A DNA stretch of 64,000 bases, taken from positions 744,001-808,000 of the forward strand of contig NZ_CP022347.1 in the NCBI RefSeq assembly GCF_002238335.1, read 5' to 3'. The DNA is from Campylobacter avium LMG 24591. GTDB lineage: Bacteria > Campylobacterota > Campylobacteria > Campylobacterales > Campylobacteraceae. The notes beneath the pieces are model-generated. The model was not told the DNA's origin. It saw nothing but the letters and a program-made list of their open reading frames with translations, and did no database searches. How positions within the stretch are numbered: the stretch's first letter is position 1; each line of letters opens with the position of its first letter. The position numbers and the translations under genes were made by a program. Shown here one piece after another: positions 1-64,000 of the stretch.

Positions 1-709
1 AAAAATCGCAGTAAATTTGCACAGAAAAAGCATATATCGCACAAAGTAGCTCTAAGAAATTATAAGAGCTTGGGTCGTTTAAAATTTCCTTTGAATAAAT
101 GCCTAAATAATTAGCTATTAAAACCTTTTTTATTATCCCAAAAAGCAGCAAAACTATAATCAAATTAGCATGTTTAAATTCTCTTTGTCTGTGAATTTGC
201 TCAAAGAAAAATGTGCTTCTCATGATAGGACCGCTTAGCAAGGTAGGGAAGAAAGATAAATACATAGCAACATTTAAGAAGCTTTCTATCTTTTTTTCTT
301 TGTATACATTTACTAGGTAAGTTATGGAAGCAAAGACATAAAAACTTATGCCTATTGGGAATATCAAATCACTATCTAAATATTCAAAGCCAAAAAACAT
401 CAAAAAAGCATCAAAGGTATCTTTTATACTAGAAAAATATTTAAAAAAGGACAGAGTCAAAACAACGCATGCTATGCAGCTTAAGAATATGTATTTTTTC
501 TGTCTTACAAAGATTAAAAGTGCAAAATAGTGTATAAAAAAGGTATATATAAACAAAACTAGTGCAAAGTATGGATTAACAAGAATATAAACCGTGTAGC
601 TAAAGAACAAAACAAGTAAATTTTGGAGTTTGTATTTTTCTTTAAATAACCAATAAATAGCAAAAAAAGCTATCATCATTAAAGAAAATTCTAAGGAAAA
701 ATAAGTCAT
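1..709 (-). CDS. patA: MBOAT family O-acyltransferase, PatA/AlgI-like (5' part only)
   Basis: Reading the minus strand from the ATG at 709 gives an open frame of about 236 codons that runs off the left edge. It is very hydrophobic, with several membrane segments, and carries MBOAT-type blocks: FPIGISFYVFASITYL (middle) and FPTLLSGPIM further on. Members of this family move acyl groups across or within the inner membrane; the Campylobacter member near ferritin is taken to be PatA, which supplies acetyl for peptidoglycan O-acetylation with PatB. The catalytic histidine region and any patB neighbour lie outside the window, so the exact substrate is inferred. AlgI- or DltB-like roles remain possible. 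The ribosome binding site is weak. Confidence 0.8.
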   Translation of the reverse strand, partial: MTYFSLEFSLMMIAFFAIYWLFKEKYKLQNLLVLFFSYTVYILVNPYFALVLFIYTFFIHYFALLIFVRQKKYIFLSCIACVVLTLSFFKYFSSIKDTFDAFLMFFGFEYLDSDLIFPIGISFYVFASITYLVNVYKEKKIESFLNVAMYLSFFPTLLSGPIMRSTFFFEQIHRQREFKHANLIIVLLLFGIIKKVLIANYLGIYSKEILNDPSSYNFLELLCAIYAFSVQIYCDF

Positions 710-732
710 ACAGCCACACTTGATATACAAAA

Positions 733-770
733 TTTCTAAGGCTTCATTCTACTTTTTATAGCCTTAGAAA
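733..770 (-). terminator. Rho-independent terminator of ferritin gene
   Basis: A perfect 11-bp inverted repeat (733-743 pairs with 760-770, 16-nt loop) follows the ferritin stop codon. On the minus strand the stem is followed by TTTTGT, giving a short U tract. It separates ferritin from the downstream acyltransferase gene. Confidence 0.75.
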
Positions 771-779
771 AAGTTAAAT

Positions 780-1274
780 TTATTTATTTACTAGAGTTTT
801 TATGTATTGGTCGGCCAAATAAAGACCATTTGCGTTGTCTTTGATGAGTTTTATTTTATCTACAATTCCTCTAAACAAAGCCTCCTCCTCGTGCTGCTCT
901 GCAACATACCATTGCAAGAAATTAAAGGTAGGGTAGTCCTTATGCTCTAACATAAAATCAACCAATTCGTTGATTGACTTTGTGATTGATTGTTCGTGTT
1001 CGTAAGTTTGTTCAAAGACATCTAACAAGGATTTAAATTCATCATCAGGGCTTGGTATGGAAGCTAATTTTACGTGAGAATCTGTCTCGTTTAGGTATTT
1101 TATCAGCTTTTTAGCATGCTCACTCTCCTCAGCTGCGTGTTGTAATAAAAACTCACCAGCACCGTCGTAGCTATTTTCAAAGCACCAAGAGGACATAGAA
1201 AGGTAAAGATTTGATGCGAACATCTCCTTTGCTATTTGCTCGTTTAATAAATTTATAACTTCTTTTGACAGCAT
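780..1274 (-). CDS. ftn: Ferritin (non-haem iron storage)
   Basis: 164 aa, the usual size of a bacterial FtnA subunit. It oxidises Fe(II) and stores it as mineral in a 24-subunit cytoplasmic shell, protecting against iron-driven oxidative damage. The ferroxidase ligands line up with E. coli FtnA: E17, E50, H53, E94, Q127 and E130 are all present. ATG start with AGGAGA just upstream. Transcribed alone: it has its own terminator downstream, and the endonuclease III gene upstream is separated by 141 nt. A TAAAAT at 1310-1315 (minus strand) is a possible -10 box. The single-gene layout is typical of Campylobacter ftn (also called cft). Confidence 0.97.
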   Translation of the reverse strand: MLSKEVINLLNEQIAKEMFASNLYLSMSSWCFENSYDGAGEFLLQHAAEESEHAKKLIKYLNETDSHVKLASIPSPDDEFKSLLDVFEQTYEHEQSITKSINELVDFMLEHKDYPTFNFLQWYVAEQHEEEALFRGIVDKIKLIKDNANGLYLADQYIKTLVNK

Positions 1275-1415
1275 TTTGTCTCCTAAAATATAAAATTTGT
1301 ACTTGCTTAATTTTACAGTAAGTTTTTAAATAATTCTACAAGATTTTTATATCTATTATCAATTTTTAATTAGCAATTTTTCAAGTTTTTGCCATTTTTT
1401 TATCCAAAGCAAAAG

Positions 1416-2042
1416 CTAAGCTAAATTTTTATCTTTACTAGTGCAAAGATGAGATAAAAAGCAGTCCTTGCAAAGTGGATTTTTAGCCTTGCAAATGTAG
1501 CGTCCAAAAAGCACCATGGCTTGATGTAAGTAGTTTAGATTATCCTTAAAAATCATACTTAAATCTTCCTCTGTTTTTTCAGGACTTTTTGCCTTGCTTA
1601 AATTTAACCTATGAGAAACTCTAAAAACATGCGTATCAACAGCCATAAAATTTGCCCCGCACCATTCTATCAAAACCACATGAGCGGTTTTTCGCCCCAC
1701 TCCTGCTAAGGATGTTAAATCCTTTTCATTAAGCGGAATTTCGCCGTTAAAATTTTCGCACACAGCCTTTGCCATTTTGATTAAATTTTCAGCCTTGTTA
1801 TTGAAAAAAGAGCAAGATTTTATGTAGTTTTTAACAGAGCCAAGCTTAGCCTTAGAAAGACTTTTAACATCAGGATAGGCCTCAAAAAGAGCAGGAGTTA
1901 TCAAATTCACTCTTTTATCGGTGCACTGTGCTGAGAGCATAACGCAAACGATTAATTCGTAAGGATTTTTAAAGACTAATTCTGTTTTTGCCTTCTCATA
2001 ATTTTGTAAAAAAAGTTCTTTTATCTTTAAGTTTCTTGTCAT
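1416..2042 (-). CDS. nth: Endonuclease III, DNA glycosylase/AP lyase
   Basis: 208 aa, full length. Removes oxidised pyrimidines from DNA and cuts the abasic site in base excision repair. The helix-hairpin-helix LAGVGRKTAHVVL carries the catalytic lysine (K118), and VDTHVFRVS carries the catalytic aspartate (D136). The C-terminal cysteines C184-X6-C191-X2-C194-X5-C200 form the classic [4Fe-4S] loop. It is divergent from peb4 and shares its promoter region. A second, FeS-less member of the superfamily lies at 28999-29685. Confidence 0.97.
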   Translation of the reverse strand: MTRNLKIKELFLQNYEKAKTELVFKNPYELIVCVMLSAQCTDKRVNLITPALFEAYPDVKSLSKAKLGSVKNYIKSCSFFNNKAENLIKMAKAVCENFNGEIPLNEKDLTSLAGVGRKTAHVVLIEWCGANFMAVDTHVFRVSHRLNLSKAKSPEKTEEDLSMIFKDNLNYLHQAMVLFGRYICKAKNPLCKDCFLSHLCTSKDKNLA

Positions 2043-2078
2043 TTTTGCGTTCTAATTACTGATTTTTAACGAAATTAA

Positions 2079-2086
2079 ATTATAAT
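2079..2086. promoter_or_regulatory. Shared palindromic -10 region for divergent nth and peb4
   Basis: ATTATAAT is self-complementary enough to read TATAAT on both strands (2081-2086 plus, 2079-2084 minus). It sits about 36 nt from each start codon. No clear -35 is seen on either side, as is usual for Campylobacter sigma-70 promoters. Confidence 0.6.
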
Positions 2087-2121
2087 TTTATTAATAAACT
2101 TTAACTAACAAAGGAAATTCA

Positions 2122-2940
2122 ATGAAAAAAGTTTTAATCACGGCCTTGTGCGCAAGTGTAACATTCTTAAATGCTGCTGTTGTGGCAACCGTTAATGGCA
2201 AAGACATAACAGATAGCGAAATAGATAAAAAACTAGAACGAGTTTTGGCTGGAAAGTCTATATCCTCACTACCAGCTGAACAAAAAAGAGCTATAATCCA
2301 ACAATACATAGCCCAGTACTTAATCCTTGATGACGCAAGAAAGCAAAATTTAGAAAAAGATAAGCTTTATACTGAGAATTTGGAATTAGCAAAGGAAGAT
2401 ATATTGCTAGGTGTTTATCAGCAAAAAATGGCTGATAAGGTAAAGATTGATAACTCAAAGGTCAAGGCTTTATATGATAAAAATAAGGCGCAGTTTGTAG
2501 AGCCAGCGCAAGTTAAGGCAAGACATATATTGGTTAAAAGTGACGCGGAAGCTAAGGAAATAATTTCTGAGCTAGGTTCTTTAAAAGGTTCTGCTTTAAC
2601 TCAAAAATTTGAAGAACTTGCAAGGTCTAAGTCAATTGACCCAGGTTCAGCATCAAGAGGTGGAGATTTGGGCTGGTTTGGTCAGCAAGATATGGTAAAA
2701 CCTTTCAGTGATGCTGCTTTTTCTCTTAAAAATGGCACTTTTACAAGAACTCCTGTTAAAACCCAATACGGCTTTCATGTTATCTTAAAAGAGGATTCTA
2801 AAGCTAGAAAACAGCTAACCCTAAGCGATGCGTCTGTAAAGAATTTCATAGAAAATCAACTTAAAATTCAAGAAGTTCAACAGCTTATGAATAAAAAAGC
2901 CATGGAGCTTTTTCAAGGCGCTAAAGTAGAGATAAAATAA
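2122..2940 (+). CDS. peb4: Peb4-type periplasmic peptidyl-prolyl isomerase/chaperone
   Basis: 272 aa. An N-terminal signal peptide (residues 1 to about 19, ending near LNAA) is followed by a SurA-like N-domain and a parvulin (PpiC) domain at roughly 131-226, with VKARHILVKS at its start and YGFHVILKE at its end. Peb4 (Cj0596 family, also called CBF2) helps outer-membrane proteins fold in the periplasm and is a known antigen. RBS AAAGGAAA precedes the ATG. The stop codon overlaps the fbaA start by one base (TAATG), implying translational coupling; the peb4-fbaA order is conserved in Campylobacter. Confidence 0.95.
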   Translation: MKKVLITALCASVTFLNAAVVATVNGKDITDSEIDKKLERVLAGKSISSLPAEQKRAIIQQYIAQYLILDDARKQNLEKDKLYTENLELAKEDILLGVYQQKMADKVKIDNSKVKALYDKNKAQFVEPAQVKARHILVKSDAEAKEIISELGSLKGSALTQKFEELARSKSIDPGSASRGGDLGWFGQQDMVKPFSDAAFSLKNGTFTRTPVKTQYGFHVILKEDSKARKQLTLSDASVKNFIENQLKIQEVQQLMNKKAMELFQGAKVEIK

Positions 2941-4004
2941 TGGGCGTTTTAGATATAGTAAGCTCTGGTGTTGTGAGCGGAGAGGATTTAAACAAGCTTT
3001 ATGCTTATGCTAAGAGTGAAGGTTTTGCCATACCTGCTGTTAATGTCGTAGGCACAAATTCCATAAATTCTGTGCTTGAGGCAGCCAAGAAGGTAAATTC
3101 TCCTGTAATTATCCAATTTTCAAACGGAGGAGCTAAATTTGTAGCTGGCAAAAACTGCGAAAATGGAGATGTTTTAGGTGCGATAAGCGGTGCAAGACAT
3201 GTTCATTTGCTAGCTAAAGCTTACGGCGTGCCTGTTATTTTACATACAGATCATGCTGCAAGGAAACTGCTGCCTTGGATAGATGGGCTTATAAAGGCAA
3301 ATGCTGAATTTAAGGCTAAGGAAGGACAGGCTTTGTTTTCTTCTCACATGCTTGATTTGAGCGAAGAAAGCTTGGAAGAAAATTTAAGCACCTGCGAAGA
3401 GTACTTAAAAAAGCTTTGTGCTTTGGGAATTTCACTTGAAATAGAACTTGGCTGCACCGGAGGAGAGGAAGACGGCGTAGATAATACCGGCATTGATAAT
3501 GCTAAATTATACACCCAGCCTGAAGATGTGGCACTAGCTTATGAAAGGCTTAGCAAGATAAGCGATAATTTTAGCATAGCGGCTTCCTTTGGCAATGTGC
3601 ATGGAGTTTATAAACCGGGCAATGTAAGTTTACAACCTAGCATACTAAAAAATTCACAAAGCTATGTTAAGGATAAATTTAAGCTAATTGATGATAAGCC
3701 TATAAATTTTGTATTTCACGGGGGCTCTGGCTCCGAGCTTAGCGACATAAAAGAAGCTATAAGCTACGGCGTTATTAAGATGAATATAGACACAGATACG
3801 CAGTGGGCTTTTTGGGATGGGGTTAGGCTTTATGAAAAGCAAAATAAAGACTACCTTCAAGCACAGATTGGAAATCCACAAGGTGAGGACAAGCCTAATA
3901 AAAAATATTATGATCCAAGAGTGTGGCTAAGAGCCGGTGAAGAAAGTATGGTAAAAAGGCTAGAAAGAGCCTTTGAAGATTTAAACTGTATAAATAAAAA
4001 TTAG
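2940..4004 (+). CDS. fbaA: Class II fructose-bisphosphate aldolase
   Basis: 354 aa, the length of class II enzymes of the E. coli FbaA type. Cleaves or forms fructose-1,6-bisphosphate; in Campylobacter, which lacks phosphofructokinase, it should serve gluconeogenesis. Zinc and substrate motifs are visible: HTDHAARKLLPW near residue 102, ELGCTGGEEDG in the middle, FGNVHGVYKPGN, and FHGGSGS near 260. Begins in the stop codon of peb4 and is followed after 7 nt by the MotA/ExbB-like gene. Confidence 0.96.
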   Translation: MGVLDIVSSGVVSGEDLNKLYAYAKSEGFAIPAVNVVGTNSINSVLEAAKKVNSPVIIQFSNGGAKFVAGKNCENGDVLGAISGARHVHLLAKAYGVPVILHTDHAARKLLPWIDGLIKANAEFKAKEGQALFSSHMLDLSEESLEENLSTCEEYLKKLCALGISLEIELGCTGGEEDGVDNTGIDNAKLYTQPEDVALAYERLSKISDNFSIAASFGNVHGVYKPGNVSLQPSILKNSQSYVKDKFKLIDDKPINFVFHGGSGSELSDIKEAISYGVIKMNIDTDTQWAFWDGVRLYEKQNKDYLQAQIGNPQGEDKPNKKYYDPRVWLRAGEESMVKRLERAFEDLNCINKN

Positions 4005-4011
4005 GTCGTTT

Positions 4012-5346
4012 ATGGATAAAGAAAATTTAGAAGTTGTTCTGCCAGATGTAAAAAAAAGAAGCGGTTTTTTAGTATATCTTAAGGTAATTTTTTTACCTTT
4101 TATACTTTTTGCCATTGTTTTTTGTGGGTATTTGGGCTACATAGACTTAAAAGTTAGCATTGTAGAACTAAGCTTGATTACTTGCATATTTTTAATAGCT
4201 TTGATTTTTGCTAAATACAACGCAGAATACACTTCTAGTATCTTTGAGCAGCAAAAAGATGAATTTAAGCAGGCTCTTAAAAGATACATTATGAAAAATT
4301 TTCTTACCATAGGCAAGGAAACTAAATGCAATGCCTCTTTCGATGATTTTGCCTTATCTTATATGAGGGATTTTAGAAATGAGAATTTTTCAGCCATAGC
4401 AAGTGCCATTTTTCCTCTTTTGGGAATTTTAGGAACCTTTATAAGTATGGCATTTTACATACCAAGCTTTACAAATTTAAATGCCTCGTCTTTAGAACAA
4501 GATATGTCAAGGCTTTTAAGCGGTGTTGCTAGTGCGTTTTATATATGTATATATGGTGTTTTTCTTTCTTTGTGGTGGATATTTTTTGAACGTTTTGGAA
4601 AGATTAAAATTCAGGTTTTATTAGATAGGCAAAAAAATGCTACAAGTTCGTTTTTTTGGTCTAAAGAGGAGCTTAGGCAAAGGTATTTAGAAAAATCCTC
4701 ACAGCATTTTGACAAGATAGCTATCATTTTCGAACAAGTTAGCAATGAGGACTTTTTTAAAGAGCTAGACCACAGCATAGAACGCAAATTTGGACTTTTC
4801 CAAGAGATGTTAAACGTGGAGGAAAAGGCTATAAGGGTTAGTAGTGAGCATATAAAGCAAACCATGACAGAGCTCAGCAGAGCGCATAGAAATCAAAGAG
4901 ATTTAAGCAAGGTTTATCTTGAAATGACTAACAACATCTCAACTCTTAATCAAAATTTCAAAGACATCAGCTCAAGAATGGCAGAGCAGTATAACAGGCT
5001 GTTAGATGTTAGTCAAGATAGAATTTCGCACCTTGATAAAACACTTCTTATGCTTGATGAACGTATAGATGCCTTGAAAAAGAATTTTGAATCCTATCAA
5101 ATTTCAATGCTTGAAAATCAGGAAAAGGTTTTTTCAGGCTTTAAAAATGCTTTAATTCACGGCATGAGAGAATTTAAAGAAATTTACGAGGAAGAAAAGA
5201 GCATAGACGATAAGATAGATATGATGACACAGCTAAGACAGGAAATGAGTGAGCTTGATAACGAAGCAAGCGAAGTTATAGCGAAGCTTGTCAAAGAGGA
5301 TAAGAGCCAAAAGAAAGAAGAAGATGCAAGAGATAAACAAGAATAA
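4012..5346 (+). CDS. MotA/TolQ/ExbB-like membrane protein with long coiled-coil tail
   Basis: 444 aa. Four membrane segments are apparent (about residues 18-40, 48-66, 125-148 and 165-192). The third carries FPLLGILGTFISM, matching the conserved glycine-rich helix of the MotA/TolQ/ExbB proton-channel family. Beyond about residue 200 it is a long charged helical, probably coiled-coil, cytoplasmic tail of over 200 residues, much longer than in TolQ or ExbB. The next gene encodes a single-span protein with an OmpA-like domain, so the two probably form a stator-like complex (Cj0598/Cj0599 family). Function unknown; the architecture resembles ZorA of Zorya systems, but no defence effector genes are nearby. 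Follows fbaA after 7 nt. Confidence 0.8.
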   Translation: MDKENLEVVLPDVKKRSGFLVYLKVIFLPFILFAIVFCGYLGYIDLKVSIVELSLITCIFLIALIFAKYNAEYTSSIFEQQKDEFKQALKRYIMKNFLTIGKETKCNASFDDFALSYMRDFRNENFSAIASAIFPLLGILGTFISMAFYIPSFTNLNASSLEQDMSRLLSGVASAFYICIYGVFLSLWWIFFERFGKIKIQVLLDRQKNATSSFFWSKEELRQRYLEKSSQHFDKIAIIFEQVSNEDFFKELDHSIERKFGLFQEMLNVEEKAIRVSSEHIKQTMTELSRAHRNQRDLSKVYLEMTNNISTLNQNFKDISSRMAEQYNRLLDVSQDRISHLDKTLLMLDERIDALKKNFESYQISMLENQEKVFSGFKNALIHGMREFKEIYEEEKSIDDKIDMMTQLRQEMSELDNEASEVIAKLVKEDKSQKKEEDARDKQE

Positions 5347-6190
5347 TTCATTTTATATGTTTTATCCCTTGCTTATTGCGGTATTATTCGTACTTTTTTT
5401 ATTTATCTTTTGCGCACTTTTATATAAAAATGTAGCGGCAAAAGCTGAGATACAAGAGGAATACAAAAAACTACTAAATCAAAAAGAAGCCTTTGAACAA
5501 AGCAAAAAAGACTTTAAACAAAGGCAGGATTTAATCCTTTCTTTGTCTAAGAATTTAGATTTAAATCAAACTGTGAATTTGAATTCAAAAGATAGAGATT
5601 TCTTACTTTTATTAACGCAGTTTCAAAAGCAAGAGGATGAGCTTAACTCTCTTAAAAACAATTTTAATCTAGCAAAAAAAAGAATTTTAGAGCTTAGCTT
5701 TTTGCAAAGTGATACTATCTTAGCGCTTCAGGCTATACTTGATGCGAATATTAGTCTTGATTCTCAAAGCGGGGCTGTTGTGATTTCATCTGATTCTTTA
5801 TTTAACGAATCATCTTATAATCTTAAAAGCGAGGCAAAATCCAAGCTAAGAAAGGTTTTAAGTGAGTATTTTGACGCTATTTTAGAAAATAAAGAACTAA
5901 GTCAAAGCCTAGAGCATATCATCATAGAAGTTCACACAGACTCACAAGGTTCATCTTATATGTATAAGCTTGATTTATCGCACAAAAGAGCTTATGAGCT
6001 ACTTGGCTTTATAAATTCCTTTTATAAAAACGACAGATTATCAAGCCTAATTTTAGCCAGCGGCAAGTCCTTTTCTCAGCCTGTTTTAGTGAATGGTGTT
6101 GAGGATAAGGCAGCTAGCAATAGGGTTAAAATTTATTTTACCGTATCACACAAAGCAATCATAGAAAAATTTGAAAACTTTTTGTATTAG
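5324..6190 (+). CDS. OmpA/MotB-domain inner-membrane protein, partner of the MotA/ExbB-like protein
   Basis: 288 aa from the ATG at 5324; a longer frame opens at a TTG at 5288, but the ATG is preceded by a purine-rich AAAGAAGAAG and gives a proper N terminus. One membrane helix at about residues 11-33, then a coiled-coil region (about 40-125) and a C-terminal OmpA-like peptidoglycan-binding domain (about 165-285) with HTDSQGS and LSHKRAYELL, and NRVKIYF at its end. Overlaps the upstream gene by 23 nt. The helix has no aspartate, unlike MotB, TolR, ExbD or ZorB, where this residue carries the ion flow. It may anchor or gate the partner rather than power it. Confidence 0.8.
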   Translation: MQEINKNNSFYMFYPLLIAVLFVLFLFIFCALLYKNVAAKAEIQEEYKKLLNQKEAFEQSKKDFKQRQDLILSLSKNLDLNQTVNLNSKDRDFLLLLTQFQKQEDELNSLKNNFNLAKKRILELSFLQSDTILALQAILDANISLDSQSGAVVISSDSLFNESSYNLKSEAKSKLRKVLSEYFDAILENKELSQSLEHIIIEVHTDSQGSSYMYKLDLSHKRAYELLGFINSFYKNDRLSSLILASGKSFSQPVLVNGVEDKAASNRVKIYFTVSHKAIIEKFENFLY

Positions 6191-7055
6191 CCCCATAGAA
6201 AAATTTAGCCTTTGCTCTTTTTCATTTTATGTGAAAAGGGATGATTTATTAGGCGAGATAAATGGCAACAAGGCTAGAAAAATGGCCTTTTTTATGGATA
6301 AAAACTATAAGCAAGGCACAAGGTTCATATCTTACGGCTCCTCTCAAAGCAATGCTCTTGCAGCTTTAAGTATCTTTTGTAAAAATAAAGGCTTAAATTT
6401 GTTTTTTGTTTGTGAAAAAATTTCATCTTTTTTAAAGCAAAATCCGCAGGGAAACTATGCCTTAGCACTTAAAAACAAAGCTTTAATACTTGAAAATTTA
6501 GACTTTAAGGATAAAAAAGACATGGCTTTAAGCCTTTATAAAAAGGGCGATATTTTCATAAATGAAGGCATTGCTATGAAAGAAGCCGAAGTTGGGCTTA
6601 AAATTTTGGCCAAGGAGATAGAAGAGCAAAGCAAGGCTTTAGACATAAAATTTGATATTTTCTTGCCCTCAGGCACTGGAACTAGTGCTTTTTTTCTCGC
6701 TAAAAATATAAATTTCAATGTTTATACTTGCTCTTGTGTTGGAAATGATGAGTATTTAAAAGAACAAATGCTAAATCTAGGCAGCATTCCAAAAAATCTG
6801 TTTATACTAAAAAAGACTAGAAAATTTCACTTTGCAAAACCTTATGAAGAGCTTTTTAAGCTTTATAAAAAGGCTTTAAATCAAGGCTTAGAATTTGATT
6901 TATTGTATGATACGGTAGGGCTTTATACTATTTTAGAAAATAAAATTGAATTTAAAAATCCACTTTTATACATACACCAAGGCGGTTTGAGCGGAAATTC
7001 AAGCATGTTAAAAAGGTACGAAAGAAAGTTTTTAGCACAAGGCAGCTTCGAATAA
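6171..7055 (+). CDS. PLP-dependent enzyme, ACC deaminase/D-cysteine desulfhydrase family
   Basis: 294 aa. VKRDDLLGEINGNKARKM near the N terminus matches the family's KRDDL...GGNKxRK block with the PLP-binding lysine; YGSSQSNALAAL corresponds to the phosphate/substrate loop, LPSGTGTSAFF to the glycine-rich loop and HQGGLSGN to the end of the fold. The family deaminates or desulfhydrates small amino acids; the actual substrate cannot be read from sequence. TTG start overlaps the previous gene by 20 nt, so it is probably coupled. It is somewhat shorter than typical members (about 330 aa). The 3' end overlaps the convergent helicase gene by 24 nt. Confidence 0.8.
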   Translation: MKTFCISPIEKFSLCSFSFYVKRDDLLGEINGNKARKMAFFMDKNYKQGTRFISYGSSQSNALAALSIFCKNKGLNLFFVCEKISSFLKQNPQGNYALALKNKALILENLDFKDKKDMALSLYKKGDIFINEGIAMKEAEVGLKILAKEIEEQSKALDIKFDIFLPSGTGTSAFFLAKNINFNVYTCSCVGNDEYLKEQMLNLGSIPKNLFILKKTRKFHFAKPYEELFKLYKKALNQGLEFDLLYDTVGLYTILENKIEFKNPLLYIHQGGLSGNSSMLKRYERKFLAQGSFE

Positions 7056-9050
7056 AAAGCAAGAAGGCTTGTATTCCTTGTCCTTGTTTTTGCTATCTTT
7101 TTTTGCGTAGCTTAGATAAAGCATATCCATAGCCCTAGTAGCAGCTACATAAAAAAGCCTCCTTTCTTCTTCTAAACTTCCTCCCATTCTGCTCATTAGT
7201 TTTTTATTTGGGAAACGTTCTTGTACCAAATCTATAATGAAGACTGTTTTAAACTCAAGCCCTTTGCTAGCGTGTATTGTAAGCAAATTTACGCCTTTGC
7301 CTGAGCTGATATCACTTGTAGCAAGACTTAAAAAATTGTAATAATTTCTTATATCTTTGTATTCTTTGCTGTATTCTACAAGCTTGTTGATTTTTTCTTG
7401 CATTCTTAAGATAGCTTCTTCTTTCTTGTTAGAATCTATTTGTCCGGCCTTATTTACGCATCTTTGATTTATAAATAGTTCGCAAAGTTTTATAAAAAAT
7501 CTATTAGAACTTATAATATTACTTAGCTCATATGAATTTTCACACGCTTTTGCTTGTTTTAAATACAAATAAAGCTGCTCCAAAACCTTGGCCATATCCT
7601 CATTAATCTTGGTAAAATCAAGTATAGGATGCGTTTTAAAATCGCTATTTAGTTCAAAGCGGCTTGTATTTACCCTTGGTTCTAAATCATCAAAAAGCCC
7701 TAAGCTACTATTTATTTTCACGCTTTTTTCAAGCTTTACATTGCTATCTGGTTCCAAAAAGGCCTTAATTAAATTTCCATGCCCAAGCTTGCTTAAATTA
7801 TCAAATAATTCCTTTGAAAGTGCAGAGCCAACACCCTTTGCATGCTCCATTAAATACATAAAAGCCATGATGTCCTTAGGATTTACAAAAAGAGACAAAA
7901 AGGCACAATACGCCTTTACCTCCTTGCTGTCAAAAAAGCTCCAAGTACCTTTTCTAACGCAATTTATCCCATGGCTTCTTAGGGCTAGTTCCATGCCATC
8001 TGCGCTTGCTTTATTTCTAAACAATATAGCTATATCCTCGTGCTTTACAGAGCTTTGATAGATTATTTTAGCTATTTCTTTATACTGCTCATACAAATCA
8101 TCATAAACTAATAAAGCAGGCTTTCTAAAATTCCCCTCTCTAGTGACTACAAGTTGTTTGGGGTATAATCTTTCATTGTTTAAAATAACCTTATTTGCTA
8201 TTTGTAAAATTTCATTTGACGAGCGGTAGTTTTTGTTTAAAGAATAAATATTAGCGTCTTTAAATCTCTTTTGAAAATTTCCTATAATGCTTATGTCAGC
8301 ACCATTAAAAGCATAAATGCTCTGATCATAATCACCCACGCAAAACAAACTCTTGCTTTTAAAAGAATCAATCAAAGAAGCTTGCAAGGAATTTGTATCT
8401 TGATATTCATCAACCAAAATTTCAGTAAATTCCATTTTTTCATTTAAAAGCTCCTCTTTTAATCTCAAAAGCAAGTCATTAAAATCAACATAATCAAAGC
8501 GTCTTTTTTCCTCCTCATATTCTCTTAAAAGGTCTTCATAAATTTGCAAAAACACGGCTTGTTCTTTGTTGTAATTTCGTAAAAAAAAGTCTGCAAAATT
8601 TTCGTTTTCGCTTTTGTTTTGAAATAAAGAATATATCTCATACAAGTAAGAGGCTTCATAAGGCTTTACATCGCTAATATGAGCAAATTTCCTCCTAGCG
8701 TATATGCTTTTAAATAAATTTTTAAGCTCGGAAGGCATTTTTAAGCTTATATTTTTATTTTTTCTTTTTAAAAGCTCGTAAGCCACGCCGTGAAAGGTGC
8801 CTGCTAGGATATTTTTTGTAATTTTTTTATCAAAATACTTTCCAAGCCTATCTATCATTTCTTTTGAAGCTTTGTTTGTAAAAGTAAGGAGTAAAATTTC
8901 ATGCGGTGCCACTTCATTTTGCAGCAAATACGCTATCCTAGCTACTATGGTTGATGTTTTTCCTGTGCCAGCGCTTGCTATTATTAGATTATGCCCAAGT
9001 TTTGTGCTAGCTGCTTTAAATTGTTCCTCGTTCAGTCTTGAAAGCGGCAT
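7032..9050 (-). CDS. UvrD/Rep-family SF1 ATP-dependent DNA helicase
   Basis: 672 aa. Unwinds DNA 3'-5' in repair or replication restart. Superfamily 1A motifs occur in order: motif I ASAGTGKTST (about 25-34), motif Ia LTFTNKAS, motif II VDEYQDTN, motif III GDYDQSIYAFNGA, motif IV NYRSS, motif V LLTIHASKGLEF and motif VI EERRLFYVAATRA. ATG start with AAGGAG 5 nt upstream. Family member of Cj0777; whether it acts more like Rep, PcrA or UvrD cannot be decided. Its stop lies inside the end of the convergent PLP enzyme gene. Confidence 0.93.
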   Translation of the reverse strand: MPLSRLNEEQFKAASTKLGHNLIIASAGTGKTSTIVARIAYLLQNEVAPHEILLLTFTNKASKEMIDRLGKYFDKKITKNILAGTFHGVAYELLKRKNKNISLKMPSELKNLFKSIYARRKFAHISDVKPYEASYLYEIYSLFQNKSENENFADFFLRNYNKEQAVFLQIYEDLLREYEEEKRRFDYVDFNDLLLRLKEELLNEKMEFTEILVDEYQDTNSLQASLIDSFKSKSLFCVGDYDQSIYAFNGADISIIGNFQKRFKDANIYSLNKNYRSSNEILQIANKVILNNERLYPKQLVVTREGNFRKPALLVYDDLYEQYKEIAKIIYQSSVKHEDIAILFRNKASADGMELALRSHGINCVRKGTWSFFDSKEVKAYCAFLSLFVNPKDIMAFMYLMEHAKGVGSALSKELFDNLSKLGHGNLIKAFLEPDSNVKLEKSVKINSSLGLFDDLEPRVNTSRFELNSDFKTHPILDFTKINEDMAKVLEQLYLYLKQAKACENSYELSNIISSNRFFIKLCELFINQRCVNKAGQIDSNKKEEAILRMQEKINKLVEYSKEYKDIRNYYNFLSLATSDISSGKGVNLLTIHASKGLEFKTVFIIDLVQERFPNKKLMSRMGGSLEEERRLFYVAATRAMDMLYLSYAKKDSKNKDKEYKPSCFLFEAALC

Positions 9051-9145
9051 TTAACTCCTTTAAAAGAGAGGATTATAGATAAAAATATCTTAAATTTCCC
9101 CTTGCTTTTTTTATAAAAATTTACAAAATCAATCAATCTTTTAGA

Positions 9146-9151
9146 TATAAT
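9146..9151 (+). promoter_or_regulatory. -10 box for the 9180 gene and downstream valS-metNI
   Basis: TTAGATATAAT ends at 9151, 28 nt before the ATG at 9180, with AAGGG as RBS 5 nt before the start. It lies in the 129-nt gap between divergent genes and no further promoter is obvious before valS. Confidence 0.55.
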
Positions 9152-9179
9152 TTTTTGCAAATTTCAAAAAAGGGTTTTT

Positions 9180-10061
9180 ATGAATTCAAAAAAGCTTATG
9201 TTTTTATTGCTACTTATTTTGCTTATTTTAGCCGGGGTTTTATTTTATTTATTTTCTAACTCAAATCCTAAGTCTATTATTTTTAGCGAGGATAATATAA
9301 GCAGAGAAATTAATAATACAGCTAATAAAGAAAAAGATAAAAAACAAGAGAGTAAAAAACAAGAAATCAAAGTAATTTCATCCAAAAAACAAGATGAAAA
9401 AAATGAAATAACACAAAAAGCCAAAGAGCCAGCAACACAAACAAAGCCCACAAACAAACAAGCAAATTTGGCAAATAGTGATTTAAGTAAAGAATACAAC
9501 GAGCTTTTAGCTAAATCAAAAAGAGATACAAGCCTAGGAGAGCCAAGATATAATGTTTATATTTTAGATAGTGCTAAGCTTACTAAGGCACAAAGAAAAC
9601 TTGTAAATGAGATTACTACTACTTTTTCTATACGAGGCGGGTATTTTGTTTATGAAATTTTTGTGCAAAAAATAAGCAATGAAAACTTAAGACTTTATGT
9701 TTTCAACAAGGATTTGCTAAATAATAATAAATGGGAAAAGCTAAATGCAAATGCCCTACCTAATATGCTTTTTAAATTTAACAAAGCTAATGTTTTAAGC
9801 ATAAAAAATAGCTTTTATATGAAAGATTTAAAGCTTTCTTTGGGTAAAAATGCAAAGATTAAGGCTATGCAAATAAGTGGTTATACTGATGAAAGCGGCT
9901 CAAGGGCTTATAATTACGCCTTAGGCTTAAAAAGAAGTGCAGCTGTGGCAAGTGAGTTTTTAAGGCAGGTTGGCAAAATCACTCTTGATTCTTATGGAAA
10001 AGATTCTTTACTTAGCACAAATTCCTATGAAAATCGCTGTGCTAGTATAGTTTTTATGTAA
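9180..10061 (+). CDS. Envelope protein with OmpA-like C-terminal domain
   Basis: 293 aa. Begins with a strongly hydrophobic helix (about 5-26) that is a membrane anchor or uncleaved signal. A lysine/glutamate/glutamine-rich, low-complexity stretch (about 40-105) should span the periplasm, and the C terminus has an OmpA-like block: ISGYTDESGSRAYNYALGLKRSAAV then SYGKDS. Similar to Cj0776. Probably binds peptidoglycan; precise role unknown. Followed by valS after 15 nt, so likely the first gene of that operon. Confidence 0.75.
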   Translation: MNSKKLMFLLLLILLILAGVLFYLFSNSNPKSIIFSEDNISREINNTANKEKDKKQESKKQEIKVISSKKQDEKNEITQKAKEPATQTKPTNKQANLANSDLSKEYNELLAKSKRDTSLGEPRYNVYILDSAKLTKAQRKLVNEITTTFSIRGGYFVYEIFVQKISNENLRLYVFNKDLLNNNKWEKLNANALPNMLFKFNKANVLSIKNSFYMKDLKLSLGKNAKIKAMQISGYTDESGSRAYNYALGLKRSAAVASEFLRQVGKITLDSYGKDSLLSTNSYENRCASIVFM

Positions 10062-10076
10062 AAAAGGTTTTGATTT

Positions 10077-12692
10077 ATGTATGATAAAAGTATAGAGCAA
10101 GATTATTATAAAATTTGTGAGCAAAGAGGGTATTTTGAGCTTGATTCAAATAAAAATATCCAAGAAAAAGATAAATATTTTTGCATAATGATGCCACCTC
10201 CTAATGTAACAGGAGTTTTACACATAGGACACGCATTAACCTTTACCCTGCAAGATATAATGGTTAGATACAAAAGAATGGATGGTTATAAAACCCTTTA
10301 TCAGCCCGGACTTGATCATGCCGGAATTGCTACTCAAAATGTAGTGCAAAATTTGCTTTTAAAAGAGGGTTTAAGCAAGGAAAAACTAGGCAGAGAAGCC
10401 TTTGTAAAAAGGGTTTGGCAGTGGAAAGAGCAAAGCGGAGGGCAAATTTTAGAACAAATGAGGCTTTTAGGCATTACTCCTGCTTGGTCTAGGCTTAGAT
10501 TTACTATGGATGAGGGGCTCGTGAATGCAGTAAAAGAAGCCTTTGTCGATCTTTATGAAAAGGGACTTATCTTTAGAGCTGATAAGATGATAAATTGGTG
10601 TATTCACGATGGAGCTATCAGCGATATAGAGGTAGAACACAAGGAAAATGAGGGCTTTTTATATCATATAAGGTATTTTTTAAAAGATAGTACTGAGTAT
10701 GTGGTAGTGGCTACTACAAGACCTGAAACCTTTTTTGGCGATAGTGCTGTTATGGTAAATCCAAATGATGAGAGATACAAGCACTTAGTGGGTAAAACTC
10801 TTGTTTTGCCACTAAGCAAAAAAGAAGTAAAGATAATAGCTGATGAGTATGTTGATATGAGTTTTGGAACCGGACTTGTAAAGGTTACTCCAGCTCACGA
10901 TGTAAATGACTATGAGGTAGGGCTTAGACACGGACTTGACTTTGTAGTAGTCTTTGATGAAAAGGGTGTGTTAAATGAAAATTGCTTGGAATTTAAAGGA
11001 CTTGATAGGCTAAAAGCAAGAGAGCTTGTCGTTAAAAAACTTGAAGAAGAGGGCTTTATAGAGAAAATAGAAAAACATAATAATCAAGTGGCTTATTGCT
11101 ACCGCTGTAAAAATGTCGTAGAGCCTTATATATCAAAACAATGGTTTGTTAGCAAAGACATAGCAAAGCAAAGCATAGAGCAGGTTGCTGATTCTAAGAT
11201 GAAATTTTTTCCCTCTCACTGGATAAATAGCTTTAATGCTTGGATGAGAGAGCTTAAAGACTGGTGTATATCAAGACAGCTTTGGTGGGGACATCAAATT
11301 CCTGTGTATTACTGCGAATGCTCACACGAATTTGCCTCAAAGGATGAGCCTAAGCATTGCCCTAAATGCAAGGGTGTAAATTTTAAACAAGATGAGGATG
11401 TGCTTGATACTTGGTTTTCTTCGGGACTTTGGGCTATGAGTACTTTAGGCTGGGGAAACAGGGGCTTTAAGGAAGGTGAGCTTTATAATAGCGATGATTT
11501 AAAGAATTTTTATCCAAATTCCTTGCTTATAACAGGCTTTGATATACTCTTTTTTTGGGTGGCTAGGATGATGTTTCAAAGCACAAATGCCCTTAAGCAA
11601 TTGCCATTTAAGGAGGTTTATTTACACGCTTTAGTAAAGGATGAGCTTGGCAGAAAGATGAGTAAATCACTTGGCAACATAATAGATCCAAAGGAGCTTA
11701 TAAAAGATTATAGTGCTGACATACTTCGCTTTACCCTAGCCTTACTAGCCATTCAGGGTAGGGATATAAGGCTTAGCGAGGATAAATTAGTGCAGGTTAG
11801 AAATTTCACAAACAAGCTTTACAATGCCACAAATTATTTGCTTTTAAATGAAAGCTCTTTTAAAAATTTAGATGAGTTAGATGTAAAAAGTAAGCTTGGA
11901 AAGTATATTTTATCTCGTTTTAATCTTTGTATAAAAGAACTTAGAGAAAATTTAGACATTTACCGCTTTAATGACGCTGCAACCGTGCTTTACCGCTTTT
12001 TTTGGGATGAGTTTTGCGACTTTGGCATAGAGCTTTCTAAGGCTGAAAAATCAAGCGTAGCCGAGCTTGGAGCTATATTTAAAGAGGCTTTAAAAGCTCT
12101 ATCAGTTTTTATGCCTTTTATAAGCGAGTATTTGTATCACAAGCTTAGTGGCACTTCCTTAGAAAATGATGAAAGCATTATGATAAAGCCTTATCCTAAA
12201 TTTAGCAAAAGAGATGAGGAGACTGAAAAGCTTTTTGCCTTAATCATAGAAAGCATAGTTTCTATAAGAAGGGCAAAAAGTTTGCTAGAGCTTACAAAGA
12301 TAAAAAAAGCTTATATAAAGTTAAATGATGAAAGCTTAAAGCACTCCTTGCAAAAATACAAACATTTCATATCCTTACTATCAAAAAGCGAGGATGTGGA
12401 TTTTGTAGATACTAAGATGAAAGATTGCAGCTCTGATATAAGTGTGAATTTAGAAAGCTTTGTGCCGCTTGAGGGGCTTGATTTAAGTGCTATTTTAAAT
12501 AGACTAAGCTCTCAAGAAAGCAAATTACAAAAAGAAAAAGAAAAGCTTTCTTCTATGCTTTCTAATGAAAATTTTGTAAAAAATGCCCCAAAAGAGCTAG
12601 TTTTACAAAATCAAAAAGCCTTAGAAAGTGTAAATGAAAGGCTTTTAAAAGTGCAAACAGAGCTTAGTAATTTAAGGAGCTTAAGTGATTGA
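10077..12692 (+). CDS. valS: Valyl-tRNA synthetase
   Basis: 871 aa, class I aminoacyl-tRNA synthetase charging tRNA-Val. HIGH motif at 49-52 (GVLHIGHAL) and KMSKS at 527-531. The editing domain contains [13 protein letters not shown], and a zinc-like CYRCKN and CPKCK region is present. The C-terminal coiled coil (about 805-868, [14 protein letters not shown]) is typical of ValRS. Overlaps metN by 8 nt. Confidence 0.98.
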
Positions 12693-13698
12693 GATAAAAA
12701 ATTTAAAAAAATACTACGGCTCATCCTTGGTTATAGATGATGTTAGTTTAGAGATAAAAAAGGGCGAAATTTTTGCCATAGTAGGACATAGCGGGGCTGG
12801 AAAATCCACTCTTTTAAGGTGTATAAATGCACTTGAGAGCTATCAAGGCGGTAGTTTAAAGGTATTTGATGAAGAAATTTCCACATTATCAAAGAATTCT
12901 AAAAGGCTTATAAGCTTAAGAAAAGATATAGGTATGATCTTTCAGCACTTTGCTTTGATGAGTAGGAAAAATGTCTTTGAAAATGTGGCTATGCCTTTAA
13001 AAACTCATTATAGCACTTGTAAATTTGCAGCCAAGCTTTTAAATAAAGAATATATGAGCAAAGAGGATATGAAAGCTAGAGTAAATGAGCTTTTAAAGCT
13101 TGTTGGACTTTTAGAAAAAGCGACTTCGTATCCAAGTGAGTTAAGCGGTGGGCAAAAACAAAGAGTTGCCATAGCTAGAGCCTTAGCACTAAAGCCTAAA
13201 ATTTTACTTAGTGATGAGGCTACTTCAGCACTTGATCCAAACACTACAAAAAATATCTTAGAGCTTATTTCCAAGATAAATAAAGAGCTTGGAATAACCG
13301 TAGTTTTAGTAACTCACGAAATGGAAGTTGTAAAAGAAATAGCTCAAAAAGCCATTTTGCTAGAACAGGGCAAGATTATAGGAAGTGGCGAAATTTCAGA
13401 GCTTTTCTTAAAGCCAAATAAAAAAATGAGAGACTTTCTAGGAGAAAGTGATTTTTTACCTAGTGAGGGTGTAAATATAAAGCTTTATTTTCCAAAGGAA
13501 GTTGCACAAAAAAGCTTAATCACATCTATGGCAAGGGAGCTTAATCTTGATTTTAACATAGTTTGGGGCAGGATAGAAAAGCTAAATGAAATAGCACTTG
13601 GAAATTTAGTAATAAATGTAAAAAAAGAAAACAAAGACGCCATACTTGAATATATACAAAAAAGCGGCGTTTTGTGGGAGTTAGCAGATGAATTTTGA
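12685..13698 (+). CDS. metN: Methionine ABC transporter ATP-binding protein
   Basis: 337 aa. Walker [10 protein letters not shown] at 34-42, signature LSGGQ at 153-157, Walker [13 protein letters not shown] and a switch histidine in VTHEME. The C-terminal 80 residues (from about 258) form the NIL/ACT-like domain that in MetN binds methionine and inhibits transport, so feedback control is expected. GTG start with AAGGAG 5 nt upstream, overlapping the valS end. MetN energises methionine import with MetI, encoded next. Confidence 0.93.
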
Positions 13699-14353
13699 AC
13701 AAATAATTTCAAATTTTACAACAATTCTTTACCCAGCCTTACTAGAAACCTTATATATGAGTTTTGTTTCCACCATACTTGGTTTTTTAATCGCCATAAT
13801 TCCGGGCGTTTTGCTTACTGTGTGGGATAAAGGCGGACTGTGCGAAAACAAAGTGGCTTATAATGTGCTTGATTTTTTCGTAAATATAGTTCGCTCTTTT
13901 CCATTTATCATCCTAATCATAGCTTTGATGCCACTTACCAAGCTAATAATTGGCACCAGCATAGGAACAACGGCTACTATCGTGCCGCTTACCTTGGGTA
14001 TCGCTCCATTTTTAGCCAAGATGATAGAAAGCTCTTTAAAAGAGGTTGATAAAAGCATTATAGAAGCTGCCAAATCTTACGGTTCTAGCAATGTTCAAGT
14101 GATATTCAAGGTTATGTTTGTTGAGTCTTTGCCATCTTTGATAAACGGCCTAACCCTTACTTTAATAGTAGTTATAGGTTTTTCTGCTATGGCTGGAACC
14201 ATAGGCGGAGGCGGGCTTGGCGATGTTGCTATTCGTTATGGTTATGAGAGATTTAATGAAGAAATCATGATACAAACAATCATTCTTTTACTTGTTTTGG
14301 TTCAAATCATACAGCTGCTTGGCAATTTTCTTTACAAAAAAACTAAGAGATAA
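13688..14353 (+). CDS. metI: Methionine ABC transporter permease
   Basis: 221 aa inner-membrane permease with about five helices and the EAA loop [20 protein letters not shown], the contact site for MetN. Homologous to MetI of D-/L-methionine transporters. Overlaps metN by 11 nt. The substrate-binding lipoprotein MetQ, which commonly follows in Campylobacter, is absent; the next gene is convergent lnt. Confidence 0.92.
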
Positions 14354-14359
14354 GGCATG

Positions 14360-14385
14360 AATGAAAGCTCTTATAAGCTTTCATT
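14360..14385. terminator. Inverted repeat between convergent metI and lnt, possible bidirectional terminator
   Basis: A perfect 10-bp stem (14360-14369 with 14376-14385, 6-nt loop) lies at the convergence of metI and lnt and includes the lnt stop codon. Neither side has a good U tract, so termination activity is only inferred. Confidence 0.4.
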
Positions 14386-15777
14386 GGCCTCGGTTTTGCT
14401 TTGATTAAGTTCTAAGCTTAAATTTTCGTCTAAACTTTCGTTTTCATCAAGGCTTAAATTTCCATCTATTAGGCTTTTATTATTATCTTTTATTTCTTTA
14501 TAGAATGTTGGAATGTTATCTAGTATGTATTTTTTAAATAAAGATTTCTTAGGTTCTATCACAGCACTTCCGCCACCATTTGTTGCGTGATACACGGTAA
14601 CTCCGTATTTACTAGCATAAAATTTAATTAATAAGCCCTGTAAAATAGGCTCGCTAGATGGTTCAAACCAAGCGTTGTTTGATAGGGCTATGATTATCTT
14701 TGAGTGTTTGTAAAGCTCCTCTTTTGTGGCCTCATAACATAGGGCATTTGTGATTATCTGTCCGTTTAGCTCGTATTGATTTAAAGGCTCTCCTCTTGAA
14801 AAATCACTAAAGCCCTGCAAAAGATACTGCCTGAAAAAATCCTTAAAAAACGGCATTTCCTCACCAAAAGGCACCAAATAATGCTTGTGCATAGTAAAGA
14901 CCTCGTTATTACTAAAAATATAGGTGCTATTGTAAAATTTCTTATCTTCCTCGCTTTGCGCGCCCACTATTATGGTGATTTGCTTAGATAATTCTTTAAG
15001 AAATTCGTAGTAAAAACCACCAAAATAAGTCTTTAAGTCAAAATTAAAAGCCGCTTCGGGTAGGATTATGAGCTCTTTGCCTTGCGTTATAGCCTTAAAA
15101 ACCTCATTTATAATATCATCAGAATACTCCCCGGCTTTTTGCGCTAGCAGTTTTTGGTCTTGAGAAATATTGGTATTTACTAATTTATAATCTAAATTTA
15201 GTTTATGAACTTGCTTATCTTCATACTGAGTTCCCAAAAAGAACAAAAAAAGTATAATGGCTATTTTATAATACCTTGATATGTATTTTTCGTAGTAAAA
15301 ATAGGCTATTAAAAATATACAAATAATGCCCTTATAACTCGCATCAAAGCTTCCATACACGGTTAAAATTCCCCAATTAAGCCAATCAAAGCCAAGCGGA
15401 TGTAAAAAACTAAGGGCAAAAACTGCACTAAGCCTTAAAAAATCAAATTTAAGCATATATATTAGCCTAAATAAAATAGCGTAAAAAAGCCCAATTCCTA
15501 GTATTTCAAATGGAATTATCCAGGCTAGATTAAAATAAATAGATGAAAAAGAAATCCAATAAAAAAGTAAAATTCCTAGAAAAAATCCTGTGTAAAAATA
15601 CCCCTTGCCGTCGCTTCGTAGCAACAAGACAAAGCCCCATATAGATAAAAATGGAGATAGAATTTGCAGGGCTAAGTTAGGGTAAAAGGATATAAATATT
15701 GAATTTAAAATCAAAAAAGCTATAAAAAAGGCTTTTATTATTTTAAAACTGCTAGAATTATAATTTAATTTTTTCAC
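14371..15777 (-). CDS. lnt: Apolipoprotein N-acyltransferase
   Basis: 468 aa from a GTG at 15777. The frame extends to a TTG at 15846, but that would overlap divergent yajC. About seven N-terminal membrane helices precede a nitrilase-like domain that N-acylates lipoproteins on the periplasmic face. Catalytic residues are visible: Glu in LPEAAF (about 240), Lys in HKHYLVPFGEEMPF (about 297), Cys in NALCYEATKE (about 347), then SNNAWFEPSSEP. The last 35 residues form an acidic repetitive tail (LSLDENESLDEN) beyond the usual fold. Its promoter must lie within or across yajC. The exact start is uncertain. Confidence 0.85.
   Translation of the reverse strand: MKKLNYNSSSFKIIKAFFIAFLILNSIFISFYPNLALQILSPFLSIWGFVLLLRSDGKGYFYTGFFLGILLFYWISFSSIYFNLAWIIPFEILGIGLFYAILFRLIYMLKFDFLRLSAVFALSFLHPLGFDWLNWGILTVYGSFDASYKGIICIFLIAYFYYEKYISRYYKIAIILFLFFLGTQYEDKQVHKLNLDYKLVNTNISQDQKLLAQKAGEYSDDIINEVFKAITQGKELIILPEAAFNFDLKTYFGGFYYEFLKELSKQITIIVGAQSEEDKKFYNSTYIFSNNEVFTMHKHYLVPFGEEMPFFKDFFRQYLLQGFSDFSRGEPLNQYELNGQIITNALCYEATKEELYKHSKIIIALSNNAWFEPSSEPILQGLLIKFYASKYGVTVYHATNGGGSAVIEPKKSLFKKYILDNIPTFYKEIKDNNKSLIDGNLSLDENESLDENLSLELNQSKTEANESL
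15759..15764 (+). promoter_or_regulatory. -10 box for yajC-secD-secF operon
   Basis: TATAAT ends 27 nt before the yajC ATG at 15792; AAAAGGAAA gives the RBS. The box overlaps the 5' end of divergent lnt. Confidence 0.6.
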
Positions 15778-15791
15778 AAAAGGAAAAAAAT

Positions 15792-16064
15792 ATGGAACAA
15801 GGTTCACTTTTAAGTTCATTACTTCCCCTAGTAGTGCTTTTTGCAATATTTTATTTCTTGGTTATAAGACCACAGCAAAAACAAGCAAAGGCACATAGAC
15901 AAATGCTTGAGTCCCTACAAAAAGGCGATAAGATAATCACAAGTGGAGGGTTAATTTGCGAGGTCGTAAAACCTGAGGAGGATTTTATCAAAGTTAAGCT
16001 TAATGATGAGAATGTTATAGTAAAAGTTTCTAGAGATTTTATAGCAAAGAAGATTAATGAGTAG
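15792..16064 (+). CDS. yajC: Preprotein translocase accessory subunit YajC
   Basis: 90 aa. One N-terminal membrane helix (about 8-26, LLPLVVLFAIFYFLVIRPQQK) followed by the YajC core with GDKIITSGGLICEV. YajC binds SecDF and the SecYEG translocon in the inner membrane. First gene of the yajC-secD-secF set; its stop overlaps the secD start by 8 nt. Confidence 0.95.
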   Translation: MEQGSLLSSLLPLVVLFAIFYFLVIRPQQKQAKAHRQMLESLQKGDKIITSGGLICEVVKPEEDFIKVKLNDENVIVKVSRDFIAKKINE

Positions 16065-17637
16065 TTCAAGGCTAAGCTACCGTTTGCTTGTATTTATAGT
16101 AGTTTTAGCCCTTAGCGTGATATTTTCAATACCTTCTTTATTTCAAACTGATAGTGGAAAAAAGATAAATTTAGGGCTTGATTTGCAAGGTGGGCTTTAT
16201 ATGCTCTTAGGAGTTGATAATGATGAGGCTATAAAGTCCAAGATAAAATCCATAGCTTCAGCACTTAATTATGAGATTACAAAGCAAAATCTTTTGGTTG
16301 ATGATCTTAAAATCAATGGCGAATTTATAGAATTTTCTGTCTATGATGAAAATGATAAGCAGAAGATAGACCTTGTTTTAAAAGACATACAAGGACTTGC
16401 GGTTGATTTTTCAAATTTACACTACAAAATAGGCTTAAATGAAGCTGAAATAAAATCCACCAAGGACTACGCTCTTTTACAGGCAGTACAAACTATAAGA
16501 AACAGATTAGATGGCTTTGGACTTGCAGAGCCAACGGTTGCAAAGCAGGGCGAGGATAAAATTTTAGTTGAGTTAGCAGGCATTAAGACAAGAGAAGATG
16601 AGCTAAGGGCTAGAGAAAGGATAACGACTTCAGCACATCTTCAGCTTATGGAAGTAGATGATAGCAAATTATCACAGGCTGCTTTTATGAGTGAGGCAGA
16701 GGCTGCTAGCTACGGACTTGTCATACTAAGTGATGCAAAGAATGAAAATATCAAATATCCTTTAAAAAATATACCCGTGCTAGATGGTTCTATGCTAACT
16801 GACGCAACTGTGGCCTTTTCACAGCAAGGTGGCTCTCCTGTTATAAATTTTACCTTAAATTCACAGGGTGCTAGAATTTTTGCTGATTACACAGGTGCAA
16901 ATGTGGGCAAAAGACTTGCCATAGTGCTTGATAATAAGGTCTATTCAGCTCCTTCCATAAATGAAAGAATAGGCGGTGGAAGCGGACAAATAAGTGGCTC
17001 TTTTACCCAAGAAGAGGCAAGAGATGTGGCTGTGGCCTTAAGAAGCGGAGCCTTGCTTGCTCCTGTTGTCTTGCTTGAGCAAAGAAGTATAGGTCCCTCA
17101 CTTGGTGCTGATAGTATAAAACTTAGTATGATAGCCCTAATAGGTGCTTCTATCTTTATAGTTGTATTTATGGTGCTGTATTATGGTATAGCTGGAATTT
17201 TTGCTAATATTGCTCTTATTGTAAATATCTTAGCAATTGTTGCTGTTATGGCTATGTTTGGAGCTACTTTGACCCTGCCGGGAATGGCCGGGCTTGTTTT
17301 AACTGTGGGTATGGCTGTGGATGCAAATGTTATTATAAATGAACGTATAAGAGAGCTTTTAAGAGAGGGTGTAAAGATAAGGCAAAGCATAGAAAATGGC
17401 TATAAAAACGCTATGAGTGCCATTATAGATTCAAATATCACTTCTTTAGTTACCTCAGTAGCTCTTTATGCTTATGGCACGGGACCTGTAAAGGGCTTTG
17501 CTGTAACCTTGGGCATAGGTATAGTTGCCTCTATGATAACAGCTATTTGGGGAACTCACGGGCTGTTTGAGTTTTTTATGAAAAATATAGAAAAAAGCAA
17601 TAACACAGTGCTTTGGTTTGGATATAGGAGAAAATAA
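16057..17637 (+). CDS. secD: Protein-export membrane protein SecD
   Basis: 526 aa. Proton-driven partner of the Sec translocon that pulls exported proteins into the periplasm. N-terminal helix followed by the SecD signature KINLGLDLQGGLYML, large periplasmic P1 domain, then five C-terminal helices with GMAVDANVIINERIRE, which carries the RND-type conserved aspartate. Ends in a 1-nt overlap (TAATG) with secF. Confidence 0.97.
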   Translation: MSSSRLSYRLLVFIVVLALSVIFSIPSLFQTDSGKKINLGLDLQGGLYMLLGVDNDEAIKSKIKSIASALNYEITKQNLLVDDLKINGEFIEFSVYDENDKQKIDLVLKDIQGLAVDFSNLHYKIGLNEAEIKSTKDYALLQAVQTIRNRLDGFGLAEPTVAKQGEDKILVELAGIKTREDELRARERITTSAHLQLMEVDDSKLSQAAFMSEAEAASYGLVILSDAKNENIKYPLKNIPVLDGSMLTDATVAFSQQGGSPVINFTLNSQGARIFADYTGANVGKRLAIVLDNKVYSAPSINERIGGGSGQISGSFTQEEARDVAVALRSGALLAPVVLLEQRSIGPSLGADSIKLSMIALIGASIFIVVFMVLYYGIAGIFANIALIVNILAIVAVMAMFGATLTLPGMAGLVLTVGMAVDANVIINERIRELLREGVKIRQSIENGYKNAMSAIIDSNITSLVTSVALYAYGTGPVKGFAVTLGIGIVASMITAIWGTHGLFEFFMKNIEKSNNTVLWFGYRRK

Positions 17638-18608
17638 TGCAGTTTTTTAGTCAAAAGAAAATTTATGATTTTATGAAGATGCGTTTTGCTGCTATTTCTC
17701 TTTCAGCCTTTTTAGTACTTGCTTCTATATATTTGCTTTTTGATAGAGGGCTTCAGTATGGTATAGACTTTGCAGGAGGCACACTTATACAGTTAAGATA
17801 CGAGGAAAAAGCACCTATAGCACAAATTAGAGAACTTTTAGAGGCAAAAGGCGAGTTTCAAAACCTTTCAGTTACTGAATTTGGCAGTGAAAACGAGGTA
17901 AATATACGTTTTTTAGGAAGCAATGAAAATGTAAATCTTGACATAGCCCAGCAAATTTCAGCTCTTTTAAAGGATACCGGAAGCTTTGAGGTAAGAAAGG
18001 CTGATGTGGTGGGACCTAAGGTTGGAGATGAGCTCAGACAAAAGGGACTTATGGCTATTATAGTTTCTTTAGTGGCCATACTTATATATATAGCCTTAAG
18101 ATTTGAGTGGCGTTTTGCTATGGCTGCCATTATAACTGAAATTCACGATGTTATCATAACGCTTGGAGCTATTTCTTTATTTAGAATAGATGTAAATTTA
18201 GACATCTTAGCTGCGGTTTTAACCGTGCTTGGATATTCACTAAATGATACCATTATCATCTTTGATAGGATAAGAGAGGGCATAAAAACAAACAAAAAAA
18301 CAGACTTTGCTTCTATTATAAACGAATCTGTTTCGGCCACCTTATCAAGAACCGTGCTTACCTCAGGACTTACCTTAGTAACTGTTATCATACTTTATCT
18401 TTTTGGAGGCTCTACTATAGAGGGCTTTGCCTTAGCTTTAATAGTTGGTATGGTTGCTGGAACGCTTTCATCTATCTTTGTAGCAAGTCCGGCCTTGCTT
18501 TGGTTTAAATTTTCAGTGTCTGCTTATAGAGAAAAAGAGGCTAAAAAAGCAAAGCTAAAAGCAGAAAAAGAAAAGCAAAGGGCTATGTATGAAAAGGGGA
18601 GTATTTAA
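17637..18608 (+). CDS. secF: Protein-export membrane protein SecF
   Basis: 323 aa. Six membrane helices; [15 protein letters not shown] near the N terminus and [18 protein letters not shown] in the fourth helix are SecF hallmarks. Forms SecDF with the upstream product. The last 30 residues are a lysine/glutamate-rich cytoplasmic tail. Overlaps leuS by 1 nt. Confidence 0.97.
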
Positions 18609-21043
18609 TGTCTTATAATGCAAGAGAGATAGAAAAAAAATGGCAAAAACTTTGGCAAGAGCAGGATTATTTTGAGCCAAAAGATGATTATAGCTTAGAG
18701 AAAAAATACATACTTTCTATGTTTCCTTACCCAAGCGGTAGAATTCATATGGGGCATGTTAGAAACTATAGCATAAGCGATGCACTAGCTAGGTATTACA
18801 GAAAAAAGGGCTTTAATGTCTTACATCCCATAGGCTTTGATAGCTTTGGAATGCCTGCTGAAAATGCTGCTATAAAACATAAAATTCATCCTAAAAAATG
18901 GACCTATGAAAATATAGACTATATGAAAAAAGAGCTTTTTTCCTTGGGCTTTTCTTTTTCAAGAAATAGAATTTTAGCCACCTCAGACCCTCTTTATACT
19001 AAATTTGAGCAAGAATTTTTTATAAAGATGTATGAAAAAGGGCTTATATATACAAAAGAAGCCACTGTTAATTGGTGTGAAAATGATAAGACCGTTTTAG
19101 CAAACGAACAAGTTGAGGATGGAAAATGCTGGAGATGTGGTAGCGAGGTAGTGCAAAAGCAAATGCCCGGCTACTATGTAAAGATAACTTCTTATGCCAA
19201 AGAGCTTTTAGAGGGTTTAAAACTCTTGGAAAATAAGTGGCCAAATCAGGTTTTAACTATGCAAGAAAATTGGATAGGACAAAGTTATGGGCTTGAATTT
19301 TCTTTTAAACTTGCTGATGAAAGCTTTGATACAAAGAGTTTTGAGGTTTTTACCACAAGGGCTGATACTATATATGGTGTTTCTTACATCGCCCTTGCAC
19401 CTGAGCATAGCATAGTAAAAGAGCTTATAAGTAAAAAGCTTTTAGATGAAAGCACTATAGATTCTATAAAAGAAATTCAAAATCAAAGCCCAAGACAAAG
19501 ACAAGCAGATGAGAAAAAGGGCTATTTTTTAAATACTTACGCAATCCATCCTCTTACGAATGAAAAAATTCCTGTTTGGGTGGCAAATTTTGTTTTGATT
19601 GATTATGGAAGCGGAGCTGTTATGGCTGTGCCAGCACACGATGAAAGGGATTTTGACTTTGCTAAAAAATATAACTTGCCTATAAAACAAGTTATCATTT
19701 CTAAAGATACTAAGCAAGAGGACGCTCCATACACAGAAAAATCAGGCTTTTTGATAAATAGTGCCGAATTTAACGAGCTTGAGTGCAATGAGGCTAGGGA
19801 AAAAATCATAGCTAAATTTGAAGACTTAAAACTTGGCAAGAGGGTGATAAATTATAAAATAAGAGATTGGGGAGTTTCTAGGCAAAGATATTGGGGAGCT
19901 GCCATACCTATGATAAGATGTGAAAAATGCGGCATAGTGCCTTGCGAGCTTTCATCCTTGCCTATAACCTTGCCAGATGATGTAGAAATAACAGGCGAGG
20001 GCAATCCCTTAGAAAAACATCCAACTTGGAAATTTTGTACCTGTCCTAAATGCAAGGGCGAGGCGGTAAGGGAATGCGATACCTTGGATACCTTTTTTCA
20101 AAGCTCTTGGTATTATGCTAGGTTTGCAAGCGATGAAAAAACTTGGAACACAAGAGCCTTTGATGAAAAATCTGTAAATTATTGGCTGAATGTGGATCAG
20201 TATGTAGGCGGCATAGAACACGCCATACTTCATTTGCTTTATGCAAGATTTTTTCAAAAAGTCCTAAGAGATATGGGCTATTTAAAGGATGATGAGCCCT
20301 TTGCTAGACTTTTAACCCAGGGTATGGTTATAAAAGATGGCTTTAAGATGAGTAAGTCAAAGGGAAATGTAGTAGATCCAGATGATATTATAAATAAATA
20401 CGGAGCTGATACTGCTAGGCTTTTTATACTTTTCTTAGCACCTCCTGTAAAAGAGCTTGTGTGGAATGATAATGCTATCGAGGGAGCTTATAAATTCATA
20501 AACAAGCTTTATGAAAGGGCTTTGAAAATAGATAAAAATGCCTCCTTAGATATAAGGCAAGATGAGCTTTCTAAGGACGAAAAATACGCTAGATTAAAGG
20601 TATATGAAGCACTTAAAAAATCAAGTGAGGTTTATGAAAAAAGCTTTGCTTTTAATACCTTAATCGCAGCTTGTATGGAAAGCTTAAACGCCTTAAGTGC
20701 GGTAGATAATGATAAGTTAAACAAAGAAGCCTTTTATATTATCTTAAATATACTTGAGCCTATAATCCCTCATATTTGCTTTGAATTAAGCGATATGCTT
20801 TTTGAACTTGAAAATTTTAAAACTCTTCCAGAGCTAAGGCCTGAAATTTTCTTGCAAGATAGCATTAAACTAGCTGTTAGTGTAAATGGCAAAAAAAGAG
20901 CAGAGATAGAAGTTTTGAGCTCTGCTTTAAAGGATGAAATTTTACAAGAGGCAAAAAAGGCTGTTTTTAAGTGGCTTAAGGATAAGGAGCTTGTAAAAGA
21001 AATTTACATAGAAAAAAAGCTTGTGAATTTGGTTGTTAGATGA
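18608..21043 (+). CDS. leuS: Leucyl-tRNA synthetase
   Basis: 811 aa, class Ia synthetase charging tRNA-Leu. HMGH (HIGH motif) at 47-50 and KMSKS at 580-584. The CP1 editing domain has [13 protein letters not shown], and the zinc region shows CWRCGSEVV. Complete at bacterial length. Sits between secF and a lipoprotein gene with 1-nt and 4-nt overlaps. Confidence 0.98.
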
Positions 21044-21549
21044 GATATATTTTTGTATTTTTAGCCTTGTTTTTCTGTGCTTGTGGCTATGTGCCAACAA
21101 GCAAGATGGCTAATAATATCTTTCATGATGATGTGTATTTAGAGGTTGAAATTGCAGATAAAGACCCTAAGAATTCTATCTTTGTGGTTGATGCTATAAG
21201 GGATATAATTATCAATAAATTTGGCAAAAACCTAGTTCAAAAGAATGAGGCTAAAGATTTTATCTATGTTAAAATGGGAAATTTAGATTTTCAGCCTATT
21301 ATTTATGATGAAAATGGTTATGTGGTCGGGTATAGGGCTAAATTATTCTTAGAGATAAAACTTGTCTTGCAAAATGGTTTGCAAGAATTCATCACTACAA
21401 GCGGTGATTATGATTTTGACATCTTGCCAAATAGTATTATAAGTGACAACGCTAGATATGAGGCGATAAGAGCTGCTTCTGATGAGGCTTTTGATGAATT
21501 TGTATCTGTTATAGCCATTAAAGGACAAAGGCATGCTAAAGATAAATGA
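21040..21549 (+). CDS. lptE: LptE-like outer-membrane lipoprotein
   Basis: 169 aa. Hydrophobic leader ending in [10 protein letters not shown], with a lipobox-type cysteine at about 16. The rest looks like a small alpha/beta LptE fold, which plugs LptD for lipo-oligosaccharide insertion. leuS-lptE adjacency is a common arrangement and corresponds to Cj1090c. Sequence conservation in LptE is low, so the name rests largely on size, lipobox and position. ATGA overlap with leuS, and a 17-nt overlap with the next gene. Confidence 0.7.
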
Positions 21550-22921
21550 TATAGCTAAAGAAACCCTGCTCTTACTTAAAGAAAGGGGCTTAAAAGCTAC
21601 TCCTGAGAATTATTCTGAAGTTTTTGAGGAATTATCCTTAAAAGCTGGCTTGAGCACAGGCTTGAAAGAAAAGATACAAAAATATCAAAATTTATTAATC
21701 CCTTACTATCAAGATAAGCTTAAAAGCCGTTCTATAAGAAATATAGAAGAATTTATAAGCTTTTTAATATCTAATTTAAATCAAAAAAACAGCACAAAGG
21801 CTGACGAATTTTTCGAGCTTTTGCACAACATTATGCAAAATTTATTAGCAAGCAAGGATAAAAAAGTCAAAGAATTAGCAAGTTTTACCCTGGCAAATAT
21901 ATCAAAGACTATGGAGATAAAGCATATTTTCTTGCTTAGTAAAAAATGGATAGAATTTGCGCAAAACTACAACGATGCTGATTTAGATGAAAGACTCAAG
22001 AGTTTTGGTATAAGAAATGATGAATTTGTTTCAACCATAAAAAAACTCCTAAAAGAGCTTGAACAAAGGTCTTACGAAAGGTTTGCAAGGTTCATAGCTC
22101 TTTGTTTGCCGCCATCTTTGGCAAAGAGTGATAAGATAGAAAATTTCAGCACTAAAATCAAAGAAAAGCCGTATTTATTATCAAAAAAAGATGAAAATGA
22201 TGAATTTGAACTAGAGCTGTTTAATATAGTAAATACCAGAATAAATGTAGATAATATATACACCCAACAACATCTTTCCTTTTTTAATCAAAATTTGCAA
22301 AGCCTAAATAAAATTTTAGATGACATAGACTTGATAAACAAAAGCAATAAAGACTTTGTAAAAAGCTTAAAACAAGATGACAAGGGCAATGTAAGCATAA
22401 GTTTTGATGAGTTAAAGAGTAAATTTTTGGATTTAAACGACAGGCTTTTAGAAACCGTTTCATCCAAGGTAAAAAATATGAGCGATGAAAAGCAAAGAGA
22501 GGCTTGGACTTTGAAAAGCCGAATTTTAAGGCTAGATGAGCTTTTTTTGAAAGAAAAGATTAATTACGCCTTGTGTGTTTTTTCTGTGAGTAATTATAAA
22601 TACATAATGCAAAAATACGGCGTAGGAAATTTAAATGAAATTTTGGTTCGCTTTAAAAAGATTTTAAAAGATAATTGCAAGGATGAGGATGAGCTTTGGA
22701 TTTTAGATGAAAAATCCTACCTTGTTGTGCTAAGCAACACAAGTTACGAGGATGTTATCTCCTTTATGCAAACATGCAGCACGGCTATTGAAAATTTCAA
22801 ATTTATCTACAAACAAGATGTGGTAAAACCTTTCACAGTAAGCTTTTTTATGGACAAAGCTTCCTTTCCTCATATAAATTTACTTGATGAAATTTTAAAA
22901 AAATTGAGAGAAGATGCTTGA
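21533..22921 (+). CDS. Cytoplasmic protein with degenerate GGDEF domain
   Basis: 462 aa. The N terminus ([29 protein letters not shown]) resembles that of campylobacterotal diguanylate cyclases. The middle is helical and charged. The last 140 residues follow the GGDEF fold (YALCVFSVSNYKYIMQKYG, then ELWILDEKSYLVVLSNT), but the catalytic GGDEF/GGEEF sequence is replaced by about LDEKS, so cyclase activity is not expected. It could be a binding scaffold or a c-di-GMP effector remnant. Corresponds to Cj1089c. Overlaps lptE (17 nt) and folC (8 nt). Confidence 0.75.
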   Translation: MLKINDIAKETLLLLKERGLKATPENYSEVFEELSLKAGLSTGLKEKIQKYQNLLIPYYQDKLKSRSIRNIEEFISFLISNLNQKNSTKADEFFELLHNIMQNLLASKDKKVKELASFTLANISKTMEIKHIFLLSKKWIEFAQNYNDADLDERLKSFGIRNDEFVSTIKKLLKELEQRSYERFARFIALCLPPSLAKSDKIENFSTKIKEKPYLLSKKDENDEFELELFNIVNTRINVDNIYTQQHLSFFNQNLQSLNKILDDIDLINKSNKDFVKSLKQDDKGNVSISFDELKSKFLDLNDRLLETVSSKVKNMSDEKQREAWTLKSRILRLDELFLKEKINYALCVFSVSNYKYIMQKYGVGNLNEILVRFKKILKDNCKDEDELWILDEKSYLVVLSNTSYEDVISFMQTCSTAIENFKFIYKQDVVKPFTVSFFMDKASFPHINLLDEILKKLREDA

Positions 22922-24074
22922 ATTTAAGCGTTTTTTAGATACTAAATCCCAGCTTTATACAGGCATTGATAGGTTTCGTGCCTTTAAGCTCTTTGAAAAA
23001 TACAAGCAAAATTTAGACTTTAGCCAAAAACAAACCGTTTTTCACATAGTTGGCACAAACGGCAAGGGTAGCACGGGTAGATTTATAACCCAGCTTTTAG
23101 AAGGCTTAAATTTCAAGGTAGGGCATTTTACAAGCCCTCATATCTTTTCTTTTAATGAAAGATTTTTTTTAAATGGCGATGTAGCAAGTGATGAGCTTTT
23201 AGAAAACGCTCATAAAGAACTTAAAGAGCTTATGAAAGAGGACTTAGAAAGGCTTTCTTATTTTGAGTATTCAAATTTTTTAGCTCCTTTTATCTTTAAA
23301 GATTGTGATTTTATAGTGCTTGAGGCCGGACTTGGAGGCGAATATGACAGCACCTCACTTTTTAAAAGAGATATTAGTGTTTTTACTAGCATATCTTACG
23401 ACCATATTGAAATTTTAGGAGATAATTTAGAAGACATCGCAAGAACAAAGCTTAAAACAATGGCCAAAAAAGCAGTGATTTATGAAAAGCAAGATGAAAA
23501 TGTTTTGGCACTAGCTAAAAAAATAGCTTGTTTAAAGGCAAGCGAGTTAATATTTTCATCCTTAGATACTGATGTAAAAAAATATGTAAAATTTTATGTA
23601 AAAGAATACGGTTTACCCGCTTTTTTAGAAAAAAACCTAAGTTTAGCCTTAGAGGCTCTATCTTTTTATTTTTCTAAAGACGAGCTTATAAAAGCTATGA
23701 AAGAGTTAAAAGCCTTAAAACTTAGGGCAAGATGTGAAAAGATAGCTAAAAATATCTATATAGATGTGGGGCACAATGAAGGTGCGGCAAGGGCTATGTG
23801 CGACTTTTTCAAAGGAAAAAAGCTAAATTTAGTTTGCAATTTCTTTTTGGATAAAAATATTTTTTCTATATTAAGCATTTTAAAACCTATAAGTGCTAAA
23901 ATTATGCTTTACGATTACGAAAGCGAGAGAAAACTAGCTTCAGATGAAGTTTTTAAGATAGCTAAAGAGCTTGATATAGCTTGTGAAAAATTTACAGGCA
24001 TAAAAGATGATGAACTTTATCTTGTTTTTGGTTCTTTTCTTTTGGTTGAGAAATTCTTGAAAGGCGATTTTTGA
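22914..24074 (+). CDS. folC: Folylpolyglutamate/dihydrofolate synthase
   Basis: 386 aa, a short FolC. ATP-binding loop VGTNGKGSTGRFI, FTSPHIFSFNERF and LEAGLGGEYDSTS are Mur-ligase-family motifs specific to FolC. Adds glutamate to dihydropteroate or folates in the cytoplasm. Overlaps its neighbours on both sides by a few bases, so it is translated within the operon. Confidence 0.93.
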   Translation: MLEFKRFLDTKSQLYTGIDRFRAFKLFEKYKQNLDFSQKQTVFHIVGTNGKGSTGRFITQLLEGLNFKVGHFTSPHIFSFNERFFLNGDVASDELLENAHKELKELMKEDLERLSYFEYSNFLAPFIFKDCDFIVLEAGLGGEYDSTSLFKRDISVFTSISYDHIEILGDNLEDIARTKLKTMAKKAVIYEKQDENVLALAKKIACLKASELIFSSLDTDVKKYVKFYVKEYGLPAFLEKNLSLALEALSFYFSKDELIKAMKELKALKLRARCEKIAKNIYIDVGHNEGAARAMCDFFKGKKLNLVCNFFLDKNIFSILSILKPISAKIMLYDYESERKLASDEVFKIAKELDIACEKFTGIKDDELYLVFGSFLLVEKFLKGDF

Positions 24075-24979
24075 TAAAACATAAAAGACTTTTAAATAAA
24101 TTTACTATAACCATCACGGATATCAACGGTTCTAGGCATTTTTATCTAAGTCAGATAGTCAAAAAAATTGCTCTTTATGTAGCCTCCTTTATTATACTTG
24201 TTTTAGTAGTTTCTGTGCTTTACATAAGGTATTTGGATAATAAAGTGGATGAGCTTAGCAAAAAAGAACAAGAACTCGTGCAAAGAAGCAAGGATTTAAT
24301 AATAGCAAATGAGGAAATGCAAAAAAGCGTAGCGCAAAAAGCAGAGGAATACGCCTCGATTAATGAGCAATTAGCCGCCTTTGAGGAGCAGCTAGGACTT
24401 AATGTGGATAATAAATTAAGTCTAACTCAAAGAATGGAGAATTTAAACCTAACCAACGAACAGCAAGTTGGGGTTTTAATGCAAATTCCAAATGGCTGGC
24501 CTATTAAAAACATAGGAATTTCTGGAAATTACGGCTGGAGACAGCACCCGGTTTTAGATAGAAGGGAATTTCACGCTGGCATAGACTTAAGAGCAGCTGA
24601 GGGCACTCCTGTTTATGCGCCTGCGAATGCAGTTGTGGAGTTTTCGGGCTGGAACAATAACGGCTATGGATATACTGTTATTTTGCTGCATAACTACGGC
24701 TTTAAGACTGTTTATGCACATTTAGAAAGAAGGCAAGTGGTTCAGGCAGGTCAGTTTGTAAAAAAGGGGCAGCACATAGCGTATTCTGGAAATACAGGTA
24801 TGTCAACAGGACCGCATTTGCACTATGAGGTTCGTTTCATAAACAAAACCTTAGAGCCTTTGTATTTCATGAATTTAAGCAGGGTAAATATGGATAAATT
24901 TTTTAAACAAGAAAGGAGAATTCCGTGGCAATCTTTAATAAATCTAATGTCGACTCAGGCATCTCAGAAACAACGGTAA
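24071..24979 (+). CDS. pgp3: M23 (LytM) peptidoglycan endopeptidase, Csd1/Pgp3-like cell-shape enzyme
   Basis: 302 aa. One membrane helix (about 31-49), a coiled coil (about 55-105) and a C-terminal M23 domain. Zinc ligands H168 and D172 (FHAGID) and the HLH motif H249/H251 are intact, so it should be an active DD-endopeptidase. TTG start overlapping folC by 4 nt. The 3' end overlaps the bactofilin gene by 55 nt. In Helicobacter and Campylobacter this pair controls helical cell shape; I use the C. jejuni name on the basis of gene order. Confidence 0.88.
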   Translation: MIKHKRLLNKFTITITDINGSRHFYLSQIVKKIALYVASFIILVLVVSVLYIRYLDNKVDELSKKEQELVQRSKDLIIANEEMQKSVAQKAEEYASINEQLAAFEEQLGLNVDNKLSLTQRMENLNLTNEQQVGVLMQIPNGWPIKNIGISGNYGWRQHPVLDRREFHAGIDLRAAEGTPVYAPANAVVEFSGWNNNGYGYTVILLHNYGFKTVYAHLERRQVVQAGQFVKKGQHIAYSGNTGMSTGPHLHYEVRFINKTLEPLYFMNLSRVNMDKFFKQERRIPWQSLINLMSTQASQKQR

Positions 24980-25314
24980 TTTCATCAGGTGCTAGGATAG
25001 AAGGTCAGTTTTATTTTAACTCCATACTTCACTTAGATGGTGAGATTAACGGTGTGGTGCAATCTCAATCTGTAGTTATCATAGGGAAAACAGGCGTTTT
25101 AAAAGGACAGCTAAGTGCTGATAAGGTGGTTGTAAATGGCGTGTTTGAAGGCGAGCTAAATGCTGATAGTTTAGAGGTTTTAGCTGGTGGACTTGTAAAT
25201 GGAAATATAAGCATAAATCAAATAGCCATAGAAAACGGCGGTAAATTTATAGGAAATTCAAGCTTTAGAGACGGAGTAGGTAGCATTAATTTAATAGAAA
25301 ATAACAATAACTAA
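24925..25314 (+). CDS. ccmA: Bactofilin (CcmA-like) cytoskeletal protein
   Basis: 129 aa. Single bactofilin beta-helix domain with repeating short strands (SGARIEGQF, LHLDGEINGVVQ, GVLKGQLSADKVVVNG). Polymerises without nucleotide and positions shape-determining peptidases at the membrane. GTG start with strong AAGGAG 7 nt upstream, placed inside the M23 peptidase gene. Homologue of H. pylori CcmA. Confidence 0.93.
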   Translation: MAIFNKSNVDSGISETTVISSGARIEGQFYFNSILHLDGEINGVVQSQSVVIIGKTGVLKGQLSADKVVVNGVFEGELNADSLEVLAGGLVNGNISINQIAIENGGKFIGNSSFRDGVGSINLIENNNN

Positions 25315-25320
25315 ATTTAT

Positions 25321-28260
25321 ATGCAAGCTAGGCTTTTTGAATTCTTACAAGAAAAATCAGCCTCTTTGTTACTTTGCGAAGATAGCAAGGAGGCGGATTT
25401 ACTTGCTGATGTGTGTGAATTTCTTGGCTTTAAATCTTTTATTTTGCCTGATTTTCGTGCCGAGCAAGGCGATGATTTAAGAGCCTTTTTAAAAGAACTT
25501 TTTTCTATATCTGAAATTTTATATAGCTATCATAATTATGAGGATAAAAAAATTCTCATATCCCCAATCAAGACAGTTTTGCATAAACTTCCAGGCAAAA
25601 AACACCTAAAACCTCTCACCTTAAACAAAAAAGATAAATTTGATTTGCAAAGCTTTAAACAAGAGCTTTTGCTAATGGGCTATGACTTTGTCGATATTGT
25701 TCAAGATAAGGCAGAGCTTAGCATTAGAAATGATATTATAGATATTTTTAGTGTAAATGAGCAAAATCCTATTAGAATTTTATTTTTTGAAGATGAGATA
25801 GAAAGTATCAGGTATTTTGATATAAACACTCAAAAATCTCTTCAAACAGAGCTTGACCGCATTAATATTTGTCCGTTTTTAGCTCATTTTTCTCAAGATG
25901 AGTATGAGAGTGTGCAAGATAGATTAAAAGAAAAAGATACTGATGTTTTGCTTAATGACTTTGTCTCGCTTGGTTTGTGGTGTATAGATGATTTGTGCGA
26001 TTATTTAGAGCTTGATTATTACGCTATCAAGGATTTGCAAGAATTTGATGTAAAAGATAAGATTATAGGCGAGGCAAAGCATTTTAAGTCCTTAGAGCTA
26101 AGTTCTTTTACTAGAGACTTCTTTTTGCTTAATAAGGACAAAAATATCACCGTGTTAGCGCGAAATGAAAGTCTTGTTGATGAGCTAAATTTAAAAGAAT
26201 TTAGCAATATCAAGTATGTTAATAGCAATCTTGTGCTTAATATAGGCTCGGCCAAAGAACTCATCGTATCTTTAAACAAAAAATACAAGGCTAAGAAAGC
26301 AAAAAAAGCAAGTATCATCATAGACGAGCTTAGTATCGGGGATTTTGTAGTGCATGAGGATTACGGTATTGGCAAGTTTTTGGGACTTGAGATGATTGAA
26401 ATTTCAGGCGTTAAGAAAGATTTTGTAAGCATTGCTTATCAAGGAGATGATAAGTTATTATTGCCTGTTGAAAATTTGCACCTAATAGACAAATACATAG
26501 CTTCAAGCTCTAGCATTCCTATACTTGATAAGCTTGGAAAAGGTACTTTTGTAAAGCTTAAAGAAAGGCTTAAGGCAAAGCTTTTTGCCATAGCTTCAAG
26601 TATAGTTGAAATGGCTGCAAAACGGGCTTTAATCCGTGCAAAAGATGTAAGAAGTGACGAAAAAGAAGAGCTTGCCTTCATAAAAAGTGCGAATTTTACC
26701 TACACTAGCGATCAGCTCAAGGTCTGCGAAGATATTAGAGCTGATTTTAAAAGCTCAAAGGTTATGGATAGGCTTTTAAGCGGAGATGTGGGCTTTGGCA
26801 AGACTGAAGTTGCTATGAATGCTATTTTTACGGTTGTTAAAAGCGGCTACTGTGCTTTATTTTTCGTGCCAACTACGCTTTTATCTCAACAGCACTATAA
26901 AAATTTAAAAAAACGTTTGCAAGCCTTTGATATAGAGGTTTTAAAACTTGATAGATTTACTAGTGCAAAGGAGAAAAAATACATCGCAGAAAAGCTAGCC
27001 AAAAACGATGCCTTTGTGCTCGTAGGAACGCACGCACTTTTAAATGTGAAATGCGATAATTTAGCCCTTGTTGTCATAGATGAGGAGCATAAATTTGGTG
27101 TAAAACAAAAGGAAAAACTAAAAGAATTTTCACAAAATGCACACATATTGTCTATGTCGGCTACTCCTATACCAAGGAGTTTAAATCAAGCTCTAAGCTC
27201 TATCAAATCATACAGCACCTTGCAAACTCCACCAAATGATAGGCTGGATGTAAGAACCTTTGTTAAAGAAAAAAACGAAAGCTTGATAAAAGAGGCTATA
27301 TTAAGAGAGCTAAGAAGAGCAGGGCAAATTTTTTACATACATAATCACATAGCAAGCATACAGTCTTGCAAAAAGGATTTGTTAGAGCTTTTTCCAAATT
27401 TAAGAATTTTGATACTTCACTCAAAGATAGATGCCAAGAGTACGGAAGAGGAAATGCTTAAATTTGAGGATAAGCAGTATGATTTGCTACTTTGTACAAG
27501 CATAGTTGAAAGCGGCATAGACCTACCTAATGTAAACACCATAATCGTAGAACAAGCAAATAGATTTGGCATAGCTGATTTGCACCAACTAAGGGGCAGA
27601 GTAGGGCGAAGCGACAGGCAGGGGTATTGTTATTTTTTAATAGACGATAAAAAAAGTTTAAAAGAGGATGCTTTAAAACGATTGGCCTCCTTAGAGAGTA
27701 ATTCGTTCTTAGGGGCTGGTTCTATACTAGCTTATCATGATTTAGAAATAAGAGGTGGCGGGAATTTGCTTGGAGTTGATCAAAGTGGCCATATAGAGCA
27801 AATCGGATATTCCCTTTACATCAAAATGCTAGAAGATGAGATAAATGCACTTAGCAAGGGAAAGGATGTTGAGCTTAGCAAGGTGGATTTAAAATTAAAT
27901 ATCAATGCTTTTTTAAATGAGGACTTAATAAGCGAGGATAGGCTTCGCCTCGAGCTTTACAGGAGGCTTAGCAAGTGTGAGTTAGTAAGTGATGTGTATG
28001 AGATAGCAGGAGAAATCGAGGATAGGTTTGGCAAACTAGATAAATTTACAAAAAATTTCTTAGATTTAATCATAATTAAAATTCTAGCAAAAGATAGGTA
28101 TTTGCTAATTAGCAGCTATGATGATAACATACAATTTGTGGATATGAATTCGCAAAAAATTGTACTCAAGGCTAAAAGCAAGGACGATGGGGATGTTTTA
28201 GCTTTTATCTTGGAAAAACTAAGGAATGAAAGAGGTTTAAATGGACTGGCAAAGGTATGA
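25321..28260 (+). CDS. mfd: Transcription-repair coupling factor Mfd
   Basis: 979 aa, shorter than E. coli Mfd (about 1148). Displaces RNA polymerase stalled at DNA damage and recruits UvrA. The RNA-polymerase interaction domain starts near residue 335 (GDFVVHEDYGIGKFLG), the translocase has Walker A GDVGFGKTE (about 488) and DEEH (about 587), MSATPIPR, the RIH-type QLRGRVGRSDRQGY, and a C-terminal TRCF domain. ATG start has no clear RBS. Overlaps the next gene by 20 nt. Confidence 0.96.
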   Translation: MQARLFEFLQEKSASLLLCEDSKEADLLADVCEFLGFKSFILPDFRAEQGDDLRAFLKELFSISEILYSYHNYEDKKILISPIKTVLHKLPGKKHLKPLTLNKKDKFDLQSFKQELLLMGYDFVDIVQDKAELSIRNDIIDIFSVNEQNPIRILFFEDEIESIRYFDINTQKSLQTELDRINICPFLAHFSQDEYESVQDRLKEKDTDVLLNDFVSLGLWCIDDLCDYLELDYYAIKDLQEFDVKDKIIGEAKHFKSLELSSFTRDFFLLNKDKNITVLARNESLVDELNLKEFSNIKYVNSNLVLNIGSAKELIVSLNKKYKAKKAKKASIIIDELSIGDFVVHEDYGIGKFLGLEMIEISGVKKDFVSIAYQGDDKLLLPVENLHLIDKYIASSSSIPILDKLGKGTFVKLKERLKAKLFAIASSIVEMAAKRALIRAKDVRSDEKEELAFIKSANFTYTSDQLKVCEDIRADFKSSKVMDRLLSGDVGFGKTEVAMNAIFTVVKSGYCALFFVPTTLLSQQHYKNLKKRLQAFDIEVLKLDRFTSAKEKKYIAEKLAKNDAFVLVGTHALLNVKCDNLALVVIDEEHKFGVKQKEKLKEFSQNAHILSMSATPIPRSLNQALSSIKSYSTLQTPPNDRLDVRTFVKEKNESLIKEAILRELRRAGQIFYIHNHIASIQSCKKDLLELFPNLRILILHSKIDAKSTEEEMLKFEDKQYDLLLCTSIVESGIDLPNVNTIIVEQANRFGIADLHQLRGRVGRSDRQGYCYFLIDDKKSLKEDALKRLASLESNSFLGAGSILAYHDLEIRGGGNLLGVDQSGHIEQIGYSLYIKMLEDEINALSKGKDVELSKVDLKLNINAFLNEDLISEDRLRLELYRRLSKCELVSDVYEIAGEIEDRFGKLDKFTKNFLDLIIIKILAKDRYLLISSYDDNIQFVDMNSQKIVLKAKSKDDGDVLAFILEKLRNERGLNGLAKV

Positions 28261-29002
28261 GGCTGCTATTTTTAGAGCTAGAAAAGAGAGTTTAAAGCCT
28301 GTAGAGGAGATAGATGAGATTTATTTTAAGGATCTTTTAGGGCTTGATAGACAAAAAGAAGCCCTTTATCAAAATACCTTAAATTTCATAGAGGGCAAAG
28401 AAGCCCATCATAGCTTGCTTTGGGGTGCTAAAGGTTGTGGCAAATCAAGTCTTGTTAGAGCTGTTTTTTGCGAATTAAAACATAAGAATTTAAGGCTTGT
28501 AGAGCTTTGCAAAGATGATTTAAGCTTTTTAGTAGATATAATAGATGAGCTAAGAAAAGAAAGCTATAAATTTATAATATTTTGCGATGATTTATCCTTT
28601 GAAGAAAATGATAATACCTATAAATTCCTAAAACCACTACTGGATGGAAGCATAGAAAAAATCCCTTCCAATATCTTATTTTACGCTTCCTCAAACAGAA
28701 GACATTTGCTAAAAGAAAAGCAAAGTGATAATGATGATGTAAGTTTTAGCAATGAAGATTTACATTTAGGCGATAGCATAGATGAAAAGCTTTCTTTAAG
28801 TGATAGATTTGGGCTTTGGATAAGTTTTTATCAAGGAAATTTTGATGAATATTTAAATGTAGTTGATTTTTATTTCAAGGATTTTAAGGGAGATAAAAAG
28901 GAACTTCACGCAAAGGCAAAGGAATTTTCTATGCTTAGGGCCTCGCGTTCTGGTCGCACAGCAAAGCAGTTTTTTATAGCCTTTAAGGATATATTAAAAT
29001 GA
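28241..29002 (+). CDS. DUF815-family P-loop ATPase
   Basis: 253 aa. Walker A LLWGAKGCGKSSL (about 60-71), Walker B FIIFCDDLSFEEND and sensor-like ILFYASSNRRHLL match the DUF815 AAA-type ATPases. LSLSDRFGLWISF and ASRSGRTAKQF are further family blocks. Biochemical role unknown. It lies between mfd and a DNA glycosylase gene with short overlaps on both sides (20 and 4 nt), which suggests, but does not prove, a DNA-repair link. Corresponds to Cj1084c. Confidence 0.85.
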   Translation: MDWQRYEAAIFRARKESLKPVEEIDEIYFKDLLGLDRQKEALYQNTLNFIEGKEAHHSLLWGAKGCGKSSLVRAVFCELKHKNLRLVELCKDDLSFLVDIIDELRKESYKFIIFCDDLSFEENDNTYKFLKPLLDGSIEKIPSNILFYASSNRRHLLKEKQSDNDDVSFSNEDLHLGDSIDEKLSLSDRFGLWISFYQGNFDEYLNVVDFYFKDFKGDKKELHAKAKEFSMLRASRSGRTAKQFFIAFKDILK

Positions 29003-29685
29003 ATGGCTATGAAATTTTCAAGGCTCTTTTAGGCTTGAAGCTTGAGTATGAGAATTTTGACTGGCTTGAAAATCGTTCTTTGAGTGAATTTGAGATATTA
29101 ATCTCTATTATCCTTACTCAAAACACTAATTGGAATAATGTTTTAAAAGCCCTAAACAACTTAAAAGAAGCTAGGATAAGCAGCCTAGAGCTTTTAGATA
29201 GTTTGGACAAAGAAAAACTTGCTATTTTGATAAAGCCAAGCGGCTTTTATAACACTAAAGCAAAGCGTATAAAAGAGCTTGTAAGTGCGATTTTAAGTGA
29301 ATTTAAGGATTTGCAAACTTTCAAAGCCTCTGTAGATAGGACTTGGCTTTTAAATATAAAAGGACTTGGTTTTGAAAGTGCTGATAGTATACTAAATTAT
29401 CTTTGTAAAAAAGAAATTTTAGTAGTTGATGCTTATACAAATAGACTTGCAAAAGCCTTAAACTATGAATTTGAAAGCTATGATGAGTGTAGAGAGTTTT
29501 TTGAAAGTGGGATAGAAATCAAACAAGATATTTTGTGTGAAATTCTAGGCAAAAAATGTGAGCTTTATGAGCTTTATCAAATTTTTCATGCTTTAATCTT
29601 ATCTTTTGTGAAAAAATACTCTAAGGCCAAGAGTATAAACGACGAGGGAAAAGCTATACTTCGTGGTGCGGTTGGCGAGACTTGA
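28999..29685 (+). CDS. HhH-GPD DNA glycosylase, MagIII-like (FeS-less endonuclease III family)
   Basis: 228 aa. HhH-GPD fold: ISIILTQNTNWNNVLKALNNL near the N terminus, hairpin LLNIKGLGFESADSILNYL, and catalytic aspartate in VVDAYTNRL (about 143). The endonuclease III lysine is replaced (ESADS instead of GRKTA) and the C-terminal FeS cysteines are absent, as in H. pylori MagIII, a 3-methyladenine glycosylase. Excision of alkylated bases is therefore likely. The last seven codons plus stop overlap tRNA-Leu on the opposite strand. Confidence 0.82.
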   Translation: MNGYEIFKALLGLKLEYENFDWLENRSLSEFEILISIILTQNTNWNNVLKALNNLKEARISSLELLDSLDKEKLAILIKPSGFYNTKAKRIKELVSAILSEFKDLQTFKASVDRTWLLNIKGLGFESADSILNYLCKKEILVVDAYTNRLAKALNYEFESYDECREFFESGIEIKQDILCEILGKKCELYELYQIFHALILSFVKKYSKAKSINDEGKAILRGAVGET

Positions 29686-29750
29686 ACTCGCACGCATGAA
29701 GATGCACTACCCCCTCAAGATAGCGTGTCTACCAATTCCACCACAACCGC
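29664..29750 (-). tRNA. tRNA-Leu (anticodon GAG)
   Basis: 87 nt including encoded CCA. On the minus strand the acceptor GCGGTTG pairs with CAACCGC, the anticodon stem CTATC/GGTAG encloses TTGAGGG (anticodon GAG), a long variable arm follows as in class II tRNAs, and the T arm is GCGAG-TTCAAGT-CTCGC. It follows the atpE terminator on the same strand and its 3' end overlaps the glycosylase gene by 22 nt. Confidence 0.95.
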
Positions 29751-29752
29751 GT

Positions 29753-29780
29753 AAAAATTTAGCCCTTGTAAAAAAGGGCT
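29753..29780 (-). terminator. Rho-independent terminator of atpE
   Basis: Stem 29761-29767 with 29774-29780 (AGCCCTT/AAGGGCT, 6-nt loop), followed on the minus strand by AAATTTTT. Lies directly between the atpE stop and the tRNA-Leu 5' end. Confidence 0.8.
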
Positions 29781-29789
29781 TGTAAGTTC

Positions 29790-30116
29790 TTAGAAAGGTC
29801 CAAAAGGATTTGCGTAAAGAACGATAAGAGAGATAACCAAAGCGTAGATAACTTGAGCTTCTATCATAGCTAAGGCGATAAACATAGTAGTCATAAGCTT
29901 TCCGCCAAGACCAGGATTTCTAGCTGTTCCAGCTATAGTAGCAGCAGCTGTGTTACCCATACCAATGGCACCACCAAGAGCAGCAACACCAAGTCCAAGA
30001 CCAGCAGCTAAAACTGAGAAAGCTTTTATCCAGCCATTCATCACATCAGCATCTGCACCTGTATTTGCAAAAGCAACAGCAGCTAAAGCAAATGTTAAAA
30101 ACAAAACTTTTTTCAT
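29790..30116 (-). CDS. atpE: ATP synthase F0 subunit c
   Basis: 108 aa. Two-helix ring subunit of F0 that carries protons; the essential acid is E86 in ALAMIEAQVIYAL. The glycine-rich first helix (LGLGVAALGGAIGMG) and polar loop ARNPGL are typical. It is longer than most c subunits because of an N-terminal leader (MKKVLFLTFALAAVAFANTG) resembling a cleavable signal peptide, a feature of Campylobacterota. RBS AAGGA before ATG. Encoded apart from the other atp genes, with its own terminator. Confidence 0.97.
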   Translation of the reverse strand: MKKVLFLTFALAAVAFANTGADADVMNGWIKAFSVLAAGLGLGVAALGGAIGMGNTAAATIAGTARNPGLGGKLMTTMFIALAMIEAQVIYALVISLIVLYANPFGPF

Positions 30117-30265
30117 AATGTGTCCTTTCTTAAATTGACTTCAAAATAGTTCGGCTTGCGTATCCCTACTTAAATTTCAAAGCACAATTTTAAAATAAAA
30201 GCTACATTCTAACCTTTTTAAACTTTATTTTTTTTTAATTTGAAAGGATTAAGATAAATTAAATT

Positions 30266-30271
30266 TATATT
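30266..30271 (+). promoter_or_regulatory. Possible -10 box for the NSS transporter genes
   Basis: TATATT lies 42 nt before the TTG start at 30313, in the 196-nt gap between divergent atpE and the first transporter. That gap holds promoters for both directions; on the minus strand a TAAAAT about 75-80 nt before atpE is a candidate. Confidence 0.35.
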
Positions 30272-30312
30272 TTGCTTTAATTTTTCAATCAAGAATTTTA
30301 AAGGATTGTTTT

Positions 30313-31740
30313 TTGAATGCTAAATTTTCTAAGATAGGCTTCATACTAGCAGTGGCTGGATCTGCTGTGGGACTTGGTAATGCGTGGAAATTTCCTACTA
30401 TGGTGGGGCAAAATGGTGGTATAGGCTTTATACTGTTATATCTTCTCTTAACTCTTATAGTAGGACTTGTTATCTTTTTAGCTGAGCTTAGCATAGGAAA
30501 GCTAAGCGAAAAAGATCCGGTAAATGCTTATAAAACTCTAGCACCAAGTTATAAAAATCTCTGGGGCTTTGCTGGTTTTTCTATGATAGGAGCTATCTTA
30601 ATCGTTTCCTTTTATAGTCTGGTTATAGGCTGGATAGTAAAATACACCTTGATTTCTTTTTCAAGTTTGCCAGATGATATAAAACAAAGCGGCGAACTTT
30701 TTCAAAATTTTATGAGCGAGGATTTTACATCGCAGTTTTTTTGCTTTCTCTTTGTTTTTATACTTATGTTTTACATAGTTTCAAAGGGCATTAAAAACGG
30801 CATAGAAAGGCTAAATGTCTGGCTAATGCCCATACTTTTCATCTTGCTTTTATTTATGCTACTTTATTCTATGTCTTTTTCTGGCTTTGAAAAGGCTTAT
30901 CATTTTTTAATCTTTCCTGAGTTAAGCACCATAAAAGAGCTTGGCTTTTTTGAAGCTGTATTTGGTAAGATAAATGAAAATTCAGTGCTTTCTGCACTTG
31001 GACTAGCCTTTTTTTCCTTATCCTTAGGAGTTGGCACGATAATAACATATTCAGCCTCCTTACCAGATAAAACAAATTTCATACAGGCAAGCTTGGTGAT
31101 AATTTTCATAAACATCCTCATAGGCATTATGATGGGCTTTGTGGTATTTACCTATGTTTTTGAATTTGGAGGCGAGGTTTCTCAAGGACCAGGACTTATC
31201 TTTGTTTCTTTAACCACGCTTTTTTCTAATCTTGGTAGCTTTGGTAATGTCCTAGCCGTATGCTTTTTTATCTCGCTTTTCTTTGCAGGTATCACATCAG
31301 CCGTGTCTATGATAGAGCCTTTTGCACTTTATCTTATAAACACTTATAATTTTACTAGAAAAAAGGCACTTGCTTATATAGCTATAGTTGTTTTTGTGCT
31401 TGGAGTGCTATGTATCTTATCCTTTATGAGTTTTACAAATGGCTCTTTAATCTTTTTTGGGACTAAAAGCGTTTTTGATATACTTGATTATCTCTCATCA
31501 AATATCATAATGCCAATAGGTGGCTTTTGTGCGGCTATCTTTGTAGGCTTTATTATGAAAAAAGAGGGGCTTAAAATTTTATTTTCTCCATATATGAATG
31601 ACTTTTTCTTTTCTCTTTGGTATTTCTTTTTAAGATACATATCCCCACTTGCTATAATCATAGTTGTGATAAATCAAATTTATCCTCAGCTTTTTGCTTA
31701 TATATTTGCTTATTTAAAAGCTTTATTTATTTTTAGCTGA
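30313..31740 (+). CDS. Sodium:neurotransmitter symporter (NSS) family transporter, copy 1
   Basis: 475 aa, about 12 membrane helices. FILAVAGSAVGLGNAWKFPT in the first helix is the NSS/LeuT signature for sodium and substrate binding. The family imports amino acids with sodium; substrate not deducible. TTG start chosen because AAGGA ends 7 nt upstream and the nearby ATG is out of frame. Followed after 8 nt by a paralogue (Cj0935c/Cj0934c pair). Confidence 0.9.
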   Translation: MNAKFSKIGFILAVAGSAVGLGNAWKFPTMVGQNGGIGFILLYLLLTLIVGLVIFLAELSIGKLSEKDPVNAYKTLAPSYKNLWGFAGFSMIGAILIVSFYSLVIGWIVKYTLISFSSLPDDIKQSGELFQNFMSEDFTSQFFCFLFVFILMFYIVSKGIKNGIERLNVWLMPILFILLLFMLLYSMSFSGFEKAYHFLIFPELSTIKELGFFEAVFGKINENSVLSALGLAFFSLSLGVGTIITYSASLPDKTNFIQASLVIIFINILIGIMMGFVVFTYVFEFGGEVSQGPGLIFVSLTTLFSNLGSFGNVLAVCFFISLFFAGITSAVSMIEPFALYLINTYNFTRKKALAYIAIVVFVLGVLCILSFMSFTNGSLIFFGTKSVFDILDYLSSNIIMPIGGFCAAIFVGFIMKKEGLKILFSPYMNDFFFSLWYFFLRYISPLAIIIVVINQIYPQLFAYIFAYLKALFIFS

Positions 31741-31748
31741 GATTTAAG

Positions 31749-33086
31749 TTGAATACCTTTAGCAAGATAGGTTTTGTTTTATCAGTAGCTGGTGGAGCCA
31801 TAGGGCTTGGAAACGCTTGGAAATTTCCAACCCTAGTTGGCGAAAATGGTGGCTTTTTCTTTGTTTTGCTTTATCTTTTCTTTGCTATTTTTGTAGGTTT
31901 AGCTCTCTTTTTAGCTGAACTTGCTATGGGTAGGTTAAGTGGAAGTGATTTAGCAAATGCTTATGAGAGTTTAGCTGTAAAAAATGGCAAAAAATGGCGT
32001 TTTGCCGGTCTTTCTATGCTTACAGGTATCTTTGTTTTATCCTTTTACCTTGTGGTTATGGCTTGGGCTTTAAGATATATGTGGGTCTCACTTTTTTATC
32101 TTCCAAGCAGCTTATATGAGGCTAAAATAGATTTTCAAAATCTTATAAGCACAGAGCTTTACTCATCTTTTTTGTTTTTTATCATATCTTTTTTACTTAC
32201 TATCTTTATAGTTTCAAAGGGCATAATAAAGGGCATTGAAAGGCTAAATTTAATCCTAATGCCAACACTTTTTATAATGCTTTTATTTTTGCTATTTTAT
32301 TGCTTTAGCTTTGAAAAAGGTTTTTCACAGGCATTTTCTTATCTTTTTTATCCAAAGTTAGAAAATCTAAGCTTTAGCTCAGCCTTAAATGCTTTGGGTC
32401 TAGCACTTTTTACCCTATGTCTTGGCATAGGTTGCATAGTAACTTACTCAGCTTCCTTAAACTCAAAGACAAATTTCATAACTAGCTCACTTGTGGTAGT
32501 TTTTTTAAATGTCTTAATATCTCTTTTAATGGGACTTATAGTTTTTACCTTCATCTTTGAATTTGATGTCAAAGTAGATGAGCAAGGCTCTTCACTTGTC
32601 TTTATATCCTTAATGAGCTTGTTTTATAATCTAGGCTATCTTGGAAATTTCTTAGCCTTTTACTTCTTTTTAGCTCTTTTTTTAGCAGGTATTAGCTCTG
32701 CTGTGTCTATGATAGAACCACTTACCTTTTATCTTATCAATGAGTATAAGTTTTCTAGAAAAAAAGCCTTATTTTTCTTGTCTTTTTTGGTTTTTGCCTT
32801 ATCTTGTGCTTGTATTTTGTCTATAAATAAAGATTTTTCAAGCTTTTTTAGCTTTTTTTCTTATGATTTTTTTACTATCTTAGATAAATTTAGCTCAAAT
32901 ATCTTGCTTCCTTTGGGAAGTTTGCTAGTCGCTATCTTTGTTGGTTTTTTTGTTGATGTGAAAAAAATTTATAAACTTTTTTCTAAATTTATGTCTAAAA
33001 AAGTATTTAAAATTTGGCTGTTTTGCCTTAGATTTGTGGCTGTTTTTGCAATTTTGATAACTATGATTTATCAAATTTTTGTCTAA
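31749..33086 (+). CDS. Sodium:neurotransmitter symporter (NSS) family transporter, copy 2
   Basis: 445 aa paralogue of the preceding product, with the same N-terminal signature (FVLSVAGGAIGLGNAWKFPT) and shared blocks such as GIERLN and SAVSMIEP. Slightly shorter, mostly at the C terminus. TTG start. Adjacent tandem copies suggest an old duplication, with possible divergence of substrate or assembly as a pair. Confidence 0.9.
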   Translation: MNTFSKIGFVLSVAGGAIGLGNAWKFPTLVGENGGFFFVLLYLFFAIFVGLALFLAELAMGRLSGSDLANAYESLAVKNGKKWRFAGLSMLTGIFVLSFYLVVMAWALRYMWVSLFYLPSSLYEAKIDFQNLISTELYSSFLFFIISFLLTIFIVSKGIIKGIERLNLILMPTLFIMLLFLLFYCFSFEKGFSQAFSYLFYPKLENLSFSSALNALGLALFTLCLGIGCIVTYSASLNSKTNFITSSLVVVFLNVLISLLMGLIVFTFIFEFDVKVDEQGSSLVFISLMSLFYNLGYLGNFLAFYFFLALFLAGISSAVSMIEPLTFYLINEYKFSRKKALFFLSFLVFALSCACILSINKDFSSFFSFFSYDFFTILDKFSSNILLPLGSLLVAIFVGFFVDVKKIYKLFSKFMSKKVFKIWLFCLRFVAVFAILITMIYQIFV

Positions 33087-33114
33087 TTTTTGCTACATCT
33101 TTAAGAATTTCAAG

Positions 33115-33120
33115 TAAAAT
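33115..33120 (+). promoter_or_regulatory. -10 box for pycB-pckA-argH
   Basis: TAAAAT within CAAGTAAAATTAG ends 23 nt before the pycB ATG; AAAAGGA provides the RBS 6 nt from the start. Confidence 0.45.
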
Positions 33121-33143
33121 TAGCTTCGTAAAAAGGATTTGTT

Positions 33144-34928
33144 ATGGCTAAAAAATTTATCGACATTATGGATACCACTTTTAGAGACGGCTTTCAGTCT
33201 GTTTATGGTGCTAGGGTTTTAATGCAAGACTTTCTTCCTGCCTTAGAAGCCGCAAAAGAAGCTGGTATAAGGCATTTTGAATTTGGTGGTGGGGCTAGGT
33301 TTCAAAGCCTTTATTTTTATCTAAATGAAGATGCTTTTAAGATGATGGATAAATTTAGAGAAATTGTGGGCAAGGAAGCAAATTTACAAACTCTAGCAAG
33401 AGGAGTAAATACCGTAACCCTTGATACAGGTAGCGAAGAGATAATAGACTTACACGCAAAATTATTCGCTAAACACGGAACTACAACTATAAGAAATTTT
33501 GACGCATTAAATGATGTAGAAAATTTAAAATTTAGTGCTGAATGTATAGTAAAATACGGCTTAAAACACGAGGTAACAGTTACTCTTATGGATTTACCAC
33601 CGGGCTGTGTGGGAGCTCACGATGTGGCCTTTTATGAAAAAAGTTTAAGAGACATTTTAGATTCAAATCTTCCTTTTGATAGTATATGCTTTAAGGACGC
33701 TAGCGGAACCTCAAGTCCAAACAAAATTTATGAAACCATAAAAATGGCTAGAAAACTCCTGCCTGAAAATACTCACATAAGACTTCACACACACGAAACA
33801 GCCGGAGTTAGCGTAGCTTGTTACAAGGCTGCCTTAGAAGCAGGAGCTGACGGCATAGACTTAGCAGCAGCTCCTGTTAGCGGTGGTACATCCCAACCTG
33901 ATATTTTAACTATGATGCACGCACTTAAGGGCGAGGATTATGATTTTGGTTTTGACTTAGAAAAAATTTTAAAATACGAAGAAGTCTTAAAAGACTGTCT
34001 TAAGGATTATTTTATGCCACCTGAGGCTACTATGGTAAGTCCTTTGATACCATTTTCGCCAATGCCTGGTGGTGCTTTAACTGCAAATACACAGATGATG
34101 AGGGATAATAATATCTTAGATAAATTCCCAGAGGTTATAAAGGCTATGCGTGAGGTGGTTGAAAAAGGGGGTTTTGGAACCTCGGTAACCCCTGTATCTC
34201 AGTTTTATTTCCAACAAGCCTTTAATAATGTAATGTTTGGTCCTTGGCAAAAAATAGCCGATGGATACGGAAAAATGGTGCTAGGCTATTTTGGAAAAAC
34301 TCCTGTAAAACCTGATAGCAAGGTAGTTGAATTAGCAGCAAAGCAATTAAACTTAGAGCCAACCACGCAAAGTGCCATAAGCATAGCAAATAAAGACGAA
34401 ACTAAAAGCATAGCCTACACAAGGTCCTTGCTTGAAAAAGAGGGCATTGAGTGTAGCGAGGAAAATATCTTTATAGCCGCAGCTTGTAAGGAAAAAGGAA
34501 TTGCCTTTTTAAAAGGAGAAGCTAAGGTAAATGTAAGAAAAATTTCACAAATGCCAAAGCCTCATCAAAGCACAGACGGAAATAAATTCACAGTCTCTGT
34601 AAATGGTAACAAATACCACGTGGAACTTCACGATGGCTTTGATAACGATGTTAATATAAAAAATGTAGATAAACACACCATAAAAGAAGCTGTAAATGAT
34701 GATAATGAAAATGCTATAAAGGCTAGCATATCTGGAAATGTCTTTAAAATTTATGCTCAAGCAGGGGACGAGGTAAAAGAAGGACAAGCGATAATGGTTT
34801 TAGAGGCTATGAAAATGGAAATAGAAGTAAATGCTACTAAGTCTGGCATTATAGATGAAATTTTAGTAAAAACAGGCGAGTCTGTTAGCGAGGGACAGGC
34901 TGTGGCTTTGATAAAGGAAAGCAAATGA
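33144..34928 (+). CDS. pycB: Pyruvate carboxylase subunit B (carboxyltransferase plus biotin carrier)
   Basis: 594 aa. N-terminal HMGL-like carboxyltransferase domain ([11 protein letters not shown] at about 9-19; metal-binding LHTHETAG) and a C-terminal biotinyl domain with EAMKME, biotin lysine K557. With the separate biotin carboxylase PycA (not in this window) it converts pyruvate to oxaloacetate. The protein also resembles oxaloacetate decarboxylase alpha; no membrane beta or gamma subunit genes are adjacent, and pckA follows in a 4-nt overlap, both favouring pyruvate carboxylase. Confidence 0.92.
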
Positions 34929-36499
34929 TTGATTTTGAAAAATTAGGCTTAAAGGATGTGAAAAATGTTTATCATAACCTGTCTTATGATGAATTATTTG
35001 AACATGAGCTTAAAAATAAAGAGGGCGAGTTAAGTGCTAATGGAACTTTTAGCGTTGATACAGGAATTTTTACAGGTAGAAGCCCTAAGGATAAGTATTT
35101 TGTAAAATCTGACCCATCTGCAAAATATATAGCTTGGGGAAAACTAAATCGCCCTATAACAAAAGAAACATTTGATAAACTTTTAAAACTAGCACAAGAG
35201 CAGTTAAGTTCTAGCGACATATACGTACAGGATGTTTACTGCGGCTCTTCCTTAAATAGTAGAAAATCAATTAGATTTGTAACCCAAGTAGCTTGGCAAG
35301 CACATTTTGTTAAAAATATGTTTATAAGACCAAGTGATGATGAGCTTAAGAATTTCAAAGAAGACTTTGTGGTTTATAATGCTTGCAAGTGCGTAAACAA
35401 AGACTATGAAAAAGATGGCTTAAATTCTGAAGTTTTTATTATCTTTAATGTAGAGGAAAATATAGCTGTTATAGGCGGTACTTGGTATGGTGGAGAGATG
35501 AAAAAAGGCATATTTTCTATGATGAATTACTGGCTGCCTCTTGAAAACAAGCTTCCTATGCACTGCAGTGCAAACATAGGAAAAGACGGAGACACTGCCC
35601 TTTTCTTTGGACTTAGTGGTACAGGAAAAACCACTCTTTCAACCGATCCTGATAGAAAATTGATAGGTGATGATGAGCATGGCTGGGATGATGAGGGAGT
35701 ATTTAATTTCGAGGGTGGTTGTTATGCTAAGTGCATAAATTTAGACCCAAAATCAGAGCCTGAAATTTACGCCGCTATAAAAAGAAATGCCCTTTTGGAA
35801 AATGTAGTTTTAAGAGCTGATAAAAGTGTTGATTTTTCTGATAGTTCTAAGACCGAAAATACCAGAGTTTCTTACCCAATAGAGCATATAAAAAATCACG
35901 AAAAAAGCTTAAGAGGTAATCACCCAAAAAATATCATCTTTTTAACAGCCGATGCCTTTGGGGTTTTGCCCCCTGTTTCTAAGTTAAGCGAAGAACAGGC
36001 AATGTATTATTTTCTAAGTGGCTACACAGCTAGAGTAGCTGGCACAGAAAGAGGTGTAACAGAGCCTCAAGCTACTTTTTCGGCTTGTTTTGGAGAGCCT
36101 TTTATGACCTTACATCCAACGGTTTATGCAAGGCTTTTAGGAGAAAAGATAAAAAAACACGGCGTAAATGTATATCTAGTAAATACCGGCTGGAGCGGCG
36201 GTAGGTACGGAGTTGGTAAAAGAATGAGCATAAAGGCAACAAGAGCTTGTGTAAATGCCATACTTGACGGAAGCATAAATGAGTGCGAATTTGAAAACTA
36301 CGATGTCTTTAACATAGCCATACCAAAGGAGCTAAAAGGCGTAGAAACAAAGCTTTTAAATCCTATAAATACTTGGGAGGATAAGGAGGATTTTATAAAA
36401 ACTAGGGCTGAATTAGCACAAAGATTTATAAAAAATTTCTCTCGTTATGAGGATGTAAAAGAGGGCGAATTATACAAAGAACTAGGACCTAAGCTTTGA
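34925..36499 (+). CDS. pckA: Phosphoenolpyruvate carboxykinase (ATP)
   Basis: 524 aa, ATP-dependent type. Kinase-1a P-loop GLSGTGKTT at 229-237, metal-binding [15 protein letters not shown], and the [18 protein letters not shown] segment near 370. Converts oxaloacetate to PEP for gluconeogenesis, directly using the product of PycB. Overlaps pycB by 4 nt and argH by 4 nt. Confidence 0.97.
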
Positions 36500-37878
36500 A
36501 AAATGAGATGTGGTCAGGTAGGTTTGAGGGCTTTAGCTCTAAGCTTTTAGAGGAATTTAACGCCTCCTTAAATGTAGATAAAGATCTTTTTAAAGAGGAT
36601 ATAAAAGGCTCCTTAGCCCACGCACAAATGCTTTGTGAATGTGAAATTCTAAGCAAGGATGAGTTTAAGGCTATAGAAAAAGGCTTAAAAGAAATTCAAG
36701 AAGAGATAGAAAATAAAAACTTCATCTTCGATATAAGAGATGAAGACATACATATGGCTATAGAAAAAAGACTTTCCGCTTTAATAGGTGCTGAAATAGG
36801 TGGCAAACTTCACACAGCAAGAAGTAGAAATGACCAAGTAGCTACTGATTTTAAGCTCTTTGCAAAGAGCTCAAATTTAAAAATTCAAAGCCTTTTAAAA
36901 GAGCTTATAAAAACTATCTTAAGCCTTGCAAAAGAGCATAAAACAAGCATAATGCCAAGCTTTACTCACCTACAACACGCACAGGTGGTAAGCTTTTCTT
37001 TTTATATCCTAGCTTATGGCTTTATGTTTTTAAGAGATATTAAAAGATTAAAAGCCTCTTATGATTTAGCCAATTATTCGCCTCTTGGAGCTTGTGCCTT
37101 AGCTGGAACTAGTTATAAAACAAATAGAAAGCTTTCTGCTACTTTGCTTTCTTTTAAAGAGCCTATGCCAAATGCTATGGACGCAGTTAGTGATAGGGAT
37201 TTTGCTCTTGATTTGCTTTATGACATAGCTGTAATTTTTACACACACATCAAGACTTTGTGAAGAGCTTATACTTTTTTCAAGCTCTGAATTTAGCTTTA
37301 TAAGCATAAGCGATTCCTTTTCTACAGGCTCATCCATAATGCCTCAAAAGAAAAATCCCGATGTTTGTGAGCTTATTAGAGGTAAAACAGGCAGGGTTTA
37401 TGGGAATTTAATATCCTTATTAACCACGATGAAAGCCCTGCCACTTGCTTATAACAAAGATATGCAAGAGGACAAAGAAGGACTTTTTGATAGCGTAAAT
37501 ACTGCACTTGCTTCCTTAGAGATTTTAAATGCTATGCTAAAAGAGCTAAAAATAAATAAGGAAAATATGCTAAAAGCTTGTCAAAAAGGGCACTTGCTTG
37601 CTACTGATTTGGCTGATTATTTGGTTAGAAAAAAACAACTTCCATTTAGACAGGCACATTTTATCGTTGGCAAGATAGTTGCTAAGGCTGAAAAAGAAGG
37701 CATTGATATATGCGAAATAAAAAATTTAAAAGACTATGATGAGAATTTTGACGAGGAAGCAAATTCATTACTATCCTTTGAAAACTCACTAAATTTAAAG
37801 CAAAGCGAGGGCTCTAGCTCTATAAAGAGCGTAGAAAAGCAAATTGAACTTTTAGAAAATTTTTTAAAATCTAGCTAA
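36496..37878 (+). CDS. argH: Argininosuccinate lyase
   Basis: 460 aa. Final step of arginine synthesis, releasing fumarate. Fumarase/aspartase-superfamily signature [12 protein letters not shown] (about 277-288); [12 protein letters not shown] and [11 protein letters not shown] are ArgH substrate regions. TTG start overlapping the pckA stop gives [10 protein letters not shown]. 3' end overlaps the convergent HIT gene by 4 nt. Confidence 0.96.
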
Positions 37879-38192
37879 AAACCAGATAATAAGTGAAAAT
37901 GCAGGTGAAACACCTCTTGCCCTGCGTTTTTACCGCAATTTGTAAGAAGCTTATAGCCGTTTTTATCGGCTTCAACCAACCTTGCCACCTCGTGTATAAA
38001 ATCAGTCATCTTAGCCATAGTGTTTGCATCTACTTCCTGAAAGTCTTTGAAGTGTTTTTTAGGAATTATTAAAATATGAATTTTCGCTTTAGGGTTTATA
38101 TCATTAAAAGCTAAAAAATCCTCACTTTCTAGCACTTTAGTCGATGGAATTTTACCTTCAATTATAAGTTCAAATACTGTTTTTTCTCTCAT
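37875..38192 (-). CDS. HIT-family nucleotide-binding protein (HinT-like)
   Basis: 105 aa. C-terminal HLHFH (96-100) is the histidine triad, with [17 protein letters not shown] upstream. HinT-type enzymes hydrolyse nucleoside phosphoramidates and adenylates. ATG start with AAGGAA upstream; single gene with its own promoter (TATAAT on the minus strand, 38221-38226). Confidence 0.92.
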
Positions 38193-38220
38193 TTTATTTC
38201 CTTAAGGCATTTTCACAGAT

Positions 38221-38226
38221 ATTATA
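38221..38226 (-). promoter_or_regulatory. -10 box for the HIT protein gene
   Basis: TATAAT on the minus strand, 28 nt before the ATG at 38192. The divergent plus-strand candidate for pheS is TAAAAT at 38278-38283. Confidence 0.5.
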
Positions 38227-38317
38227 CTTGATAAGTCTTAATATTTAAATTTTAAGCTTAATTAAATAAATTATCACTAAAATAACACGACATCAACAAA
38301 GGGGTAAATCAAAATAT

Positions 38318-39313
38318 ATGCAAAAAAATATTATAAATCAAATTCAAGCTTGTGCTAGTATGCAAGAGCTTGAGGAGCTAAGGATTAGTGTTTTAGGTAA
38401 AAATGGTTCTTTAAGTCGCAAATTTGCAGAGCTTAAGAATTTAGATGAGGATAGTAAAAAAAAGACAGCTGCTAATCTAAACAAAGAAAAAGACGAATTT
38501 AATAAATACTACAACGAAAAAGCCCAGCTCTTGCAAGAAAAAGAACTAGAGCTTAAAATGCAAGAAAATGTGTTTAATTTTGCTTATTTTGATGATAGGG
38601 CTAAGACAGCTGCTTTTCATCCGCTTATGCAAACTATGGATAAGATAATAAATTATTTTGTGAATTTAAATTTCAGTATAGAAAGCGGCCCTTTGATAGA
38701 GGATGATTTTCATAATTTTGAAGCCTTAAATTTGCCTAGTTCTCATCCAGCTAGAGATATGCAAGATACTTTTTATTTTAAAAACAAGAATTTGCTAAGA
38801 ACACACACATCGCCTGTTCAAATACGAACCATGTTAAAACAAAAACCACCGATTAGAATTATAGCTCCTGGTGCTGTATTTAGAAGGGACTTTGACATAA
38901 CGCACACTCCTATGTTTCATCAGATAGAAGGTCTTGTTGTCGAGGATGGCGATAGAGTTAGTTTTGCGAATTTAAAGAGCTTGTTAGAGGAATTTTTAAT
39001 ATACATCTTTGGCGATGTTAAAATTCGTTTTAGACCAAGCTTTTTCCCATTTACAGAACCTTCGGCTGAAGTAGATATATCCTGTGTTTTTTGCAAGGGT
39101 AGTGGATGTAGGGTTTGTAAGCATACGGGTTGGCTGGAAGTGCTTGGTTGTGGGGTTGTTGATAGCAATGTTTTTAACTTTGTTTCTTATGAAAATGTGA
39201 GTGGATACGCCTTTGGACTTGGCATAGAAAGATTTGCTATGCTTTTGCATAAAATTCCTGATTTAAGATCAATGTATGAGGGTGATTTAAGGTTGTTGGA
39301 GCAGTTTAGATGA
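38318..39313 (+). CDS. pheS: Phenylalanyl-tRNA synthetase alpha subunit
   Basis: 331 aa. Class II synthetase catalytic subunit: coiled-coil N terminus ([15 protein letters not shown]), motif 2 region [21 protein letters not shown] and motif 3 [14 protein letters not shown]. Works as an alpha2-beta2 enzyme with PheT. AAAGGGG lies 13 nt before the ATG, a long spacing. Overlaps pheT by 4 nt. Confidence 0.97.
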
Positions 39314-41634
39314 TACTTACTAGAACTTGGTTAAATGAATTTATAGAACTTGAAAATAAAGACTTAAATGATATAACAAATGCCCTAAATTCAATAGGCA
39401 TAGAAGTGGATAGTGCTAGAAGCTTAAGGGTTGCCGATAAAGTCGTTGTTGGTTTTGTCAAAGAAAAGATTAAGCATGAGAATTCAGATAAATTAAATAT
39501 TTGCAAGGTTGATATAGGCGATAGGGATTTGCAAATCATATGTGGCGCTTCTAATGTAGATGAAGGGCAGTTCGTAGCAGTGGCCTTAGAAGGTGCCATG
39601 ATAGGAGATATTTGCATTAAAAGAACCAAGATAAGAGGCGTTGTTTCTGAGGGTATGATTTGCTCAAGTACTGAACTTAATCTTGCAAAGATAAATGACG
39701 GCATTATGGTTCTTGATGATAGCATAGGTGAGCTTGAGTTAGGCAAGGAATTAAACAGCTATGCTATCTTTAATGATGATTTCTTGGAAGTTGAACTTAC
39801 GCCAAATAGAGGAGACTGCCTTAGCATTTATGGCATAGCAAGAGATTTGGCTGTGTTTTTCAATGAAAATATTAAAAAAGTTAAATTTACAGAACCTGAT
39901 AATACCATAGGTATAGGCAGGGTGTTAAGACTAAGTTCTGATAAGGATTTAAATAGTATTTTTAATTTTAGAGTTGTAGAACTTAAAGGTAAAATCGAGC
40001 TTAGCTTGCTGCTAAAGTTAAGATTAGCCACCATTAATGCCTTAAAAGATAATGTTGTGCTAAATTACCTAGCTTATGCCACACACTCGGTTGGAGTTAT
40101 ATTTAATGCTTATGATTTTAAAGCCTTAGAGCCTAATGATGAGGAAATAAGCTTAAAAATTTCTAAGCAAGAGCACGGAGAGACCGTGATTTCTTGCAAA
40201 GATAAAGTAATTAGCGTTGCGGGAATTTCTCAAGAATCCTTTGCAAAAATCACTGATGATACGAGTATGATTATCATAGAGGCACAGTATTCCTTTCCTG
40301 ATGTGATTTCAAATGCTAAAAATTACTATAAAAATCACGATAACGATATGTTATATAGGAGCTTCAGGGGTTCTGAAACGGATTTAGACCTTGGTGTGAA
40401 ATACTTGCTCTCAGTTATGTCTAAGTGTCCTGATTTCTACATATATACTTCATCTCAGCATATTCCTTTTAGCAAGGAGCAAACAGAGATTAAAATTAAC
40501 ATAGAAAAGATTAACAAGCTTATAGGAAGCGATATAGACAAAAACGACATAGTAAATATACTTAAAAGACTTGGTTTTGAGATGGTTCTTTCTGCTGAGG
40601 GGCATTCATTTAGCGTGAAAGTGCCTTATTATAGACATCATGATATTAAAAATTTAGCTGATATTTGCGAAGAAATTATGCGTATGATAGGCATTAATAA
40701 CATCAAGTCAAAGCCTTTAGAATTTGCTGAAAAAATTAATATCAACAACACCTACAAAACTTACAAAAAGCTTCTTTCTCTTAGACAAAAAGCGGTTCAT
40801 AATGGCTATTTTGAGACAGTTCATTATGTCTTAGATAGCAAAGAAGAGCTTGAGGAGCTTGGTTTTGAAACCGTTAAGCTTGAGCTTGTAAATCCTATCA
40901 CAAAGGAATTAAATTCCTTAAGAACAACCTTAATCAACCACCTGCTTCATTCTGCTTCGTATAATACTAGCAATTCCAAAAAGAGTATAAAGCTTTTTGA
41001 GAGTGGTTCAAGCTTTGATGCTCATGCCAATGAATTTAGCAAAATAGCTTTTTTAAGTTCTGGCTATAAGGAGGAAGCTAAAATTTCAAATAAGGCAAAG
41101 CCTGATTTGATAGACTTTTACACCTTTTTAACAGATATACAAAATATAATTGGAAATTTTGACTTAAAGCTTTCATCTTTTGGTTTTTTAAGCCCATACG
41201 AACAAGCTTTCGTGTATAAAAACAATGTCAAAATAGGCTTTATAGGCAGGCTTCATATAAAGATAGAAGATAAAAGATCGCTTTTAAAAACCTATGTGTG
41301 CGAACTTGATTTATCTGCTTTAAAAGATGAGGAAAAGATTGCTAAGCCTTATTCTAAATTTCCTGCAATTAGCAGGGATATAAGCTTGCTAGTTCCAAAG
41401 GATTTTGGCTATGAGAGGATAAAAAACTGCATACAGGATTTAAAAATAGACATTTTAAGTGATTTTAGGCTAATTGATTTATATCATGATGAAAGCTTAA
41501 AAGAGTTTTATAGCCTGACTATAAATTTCACTTTTCAAAATTTAGATAAAACGCTTGAGGATAGCGAAGTTGCAGTTGTTATGGATAGGATTATCACTTC
41601 TTTAAAAGATAATTTAAATTTGGACTTAAGATGA
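39310..41634 (+). CDS. pheT: Phenylalanyl-tRNA synthetase beta subunit
   Basis: 774 aa. N-terminal tRNA-binding/EMAP-like domain ([19 protein letters not shown]), B3/B4 editing domain, B5 domain and a C-terminal anticodon-binding fold ([15 protein letters not shown]). Starts within the pheS stop and ends overlapping aroA by 4 nt. Confidence 0.97.
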
Positions 41635-42914
41635 GAATTTATCCAATACAAGCTTTTGATAAGGACTTAGAGCATATAGCAGCAGACAAGAGCATAAGCC
41701 ACCGTTTTGCTATCTTTTCTATGCTTTGCGAGAAAGAAAGCTTTGCTAAAAATTATCTTTTAGCCGAAGACACCTTAAACACTCTTCAAATTTTAAGGTC
41801 TTTGGGTGCTACTGTTTCTTTAGAGAAATCAAATGTTAGCATAAAACCGCCTTCAAAAATTGTATCCCCAAATTCCATTCTTGAGTGCGGGAATTCCGGC
41901 ACGGCAATGCGTTTAATGATGGGCTTTTTAAGTGCTGTTGATGGATTTTTTGTGTTGAGTGGCGATAAATATCTAAACAATAGACCTATGAAAAGAATTT
42001 CAACGCCCTTGTGTAAAATAGGAGCTAAAATTTACGGAAGAGATAATGCAAATTTAGCCCCCATTTGCATAGAAGGAAATTCGAAGCTAGAAGCTTTTTC
42101 GTACGAAAGTGAGATTTCATCAGCTCAGGTAAAAACAGCTCTCATTTTAGCTGCTTTAAAAGCGAAGGATAAGTGCTTTTTTTCTGAAAGCAAACTTAGT
42201 AGAAATCATAGCGAAAACATGCTAAAAGCCATGAATGCGCCTATCACAACTTCAGATAATGAGCTAAGCATAGAGATAAACCCACTTCAAAAACCTTTAA
42301 AGCCACTTGATATAAGCATAGCAAATGACCCATCCTCGGCGTTTTATTTTGCTCTTGCTGCTAGCATATGTCCTAATTCTAAGATAGTAATTAAAAATGT
42401 CTTGCTTAATAAAACTAGAATACAAGCTTATAAAGTGCTTGAAAAAATGGGTGCTAAGATAAGCTTTAAAAAGACTAGCAGCTCTTATGAGGATATTGGC
42501 GAAATTCATGTTCAAAGCTCTACTTTACAGGCTGTTGAACTTAGTGAAAATATATCTTGGCTTATAGATGAAGCTCCAGCTCTTGCTGTTGCTTTTGCTT
42601 GTGCTAAGGGTAGGAGTGTTTTAAGAAATGCTAAGGAACTTAGGGTTAAAGAAAGCGATAGGATTAAGGCTATGGTTAGCAATCTTAGAAAATGCGGTAT
42701 CGAGGCTAAGGAATTAGATGACGGTTTTGAGATAATTGGCTCTGAGGCTAAATTTTCTGAAGTGGATAGCTTTGGAGATCATAGAATAGCTATGAGTATG
42801 GCTATTTTAGGACTTAAATCAGGTATGAGTATTACAGACTGTGACTGTATCAACACCTCTTTTCCAAATTTTAAGGATATTTTAATGTCTTTGGGGGCTA
42901 GAGTTGAAGATTGA
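41631..42914 (+). CDS. aroA: 3-phosphoshikimate 1-carboxyvinyltransferase (EPSP synthase)
   Basis: 427 aa. Joins PEP to shikimate-3-phosphate in aromatic amino-acid synthesis. Motifs: DKSISHRFAIFS at the N terminus, LECGNSGTAMRLMMG (PEP site), SSAQVKTALILAAL and LRVKESDRIKAM. Coupled to pheT upstream (4-nt overlap) and ispH downstream (11-nt overlap). Confidence 0.97.
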   Translation: MRIYPIQAFDKDLEHIAADKSISHRFAIFSMLCEKESFAKNYLLAEDTLNTLQILRSLGATVSLEKSNVSIKPPSKIVSPNSILECGNSGTAMRLMMGFLSAVDGFFVLSGDKYLNNRPMKRISTPLCKIGAKIYGRDNANLAPICIEGNSKLEAFSYESEISSAQVKTALILAALKAKDKCFFSESKLSRNHSENMLKAMNAPITTSDNELSIEINPLQKPLKPLDISIANDPSSAFYFALAASICPNSKIVIKNVLLNKTRIQAYKVLEKMGAKISFKKTSSSYEDIGEIHVQSSTLQAVELSENISWLIDEAPALAVAFACAKGRSVLRNAKELRVKESDRIKAMVSNLRKCGIEAKELDDGFEIIGSEAKFSEVDSFGDHRIAMSMAILGLKSGMSITDCDCINTSFPNFKDILMSLGARVED

Positions 42915-43728
42915 GTTGGCTAAGGATTACGGCTTTTGTTTTGGCGTGAAACAAGCTATCAAAAAAGCAGAAAAGATACGAGACGCAGCTACAATAGGAC
43001 CGCTCATACACAATAATGAGGAAATAAATAGACTTAATGTAAATTTTAATGTAAAAACCCTAGAAAACATACACGAATTAAAAGACGAGAAAAAAGCTAT
43101 CATAAGAACTCATGGCATAACAAAGCAGGATTTGCAGGAGCTAAAGCAAAAGGATATCGAAATTTATGACGCAACTTGTCCCTTTGTTAAAAAGCCTCAA
43201 AATATCTGCGAGACTGTTAGCAAGGAAGGATATGAGGTAGTTATCTTTGGAGATGAAAATCACCCCGAAGTAAAGGGGGTTAAGAGCTATGTTAGCACAA
43301 AATCTTATGTGATTTTAGATGAAAAGGAACTTGATAATGTCAAGCTTCCTAACAAGATAGCACTTGTAAGCCAAACCACTAAAAAGGTGCAAAAATTTAT
43401 GCAAATTGCTAATTACTTAATGCTTAGGGTAAAGGAAGTAAGGGTTTTTAATACAATTTGCGATGCAACTTTTAAAAATCAAGAAGCCATAGAGGAGCTT
43501 TCAAAAAGAAGCGATGTGGTTATAGTTGTTGGCGGTAAAAATTCATCAAATACAAAGCAGTTGTTTTTGATAGCTAAAAATAACTGCGAGGATAGCTATT
43601 TGATTGAGAATGAAAAAGAACTTAAAAAAGAATGGTTTGAAGGCAAAAAACATTGCGGTGTTAGTGCGGGTGCTAGCACGCCTGATTGGATAATTAATAA
43701 GGTTATTGAAAAAATAGAAAAAATATGA
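42904..43728 (+). CDS. ispH: 4-hydroxy-3-methylbut-2-enyl diphosphate reductase
   Basis: 274 aa. Last step of the MEP isoprenoid pathway. The three FeS-cluster cysteines are C12 (YGFCFGV), C92 (DATCPFV) and C186 (NTICDAT). TTG start inside the aroA end gives MKIELAKDYGFCFG, the standard N terminus. Followed by rpsA, a pairing conserved in Campylobacter. Confidence 0.97.
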   Translation: MKIELAKDYGFCFGVKQAIKKAEKIRDAATIGPLIHNNEEINRLNVNFNVKTLENIHELKDEKKAIIRTHGITKQDLQELKQKDIEIYDATCPFVKKPQNICETVSKEGYEVVIFGDENHPEVKGVKSYVSTKSYVILDEKELDNVKLPNKIALVSQTTKKVQKFMQIANYLMLRVKEVRVFNTICDATFKNQEAIEELSKRSDVVIVVGGKNSSNTKQLFLIAKNNCEDSYLIENEKELKKEWFEGKKHCGVSAGASTPDWIINKVIEKIEKI

Positions 43729-43737
43729 AAATTTAAC

Positions 43738-43765
43738 TATAATTAAAGAAAAAGTAAGATAAAAT
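43738..43765 (+). promoter_or_regulatory. Two -10 candidates for rpsA
   Basis: TATAAT (43738-43743) and TAAAAT (43760-43765) both lie in the 74-nt gap before the GTG at 43803. The RBS AAGGGAG (43791-43797) is strong. A separate promoter for the ribosomal gene is plausible. Confidence 0.45.
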
Positions 43766-43802
43766 CAAAGCTACTTTTTAAGTATAAAAAAAGGGAGTAA
43801 GT

Positions 43803-45479
43803 GTGGCTCATTCTAAGAAAGATATAATGGATTTAGAAGATTATCAAGAAGACGATTTTCAGTCTTTGCTTGAAGAGCATGATAACAGACAAAGTAAGGG
43901 CTCGATTATAGACGGTGTCATTGTTGATATAAGAGAGGACATAGGCGAAGTTTGCGTAGATATAGGGGAAAAAGAGGAGGCTACCTTACCTATAAGTGAA
44001 ATACAAGTTGATGGAAATCTTATCTTTAAAAAAGGGGATACGATAAGAGTGGCCTTGCTTGGAAACAGAGGCTCTAAGTCAAAAATTTCTTACCAAAAAG
44101 CTTTAAGAAAGGCTAAGATAGAGGAATTTATAAATAACTTTAAAGATGAAGATAAAGAAAATATAATAGAAGTTGAGATAATCTCAAAAAATGCCGGCGG
44201 CTATGTGGCTATAGATTCTAACGGTGTTGAATTTTTTCTACCTCGCTCACAGTATATAAGCATAAAAGATAATAAAAACTTCAAGCAAAAAAAATTAAAA
44301 GTTAAGATTATAAAGATAGATAAAGATGAATGCAGCATAGTTGTTTCGCGAAAGAAAGTTTCAGAAGAGGAAAGAAAAAAGAAAAGAGAATTAGTAAAAG
44401 GCATAATGGAAGCTGATAAGACCATAGAAGGAATAGTAAAGAAAATAACCTCTTATGGTATGTTTGTAGATGTTGGCGGAATAGATGGCTTGGTTCATTA
44501 TAGTGAAATTTCATACAAAGGCCATGTAAATCCTAGCATGCACTACAACGAAGGCGATAAAGTCCTAGTTAAAGCCATAGGTTATGATAAAGACAAAAAA
44601 CATCTTTCATTGTCCATAAAGGCTGCTATGCCAGATCCTTGGAATGAGATAAAAGATGGCTTGGAAGTGGGCGATACTATCAAAGTTACTGTTTCTAATA
44701 TCGAACCTTACGGAGCCTTTGTTGACCTTGGTAACGACATAGAAGGCTTTTTGCATATAAGTGAAATTTCTTGGGATAAAAATATCAAGCACCCAAAAGA
44801 TTATATAAACAAGGGTGATGATATAAATGTAGAGGTTATAGAAATAGACGCTGAGCAAAAAAGGCTTAGAGTTTCTTTGAGGAATTTACTGCTAAAACCT
44901 TTTGATGAGTTTTTAAAGACTTATAAGGTTGGAGATGTTGTAAAAGGTCTTGTTACTTCTATTACAAATTTTGGCGCTTTTGTTAAAATCGCAAGTATAG
45001 AAGCCTTGCTACACAATGATGATTGCTCTTGGGAGAGGGAAACAAAATGCAAGGATTTATACAAGGTTGGCGATGAGCTTGAGGTAAAGATTATCAAGAT
45101 AGACCCGCAAAATCAAAAGGTATCTCTAAGTGTGAAAGAGCTAGTGCAAAGCCCTATACACTCTTATTCGAAAAAGCATAAGAACGGAGATATAGTTAAG
45201 GGCAAGATAAAAGATATAAAAGATTTTGGCGTATTTGTTGAATTGGATGAAAATGTGGATGCGCTCATACATAAAGATGACATAAGCTCTAAAGATCTTG
45301 AAAATTTAAAAGTTGGTGATGAGATAGAAGCTGCCATATCTTTGATAGATGAAAAGAAAAATCGTATAAGACTTAGTGTTAGAAATTTGAATAAAATCAA
45401 AGAAAGAGAAGTTTTAAACGAGATTAACAATACAGAAAAGATAACTTTGGGAGACATCATAAAAGAACAACTGTCTTAG
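43803..45479 (+). CDS. rpsA: 30S ribosomal protein S1
   Basis: 558 aa with six S1 RNA-binding repeats; clear repeat starts are GSIIDGVIVDIRED, TIEGIVKKITSYGMFVDVG, TIKVTVSNIEPYGAFVDLG, VVKGLVTSITNFGAFVKI and IVKGKIKDIKDFGVFVEL. Binds mRNA on the small subunit. GTG start with a strong RBS. A small membrane-protein gene follows after 4 nt. Confidence 0.97.
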   Translation: MAHSKKDIMDLEDYQEDDFQSLLEEHDNRQSKGSIIDGVIVDIREDIGEVCVDIGEKEEATLPISEIQVDGNLIFKKGDTIRVALLGNRGSKSKISYQKALRKAKIEEFINNFKDEDKENIIEVEIISKNAGGYVAIDSNGVEFFLPRSQYISIKDNKNFKQKKLKVKIIKIDKDECSIVVSRKKVSEEERKKKRELVKGIMEADKTIEGIVKKITSYGMFVDVGGIDGLVHYSEISYKGHVNPSMHYNEGDKVLVKAIGYDKDKKHLSLSIKAAMPDPWNEIKDGLEVGDTIKVTVSNIEPYGAFVDLGNDIEGFLHISEISWDKNIKHPKDYINKGDDINVEVIEIDAEQKRLRVSLRNLLLKPFDEFLKTYKVGDVVKGLVTSITNFGAFVKIASIEALLHNDDCSWERETKCKDLYKVGDELEVKIIKIDPQNQKVSLSVKELVQSPIHSYSKKHKNGDIVKGKIKDIKDFGVFVELDENVDALIHKDDISSKDLENLKVGDEIEAAISLIDEKKNRIRLSVRNLNKIKEREVLNEINNTEKITLGDIIKEQLS

Positions 45480-45483
45480 TAGT

Positions 45484-45975
45484 ATGAAAAGGTATATTTT
45501 TTTCTCTGTTTTATTTGTTTTTTTCGTAGCCCTTGTCGCTGTTGTTTTTTATGTGTTTTTTGCTACTCAAACAGACAAGTTGCCTATATCTCAGTCTATC
45601 TTTGACGATAATGACACAGAACTTGCTGAGCCTGTTTCTCAAAATTCTAAGGCTTGGCAAGATAGATTTTTAAGTATAAAAACCAAGAATTATTCCCCGG
45701 CCGTTGAGAATTTTTCTATGGTTTTTGATGTAGATACTACCGCTTTGCAACCTAAGAGCAAATTTTATCAACTTATCATAGATAAAAACGACATTTATTC
45801 TGTATTCTGCTTAAAACAAACACTAAATTCATTTGATGTTAAGTATTCTCTTACTAGAAGTAAGGATGAAACCGAGATATTCTTAGATACTGATAACAAA
45901 CTTATCTTAGAGGCTATACAAAAGGCTTTAACTGTTTATAATATAAATACGCAAGTAAAGGAGATTTGGCTTTGA
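45484..45975 (+). CDS. Membrane-anchored hypothetical protein (Cj0892c-like)
   Basis: 163 aa, not recognised as a characterised family. One N-terminal membrane helix (about 4-27), then a periplasmic part of about 135 residues with a possible small alpha/beta domain (ENFSMVFDVDTTALQPKS onwards). Lies between rpsA and serA with a 4-nt gap and a 4-nt overlap (to the TTG at 45972), so it is an operon member rather than a shadow frame. Confidence 0.7.
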   Translation: MKRYIFFSVLFVFFVALVAVVFYVFFATQTDKLPISQSIFDDNDTELAEPVSQNSKAWQDRFLSIKTKNYSPAVENFSMVFDVDTTALQPKSKFYQLIIDKNDIYSVFCLKQTLNSFDVKYSLTRSKDETEIFLDTDNKLILEAIQKALTVYNINTQVKEIWL

Positions 45976-47558
45976 AAAAAATTATCGTTTGTGACGCGAT
46001 TTTAGATATTGGCGTTGATATATTAAGAAATGCTAATGATGTTGAGTTGATTGAGGCTGCTAAAATTCCAAAAGATAAATTGCTTACGATGCTAGCAGAT
46101 GTGGATATAGCTATCACTAGGAGTTCTACTGATGTTGATGAGAAATTTTTAGATGCGGCTAAGAATTTAAAAGCTGTTGTTCGTGCTGGTGTTGGCGTTG
46201 ATAATGTTGATATAGCTTATGCCTCCAAAAAGGGCGTTATAGTTATGAATGTTCCAACTGCAAACACAATAGCAGCCGTTGAACTTACCATGACGCACCT
46301 TTTAACCTCTGCAAGGTCTTTTGTAAATTCACATAATCAGCTAAAACAAGAAAGAAAGTGGGATAGAGAAAAATGGTACGGGGTAGAGCTTAAGGGCAAG
46401 ACCTTGGGCGTTATAGGCTTTGGGCACATAGGCTCTAGGGTGGCTATAAGAGCAAAATCCTTTGGTATGAATATTTTGGTGTACGACCCTTATATACCAG
46501 CTTCTAAGGCTGTGGATTTGGATATGCAATACACTCAAAATTTGGATGATGTGCTCACTAAAAGCGATTTTATCACCATACACACTCCAAAAACAAAAGA
46601 AACCAACGCCATGATAGGAGAAAAAGAAATAGCCAAGATGAAAGACGGAGTGAGGCTAATTAACTGTGCTAGAGGAGGGCTTTATGTGGAAGATGCCTTA
46701 TACAACGCTTTGCAAAGCAATAAAATAGCTTGGCTTGGCATAGATGTTTTTTCCAAAGAACCAGCCACAAATCATCCATTGTTAGAATGCGAAAACATCT
46801 CTGTAAGTGCTCACCTTGGTGCAAATACTGTTGAAAGCCAAACAAACATAGCCATACAAGCCTGTGAACAAGCGCTAAGTGCTGCTAGGGAAATTTCATA
46901 TCCAAATGCCTTGAATTTGCCGGTGAAAACAGAGGATTTGCCGGACTTTGCCTTGCCTTATGTTGAGCTTGTATCTAAGATGGCTTATCTTTGTTCGCAA
47001 GTTGAAAATAAAGATGTTATCAAGGCTGTAAGTTTGGAGGCTGAGGGAGCTATCTCTCAGCATGCGCATTCTATGCTAAATTTCGCTGCTGTTTCTGCAC
47101 TTAGACGAATTTTAGGAGATAGCATAAATTATATAAATGTTGATTTTGTGGCCAAAGATAAAGATATAGACTTAGAATACAAAGTCTTACCAACAAGTAG
47201 TGGCTACAATAACAAACTAACCGTGAGAATTCTAACTCAAAATTCTAGTTTTAGTATTTCAGGAACTGTTTTTGGCGAGAGCGAGTTAAGGATTATTGAT
47301 TTAAACGGCTTTAGAACTGATTTTAAGCCTAAAGGCAAGATGATTATAACTAAAAATCAAGATATACCAGGTTTCATAGCCGATATTAGTGGAATTTTGG
47401 CGAAAAACCATATCAACATAGCTGATTTTAGACTAGGTAGAGACGGCTACGGATACGCCTTGGCCGTTATACTTATAGATGAAAAGGCTGATGATAAGCT
47501 CCTTGAGCAGATTAACGACTTAGAGGCTTGTTCTTTCGCTAAGTATGCAGAGTTGTGA
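45972..47558 (+). CDS. serA: D-3-phosphoglycerate dehydrogenase
   Basis: 528 aa from the TTG at 45972. This start is preferred over the TTG at 45966 because AAGGAG (45958-45963) is 8 nt upstream of the former and only 2 nt from the latter. First step of serine synthesis. NAD fold with GVIGFGHIGSRVAI (about 145-158), RAGVGVDNVD, and catalytic INCARGG and SAHLGANT blocks. The C terminus adds an intervening domain and an ACT domain (ITKNQDIPGFIADISGIL), the long type that senses serine. Confidence 0.96.
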   Translation: MKKIIVCDAILDIGVDILRNANDVELIEAAKIPKDKLLTMLADVDIAITRSSTDVDEKFLDAAKNLKAVVRAGVGVDNVDIAYASKKGVIVMNVPTANTIAAVELTMTHLLTSARSFVNSHNQLKQERKWDREKWYGVELKGKTLGVIGFGHIGSRVAIRAKSFGMNILVYDPYIPASKAVDLDMQYTQNLDDVLTKSDFITIHTPKTKETNAMIGEKEIAKMKDGVRLINCARGGLYVEDALYNALQSNKIAWLGIDVFSKEPATNHPLLECENISVSAHLGANTVESQTNIAIQACEQALSAAREISYPNALNLPVKTEDLPDFALPYVELVSKMAYLCSQVENKDVIKAVSLEAEGAISQHAHSMLNFAAVSALRRILGDSINYINVDFVAKDKDIDLEYKVLPTSSGYNNKLTVRILTQNSSFSISGTVFGESELRIIDLNGFRTDFKPKGKMIITKNQDIPGFIADISGILAKNHINIADFRLGRDGYGYALAVILIDEKADDKLLEQINDLEACSFAKYAEL

Positions 47559-48211
47559 TGAGAATTTTATTAGTAGAGGATGATAGCGACTTAAATGAGC
47601 TGCTTACTTTGAGGTTTAAGTCGCTATCTTATGAGGTGCATTCTTTTTTAAATTTAGACTGCGTAAAAACTTGTCTTGATGAAAATGAGATAGATTTATT
47701 GATACTTGATAGAAATATTTGCGGCGAAGATGCCCTAAATTTCGTAAAAAGCTTAAGGGAAGAAGCTTATAACGAACCCGTGATATTTTTAACAGCAAAG
47801 GCTTTGAAAAGAGACATTTTAGAGGGTTTTGAGAGCGGTTGCGATGATTATGTGTGCAAGCCCTTTGATTTTGATGAGCTTTTGTTGCGTATGAAAGCCT
47901 TGCTTAAGCGAAGCAAAAGACAAAATTCAAAGATATCTTTTAAAAACATCCTGCTTGACATTGAAAATAGGCAGTGTTTTGAGGATAATCAAGAAGTAAA
48001 AGTCTCAAATTTAGAATTTGAATTGTTAAAGTGTTTTTTCGAGAACAAAAATGTGCTTTTAACTAGGCAGTTTTTAAGTGAAAATGTATGGCTTGATGAG
48101 TTTACAAATGATAAAAGTATAAATATTGCTATTACAAGACTTAGAAATAAATTTAAGGTCTTAAAAGAACAAATACACAGCATAAGGGGCGTTGGCTACA
48201 AGCTATGCTAG
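47558..48211 (+). CDS. OmpR/PhoB-family response regulator
   Basis: 217 aa from the ATG at 47558, which overlaps the serA stop by 1 nt; a GTG one codon earlier is the other possibility. Receiver domain with acidic D8/D9, phospho-acceptor D51 (LILDRN) and lysine in FLTAKAL; C-terminal winged helix (about 135-217) ending SIRGVGYKL. Partner of the downstream kinase (Cj0890c/Cj0889c type). Target genes unknown. Confidence 0.9.
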   Translation: MRILLVEDDSDLNELLTLRFKSLSYEVHSFLNLDCVKTCLDENEIDLLILDRNICGEDALNFVKSLREEAYNEPVIFLTAKALKRDILEGFESGCDDYVCKPFDFDELLLRMKALLKRSKRQNSKISFKNILLDIENRQCFEDNQEVKVSNLEFELLKCFFENKNVLLTRQFLSENVWLDEFTNDKSINIAITRLRNKFKVLKEQIHSIRGVGYKLC

Positions 48212-49167
48212 AACTTAAATTTAAGTATTTTTTTCTTATCTTAGCTTTGTTTTTTGTAGCCTTTTTTGTCTTAAATTTCTTGATGTTATTTTATGATAAT
48301 CACTTACTTTTTTCTTCCCTATCTTTTTGTTTGCTTTTGTTTTGTTTATTTTTTGCCTTTTACTTTTTTTATAAATTTAGGGCGTTTTTTAAAAACAGCG
48401 TTTCTTTTTTAAAAAATATAGATAAAAAAAATACAAATGGGCTGCAAAACACAGTTTTTGCAGAATTAAACGAGCTAAATAGCGCGCTTTACGGTGCCAA
48501 GTATGAATTTGCAAAAAAACAAAAGGAAAATAAAAAGCAATACAAAAAAATAAATATAAAAAACATGCAGTTTTTAAATATCATCTCAGCCATATCCCAC
48601 GAGCTTAAAAATCCTTTATCTGTTATAAATTTAAGCCTTGATATCTTAGAAAATGAAAAGATTAAAAACAAGGCCTTGCTAGATAAGATAAGAAAACAAT
48701 GTCAAAAAATCAATATGCTAAGCTCAAAGCTAAATTTAGTCTTTAACTTAAAGTCAAAAGAAATACAAAGGCTTGAATTTGATTTGTATGAGCTTTGCAA
48801 AAATATCATACAAGAGCATAATTTTAACAGAGTCATCTTGCAAGGTCAAAGCTCCTATGTAGATGCTGATGTGTTTTTAATAGAACAGGTGATAATAAAT
48901 TTGCTAAACAATGCTTTAAAATACAGCAAAAAAGAAGTCATTTTAACGGTCAAAGATAAGGAACTTATAGTAAAAGACTTTGGCATAGGTATCGCAAAAG
49001 AGCATATAAAATTAGTTAGCAAGAAATTCTATAAGATTGATAGCAGCAGTGAAAACTCCTTCGGTATAGGTCTTTTTTTGGTTAAAAAAATTTTACTTTT
49101 GCACGGCTCACATTTGCAAATTTCAAGCAAATTAGGCGAATTTAGCGAGTTTTCATTTAGGCTTTAG
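48205..49167 (+). CDS. Sensor histidine kinase
   Basis: 320 aa. Two N-terminal membrane helices (about 6-27 and 32-52) with almost no periplasmic loop, so it probably senses within the membrane or the cytoplasm. H box ISHELKNPLSVINL with phospho-acceptor H132, N box INLLNNALKYS (about 231), G box VKDFGIGIAKEH and a second glycine box SFGIGLFLVKKI. Overlaps the regulator gene by 7 nt. Confidence 0.9.
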   Translation: MLELKFKYFFLILALFFVAFFVLNFLMLFYDNHLLFSSLSFCLLLFCLFFAFYFFYKFRAFFKNSVSFLKNIDKKNTNGLQNTVFAELNELNSALYGAKYEFAKKQKENKKQYKKINIKNMQFLNIISAISHELKNPLSVINLSLDILENEKIKNKALLDKIRKQCQKINMLSSKLNLVFNLKSKEIQRLEFDLYELCKNIIQEHNFNRVILQGQSSYVDADVFLIEQVIINLLNNALKYSKKEVILTVKDKELIVKDFGIGIAKEHIKLVSKKFYKIDSSSENSFGIGLFLVKKILLLHGSHLQISSKLGEFSEFSFRL

Positions 49168-49175
49168 GAGAAGCT

Positions 49176-51086
49176 ATGTCCTTGGTTCAAGTTATAAATG
49201 CAAGCAAAAAATTTGCTAATAAAACAGTCTTAGATAATGTGAGTTTAAGCCTTAATGAAGGAGATAAGGTAGCTATCATAGGCAAAAATGGCGAGGGAAA
49301 ATCCACGCTTTTAAAGGCTATTTATGGAAGCTTGGCCTTGGATTTTGGCTCTATCAATATAAAAAACACAGCCAGCATTGCCATGCTTACTCAGGATATA
49401 AATTTTGATTTAAATTTAAGCGTGCAGGAGGCTTTAAGGCTTTATTTAGACGATATTTTTCAAGCCTTAAAAGAATACAAAAGCCTAAATTTAGAGCTTT
49501 CAAAAAAAGAAAATGATACAAGCTTGCTAAAAGAATTGCAAATATTAAGCGACTTTTTAGAAAGCAAGGAAGCCTGGGATATAGAATACAAGATAAAAAG
49601 AATTTTGCAAGAATTTAAGCTTTATGATCGGGCAAATGACGCTTTAGGCTCTTTGAGCGGGGGCGAGCTAAGAAGACTTGCTTTGTGTGCTATCTTGCTT
49701 AAAAAGCCAGATATTATGCTGCTTGATGAGCCGACAAATCACCTAGATGTGTATATGAGTGCCTTTTTAGAAGAAATGCTTAAAAAAAGCAAATCTTGCA
49801 TTCTTTTCATATCTCACGATAGGTATTTTATAGATAAAATCGCCTCTGCTTGCCTTGAGTTAGAGCAGGGCAAACTTAGCTTTTTTGATGGAAATTACAG
49901 CCTTTATCTTTCGAAAAAGCTTCAAATTTTAGCCGCTTTAAATAAGGCTCACGAAAATATGCTCAAGCTTTTAAAAAGGGAAGAAGAGTGGCTAAGCAGA
50001 GGCGTAAAAGCAAGATTAAAGAGGAATGAGGGCAGGAAAGAACGGTTATTAAAAATGCGTCAAGAGCTAAAAACTAACCCGGCTAAAATATCTCAGCTAA
50101 AAGTGGAGCTAATGAGAGCCAATAACAGTTACAAAGAAAGGCCTGATACAAACCGCAAAAAAATGCTTTTCGAGCTTAAAAACGCTTCCAAAAACATAGC
50201 AAATAAAGTGCTTTTTAAAGACTTTAGCACGAGAATTTTACAAGGAGAAAGAATAGCAGTAGTTGGTAAAAACGGCTGCGGCAAGTCAAGCTTTTTAAAA
50301 ATTTTAATGGGCGAGTTGAATTTAGACACAGGAGAGCTTAAGAGGGGCGATTTTAAGATAGCGTATTTTGAGCAAAGCAAAAGAAATTTAGACCCTAAAC
50401 TAAGCATACTTGAGCTTTTTTGTCCAAATGGCGGCGATACTGTTAATATCAACGGAAAAAACATGCATGTTTATGGTTATTTGAAAAAATTTTTATTTCC
50501 TAAGGAATTTTTAGAACAAAAGATAGGATTTTTAAGTGGCGGAGAAAAGACCAGACTAGCACTAGCCTTGCTTTTTTCGCAAGTTTATGACATTTTGGTG
50601 CTTGATGAACCAACAAATGACTTAGATATAGCCACTATAAATATTTTAGAAGATTATCTTATATCTTATGAAGGCGCTATCTTGCTTGTGTCTCACGATA
50701 GGTATTTTGTAGATAAAATAGCTACAAAGCTTTATGCCTTTGAAAACGAGCGTATAGAAATTTATCACACATCTTACACGCAGTATCTAGAAAATGAGCT
50801 TGATTTTGCCGAGCTAAAGGAATATGTAAAAGATAGCTCAGAGCAAAATTTCAAGCAAAAAAATAATGTAAAATTAAGCTATAAAGAAAATTTGATTTTA
50901 AATCAAAACCCAGAGCTAATTAAGGACTTAGAAAGCAAGATAAAGGACTTAAACGAGCTTTTGTATAATCCTCAAAATTATGAGAATGTAAATTTGCAAG
51001 AAAGCTATAATGAGCTTCAAAAGCTACAAGATGAAGTGGCTAGGCTAGAGGAAGAGTATTTTGAAGTCTTGCAAAAGATAGACTAG
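49176..51086 (+). CDS. ABC-F family ATPase (Uup-like)
   Basis: 636 aa, two ATP-binding cassettes and no membrane domain. First cassette: GKNGEGKSTLLKAI and LSGGELRRLALC; second: GKNGCGKSSFLKIL and LSGGEKTRLALA. Between them is the linker rich in lysine/arginine (WLSRGVKARLKRNEGRKERL), and the end is a coiled coil typical of Uup. ABC-F proteins act at the ribosome or in genome stability. 3' end overlaps the convergent small gene by 4 nt. Confidence 0.9.
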   Translation: MSLVQVINASKKFANKTVLDNVSLSLNEGDKVAIIGKNGEGKSTLLKAIYGSLALDFGSINIKNTASIAMLTQDINFDLNLSVQEALRLYLDDIFQALKEYKSLNLELSKKENDTSLLKELQILSDFLESKEAWDIEYKIKRILQEFKLYDRANDALGSLSGGELRRLALCAILLKKPDIMLLDEPTNHLDVYMSAFLEEMLKKSKSCILFISHDRYFIDKIASACLELEQGKLSFFDGNYSLYLSKKLQILAALNKAHENMLKLLKREEEWLSRGVKARLKRNEGRKERLLKMRQELKTNPAKISQLKVELMRANNSYKERPDTNRKKMLFELKNASKNIANKVLFKDFSTRILQGERIAVVGKNGCGKSSFLKILMGELNLDTGELKRGDFKIAYFEQSKRNLDPKLSILELFCPNGGDTVNINGKNMHVYGYLKKFLFPKEFLEQKIGFLSGGEKTRLALALLFSQVYDILVLDEPTNDLDIATINILEDYLISYEGAILLVSHDRYFVDKIATKLYAFENERIEIYHTSYTQYLENELDFAELKEYVKDSSEQNFKQKNNVKLSYKENLILNQNPELIKDLESKIKDLNELLYNPQNYENVNLQESYNELQKLQDEVARLEEEYFEVLQKID

Positions 51087-51274
51087 GACTTGAAATTCTT
51101 ATCAGCTTTTATTAGTTCGCTAAATTGCTTAGCCAAGATAGAGGCTTTGTCCTTATCCTTTGCTATTTCTTTGATTTTTTTGGTAAATTCATACAGTCTG
51201 TCATCTAAGATATAGTCGTTTATATCGATTTTTTCTCTTTTTATGCTTGGCTTTGTATTGCTTTTCTTAAACAT
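51083..51274 (-). CDS. Small hypothetical protein, charged and helical
   Basis: 63 aa from the ATG at 51274, chosen over an upstream TTG at 51295 because AAGGAG lies 5 nt before the ATG. Lysine- and acid-rich, predicted helical, no membrane segment or known motif. A good RBS and a TATAAAAT on the minus strand at 51296-51303 support a real gene. Function unknown. Confidence 0.65.
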   Translation of the reverse strand: MFKKSNTKPSIKREKIDINDYILDDRLYEFTKKIKEIAKDKDKASILAKQFSELIKADKNFKS

Positions 51275-51295
51275 AGCCTCTCCTTTATTTTTCAA

Positions 51296-51341
51296 ATTTT
51301 ATACAAATCTTGCTTAAATTTTAACGCTCTTTTTATAAAAT
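51296..51341. promoter_or_regulatory. Divergent promoter region, two TATAAAAT-like boxes
   Basis: TATAAAAT on the minus strand (51296-51303) faces the small gene; TATAAAAT on the plus strand (51334-51341) faces the Ste24-like protease gene, whose AAGGA RBS is at 51358-51362. Confidence 0.5.
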
Positions 51342-51368
51342 TAGCTTATTTTATTTTAAGGACCTTTT

Positions 51369-52562
51369 ATGAGTTTGATTGTGATATTGGGACTTTATAC
51401 CTTTGCTTTGCTTTTTATAAGTTTTTGCGAAATATCTTTTTTAAAAAAAGAAAAAAACACACAGGCTGTTATACTTAGCGAAAAAGACTACAAGGAAGCT
51501 ATAGAAATTTCCATAGAGAATAAAAAATTTTCTATCTTTTCCAATCTTTATTCTTTTTTTATAAACATAGCTTGGATTAGCTTTGGTTTTGCCTTTTTAA
51601 AGCAGTATTTTATAAAGGATAATTCCATACTTGAAAATACCTTATTTTTGCTAGCATTTTTTGTGATAGGTGCTTTTTTATCCTTGCCTTTAAGTATATA
51701 CTCAAGTTTTTTTAAGGATAAAAAACAAGGCTTTTCAAATATCACTGTTAAAACCTTTGTGCTTGATTTTATAAAACAACTTGTTTTGCTGCTTATCATA
51801 GGCTTTGCTCTGCTTTATGCTTTATTGTATTGTTATGAGTTTTTGGGCGAATATTGGTGGTTTTACGCCTTTTTGATAGCCTTTTTCGTAGCCTTGCTTG
51901 CTAATGTTATTTATCCTATCATCATAGTTCCTATGTTTAATAAAATGCAAAAGATAGAGGATGAGAGTTTGTTAGCTGAAATTTCAGCTCTTATGCAAAA
52001 ATGTGGATTTTCTTCAAATGGAATTTACAGCATAGACGCAAGCAAGAGGGACAAGCGTTTAAATGCTTATTTTGGAGGCTTGTTTAAAAGCAAAAGGGTT
52101 GTGCTTTTTGATACCTTATTAAAGGCCTTAAATACTAAAGAATTATTGGCTGTTTTAGGACACGAACTTGGGCATTTCGTGCATAAAGATATACTGAAAT
52201 TACTAGCTCTTTCGGCCTTGATTTATTTTTCAATCTTTTTCATCTTTGCGCACCTGCCGCTTGCTTTTTACGAGCAAAGTTCCTTGCTTGATGTGAATGC
52301 TGGAGTTTTTGCGCTTATTTTTATATTAGGAGAGCTTGTAGTCTTTATTTTGTCTCCTTTTTTAAATGCCTTAAGCAGGTTTAATGAATTTAAGGCTGAT
52401 ATGCACGGAGCAAAACTTACCTCAAAGGATGATATGAAAAATGCACTCATTTGCTTGGCAAAAGAAAATAAAGCCTTTGTAAAAAATAGCAAAATTTACA
52501 CCTTTTTTCATCTTAGCCACCCAAGCATTAGCGATAGGATTAAAGCCTTAGATGAAAGTTAA
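51369..52562 (+). CDS. M48-family (Ste24/CAAX prenyl protease-like) membrane metalloprotease
   Basis: 397 aa. About seven membrane helices; zinc motif HELGH at 265-269 (LGHELGHFVHKD) and a second ligand region FNEFKADMHGAKLT (EFKAD). In bacteria these act on membrane proteins at the inner membrane; substrates are unknown here. The C terminus carries HLSHPSISDRIKAL, the usual family ending. Overlaps prmC by 11 nt. Confidence 0.9.
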   Translation: MSLIVILGLYTFALLFISFCEISFLKKEKNTQAVILSEKDYKEAIEISIENKKFSIFSNLYSFFINIAWISFGFAFLKQYFIKDNSILENTLFLLAFFVIGAFLSLPLSIYSSFFKDKKQGFSNITVKTFVLDFIKQLVLLLIIGFALLYALLYCYEFLGEYWWFYAFLIAFFVALLANVIYPIIIVPMFNKMQKIEDESLLAEISALMQKCGFSSNGIYSIDASKRDKRLNAYFGGLFKSKRVVLFDTLLKALNTKELLAVLGHELGHFVHKDILKLLALSALIYFSIFFIFAHLPLAFYEQSSLLDVNAGVFALIFILGELVVFILSPFLNALSRFNEFKADMHGAKLTSKDDMKNALICLAKENKAFVKNSKIYTFFHLSHPSISDRIKALDES

Positions 52563-53346
52563 AGACGCTTTAGAGGAGATTAAAAAAAACGATAAAAGCT
52601 TGCAAAATGAGCTTGTTTTTATACTTTGTGAATGCTTAAGCAAAGATAAGGCCTGGTTGTATTTAAATTTAGATTATGACTTTGATGAAAGCTTTTATCG
52701 CACTTGTCTTGATAAATTTTTAAAGGATAAATTGGCCTTTGAGTATATTTTTAATAAAGTTTCATTTTATGGCCTTGATTTTAAGATAGAAGAAGGTGTG
52801 TTAATACCTCGCTTTGATAGCGAAATTTTGTTAAATTTATGCCTTAAAGAACTTTGCGTAAATTCTTATAAAAATATCTTAGAAATTGGCTTTGGAAGCG
52901 GGGTTTTAAGCATTGTTCTAGCCTTAAAACTTGCCTTAAAAATCAGTGCTTGCGACATAAATGAAAAGGCTTTACATGTGGCCTTGCAAAATGCCAAGCT
53001 TCATAAGGTTGAGCATTTGCTTGATTTTAAGCTTAGCTCTTATGATAAGCTTAACTGTGAGTATGATTTTATCTTTTCAAATCCGCCATACATAGCAAGT
53101 ACATATCCTCTTGATGCTTATGTGAAAAATGAACCAAGCTCAGCCTTAATAGGAGGCGATAAGGGTTATGAGTTCTTGCACAATTTGATAAGTTTTGCAA
53201 AAGAAAGAAAGGCTAAATGTTTGGCCTGTGAATTTGGCTATGATCAAAAAGAAATTTTAGAAGATATTTTAAAACAAAATGGTTTTAAAGCTACTTTTTA
53301 TAAAGATTTGCAAGGTTACGATAGGGCTTTTATTGCTTTTTCTTAA
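52552..53346 (+). CDS. prmC: Release factor glutamine methyltransferase
   Basis: 264 aa. Methylates the GGQ glutamine of RF1 and RF2. SAM-binding LEIGFGSGVLSIVLAL and the substrate-glutamine motif NPPY at 177-180 are intact, as is LIPRFDSEILL of the N-terminal part. Also called HemK. Starts inside the upstream protease gene. Confidence 0.94.
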   Translation: MKVKDALEEIKKNDKSLQNELVFILCECLSKDKAWLYLNLDYDFDESFYRTCLDKFLKDKLAFEYIFNKVSFYGLDFKIEEGVLIPRFDSEILLNLCLKELCVNSYKNILEIGFGSGVLSIVLALKLALKISACDINEKALHVALQNAKLHKVEHLLDFKLSSYDKLNCEYDFIFSNPPYIASTYPLDAYVKNEPSSALIGGDKGYEFLHNLISFAKERKAKCLACEFGYDQKEILEDILKQNGFKATFYKDLQGYDRAFIAFS

Positions 53347-53386
53347 GTTAAATTTTGTTATATTCTAAATTTTTAAGGGGTTGATT

Positions 53387-54913
53387 TTGTTTTTACAGTT
53401 TGATTTTACTTATACGAGTGATAATGATTTTTTTGAATACTTGCTTAGATACTACGCTAAGGATTATGAATACAGCTTGCAAAGAGAGGCTGATAATATA
53501 ATGCTTAAGGTAAGAGCTAGCGAGGCCGAGTTAGCAAGCTTTTGTGATAATTTTAATTTTATGGCAAATTCTTTATTTTTGCAAGGCTTTGATGTTAAGG
53601 CTGTTGAGGGCGAGTTTGAGCCTAGCAAAGAAAGCGATAAAGACTTTGTTAAGATGGATTTTCTAACGCAAAAAAATAGCGAGGCTTACAGGCAAAACCA
53701 AGACTTGCTAGACAACGAATGGGGCGTTTTTGTAAATGATTTATTATCCTTTGATGAAAAAGAGTATAAAAAGATAGAAAAATCAAATTTCACAGAGCTT
53801 TTAACGCAAAGCATAAGCAGCTTAAAAAGCGGTGCTTGTATTTTTATTAAAAATCATTTAGGACTTTATAAAATTTCTATTTTTGATAATCAAAATTTAC
53901 ATGATTTTTTAATGCCAAGTGATGTAAAGGCCTTAAAAACAGCTTTTGTGGCTTCTAATGAGAATTTAAAACTCCTAGCAAGCCTTGAAAAACCGCTTGT
54001 AAGATTAAAATTTTCTCAACCTTTTAGACAAAAATACGGACCCAAAAGTACCTTTTTTCCTGTTAAATTTGCTAACAATTTATTTTTATTTGCCTTGGGT
54101 CTTGAGCTTTTTAAAGACGATATTAAATTTTTAAGCTTTCAAAAACTTGAGCATTTTGCCGATGATTTTGAGGTTTTTGAGGAGAGCAAAAGGCTTGTTG
54201 TTGTAAGCGGCCTTGACTTTATCAACTCAAAAGCAAGAGATTTGATACTTAGCAAAGATGATAAAAACATGGCTAAGCTTTCATACATACTAAGCTCGTT
54301 TAAAGAAGATGCTCTTGTGCTAGAGCTTAGCAAGGAACATGATGACATTTTACTGATAGATAAGGAGATAAACATCCTAAATCTTTCCCTGCCAAGTTCT
54401 TTTAAAGAGCTTTATCAAGAGCTGTGTAGAGATGACACAGGCAAAAGACTTTTAAATAATTTTAAAAAAGAATTTGATGTTTTAGACGCAGATATCAAGG
54501 CTAAAAACAACTTTTTTTCTTTATTTGGCATAGTTGGTATGGTGCTTGGGCTTGATACTAACACGCATGAGGCTGCGAAAAAGCTTATAGAACTTTGCGA
54601 TACTAGCAGATTGGAACGCGGAGTTAGGATAGATTTTAAGCTAAAAGAGAATTCTAAGGATTTTGATTACATAAAAACCGTTCGTTCTGTGATGAGTTTT
54701 ATGTTGGCAGGAGTATCTAAAAACGACATAGCGTACGGGCTTATAGAAAGCTTGGCTTATTTTTTAAGAGATACTTATGATGAATTAAGACAAAAAGCAC
54801 AAGTAAAGATAGCTATAATAAGCGGTTCTTTGTTTGAAAGCAGGTCTTTAACAAGGCTTTGTATAAAACACTTAAGAGATATAAAACTTAGCAATGTTGC
54901 CTTGCGGGTTTAA
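53387..54913 (+). CDS. Degenerate HypF-like paralogue, function unknown
   Basis: 508 aa from the TTG at 53387 (AAGGGG 6 nt upstream; the TTG at 53381 has no spacing). No characterised family by simple motifs, but blocks match HypF encoded just downstream, in the same order: SSLKSGACIFIKNHLGLY (about 143) with HypF ALKEGKILAIKGIGGFH; NLKLLASLEKPLVRLKF (about 192) with EAKLLCSKEAPIVLLKA; FALGLELFKDDIKFLS (about 235) with LALGSELKNEFVIA; SLFGIVGMVLGLD (about 378) with SLGRIIDAFGSIAFD; IISGSLFESRSLT (about 478) with VLCGGVFQNKTLL. The N terminus is acylphosphatase-like in pattern but lacks GVGFRPF; zinc-finger CxxC pairs and HHxxH are missing. Probably non-catalytic. Overlaps hypF by 20 nt. The homology is inferred by eye. 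Confidence 0.7.
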   Translation: MFLQFDFTYTSDNDFFEYLLRYYAKDYEYSLQREADNIMLKVRASEAELASFCDNFNFMANSLFLQGFDVKAVEGEFEPSKESDKDFVKMDFLTQKNSEAYRQNQDLLDNEWGVFVNDLLSFDEKEYKKIEKSNFTELLTQSISSLKSGACIFIKNHLGLYKISIFDNQNLHDFLMPSDVKALKTAFVASNENLKLLASLEKPLVRLKFSQPFRQKYGPKSTFFPVKFANNLFLFALGLELFKDDIKFLSFQKLEHFADDFEVFEESKRLVVVSGLDFINSKARDLILSKDDKNMAKLSYILSSFKEDALVLELSKEHDDILLIDKEINILNLSLPSSFKELYQELCRDDTGKRLLNNFKKEFDVLDADIKAKNNFFSLFGIVGMVLGLDTNTHEAAKKLIELCDTSRLERGVRIDFKLKENSKDFDYIKTVRSVMSFMLAGVSKNDIAYGLIESLAYFLRDTYDELRQKAQVKIAIISGSLFESRSLTRLCIKHLRDIKLSNVALRV

Positions 54914-57092
54914 GATAGAGCTTTGCGGCCTAGTTCAAGGGGTTGGCTTTAGACCCTTTGTTTATAATTTAGCAAAAAAACATAAGCTAAATGGCGAGGT
55001 GTATAACGACAGCAAAGGCGTAGTTATCATACTTGCATGCGAGGAAAAGGAACTTGAGCTTTTTATAAAAGATTTAAGAAATTACAAGCCTAAGCTAGCA
55101 AGAATAGATAAGCTAGAATTTACAAGGCTAGAAAATTTAGACTACAAAGACTTTAAGATTACACCATCCAAGATAAATTTAAAAACTTCGGCCATCTTAA
55201 GCGATTATGCTTTATGTAAGGACTGCAAGCAGGAATTTTACGACAGCACAAATCCTCGTTTTAAGTATCCTTTCATAACTTGCACGCACTGCGGGGTAAG
55301 ATTTTCTATAATCAAAAGTCTTCCTTACGATAGAGCGAACACAAGCATGAGTGCTTTTAATATGTGCGAGTTTTGCAAACAAGAATACCAAAATCCATCA
55401 AACCGCCGCTTTCACGCACAGCCTCTATCTTGTCCTAAGTGCAAGATAAGCATTTACCTTAAAGATAAGGCTAAACAAGTGCTTTGTGAAGATAAGCAGG
55501 CCATAAGAAGCTGTGCCAAGGCTTTAAAGGAGGGCAAAATTTTAGCCATTAAAGGCATTGGCGGCTTTCATTTGGTTTGCGACGCCTTAAACAAAGAAGC
55601 TATAAAGGAATTAAGACTTAGAAAAAAAAGAGCCAAAAAGCCTCTAGCCATAATGTGTAAAAATTTGGATGAGGCCTTAAAGCTAGCCTTTATAGATGAG
55701 GATGAGGCGAAGCTGCTTTGCTCAAAGGAAGCTCCTATAGTCCTTTTAAAGGCTAAACAATGCCTTGAGCAAATAGCTTTTGAGAGTGATAAAATAGGCA
55801 TTATGCTAGCTTACAGCCCGCTTCATTTGCTTTTATTTGAGTATTTTCAAAACCCAATAGTAGCCACAAGTGCTAACATAAGCACAGAAAGCATTTTGTA
55901 TAAAGAGGATGATTTGCTTTCTAAGCTTGGCGATGTTTTTGATTTATATTTAGACTATGATAGAGAGATAATAAACCCAAGCGATGATAGTATAGCTCAA
56001 ATTTTTGATAAAAAGCCTATGTATTTACGCACCTCAAGGGGCAAAAGGCCGCAGTACATAAAGCTAGATAAGGAATTTAAAACGGCAAATGCCCTAGCTT
56101 TAGGCTCAGAGCTTAAAAATGAATTTGTTATAGCCTATGATGATAAGCTTTTGCTCTCTCCTTATTTGGGGGATATGAAAAGCTTGGCTGTGCAAGAGAG
56201 AATGAAAATTTTGCTTGATTTTTTTAAAAAAACTTACGATCTTAGCTTTGATTTTATCTTAGCTGATAAACATCCACATTTTGCATATGCTAAGAATTTC
56301 AAGCCAAATTTATTTATACAGCACCACTACGCACATCTTTGCGCCGTGCTTTTTGAGCATAAAATTTATGATGCTGTTGTAGCCTTTTGCTTTGATGGCA
56401 CCGGCTATGGAGATGATAAAAAAATTTGGGGTGGCGAAATTTTAAAGGCGTCTTTGAAAGAGTATGAAAGAGTAGGGCATTTTACAGAATTTAAGCTTAT
56501 AAATGCTGATATTAAAAATATACAAAATTTGGCTCTAGCCCTTATATTTAAGTGGAATTTGCAAGATGAGGCTGCTTATTTTTTGCAAAAAATAGAGGCG
56601 AAAAAACTTAGAAATTTAGAAAAAATTTACAAGCTTTCTAGCCTTTATACCACATCTTTAGGCCGAATTATTGATGCTTTTGGTAGTATAGCCTTTGATA
56701 TAGATGTGCTTGATTTTGAAGCACAGATTGGTCTTTTGATGGAAAATTACTATGATATTAATCTAAATTATAGCTATGAATTTGAGATAAAAAGTGGTGA
56801 AATTTGCTTTAAAAACGCCTTTAAAGCGGCCTTAAAAGATGATAAAAGGCATGTTAGCACCGGGCTTTTAAACGCCATAGCAAATTTGATAATCACTTAC
56901 TCAGCACAGCACAAACACACGCAAAACAAAGACATAGTCCTATGCGGCGGCGTTTTTCAAAACAAAACCTTGCTTAATATATTAAAAAGTAAGAATTTTA
57001 GCTTCAAAACAGGCTTTGAATTTCCGGTAAATGATAGCTCGATAGCCCTTGGTCAAATGGCACACTTTTTATACAAGCTAAATGATACATAG
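54894..57092 (+). CDS. hypF: Hydrogenase maturation carbamoyltransferase HypF
   Basis: 732 aa, near full length. Makes the cyanide ligands of [NiFe]-hydrogenase from carbamoyl phosphate with HypE. Acylphosphatase domain with GLVQGVGFRPF (12-22), two zinc-finger units (CKDCKQEF, CTHCGVRF, CEFCKQEY, CPKCK), YrdC-like domain (about 205-375, IKGIGGFHLVCDA) and Kae1-like domain with HHYAHLCAVLFEH (about 477), DGTGYGDDKKIWGGE and VLCGGVFQNKTLL. ATG at 54894 inside the upstream gene. hypB, C, D, E and A are not in the window. Confidence 0.95.
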   Translation: MLPCGFKIELCGLVQGVGFRPFVYNLAKKHKLNGEVYNDSKGVVIILACEEKELELFIKDLRNYKPKLARIDKLEFTRLENLDYKDFKITPSKINLKTSAILSDYALCKDCKQEFYDSTNPRFKYPFITCTHCGVRFSIIKSLPYDRANTSMSAFNMCEFCKQEYQNPSNRRFHAQPLSCPKCKISIYLKDKAKQVLCEDKQAIRSCAKALKEGKILAIKGIGGFHLVCDALNKEAIKELRLRKKRAKKPLAIMCKNLDEALKLAFIDEDEAKLLCSKEAPIVLLKAKQCLEQIAFESDKIGIMLAYSPLHLLLFEYFQNPIVATSANISTESILYKEDDLLSKLGDVFDLYLDYDREIINPSDDSIAQIFDKKPMYLRTSRGKRPQYIKLDKEFKTANALALGSELKNEFVIAYDDKLLLSPYLGDMKSLAVQERMKILLDFFKKTYDLSFDFILADKHPHFAYAKNFKPNLFIQHHYAHLCAVLFEHKIYDAVVAFCFDGTGYGDDKKIWGGEILKASLKEYERVGHFTEFKLINADIKNIQNLALALIFKWNLQDEAAYFLQKIEAKKLRNLEKIYKLSSLYTTSLGRIIDAFGSIAFDIDVLDFEAQIGLLMENYYDINLNYSYEFEIKSGEICFKNAFKAALKDDKRHVSTGLLNAIANLIITYSAQHKHTQNKDIVLCGGVFQNKTLLNILKSKNFSFKTGFEFPVNDSSIALGQMAHFLYKLNDT

Positions 57093-57140
57093 GCTTTTGG
57101 CACCATACTTTTTCATCATTTAAGCTTATAAGAAGCAAAT

Positions 57141-57638
57141 TTATTTCACAGCTTCTAGCCCAACTATCCTTGCCTTGCCGTTTAAAATTTTTGCTACTAC
57201 TATGATTTTTTCACTTAAAAGTCTTTTTTCAAGCTCTAAGGCCCTTTCTTTTGTGGCAAAGTATTTATCTATGTATTTTAATTCTAAATTTAAGCCATAA
57301 GTCCTTTTTGCTTCTATGAAAAGTCCTTCTTTTGGTTTTTCGTTTTCATAAAGCTTATCAAAGCTGTAAAGCCCGTTTTGCTCTTCTTTCAAGCTTATGT
57401 AAAAGCTTTCTTTTTCATTAGAAAATTTAGAAAAAGAGCTTCCATAGTCTTTAGTCTTTAAATTTATATCATAATTAAGCCTTACATAATGTCCTGCAAG
57501 CAAATCCCTAGGATCAAAGCCACTTGCTAAAAGCCTCACTTCCTTTCCTAAAAATACAGGTAAAAAAGCCGAGACAAACATCAAGGCTATTATGATAAAT
57601 TGTGCGGCAAAGATAAAGGCAAGGTTTTTATTTTTCAT
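57141..57638 (-). CDS. GDYXXLXY-domain membrane-anchored protein
   Basis: 165 aa. One N-terminal helix (about 8-28), then a periplasmic domain with LLAGHYVRLNYD, which matches the GDYXXLXY motif except that the first aspartate is histidine. Proteins of this family are usually encoded next to DUF2157 proteins, as here (11-nt overlap with the upstream gene). Function unknown. An untranslated 48-nt gap separates its stop from hypF. Confidence 0.8.
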   Translation of the reverse strand: MKNKNLAFIFAAQFIIIALMFVSAFLPVFLGKEVRLLASGFDPRDLLAGHYVRLNYDINLKTKDYGSSFSKFSNEKESFYISLKEEQNGLYSFDKLYENEKPKEGLFIEAKRTYGLNLELKYIDKYFATKERALELEKRLLSEKIIVVAKILNGKARIVGLEAVK

Positions 57639-58797
57639 TTTTGTTCCTTATAAAAAATCCTATTAAAAGTATAAAAATAGCAAAGATAGTAAAGTATATA
57701 GAGCTTTTTAGCAAATTATCCACATCTACAAAATTTATAAAAGCCACCGCAAAAACAGCGAAAAGTCCTAGATAAATTTTAGAGCTTTTAAGCAAATAAA
57801 GCCCAAGGGCTAGGCTTAGCATAGAAAAATAAAAGCTAACTATGTCAAATTCATATTTTGCATAAGCAAAGGATGTTATAAGGTCTGCAAAATATATAGC
57901 ACAGATTAAAAAGGCTATGAAAAATCTTTTAAGATATAAGTTTAAGATAAGAAGCAAGATTAATACCGCACTATATATATTAAAGAAAAAGCTATATTGT
58001 AAAAAAAACATTTCATTTATATTAAAACTATAGAATAAAAAGAGGCATATAAGGGTAAAATATGATAGATTGTAGTAATTCCTAGCCCTTATAGCTATGA
58101 AACATATAGGCACATACCAAGTAAGAAAGCCTAGTAAAAAGTCATAATTATAAAACTTAAATCCAAGGCTTAAAAAATTCACATAAGAGTATAAAAAGAT
58201 GAAATTTAAAAAGGCTAGTATTTTAGAAGCTGTTAAAAACTGTATCAAAAAGCCTAAAATTAAAAATATCACAAAAAAATGAGCCACAAGGCCATCAAAA
58301 CTTTCAATGCCCAAAGCAAAGGCAATATAAGCAAGTATATAGCTTTGCATAAAGAGCCAAAAAGAGTTAAAATGAGAGGCTAAAACCAGGGCACAAAGGG
58401 CTGCTAATAGCAGGGCAAAAGAAGTATTATCCCCTAGATGATAAAGCTGGGATAAAAGAGCCATATTTGCTAGTAGTGCAAAGATGCTAAAAAAGGCAAA
58501 GGCAATTTTTAAATTTTCATTTTTTAAAACCAAACTTAAAACTTGTGTTAGCAGTAAGAGTGCTAGCAAAAAGATAGTTTGCAAGGCTCTTGATAAATCT
58601 TGCCAATTATAAGCTACTAAACAAAGCAAAGAAAGTCCTAAAAATAAAAAGCCAAGCAAGATGGCAAGATATGAGGCATTATCACTTTTAAATTCATAAT
58701 GCTTTTTTATCTTTTCAAAATCTTCTTTGTTTATAAGCTCTTTTGAGTATAAAAACTCAAGCTCTTTTTTTATAATAGCTTTTTTTAAATTAAACAC
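57628..58797 (-). CDS. DUF2157 polytopic membrane protein
   Basis: 389 aa. Short cytoplasmic N terminus with a helical DUF2157-type segment (ELINKEDFEKIKKHYEF, about 20-36) then about eleven hydrophobic helices. Pairs with the GDYXXLXY gene downstream. No enzymatic residues recognised; function unknown. GTG start at 58797 with AAGG 8 nt upstream. Confidence 0.8.
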   Translation of the reverse strand: MFNLKKAIIKKELEFLYSKELINKEDFEKIKKHYEFKSDNASYLAILLGFLFLGLSLLCLVAYNWQDLSRALQTIFLLALLLLTQVLSLVLKNENLKIAFAFFSIFALLANMALLSQLYHLGDNTSFALLLAALCALVLASHFNSFWLFMQSYILAYIAFALGIESFDGLVAHFFVIFLILGFLIQFLTASKILAFLNFIFLYSYVNFLSLGFKFYNYDFLLGFLTWYVPICFIAIRARNYYNLSYFTLICLFLFYSFNINEMFFLQYSFFFNIYSAVLILLLILNLYLKRFFIAFLICAIYFADLITSFAYAKYEFDIVSFYFSMLSLALGLYLLKSSKIYLGLFAVFAVAFINFVDVDNLLKSSIYFTIFAIFILLIGFFIRNKNEK

Positions 58798-58858
58798 AAT
58801 GAAGCCTTTTTTATGTTATAAAAATCTCATTATATCCAAATGTTCGTAAATATTTAAG

Positions 58859-58864
58859 TAAAAT
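58859..58864 (+). promoter_or_regulatory. Possible -10 box for rpsL-rpsG-fusA
   Basis: TAAAAT, 56 nt before the rpsL GTG, in the 122-nt gap between divergent genes. Other AT-rich candidates lie closer, so this is tentative. Confidence 0.35.
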
Positions 58865-58919
58865 TAAGCAAAATTTAGCTAGTATCTAGTCTTTAATTTT
58901 GTTTAAGAAAGGATTACTT

Positions 58920-59306
58920 GTGCCAACCATAAATCAATTGGTTAGAAAAGAGCGTAAAAAAGTCTTAGTAAAGTCTAAGTCTCCAGCGCTTAAGAATTGT
59001 CCACAAAGGAGAGGAGTTTGCACTAGGGTTTATACAACAACACCTAAAAAACCAAACTCAGCTCTTAGAAAAGTTGCCAAAGTAAGATTAACTTCTGGCT
59101 TTGAAGTTATCAGCTACATAGGCGGTGAGGGTCATAACCTACAAGAACACAGCATAGTTTTAGTGCGTGGGGGTAGGGTAAAGGACTTACCGGGTGTGAA
59201 GTATCATATAGTGCGTGGTGCGCTTGATACTGCTGGTGTTGCAAAAAGAACTGTATCTCGTTCTAAATACGGTGCCAAAAAACCTAAAGCAGGTGCGGCT
59301 AAATAA
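58920..59306 (+). CDS. rpsL: 30S ribosomal protein S12
   Basis: 128 aa from GTG at 58920, giving [10 protein letters not shown], the universal S12 N terminus; AAAGGA is 7 nt upstream. The frame is open 7 codons further to a TTG, but that adds an unconserved extension. [15 protein letters not shown] and the [17 protein letters not shown] segment of the decoding site are present, both with lysine at the residues where changes give streptomycin resistance. First gene of the shortened str operon. Confidence 0.97.
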
Positions 59307-59365
59307 ATATAAAGACAGGCAAATCCGTTAGATTTGATTTTGTTTGAGTAAAATTTTAAATTTGA

Positions 59366-59845
<480 letters not shown>

Positions 59846-59857
59846 GAAAGGATTTGT

Positions 59858-61933
59858 ATGTCAAGAAGCACTCCATTAAAAAGGGTTAGAAATATAGGTA
59901 TAGCAGCTCACATAGATGCTGGAAAGACTACTACAAGTGAGAGAATTTTATTTTTTACTGGTATGAGTCATAAGATAGGCGAGGTGCATGACGGTGCTGC
60001 TACTATGGACTGGATGGAGCAGGAAAAAGAAAGAGGTATAACCATAACCTCCGCTGCTACCACTTGTTTTTGGAAAGATTTTCAAATAAATCTTATAGAT
60101 ACTCCGGGCCACGTTGATTTTACCATAGAGGTTGAAAGATCTATGCGTGTTTTAGACGGTGCTGTGGCTGTGTTTTGTTCTGTGGGCGGTGTGCAGCCTC
60201 AAAGTGAAACTGTTTGGAGACAGGCGAATAAATACGGCGTTCCAAGAATAGTCTTTGTAAATAAGATGGATAGAATTGGTGCAAATTTTTACAATGTAGA
60301 AGAGCAAATTAAGACAAGGCTTAAGGCAAATCCAGTTCCTATACAAATTCCAATCGGTGCAGAGGATGATTTTAAGGGCGTTATAGACTTAGTTACTATG
60401 AAAGCCTTGGTTTGGGAAGATGATACTAAGCCTACTGATTATGTTGAAAAAGAAATTCCAGCCGAGCTTAAAGAAAAGGCTGAGGAATACCGCACAAAGA
60501 TGATAGAAGCTGTATCTGAAACCTCTGATGAGCTTATGGAAAAGTATTTGGGTGGAGAGGATTTAAGTATAGATGAGATAAGAGCAGGTCTTAAGGCGGG
60601 TTGTTTAAGTCTTAGCATAGTGCCTATGCTTTGCGGTACTGCTTTTAAAAACAAAGGCGTTCAGCCACTGCTTGATGCGGTTATTGCTTATTTACCAGCT
60701 CCTGATGAGGTTGCAAATATAAGAGGCGAGTATGAGGATGGAAGTGAAACCTCTGTAAAATCAACTGATGATGGCGAATTTGCAGCTCTTGCCTTTAAGA
60801 TAATGACGGATCCTTTTGTTGGACAGCTTACCTTTATAAGAGTTTATAGAGGTAGCCTTGAAAGTGGCTCTTATGCTTATAACTCCACTAAGGATAAAAA
60901 AGAAAGAATAGGGCGTCTTTTAAAAATGCACTCTAATAAAAGAGAAGAAATCAAGGTCCTTTACGCAGGAGAAATAGGAGCTGTGGTAGGACTTAAAGAT
61001 ACCTTAACAGGCGATACCTTAGCAAGTGAAAAAGACAAGGTTATACTTGAGAGAATGGACTTTCCAGATCCTGTTATCTCTGTGGCTGTTGAGCCTAAGA
61101 CTAAGGCTGATCAAGAAAAAATGTCTATAGCTCTTAATAAATTAGCCCAAGAAGATCCAAGCTTTAGGGTAAATACCGATGAAGAAAGCGGACAAACTAT
61201 AATTTCAGGTATGGGAGAGCTTCACCTTGAGATAATAGTAGATAGAATGCTTAGAGAATTTAAAGTAGAGGCTGAGGTTGGACAGCCTCAGGTTGCTTAC
61301 AGAGAAACTATAAGAAAAATGGTTGAGCAAGAGTATAAATACGCTAAGCAATCAGGTGGACGCGGTCAATACGGACATGTTTTCTTGCGTATCGAGCCTA
61401 TGGAAGCTGGAAGCGGCTATGAATTTGTAAATGATATAAAGGGTGGTGTGATACCTAAAGAATATATTCCAGCTGTGGATAAGGGTGTGCAAGAAGCCTT
61501 GCAAAATGGCGTTTTGGCTGGTTATCCTATGGAGGATGTTAAGGTTACTGTTTATGATGGTTCTTATCACGAGGTGGATTCATCTGAAATGGCCTTTAAA
61601 CTAGCCGCCTCTATGGGCTTTAAGGAAGGTGCTAGAAAGGCTGGTGCTGTTATACTTGAACCTATGATGAAGGTTGAGGTTGAAACTCCTGAGGAATATA
61701 TGGGTGATGTTATAGGAGATCTAAACAAAAGAAGAGGGCAGGTAAATTCTATGGACGAAAGAGGCGGAAACAAGGTTATCACCGCTTTTTGTCCTTTGGC
61801 TGAGATGTTTGGATACTCAACTGATCTTAGATCTCAAACCCAAGGCCGTGCTACTTATACTATGGAATTTGATCACTATGATGAGGTTCCAAAAAATGTT
61901 TCTGAGGAAATCATTAAGAAAAGAAACGGCTAA
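59858..61933 (+). CDS. fusA: Elongation factor G
   Basis: 691 aa. Ribosomal translocase GTPase: G1 AHIDAGKTT (17-25), switch region [12 protein letters not shown]3 DTPGHVDF, G4 NKMDR. Domains II-V follow, with domain [25 protein letters not shown]. tufA does not follow, in line with the split str operon of Campylobacterota. Confidence 0.98.
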
Positions 61934-61937
61934 GTAA

Positions 61938-61959
61938 AGCAGGGTTTTTTTACCCTGCT
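61938..61959 (+). terminator. Hairpin after fusA, possible terminator or processing site
   Basis: AGCAGGGT (61938-61945) pairs perfectly with ACCCTGCT (61952-61959) around a T6 loop, 4 nt after the fusA stop. No U tract follows, and tRNA-Arg begins 5 nt later, so it may mark RNA processing instead. Confidence 0.4.
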
Positions 61960-61964
61960 ATCTT

Positions 61965-62041
61965 GTCCTCGTAGCTCAGCAGGATAGAGCGCAAAATTCC
62001 TAATTTTGAGGCCGCAGGTTCGAATCCTGCCGGGGACACCA
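61965..62041 (+). tRNA. tRNA-Arg (anticodon CCU)
   Basis: 77 nt with encoded CCA. Acceptor GTCCTCG/CGGGGAC, D arm GCTC-AGCAGGATA-GAGC, anticodon stem CAAAA/TTTTG around TTCCTAA (anticodon CCT), T arm GCAGG-TTCGAAT-CCTGC. Reads AGG codons. Downstream lies the type VI secretion locus, so this tRNA end is a candidate island boundary. Confidence 0.95.
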
Positions 62042-62059
62042 GATTTTTTGTGATGGTTA

Positions 62060-62088
62060 TTGACATCTTTACGTTTTTTTAATACAAT
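62060..62088 (+). promoter_or_regulatory. Canonical sigma-70 promoter for the type VI secretion genes
   Basis: TTGACA (62060-62065), a 17-nt spacer and TACAAT (62083-62088), 43 nt before the tssA start. A consensus -35 is unusual elsewhere in this window. Confidence 0.6.
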
Positions 62089-62131
62089 TCCCTCCTTATA
62101 TAACTAAGATGGATTTTTAAGGGTTTTATGA

Positions 62132-63163
62132 GTGGATTTTGAAACTTTATCTACTTTTGTTAGCGAGGATAATGTAGCAGGGACTAATGAAGAATACAAC
62201 CAACTTTATCTAAGTATGCAAGGCTTAGCAGAGGGTGAAGAAGAAAGCGTTATGGGCGATTCTGTCATTAGTGCTAAGGAGCCTGATTATAAAAAATTAA
62301 GTGATGTTTGTATAGAGCTTTGGAAAAGCACAAGAGATTTAAGAGTAGCTACATATCTTACCTTTGCAAATACCCAGCTTTACGGCTTGAATGGACTTTA
62401 TGATGGTTTAAGACTTATAGATTTTTTAGTAAAAAATTTGTGGGATGATATGTACCCACTATTAGATCCTGATGATGAAATGGATCCTACAGAAAGATTT
62501 AACATACTTCAAATTCTCTCTCCTAGTGATACGGGTGGAGGCATTTGCTTATTTTTAATTAAATTTAGAGATATAAAATTATTCTCCTCTTTAACTTATT
62601 CTTATAAAGACCTTTTGTTTGCTAAGGGAGAACTTGAAAATAGCGAGAGTGATTTAAATTTATCCTTGTTTGAAGCTGAATGTAAGAACGTTTCACAGGA
62701 TGAGTTAGCTCAAAAAATAGCCTTAGTAAATGATATTTTAACTGTCTTAGATTCAATAGAAAAAGAACTTTATGAAAAAACACAGCAAGCTTTTTATTTT
62801 ACTTTATTAAAGGATGATTTAAATTTTTTATTAAAATTTTATTCCTCTTTAAAGCCTGATGAAAACACGAATAATGATATAGATTTAAATAATGATACAA
62901 ATTTAAAGGAAACAAAGGAGCTTGTTAATACTATGAATATAAGTGATTTAAGCTCATATAACCCTAAAAATAGACAAGAAGCCTTGCTTCTTTTGCAAAA
63001 AAGTGCTGATTATTTCAGCAAACACGAGCCTAGCAATCCAATTCCATTTTTATTGCAAAGGGCTTTGAGAATGGCTGATATGAATTTTGTTGATTTATTA
63101 AAGGATATAGAACCAGGTTATGTTGATAGGATTAAAGATGTGCTTGGCATACCTAAAAACTAA
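62132..63163 (+). CDS. tssA: Type VI secretion protein TssA (ImpA N-terminal family)
   Basis: 343 aa, GTG start with AAGGG 8 nt upstream. N-terminal ImpA block: PDYKKLSDVCIELWKSTRDL, then LYDGLRLIDFLVKNLW and PLLDPDDEMDPTERFN, highly characteristic of TssA. The C terminus (NRQEALLLLQKSADYFSKHEPSNPI, FLLQRALRM) matches short TssA proteins. TssA caps the growing sheath and baseplate. An ATG at 62128 is in another frame and stops after four codons. First gene of the cluster seen here; tssB follows after 14 nt. Confidence 0.9.
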   Translation: MDFETLSTFVSEDNVAGTNEEYNQLYLSMQGLAEGEEESVMGDSVISAKEPDYKKLSDVCIELWKSTRDLRVATYLTFANTQLYGLNGLYDGLRLIDFLVKNLWDDMYPLLDPDDEMDPTERFNILQILSPSDTGGGICLFLIKFRDIKLFSSLTYSYKDLLFAKGELENSESDLNLSLFEAECKNVSQDELAQKIALVNDILTVLDSIEKELYEKTQQAFYFTLLKDDLNFLLKFYSSLKPDENTNNDIDLNNDTNLKETKELVNTMNISDLSSYNPKNRQEALLLLQKSADYFSKHEPSNPIPFLLQRALRMADMNFVDLLKDIEPGYVDRIKDVLGIPKN

Positions 63164-63177
63164 TTTAAGGAGATTTA

Positions 63178-63678
63178 ATGGCGAATAGTCAAAAATTTGT
63201 AGGTAAAAATAGGGCTCCAAGAGTTCAAGTTGAGTATGATGTTGAGCTTTATGGTGCCGAAAAGAAGGTAAATCTACCGTTCGTTATGGGCGTTTTATCT
63301 GATTTATCTGGTAAGTCAGAGATTAAAACTAAGGTTGATGATAAGAATTTCATAGATATTGATAGCTCAAATTTTAACGATGTTATGAAAAAGATTAAAC
63401 CAAGAGTTGCCTTTATGGTTCCAAATAAGCTTGATGAAAGCACTCAAATAGCTGTTGATATAAGCTTTGAAAATATGGATGATTTCTCTCCTGCTAAGAT
63501 AGCCAAAAAAGTAGATGGCTTAAAGCAAATTTTAGAGGCTAGAGAACAGCTTGCAAATCTTTTAAGCTATATGGACGGAAAGGCAGGAGCTGAAGAATTG
63601 CTCAACAAGATACTAAACGATGATGCCTTGTTAAAAGCTTTATCAGCAAAAGCAAAAGAAACAGAAACAAAAGAATAA
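63178..63678 (+). CDS. tssB: Type VI secretion contractile sheath small subunit TssB
   Basis: 166 aa, normal TssB (VipA/IglA) size. N-terminal NRAPRVQVEYDVELYGAEKKV and LPFVMGVLSDLSG are conserved sheath blocks, and the C terminus has the helical LEAREQLANLLSYMDGK region. Interlocks with TssC to form the contractile tube cover. AAGGAG RBS upstream. The tssC ATG follows the stop directly. Confidence 0.95.
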   Translation: MANSQKFVGKNRAPRVQVEYDVELYGAEKKVNLPFVMGVLSDLSGKSEIKTKVDDKNFIDIDSSNFNDVMKKIKPRVAFMVPNKLDESTQIAVDISFENMDDFSPAKIAKKVDGLKQILEAREQLANLLSYMDGKAGAEELLNKILNDDALLKALSAKAKETETKE

Positions 63679-64000
63679 ATGGATAAGAAAATGAGCGAAA
63701 ATTTAAAAGAAAATGAAGTTTTAAATCAAAATATGGAGTTTAGCGACTTTGAAAAGTTGCTAAATGAGGAATTTCAACCAAAGTCAGATGAAGCAAATGA
63801 GGCTGTGCATAGTGCTGTTAAAACCTTAATAGCTCAGGCTGTGTCTAATGCAAATTTAATCAAAAGTGATGTGTTAAGCACTATAGAAAGCATAATAGCA
63901 GAGCTTGATAAAAACCTAAGTGAGCAATTAAACGAAATTATACATCACGAGGAATTTAAGACTATGGAAAGTGCTTGGCGTGGTCTTGACTATTTAGTTA
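63679..64000 (+). CDS. tssC: Type VI secretion contractile sheath large subunit TssC (5' part)
   Basis: Open from the ATG at 63679 to the right edge (107 codons). ESAWRGLDYLV near the cut edge is the TssC (VipB/IglB) hallmark. A second ATG at 63691 is an alternative start; neither has a strong RBS. Continues beyond the window, where the remaining tss genes are expected. Confidence 0.9.
   Translation, partial: MDKKMSENLKENEVLNQNMEFSDFEKLLNEEFQPKSDEANEAVHSAVKTLIAQAVSNANLIKSDVLSTIESIIAELDKNLSEQLNEIIHHEEFKTMESAWRGLDYLV

What the first reader, a model, noticed from the sequence alone, without database searches (positions are those of the whole stretch)
53387..57092. Degenerate HypF paralogue encoded directly upstream of, and overlapping, hypF
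The 508-aa product at 53387 aligns by eye with HypF in at least five blocks in the same order, covering the YrdC-like and Kae1-like regions. It lacks GVGFRPF, the zinc-finger cysteines and HHxxH, so catalysis of carbamoyl transfer is unlikely. A retained, coupled pseudo-enzyme beside its active counterpart suggests a regulator, assembly partner or decoy in hydrogenase maturation. I know of no description of such a paired HypF system.
Basis: partly seen in the sequence, partly recalled or inferred. Interest (0 to 1): 0.75.

Follow-up and report, generated by a model that had tools for sequence, protein, structure and literature searches.

The report
HydE, a catalytically dead HypF relative
The gene beside hypF is HydE, a protein already known to be needed for hydrogenase activity in Helicobacter but with no known role; it turns out to be an ancient copy of the maturation enzyme HypF that has lost its catalytic residues and travels with exported hydrogenases, so its function can now be tested directly.

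Summary
Window 53387-54913 (+) encodes a 508-aa protein with the complete HypF architecture minus the zinc fingers. An AlphaFold2 model (pLDDT 94.5) has HypF crystal structures as its five best VIA-align matches. None of 177 family members carries HypF's main catalytic signatures. Divergent relatives still keep HypF zinc fingers, and all members form one clade: a pseudo-enzyme of single origin.

By synteny this is HydE, last gene of hydABCDE in Helicobacter (HP0635), reported as required for hydrogenase activity, function unknown. I found no paper calling HydE a HypF paralogue.

HydE follows the Tat-exported hydrogenase, not HypF. Outside the window's family, 166 of 168 genomes with a strong small subunit HydA have HydE. 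Eleven genomes with HypF but no HydE all lack that HydA. Two genomes that kept HypF but have no HydA carry only HydE relics.

An orphan non-Tat small subunit in the same genome (probably 'HydA2') carries HydE's C-terminal domain. HybE is absent (0 of 150). I infer a dedicated assembly chaperone for the exported hydrogenase, probably acting on its small subunit (about 40%). The main rival is an adaptor docking the Hyp machinery on HydB. A decoy or regulator is unlikely.

The parts
53387..54913 (+). hydE: 508-aa degenerate HypF paralogue (TTG start; AAGGGG at 53375-53380)
   Evidence: ORF; conserved in 145/150 genomes of the family; AF2 model and HypF fold matches
53387..53647 (+). acylphosphatase-like domain (aa 1 to about 87), catalytic GVGFR lost; boundary approximate
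   Evidence: hhalign over the HypF N-terminus; VIA alignment starts at model residue 1; 0/177 GVGFR
53759..54229 (+). YrdC/Sua5-like domain (aa about 125-281), ligand motifs lost; the zinc fingers that lie between it and the acylphosphatase domain in HypF are missing
   Evidence: VIA matches to Sua5/TsaC over 125-281; PDB HypF profile hit; motif counts
54230..54910 (+). Kae1-like domain (aa about 282-508), metal-binding HHxAH and DGTGYG lost; HydE-specific motifs RSxMSFxLAG and GSLF
   Evidence: Kae1/TsaD matches over 291-508; PF22521 at aa 386-501; motif counts
54894..54913 (+). 20-nt overlap of the hydE 3' end with the hypF start, suggesting translational coupling
   Evidence: overlaps of similar size in most genomes of the genus
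54894..57092 (+). hypF: intact carbamoyltransferase HypF, 732 aa, the only full-length HypF match in this genome
   Evidence: TIGR00143 662.9 bits over a cut-off of 466.1; search of own genome

Best explanation
The 508-aa protein is HydE. Shown: it is a HypF paralogue of single origin that keeps the HypF fold (acylphosphatase-like, YrdC-like and Kae1-like domains), has lost the catalytic motifs and here also the zinc fingers, and follows the Tat-exported membrane hydrogenase HydABC-D through the Campylobacterales. Reported by others: in H. pylori loss of hydE abolishes hydrogenase activity and nickel does not rescue it. Inferred: HydE is a hydrogenase-dedicated assembly chaperone in the cytoplasm. 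Its Kae1-like C-terminal domain would hold the apo small subunit HydA, keeping it from Tat export until HydB has its NiFe(CN)2CO site and has been trimmed by HydD, while the HypF-like body keeps the Hyp machinery close. In effect it would do the job of HyaE or HybE with a recycled HypF scaffold. Confidence by step: paralogue and HydE identity about 0.95; small-subunit chaperone mechanism about 0.4.
For: Fold and homology. Divergent long members keep zf-HYPF, hit the HypF HMM at 1e-19 to 1e-33, and by tblastn find HypF of unrelated bacteria, best listed E 7e-18. One clade, 100/100 support. Dead enzyme. HydE identity: H. cetorum hydA(Tat)-hydB-hydC-hydD-hydE and HP0635 as last gene of hydABCDE. 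Tracks HydA, not HypF: 166/168 against 0/11. Doubles with the hydrogenase; relics in G109 and G096, which have HypF but no HydA match. Small-subunit link: orphan non-Tat small subunit with a HydE C-terminal extension (extension alone HMM E 3.1e-17; hhalign 98.8%). HybE 0/150; no strong HyaE. Mutant phenotype: PMC7695850; membrane localisation stated in PMC4992972.
Against: No direct evidence of binding to HydA. The fusion involves a paralogous orphan subunit without Tat signal, not HydA itself, and was seen in two genera only. A large-subunit or HypE-docking role would also track HydABCD. The original mutant paper (Benoit 2004) was not available; its results are cited through later papers. The 1e-130 limit for 'strong HydA' was set after seeing the table. 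The HyaE search is blurred by thioredoxin-sized matches.
Confidence: 0.45

Rival explanations
1. HydE is a target-specific adaptor on the large-subunit side: as a dead HypF look-alike it docks HypE (as HypF does in the 3vti complex) or HypC-HypD onto apo-HydB, so that the Fe(CN)2CO unit reaches this hydrogenase.
For: The best Foldseek match is the HypF chain of the HypE-HypF complex 3vti, which is also third by VIA; adjacent to hypF in most families; hydE loss abolishes activity without nickel rescue.
Against: Present only with Tat-exported HydABC: absent in 11 genomes with HypF but without strong HydA, although hydrogenases there would need the same Fe ligands; the domain fusion is to a small subunit.
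Confidence: 0.3
2. HydE is a membrane-targeting or quality-control factor that acts after maturation, bringing assembled HydAB to the Tat machinery or to HydC.
For: PMC4992972 describes HydD and HydE as involved in localising the complex to the membrane; strict association with Tat-exported HydA.
Against: Not sharply distinct from the chaperone model; nothing in the sequence or model was found that points to the membrane, and nothing explains why a HypF fold would be used.
Confidence: 0.15
3. HydE is a regulator or decoy that binds HypF substrates or products (carbamoyl phosphate, carbamoyl-AMP) and tunes HypF.
For: Same fold as HypF and gene overlap with hypF.
Against: Ligand and metal motifs are gone across 177 members; reported as required for activity rather than modulating it; lost where HydA is lost while HypF stays.
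Confidence: 0.06
4. The gene is a decaying duplicate of hypF without function.
For: Catalytic motifs lost; long branch in the tree.
Against: Matches in 145/150 genomes of the family, nearly all without stops, and conserved over the order; a confident compact model; a reported loss-of-function phenotype of the H. pylori counterpart.
Confidence: 0.02

Closest known systems
HydE of hydABCDE in Helicobacter pylori (HP0635), the same family
   Same: Last gene of the hydA-hydB-hydC-hydD-hydE operon in Helicobacter (H. cetorum); recognised by the same profile across the order; Sulfurospirillum and C. showae loci bridge both arrangements with hydABCDE-hypF in one row.
   Different: In the window's genus hydE has left hydABCD (here at G000:C1 about 687.6-691.7 kb, no hydE behind it) and sits with hypF. 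Unrelated to the radical-SAM HydE of [FeFe]-hydrogenase maturation, which shares only the name (own knowledge).
HypF (carbamoyltransferase; 3vth, 3vti, 4g9i, 3tsp)
   Same: Same domain order and fold, VIA Z 15.8-17.8; divergent members also keep the HypF zinc fingers.
   Different: 12-16% identity over the VIA-aligned parts; all main catalytic signatures and, in the window protein, the zinc fingers are missing; separate clade on a long branch; no match to TIGR00143.
HyaE and HybE, Tat chaperones of hydrogenase small subunits in Enterobacteria
   Same: Proposed job only: guarding an exported [NiFe]-hydrogenase small subunit.
   Different: Unrelated families; HybE gave no match in 150 genomes, HyaE matches are thioredoxin-sized and at most 31.6 bits.

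Membership tests
HypF (active carbamoyltransferase, TIGR00143) | match over the curated cut-off of TIGR00143 | tested here: not met
   No NCBIfam hit for the 508-aa protein at E up to 10; the neighbour HypF scores 662.9 bits
HypF (active carbamoyltransferase, TIGR00143) | acylphosphatase signature GVGFR | tested here: not met
   0/177 family members, 102/105 HypF
HypF (active carbamoyltransferase, TIGR00143) | zinc fingers (zf-HYPF) | tested here: not met
   Absent in the window protein; kept in divergent long members such as L121, L123, L124
HypF (active carbamoyltransferase, TIGR00143) | Kae1-like metal-site motifs HHxAH and DGTGY | tested here: not met
   0/177 family members, 101/105 HypF for each
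HypF superfamily (fold and descent) | HypF fold with acylphosphatase-, YrdC- and Kae1-like domains in order | tested here: met
HydE of hydABCDE | same family as the last gene of hydABCDE in Helicobacter | tested here: met
   H. cetorum L224 6431-7969 directly behind hydD, profile E 8e-61; one clade
HydE of hydABCDE | co-occurrence with HydA of the exported hydrogenase | tested here: met
   166/168 genomes with strong HydA outside the family; own genome has hydABCD with Tat signal
HydE of hydABCDE | required for hydrogenase activity | not testable with these tools
   Reported for H. pylori (PMC7695850); no Campylobacter mutant found
HybE/HyaE small-subunit chaperones | sequence membership of PF11939 or PF07449 | tested here: not met
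   The 508-aa protein matches neither family in Pfam at E up to 10

The most novel reading that the evidence does not exclude
HydE is a new class of hydrogenase maturation factor: a dead HypF turned into a small-subunit chaperone that gates Tat export of the membrane-bound [NiFe]-hydrogenases of Campylobacterota in place of HyaE/HybE, and the orphan HydA2 (small subunit plus HydE C-terminal domain) is a natural chimera of client and chaperone with a cytoplasmic role of its own.
Probability: 0.3. Interest if true: 0.72.

Novelty: new variant of a known kind. Interest (0 to 1): 0.55.

Why it matters
HydE has been known for about twenty years as essential for hydrogenase activity in H. pylori, with no function assigned. 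Recognising it as a dead HypF with a confident fold, a strict client (exported HydABC) and a natural small-subunit fusion turns an unknown into specific binding tests. It also adds a clear case of a maturation enzyme whose duplicate became a non-catalytic, client-specific partner.

Tried and rejected
A first family profile (fam.hmm) and alignment A1 contained one or two small-subunit fusion proteins (L073, L074); the apparent full-length match of those fusions is therefore circular. A clean profile from A4 was used for the claims on the fusion and for the motif counts. For the co-occurrence (profile A1) leakage is unlikely: genomes with HydA but no HydE (G258, G301, and G159, G255, G348 with weaker small subunits) gave no match, and 18 divergent loci were re-read with the clean profile; 16 of them have HydE near the large subunit, and in L282 and L283 none was seen in the stretch read. 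Some weak 'HydE' matches (G150, G237, G291, G266, G352) may be cross-hits of HypF. Where the split from HypF lies relative to other phyla cannot be decided: support for Campylobacterota HypF as a group is weak (44/91). Papers: no held paper uses 'HypF-like', 'HypF homolog' or similar phrases; subscription papers, including Benoit 2004, are not held.

Full report
1. The observation. The frame at 53387-54913 (+) is open, starts at TTG 53387 behind AAGGGG (53375-53380) and ends in TAA at 54911-54913; hypF starts at ATG 54894, a 20-nt overlap. The neighbour is an intact HypF (TIGR00143 662.9 bits) and the only full-length HypF match in the genome. The 508-aa protein hits Pfam HypF_C_2 just over its cut-off (27.7 against 27 bits, residues 386-501) and nothing in NCBIfam.

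2. It is a HypF paralogue. Relatives occur in 145 of 150 genomes of the family. In nearly every Campylobacteraceae locus that I read with both genes held, it lies directly upstream of hypF. Profile against profile, the clean HydE set and Campylobacterota HypF align over 515 columns (local probability 99.0, E 2.4e-18). A profile of 75 members finds HypF of solved structures (3vth, E 4.4e-14; 4g9i, E 4.7e-7). The AlphaFold2 model is confident (pLDDT 94.5, pTM 0.90). Foldseek's nine best hits are all HypF, and the five best VIA matches are HypF with Z 15.8 to 17.8; three of these span model residues 1-508. Single domains match Sua5/TsaC (residues about 125-281) and Kae1/TsaD (about 291-508).

3. 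It is a dead enzyme. By motif count over 177 members and 105 HypF: GVGFR 0 against 102, HHxAH 0 against 101, DGTGY 0 against 101, GGVFxN 0 against 101, TSAN 0 against 91. The zinc fingers are lost in the window protein, but divergent members of about 580 to 650 aa keep them (zf-HYPF E 5.1e-16 in L121) and hit the HypF profile at 1e-19 to 1e-33. The long L121 form finds HypF of unrelated bacteria by tblastn, best listed E 7e-18. In a tree of 48 sequences the family is one clade with 100/100 support on a long branch. This is a graded series from HypF to the short form, with one origin.

4. It is HydE. In Helicobacter cetorum the same family directly follows hydA (Tat signal), hydB, hydC (a cytochrome-b-like protein) and hydD (HycI protease). 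In Sulfurospirillum small subunit, large subunit, HydE and hypF lie in one row. In the window's genome hydABCD lie at about 687.6-691.7 kb without a hydE behind them, and hydE-hypF lie in the window. [quoted passage not shown] RefSeq calls two long forms on plasmids 'hypothetical protein'.

5. Its client is the exported hydrogenase. Over 227 genomes of the order outside the family: of 168 with a strong HydA match (E up to 1e-130, a limit chosen after seeing the table) 166 have HydE; the two exceptions, G258 and G301, are 88% and 85% complete. Eleven genomes have HypF over the cut-off but no HydE, and none of them has a strong HydA. Eight genomes have HydE without a strong HydA, several of them incomplete. 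In the family, G096 and G109 keep HypF, have no HydA match and carry only a HydE relic with stops; G041 and G107 have no match for HydE or HydA. Genomes with two hydrogenase operons have two HydE (L114, L115, L116, L147).

6. A fusion points to the small subunit. The window's genome holds a second small subunit at C1:1119027-1120664 (-), without a Tat motif and with no large subunit in the 8 kb read around it. Its C-terminal extension matches the HydE profile on its own (E 3.1e-17); the extensions of 30 such proteins match HydE by hhalign (98.8%, E 1.2e-16) and do not match HypF. Similar proteins occur in most genomes of the genus and in genus g7. It is probably the gene called hydA2 (Cj1399c) in C. 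jejuni (PMC7048796); I did not compare it with that record. HybE is absent from 150 genomes of the order (E. coli control positive); HyaE gave only short thioredoxin-sized matches.

7. Mechanism. Shown: descent, fold, loss of catalytic motifs, association with HydABCD. Reported by others: need for hydrogenase activity. Inferred: a cytoplasmic chaperone that holds HydA through the Kae1-like domain until HydB is mature. The main rival is an adaptor bringing HypE or HypC-HypD to HydB; the same comparative data would fit it except that it does not explain the fusion.

8. Novelty. The gene is known; its nature as a dead HypF is, as far as the held papers show, not described, though Pfam already flags part of it. 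All 79 loci returned by the scan of 84,980 species were labelled as Campylobacterota lineages or, in one case, only 'bacterium', but the patterns came from Campylobacteraceae, so wider occurrence is not excluded.

Noticed in passing
L268:3025-4710 (-) = G000:C1 about 1119024-1120709, own genome, outside the window: Orphan [NiFe]-hydrogenase small subunit without Tat signal, fused at its C-terminus to a HydE-type Kae1-like domain; probably hydA2. Seen in most genomes of the genus and in G018, G025, G031.
   Followed up: partly
L142:6669-7811, L144:5956-7098: Genus g7 has a shortened HydE of 380 aa directly upstream of hypF, besides the small-subunit/HydE chimera elsewhere in G018.
   Followed up: partly
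L046:8664-12038, L049:2369-6865: HypF of 1124 and 1498 aa with long repetitive, polar insertions between and inside its domains; no Pfam intein domain found.
   Followed up: partly
L061:6912-8433, L166:7001-8522 (C. jejuni subsp. jejuni 414): hydE is split into two frames (107 and 394 aa) in one C. jejuni genome.
   Followed up: no
L114, L115, L116, L147: Two hydrogenase operons in a row, each with its own, quite different HydE (about 514 and 550 aa).
   Followed up: partly
L260:7001-11171 (Sulfurimonas paralvinellae plasmid), L261 (Sulfurovum mangrovi plasmid): hydE carried on plasmids next to hydrogenase and hypF genes; in Sulfurovum mangrovi an acylphosphatase gene lies just before a shorter hypF, as if HypF were split.
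   Followed up: no
G153: A 99% complete genome with HydA and HydE but only a background HypF match (9.6e-7).
   Followed up: no
window 62132-63678: Type VI secretion genes (ImpA_N and VipA proteins) at the window's end.
   Followed up: no
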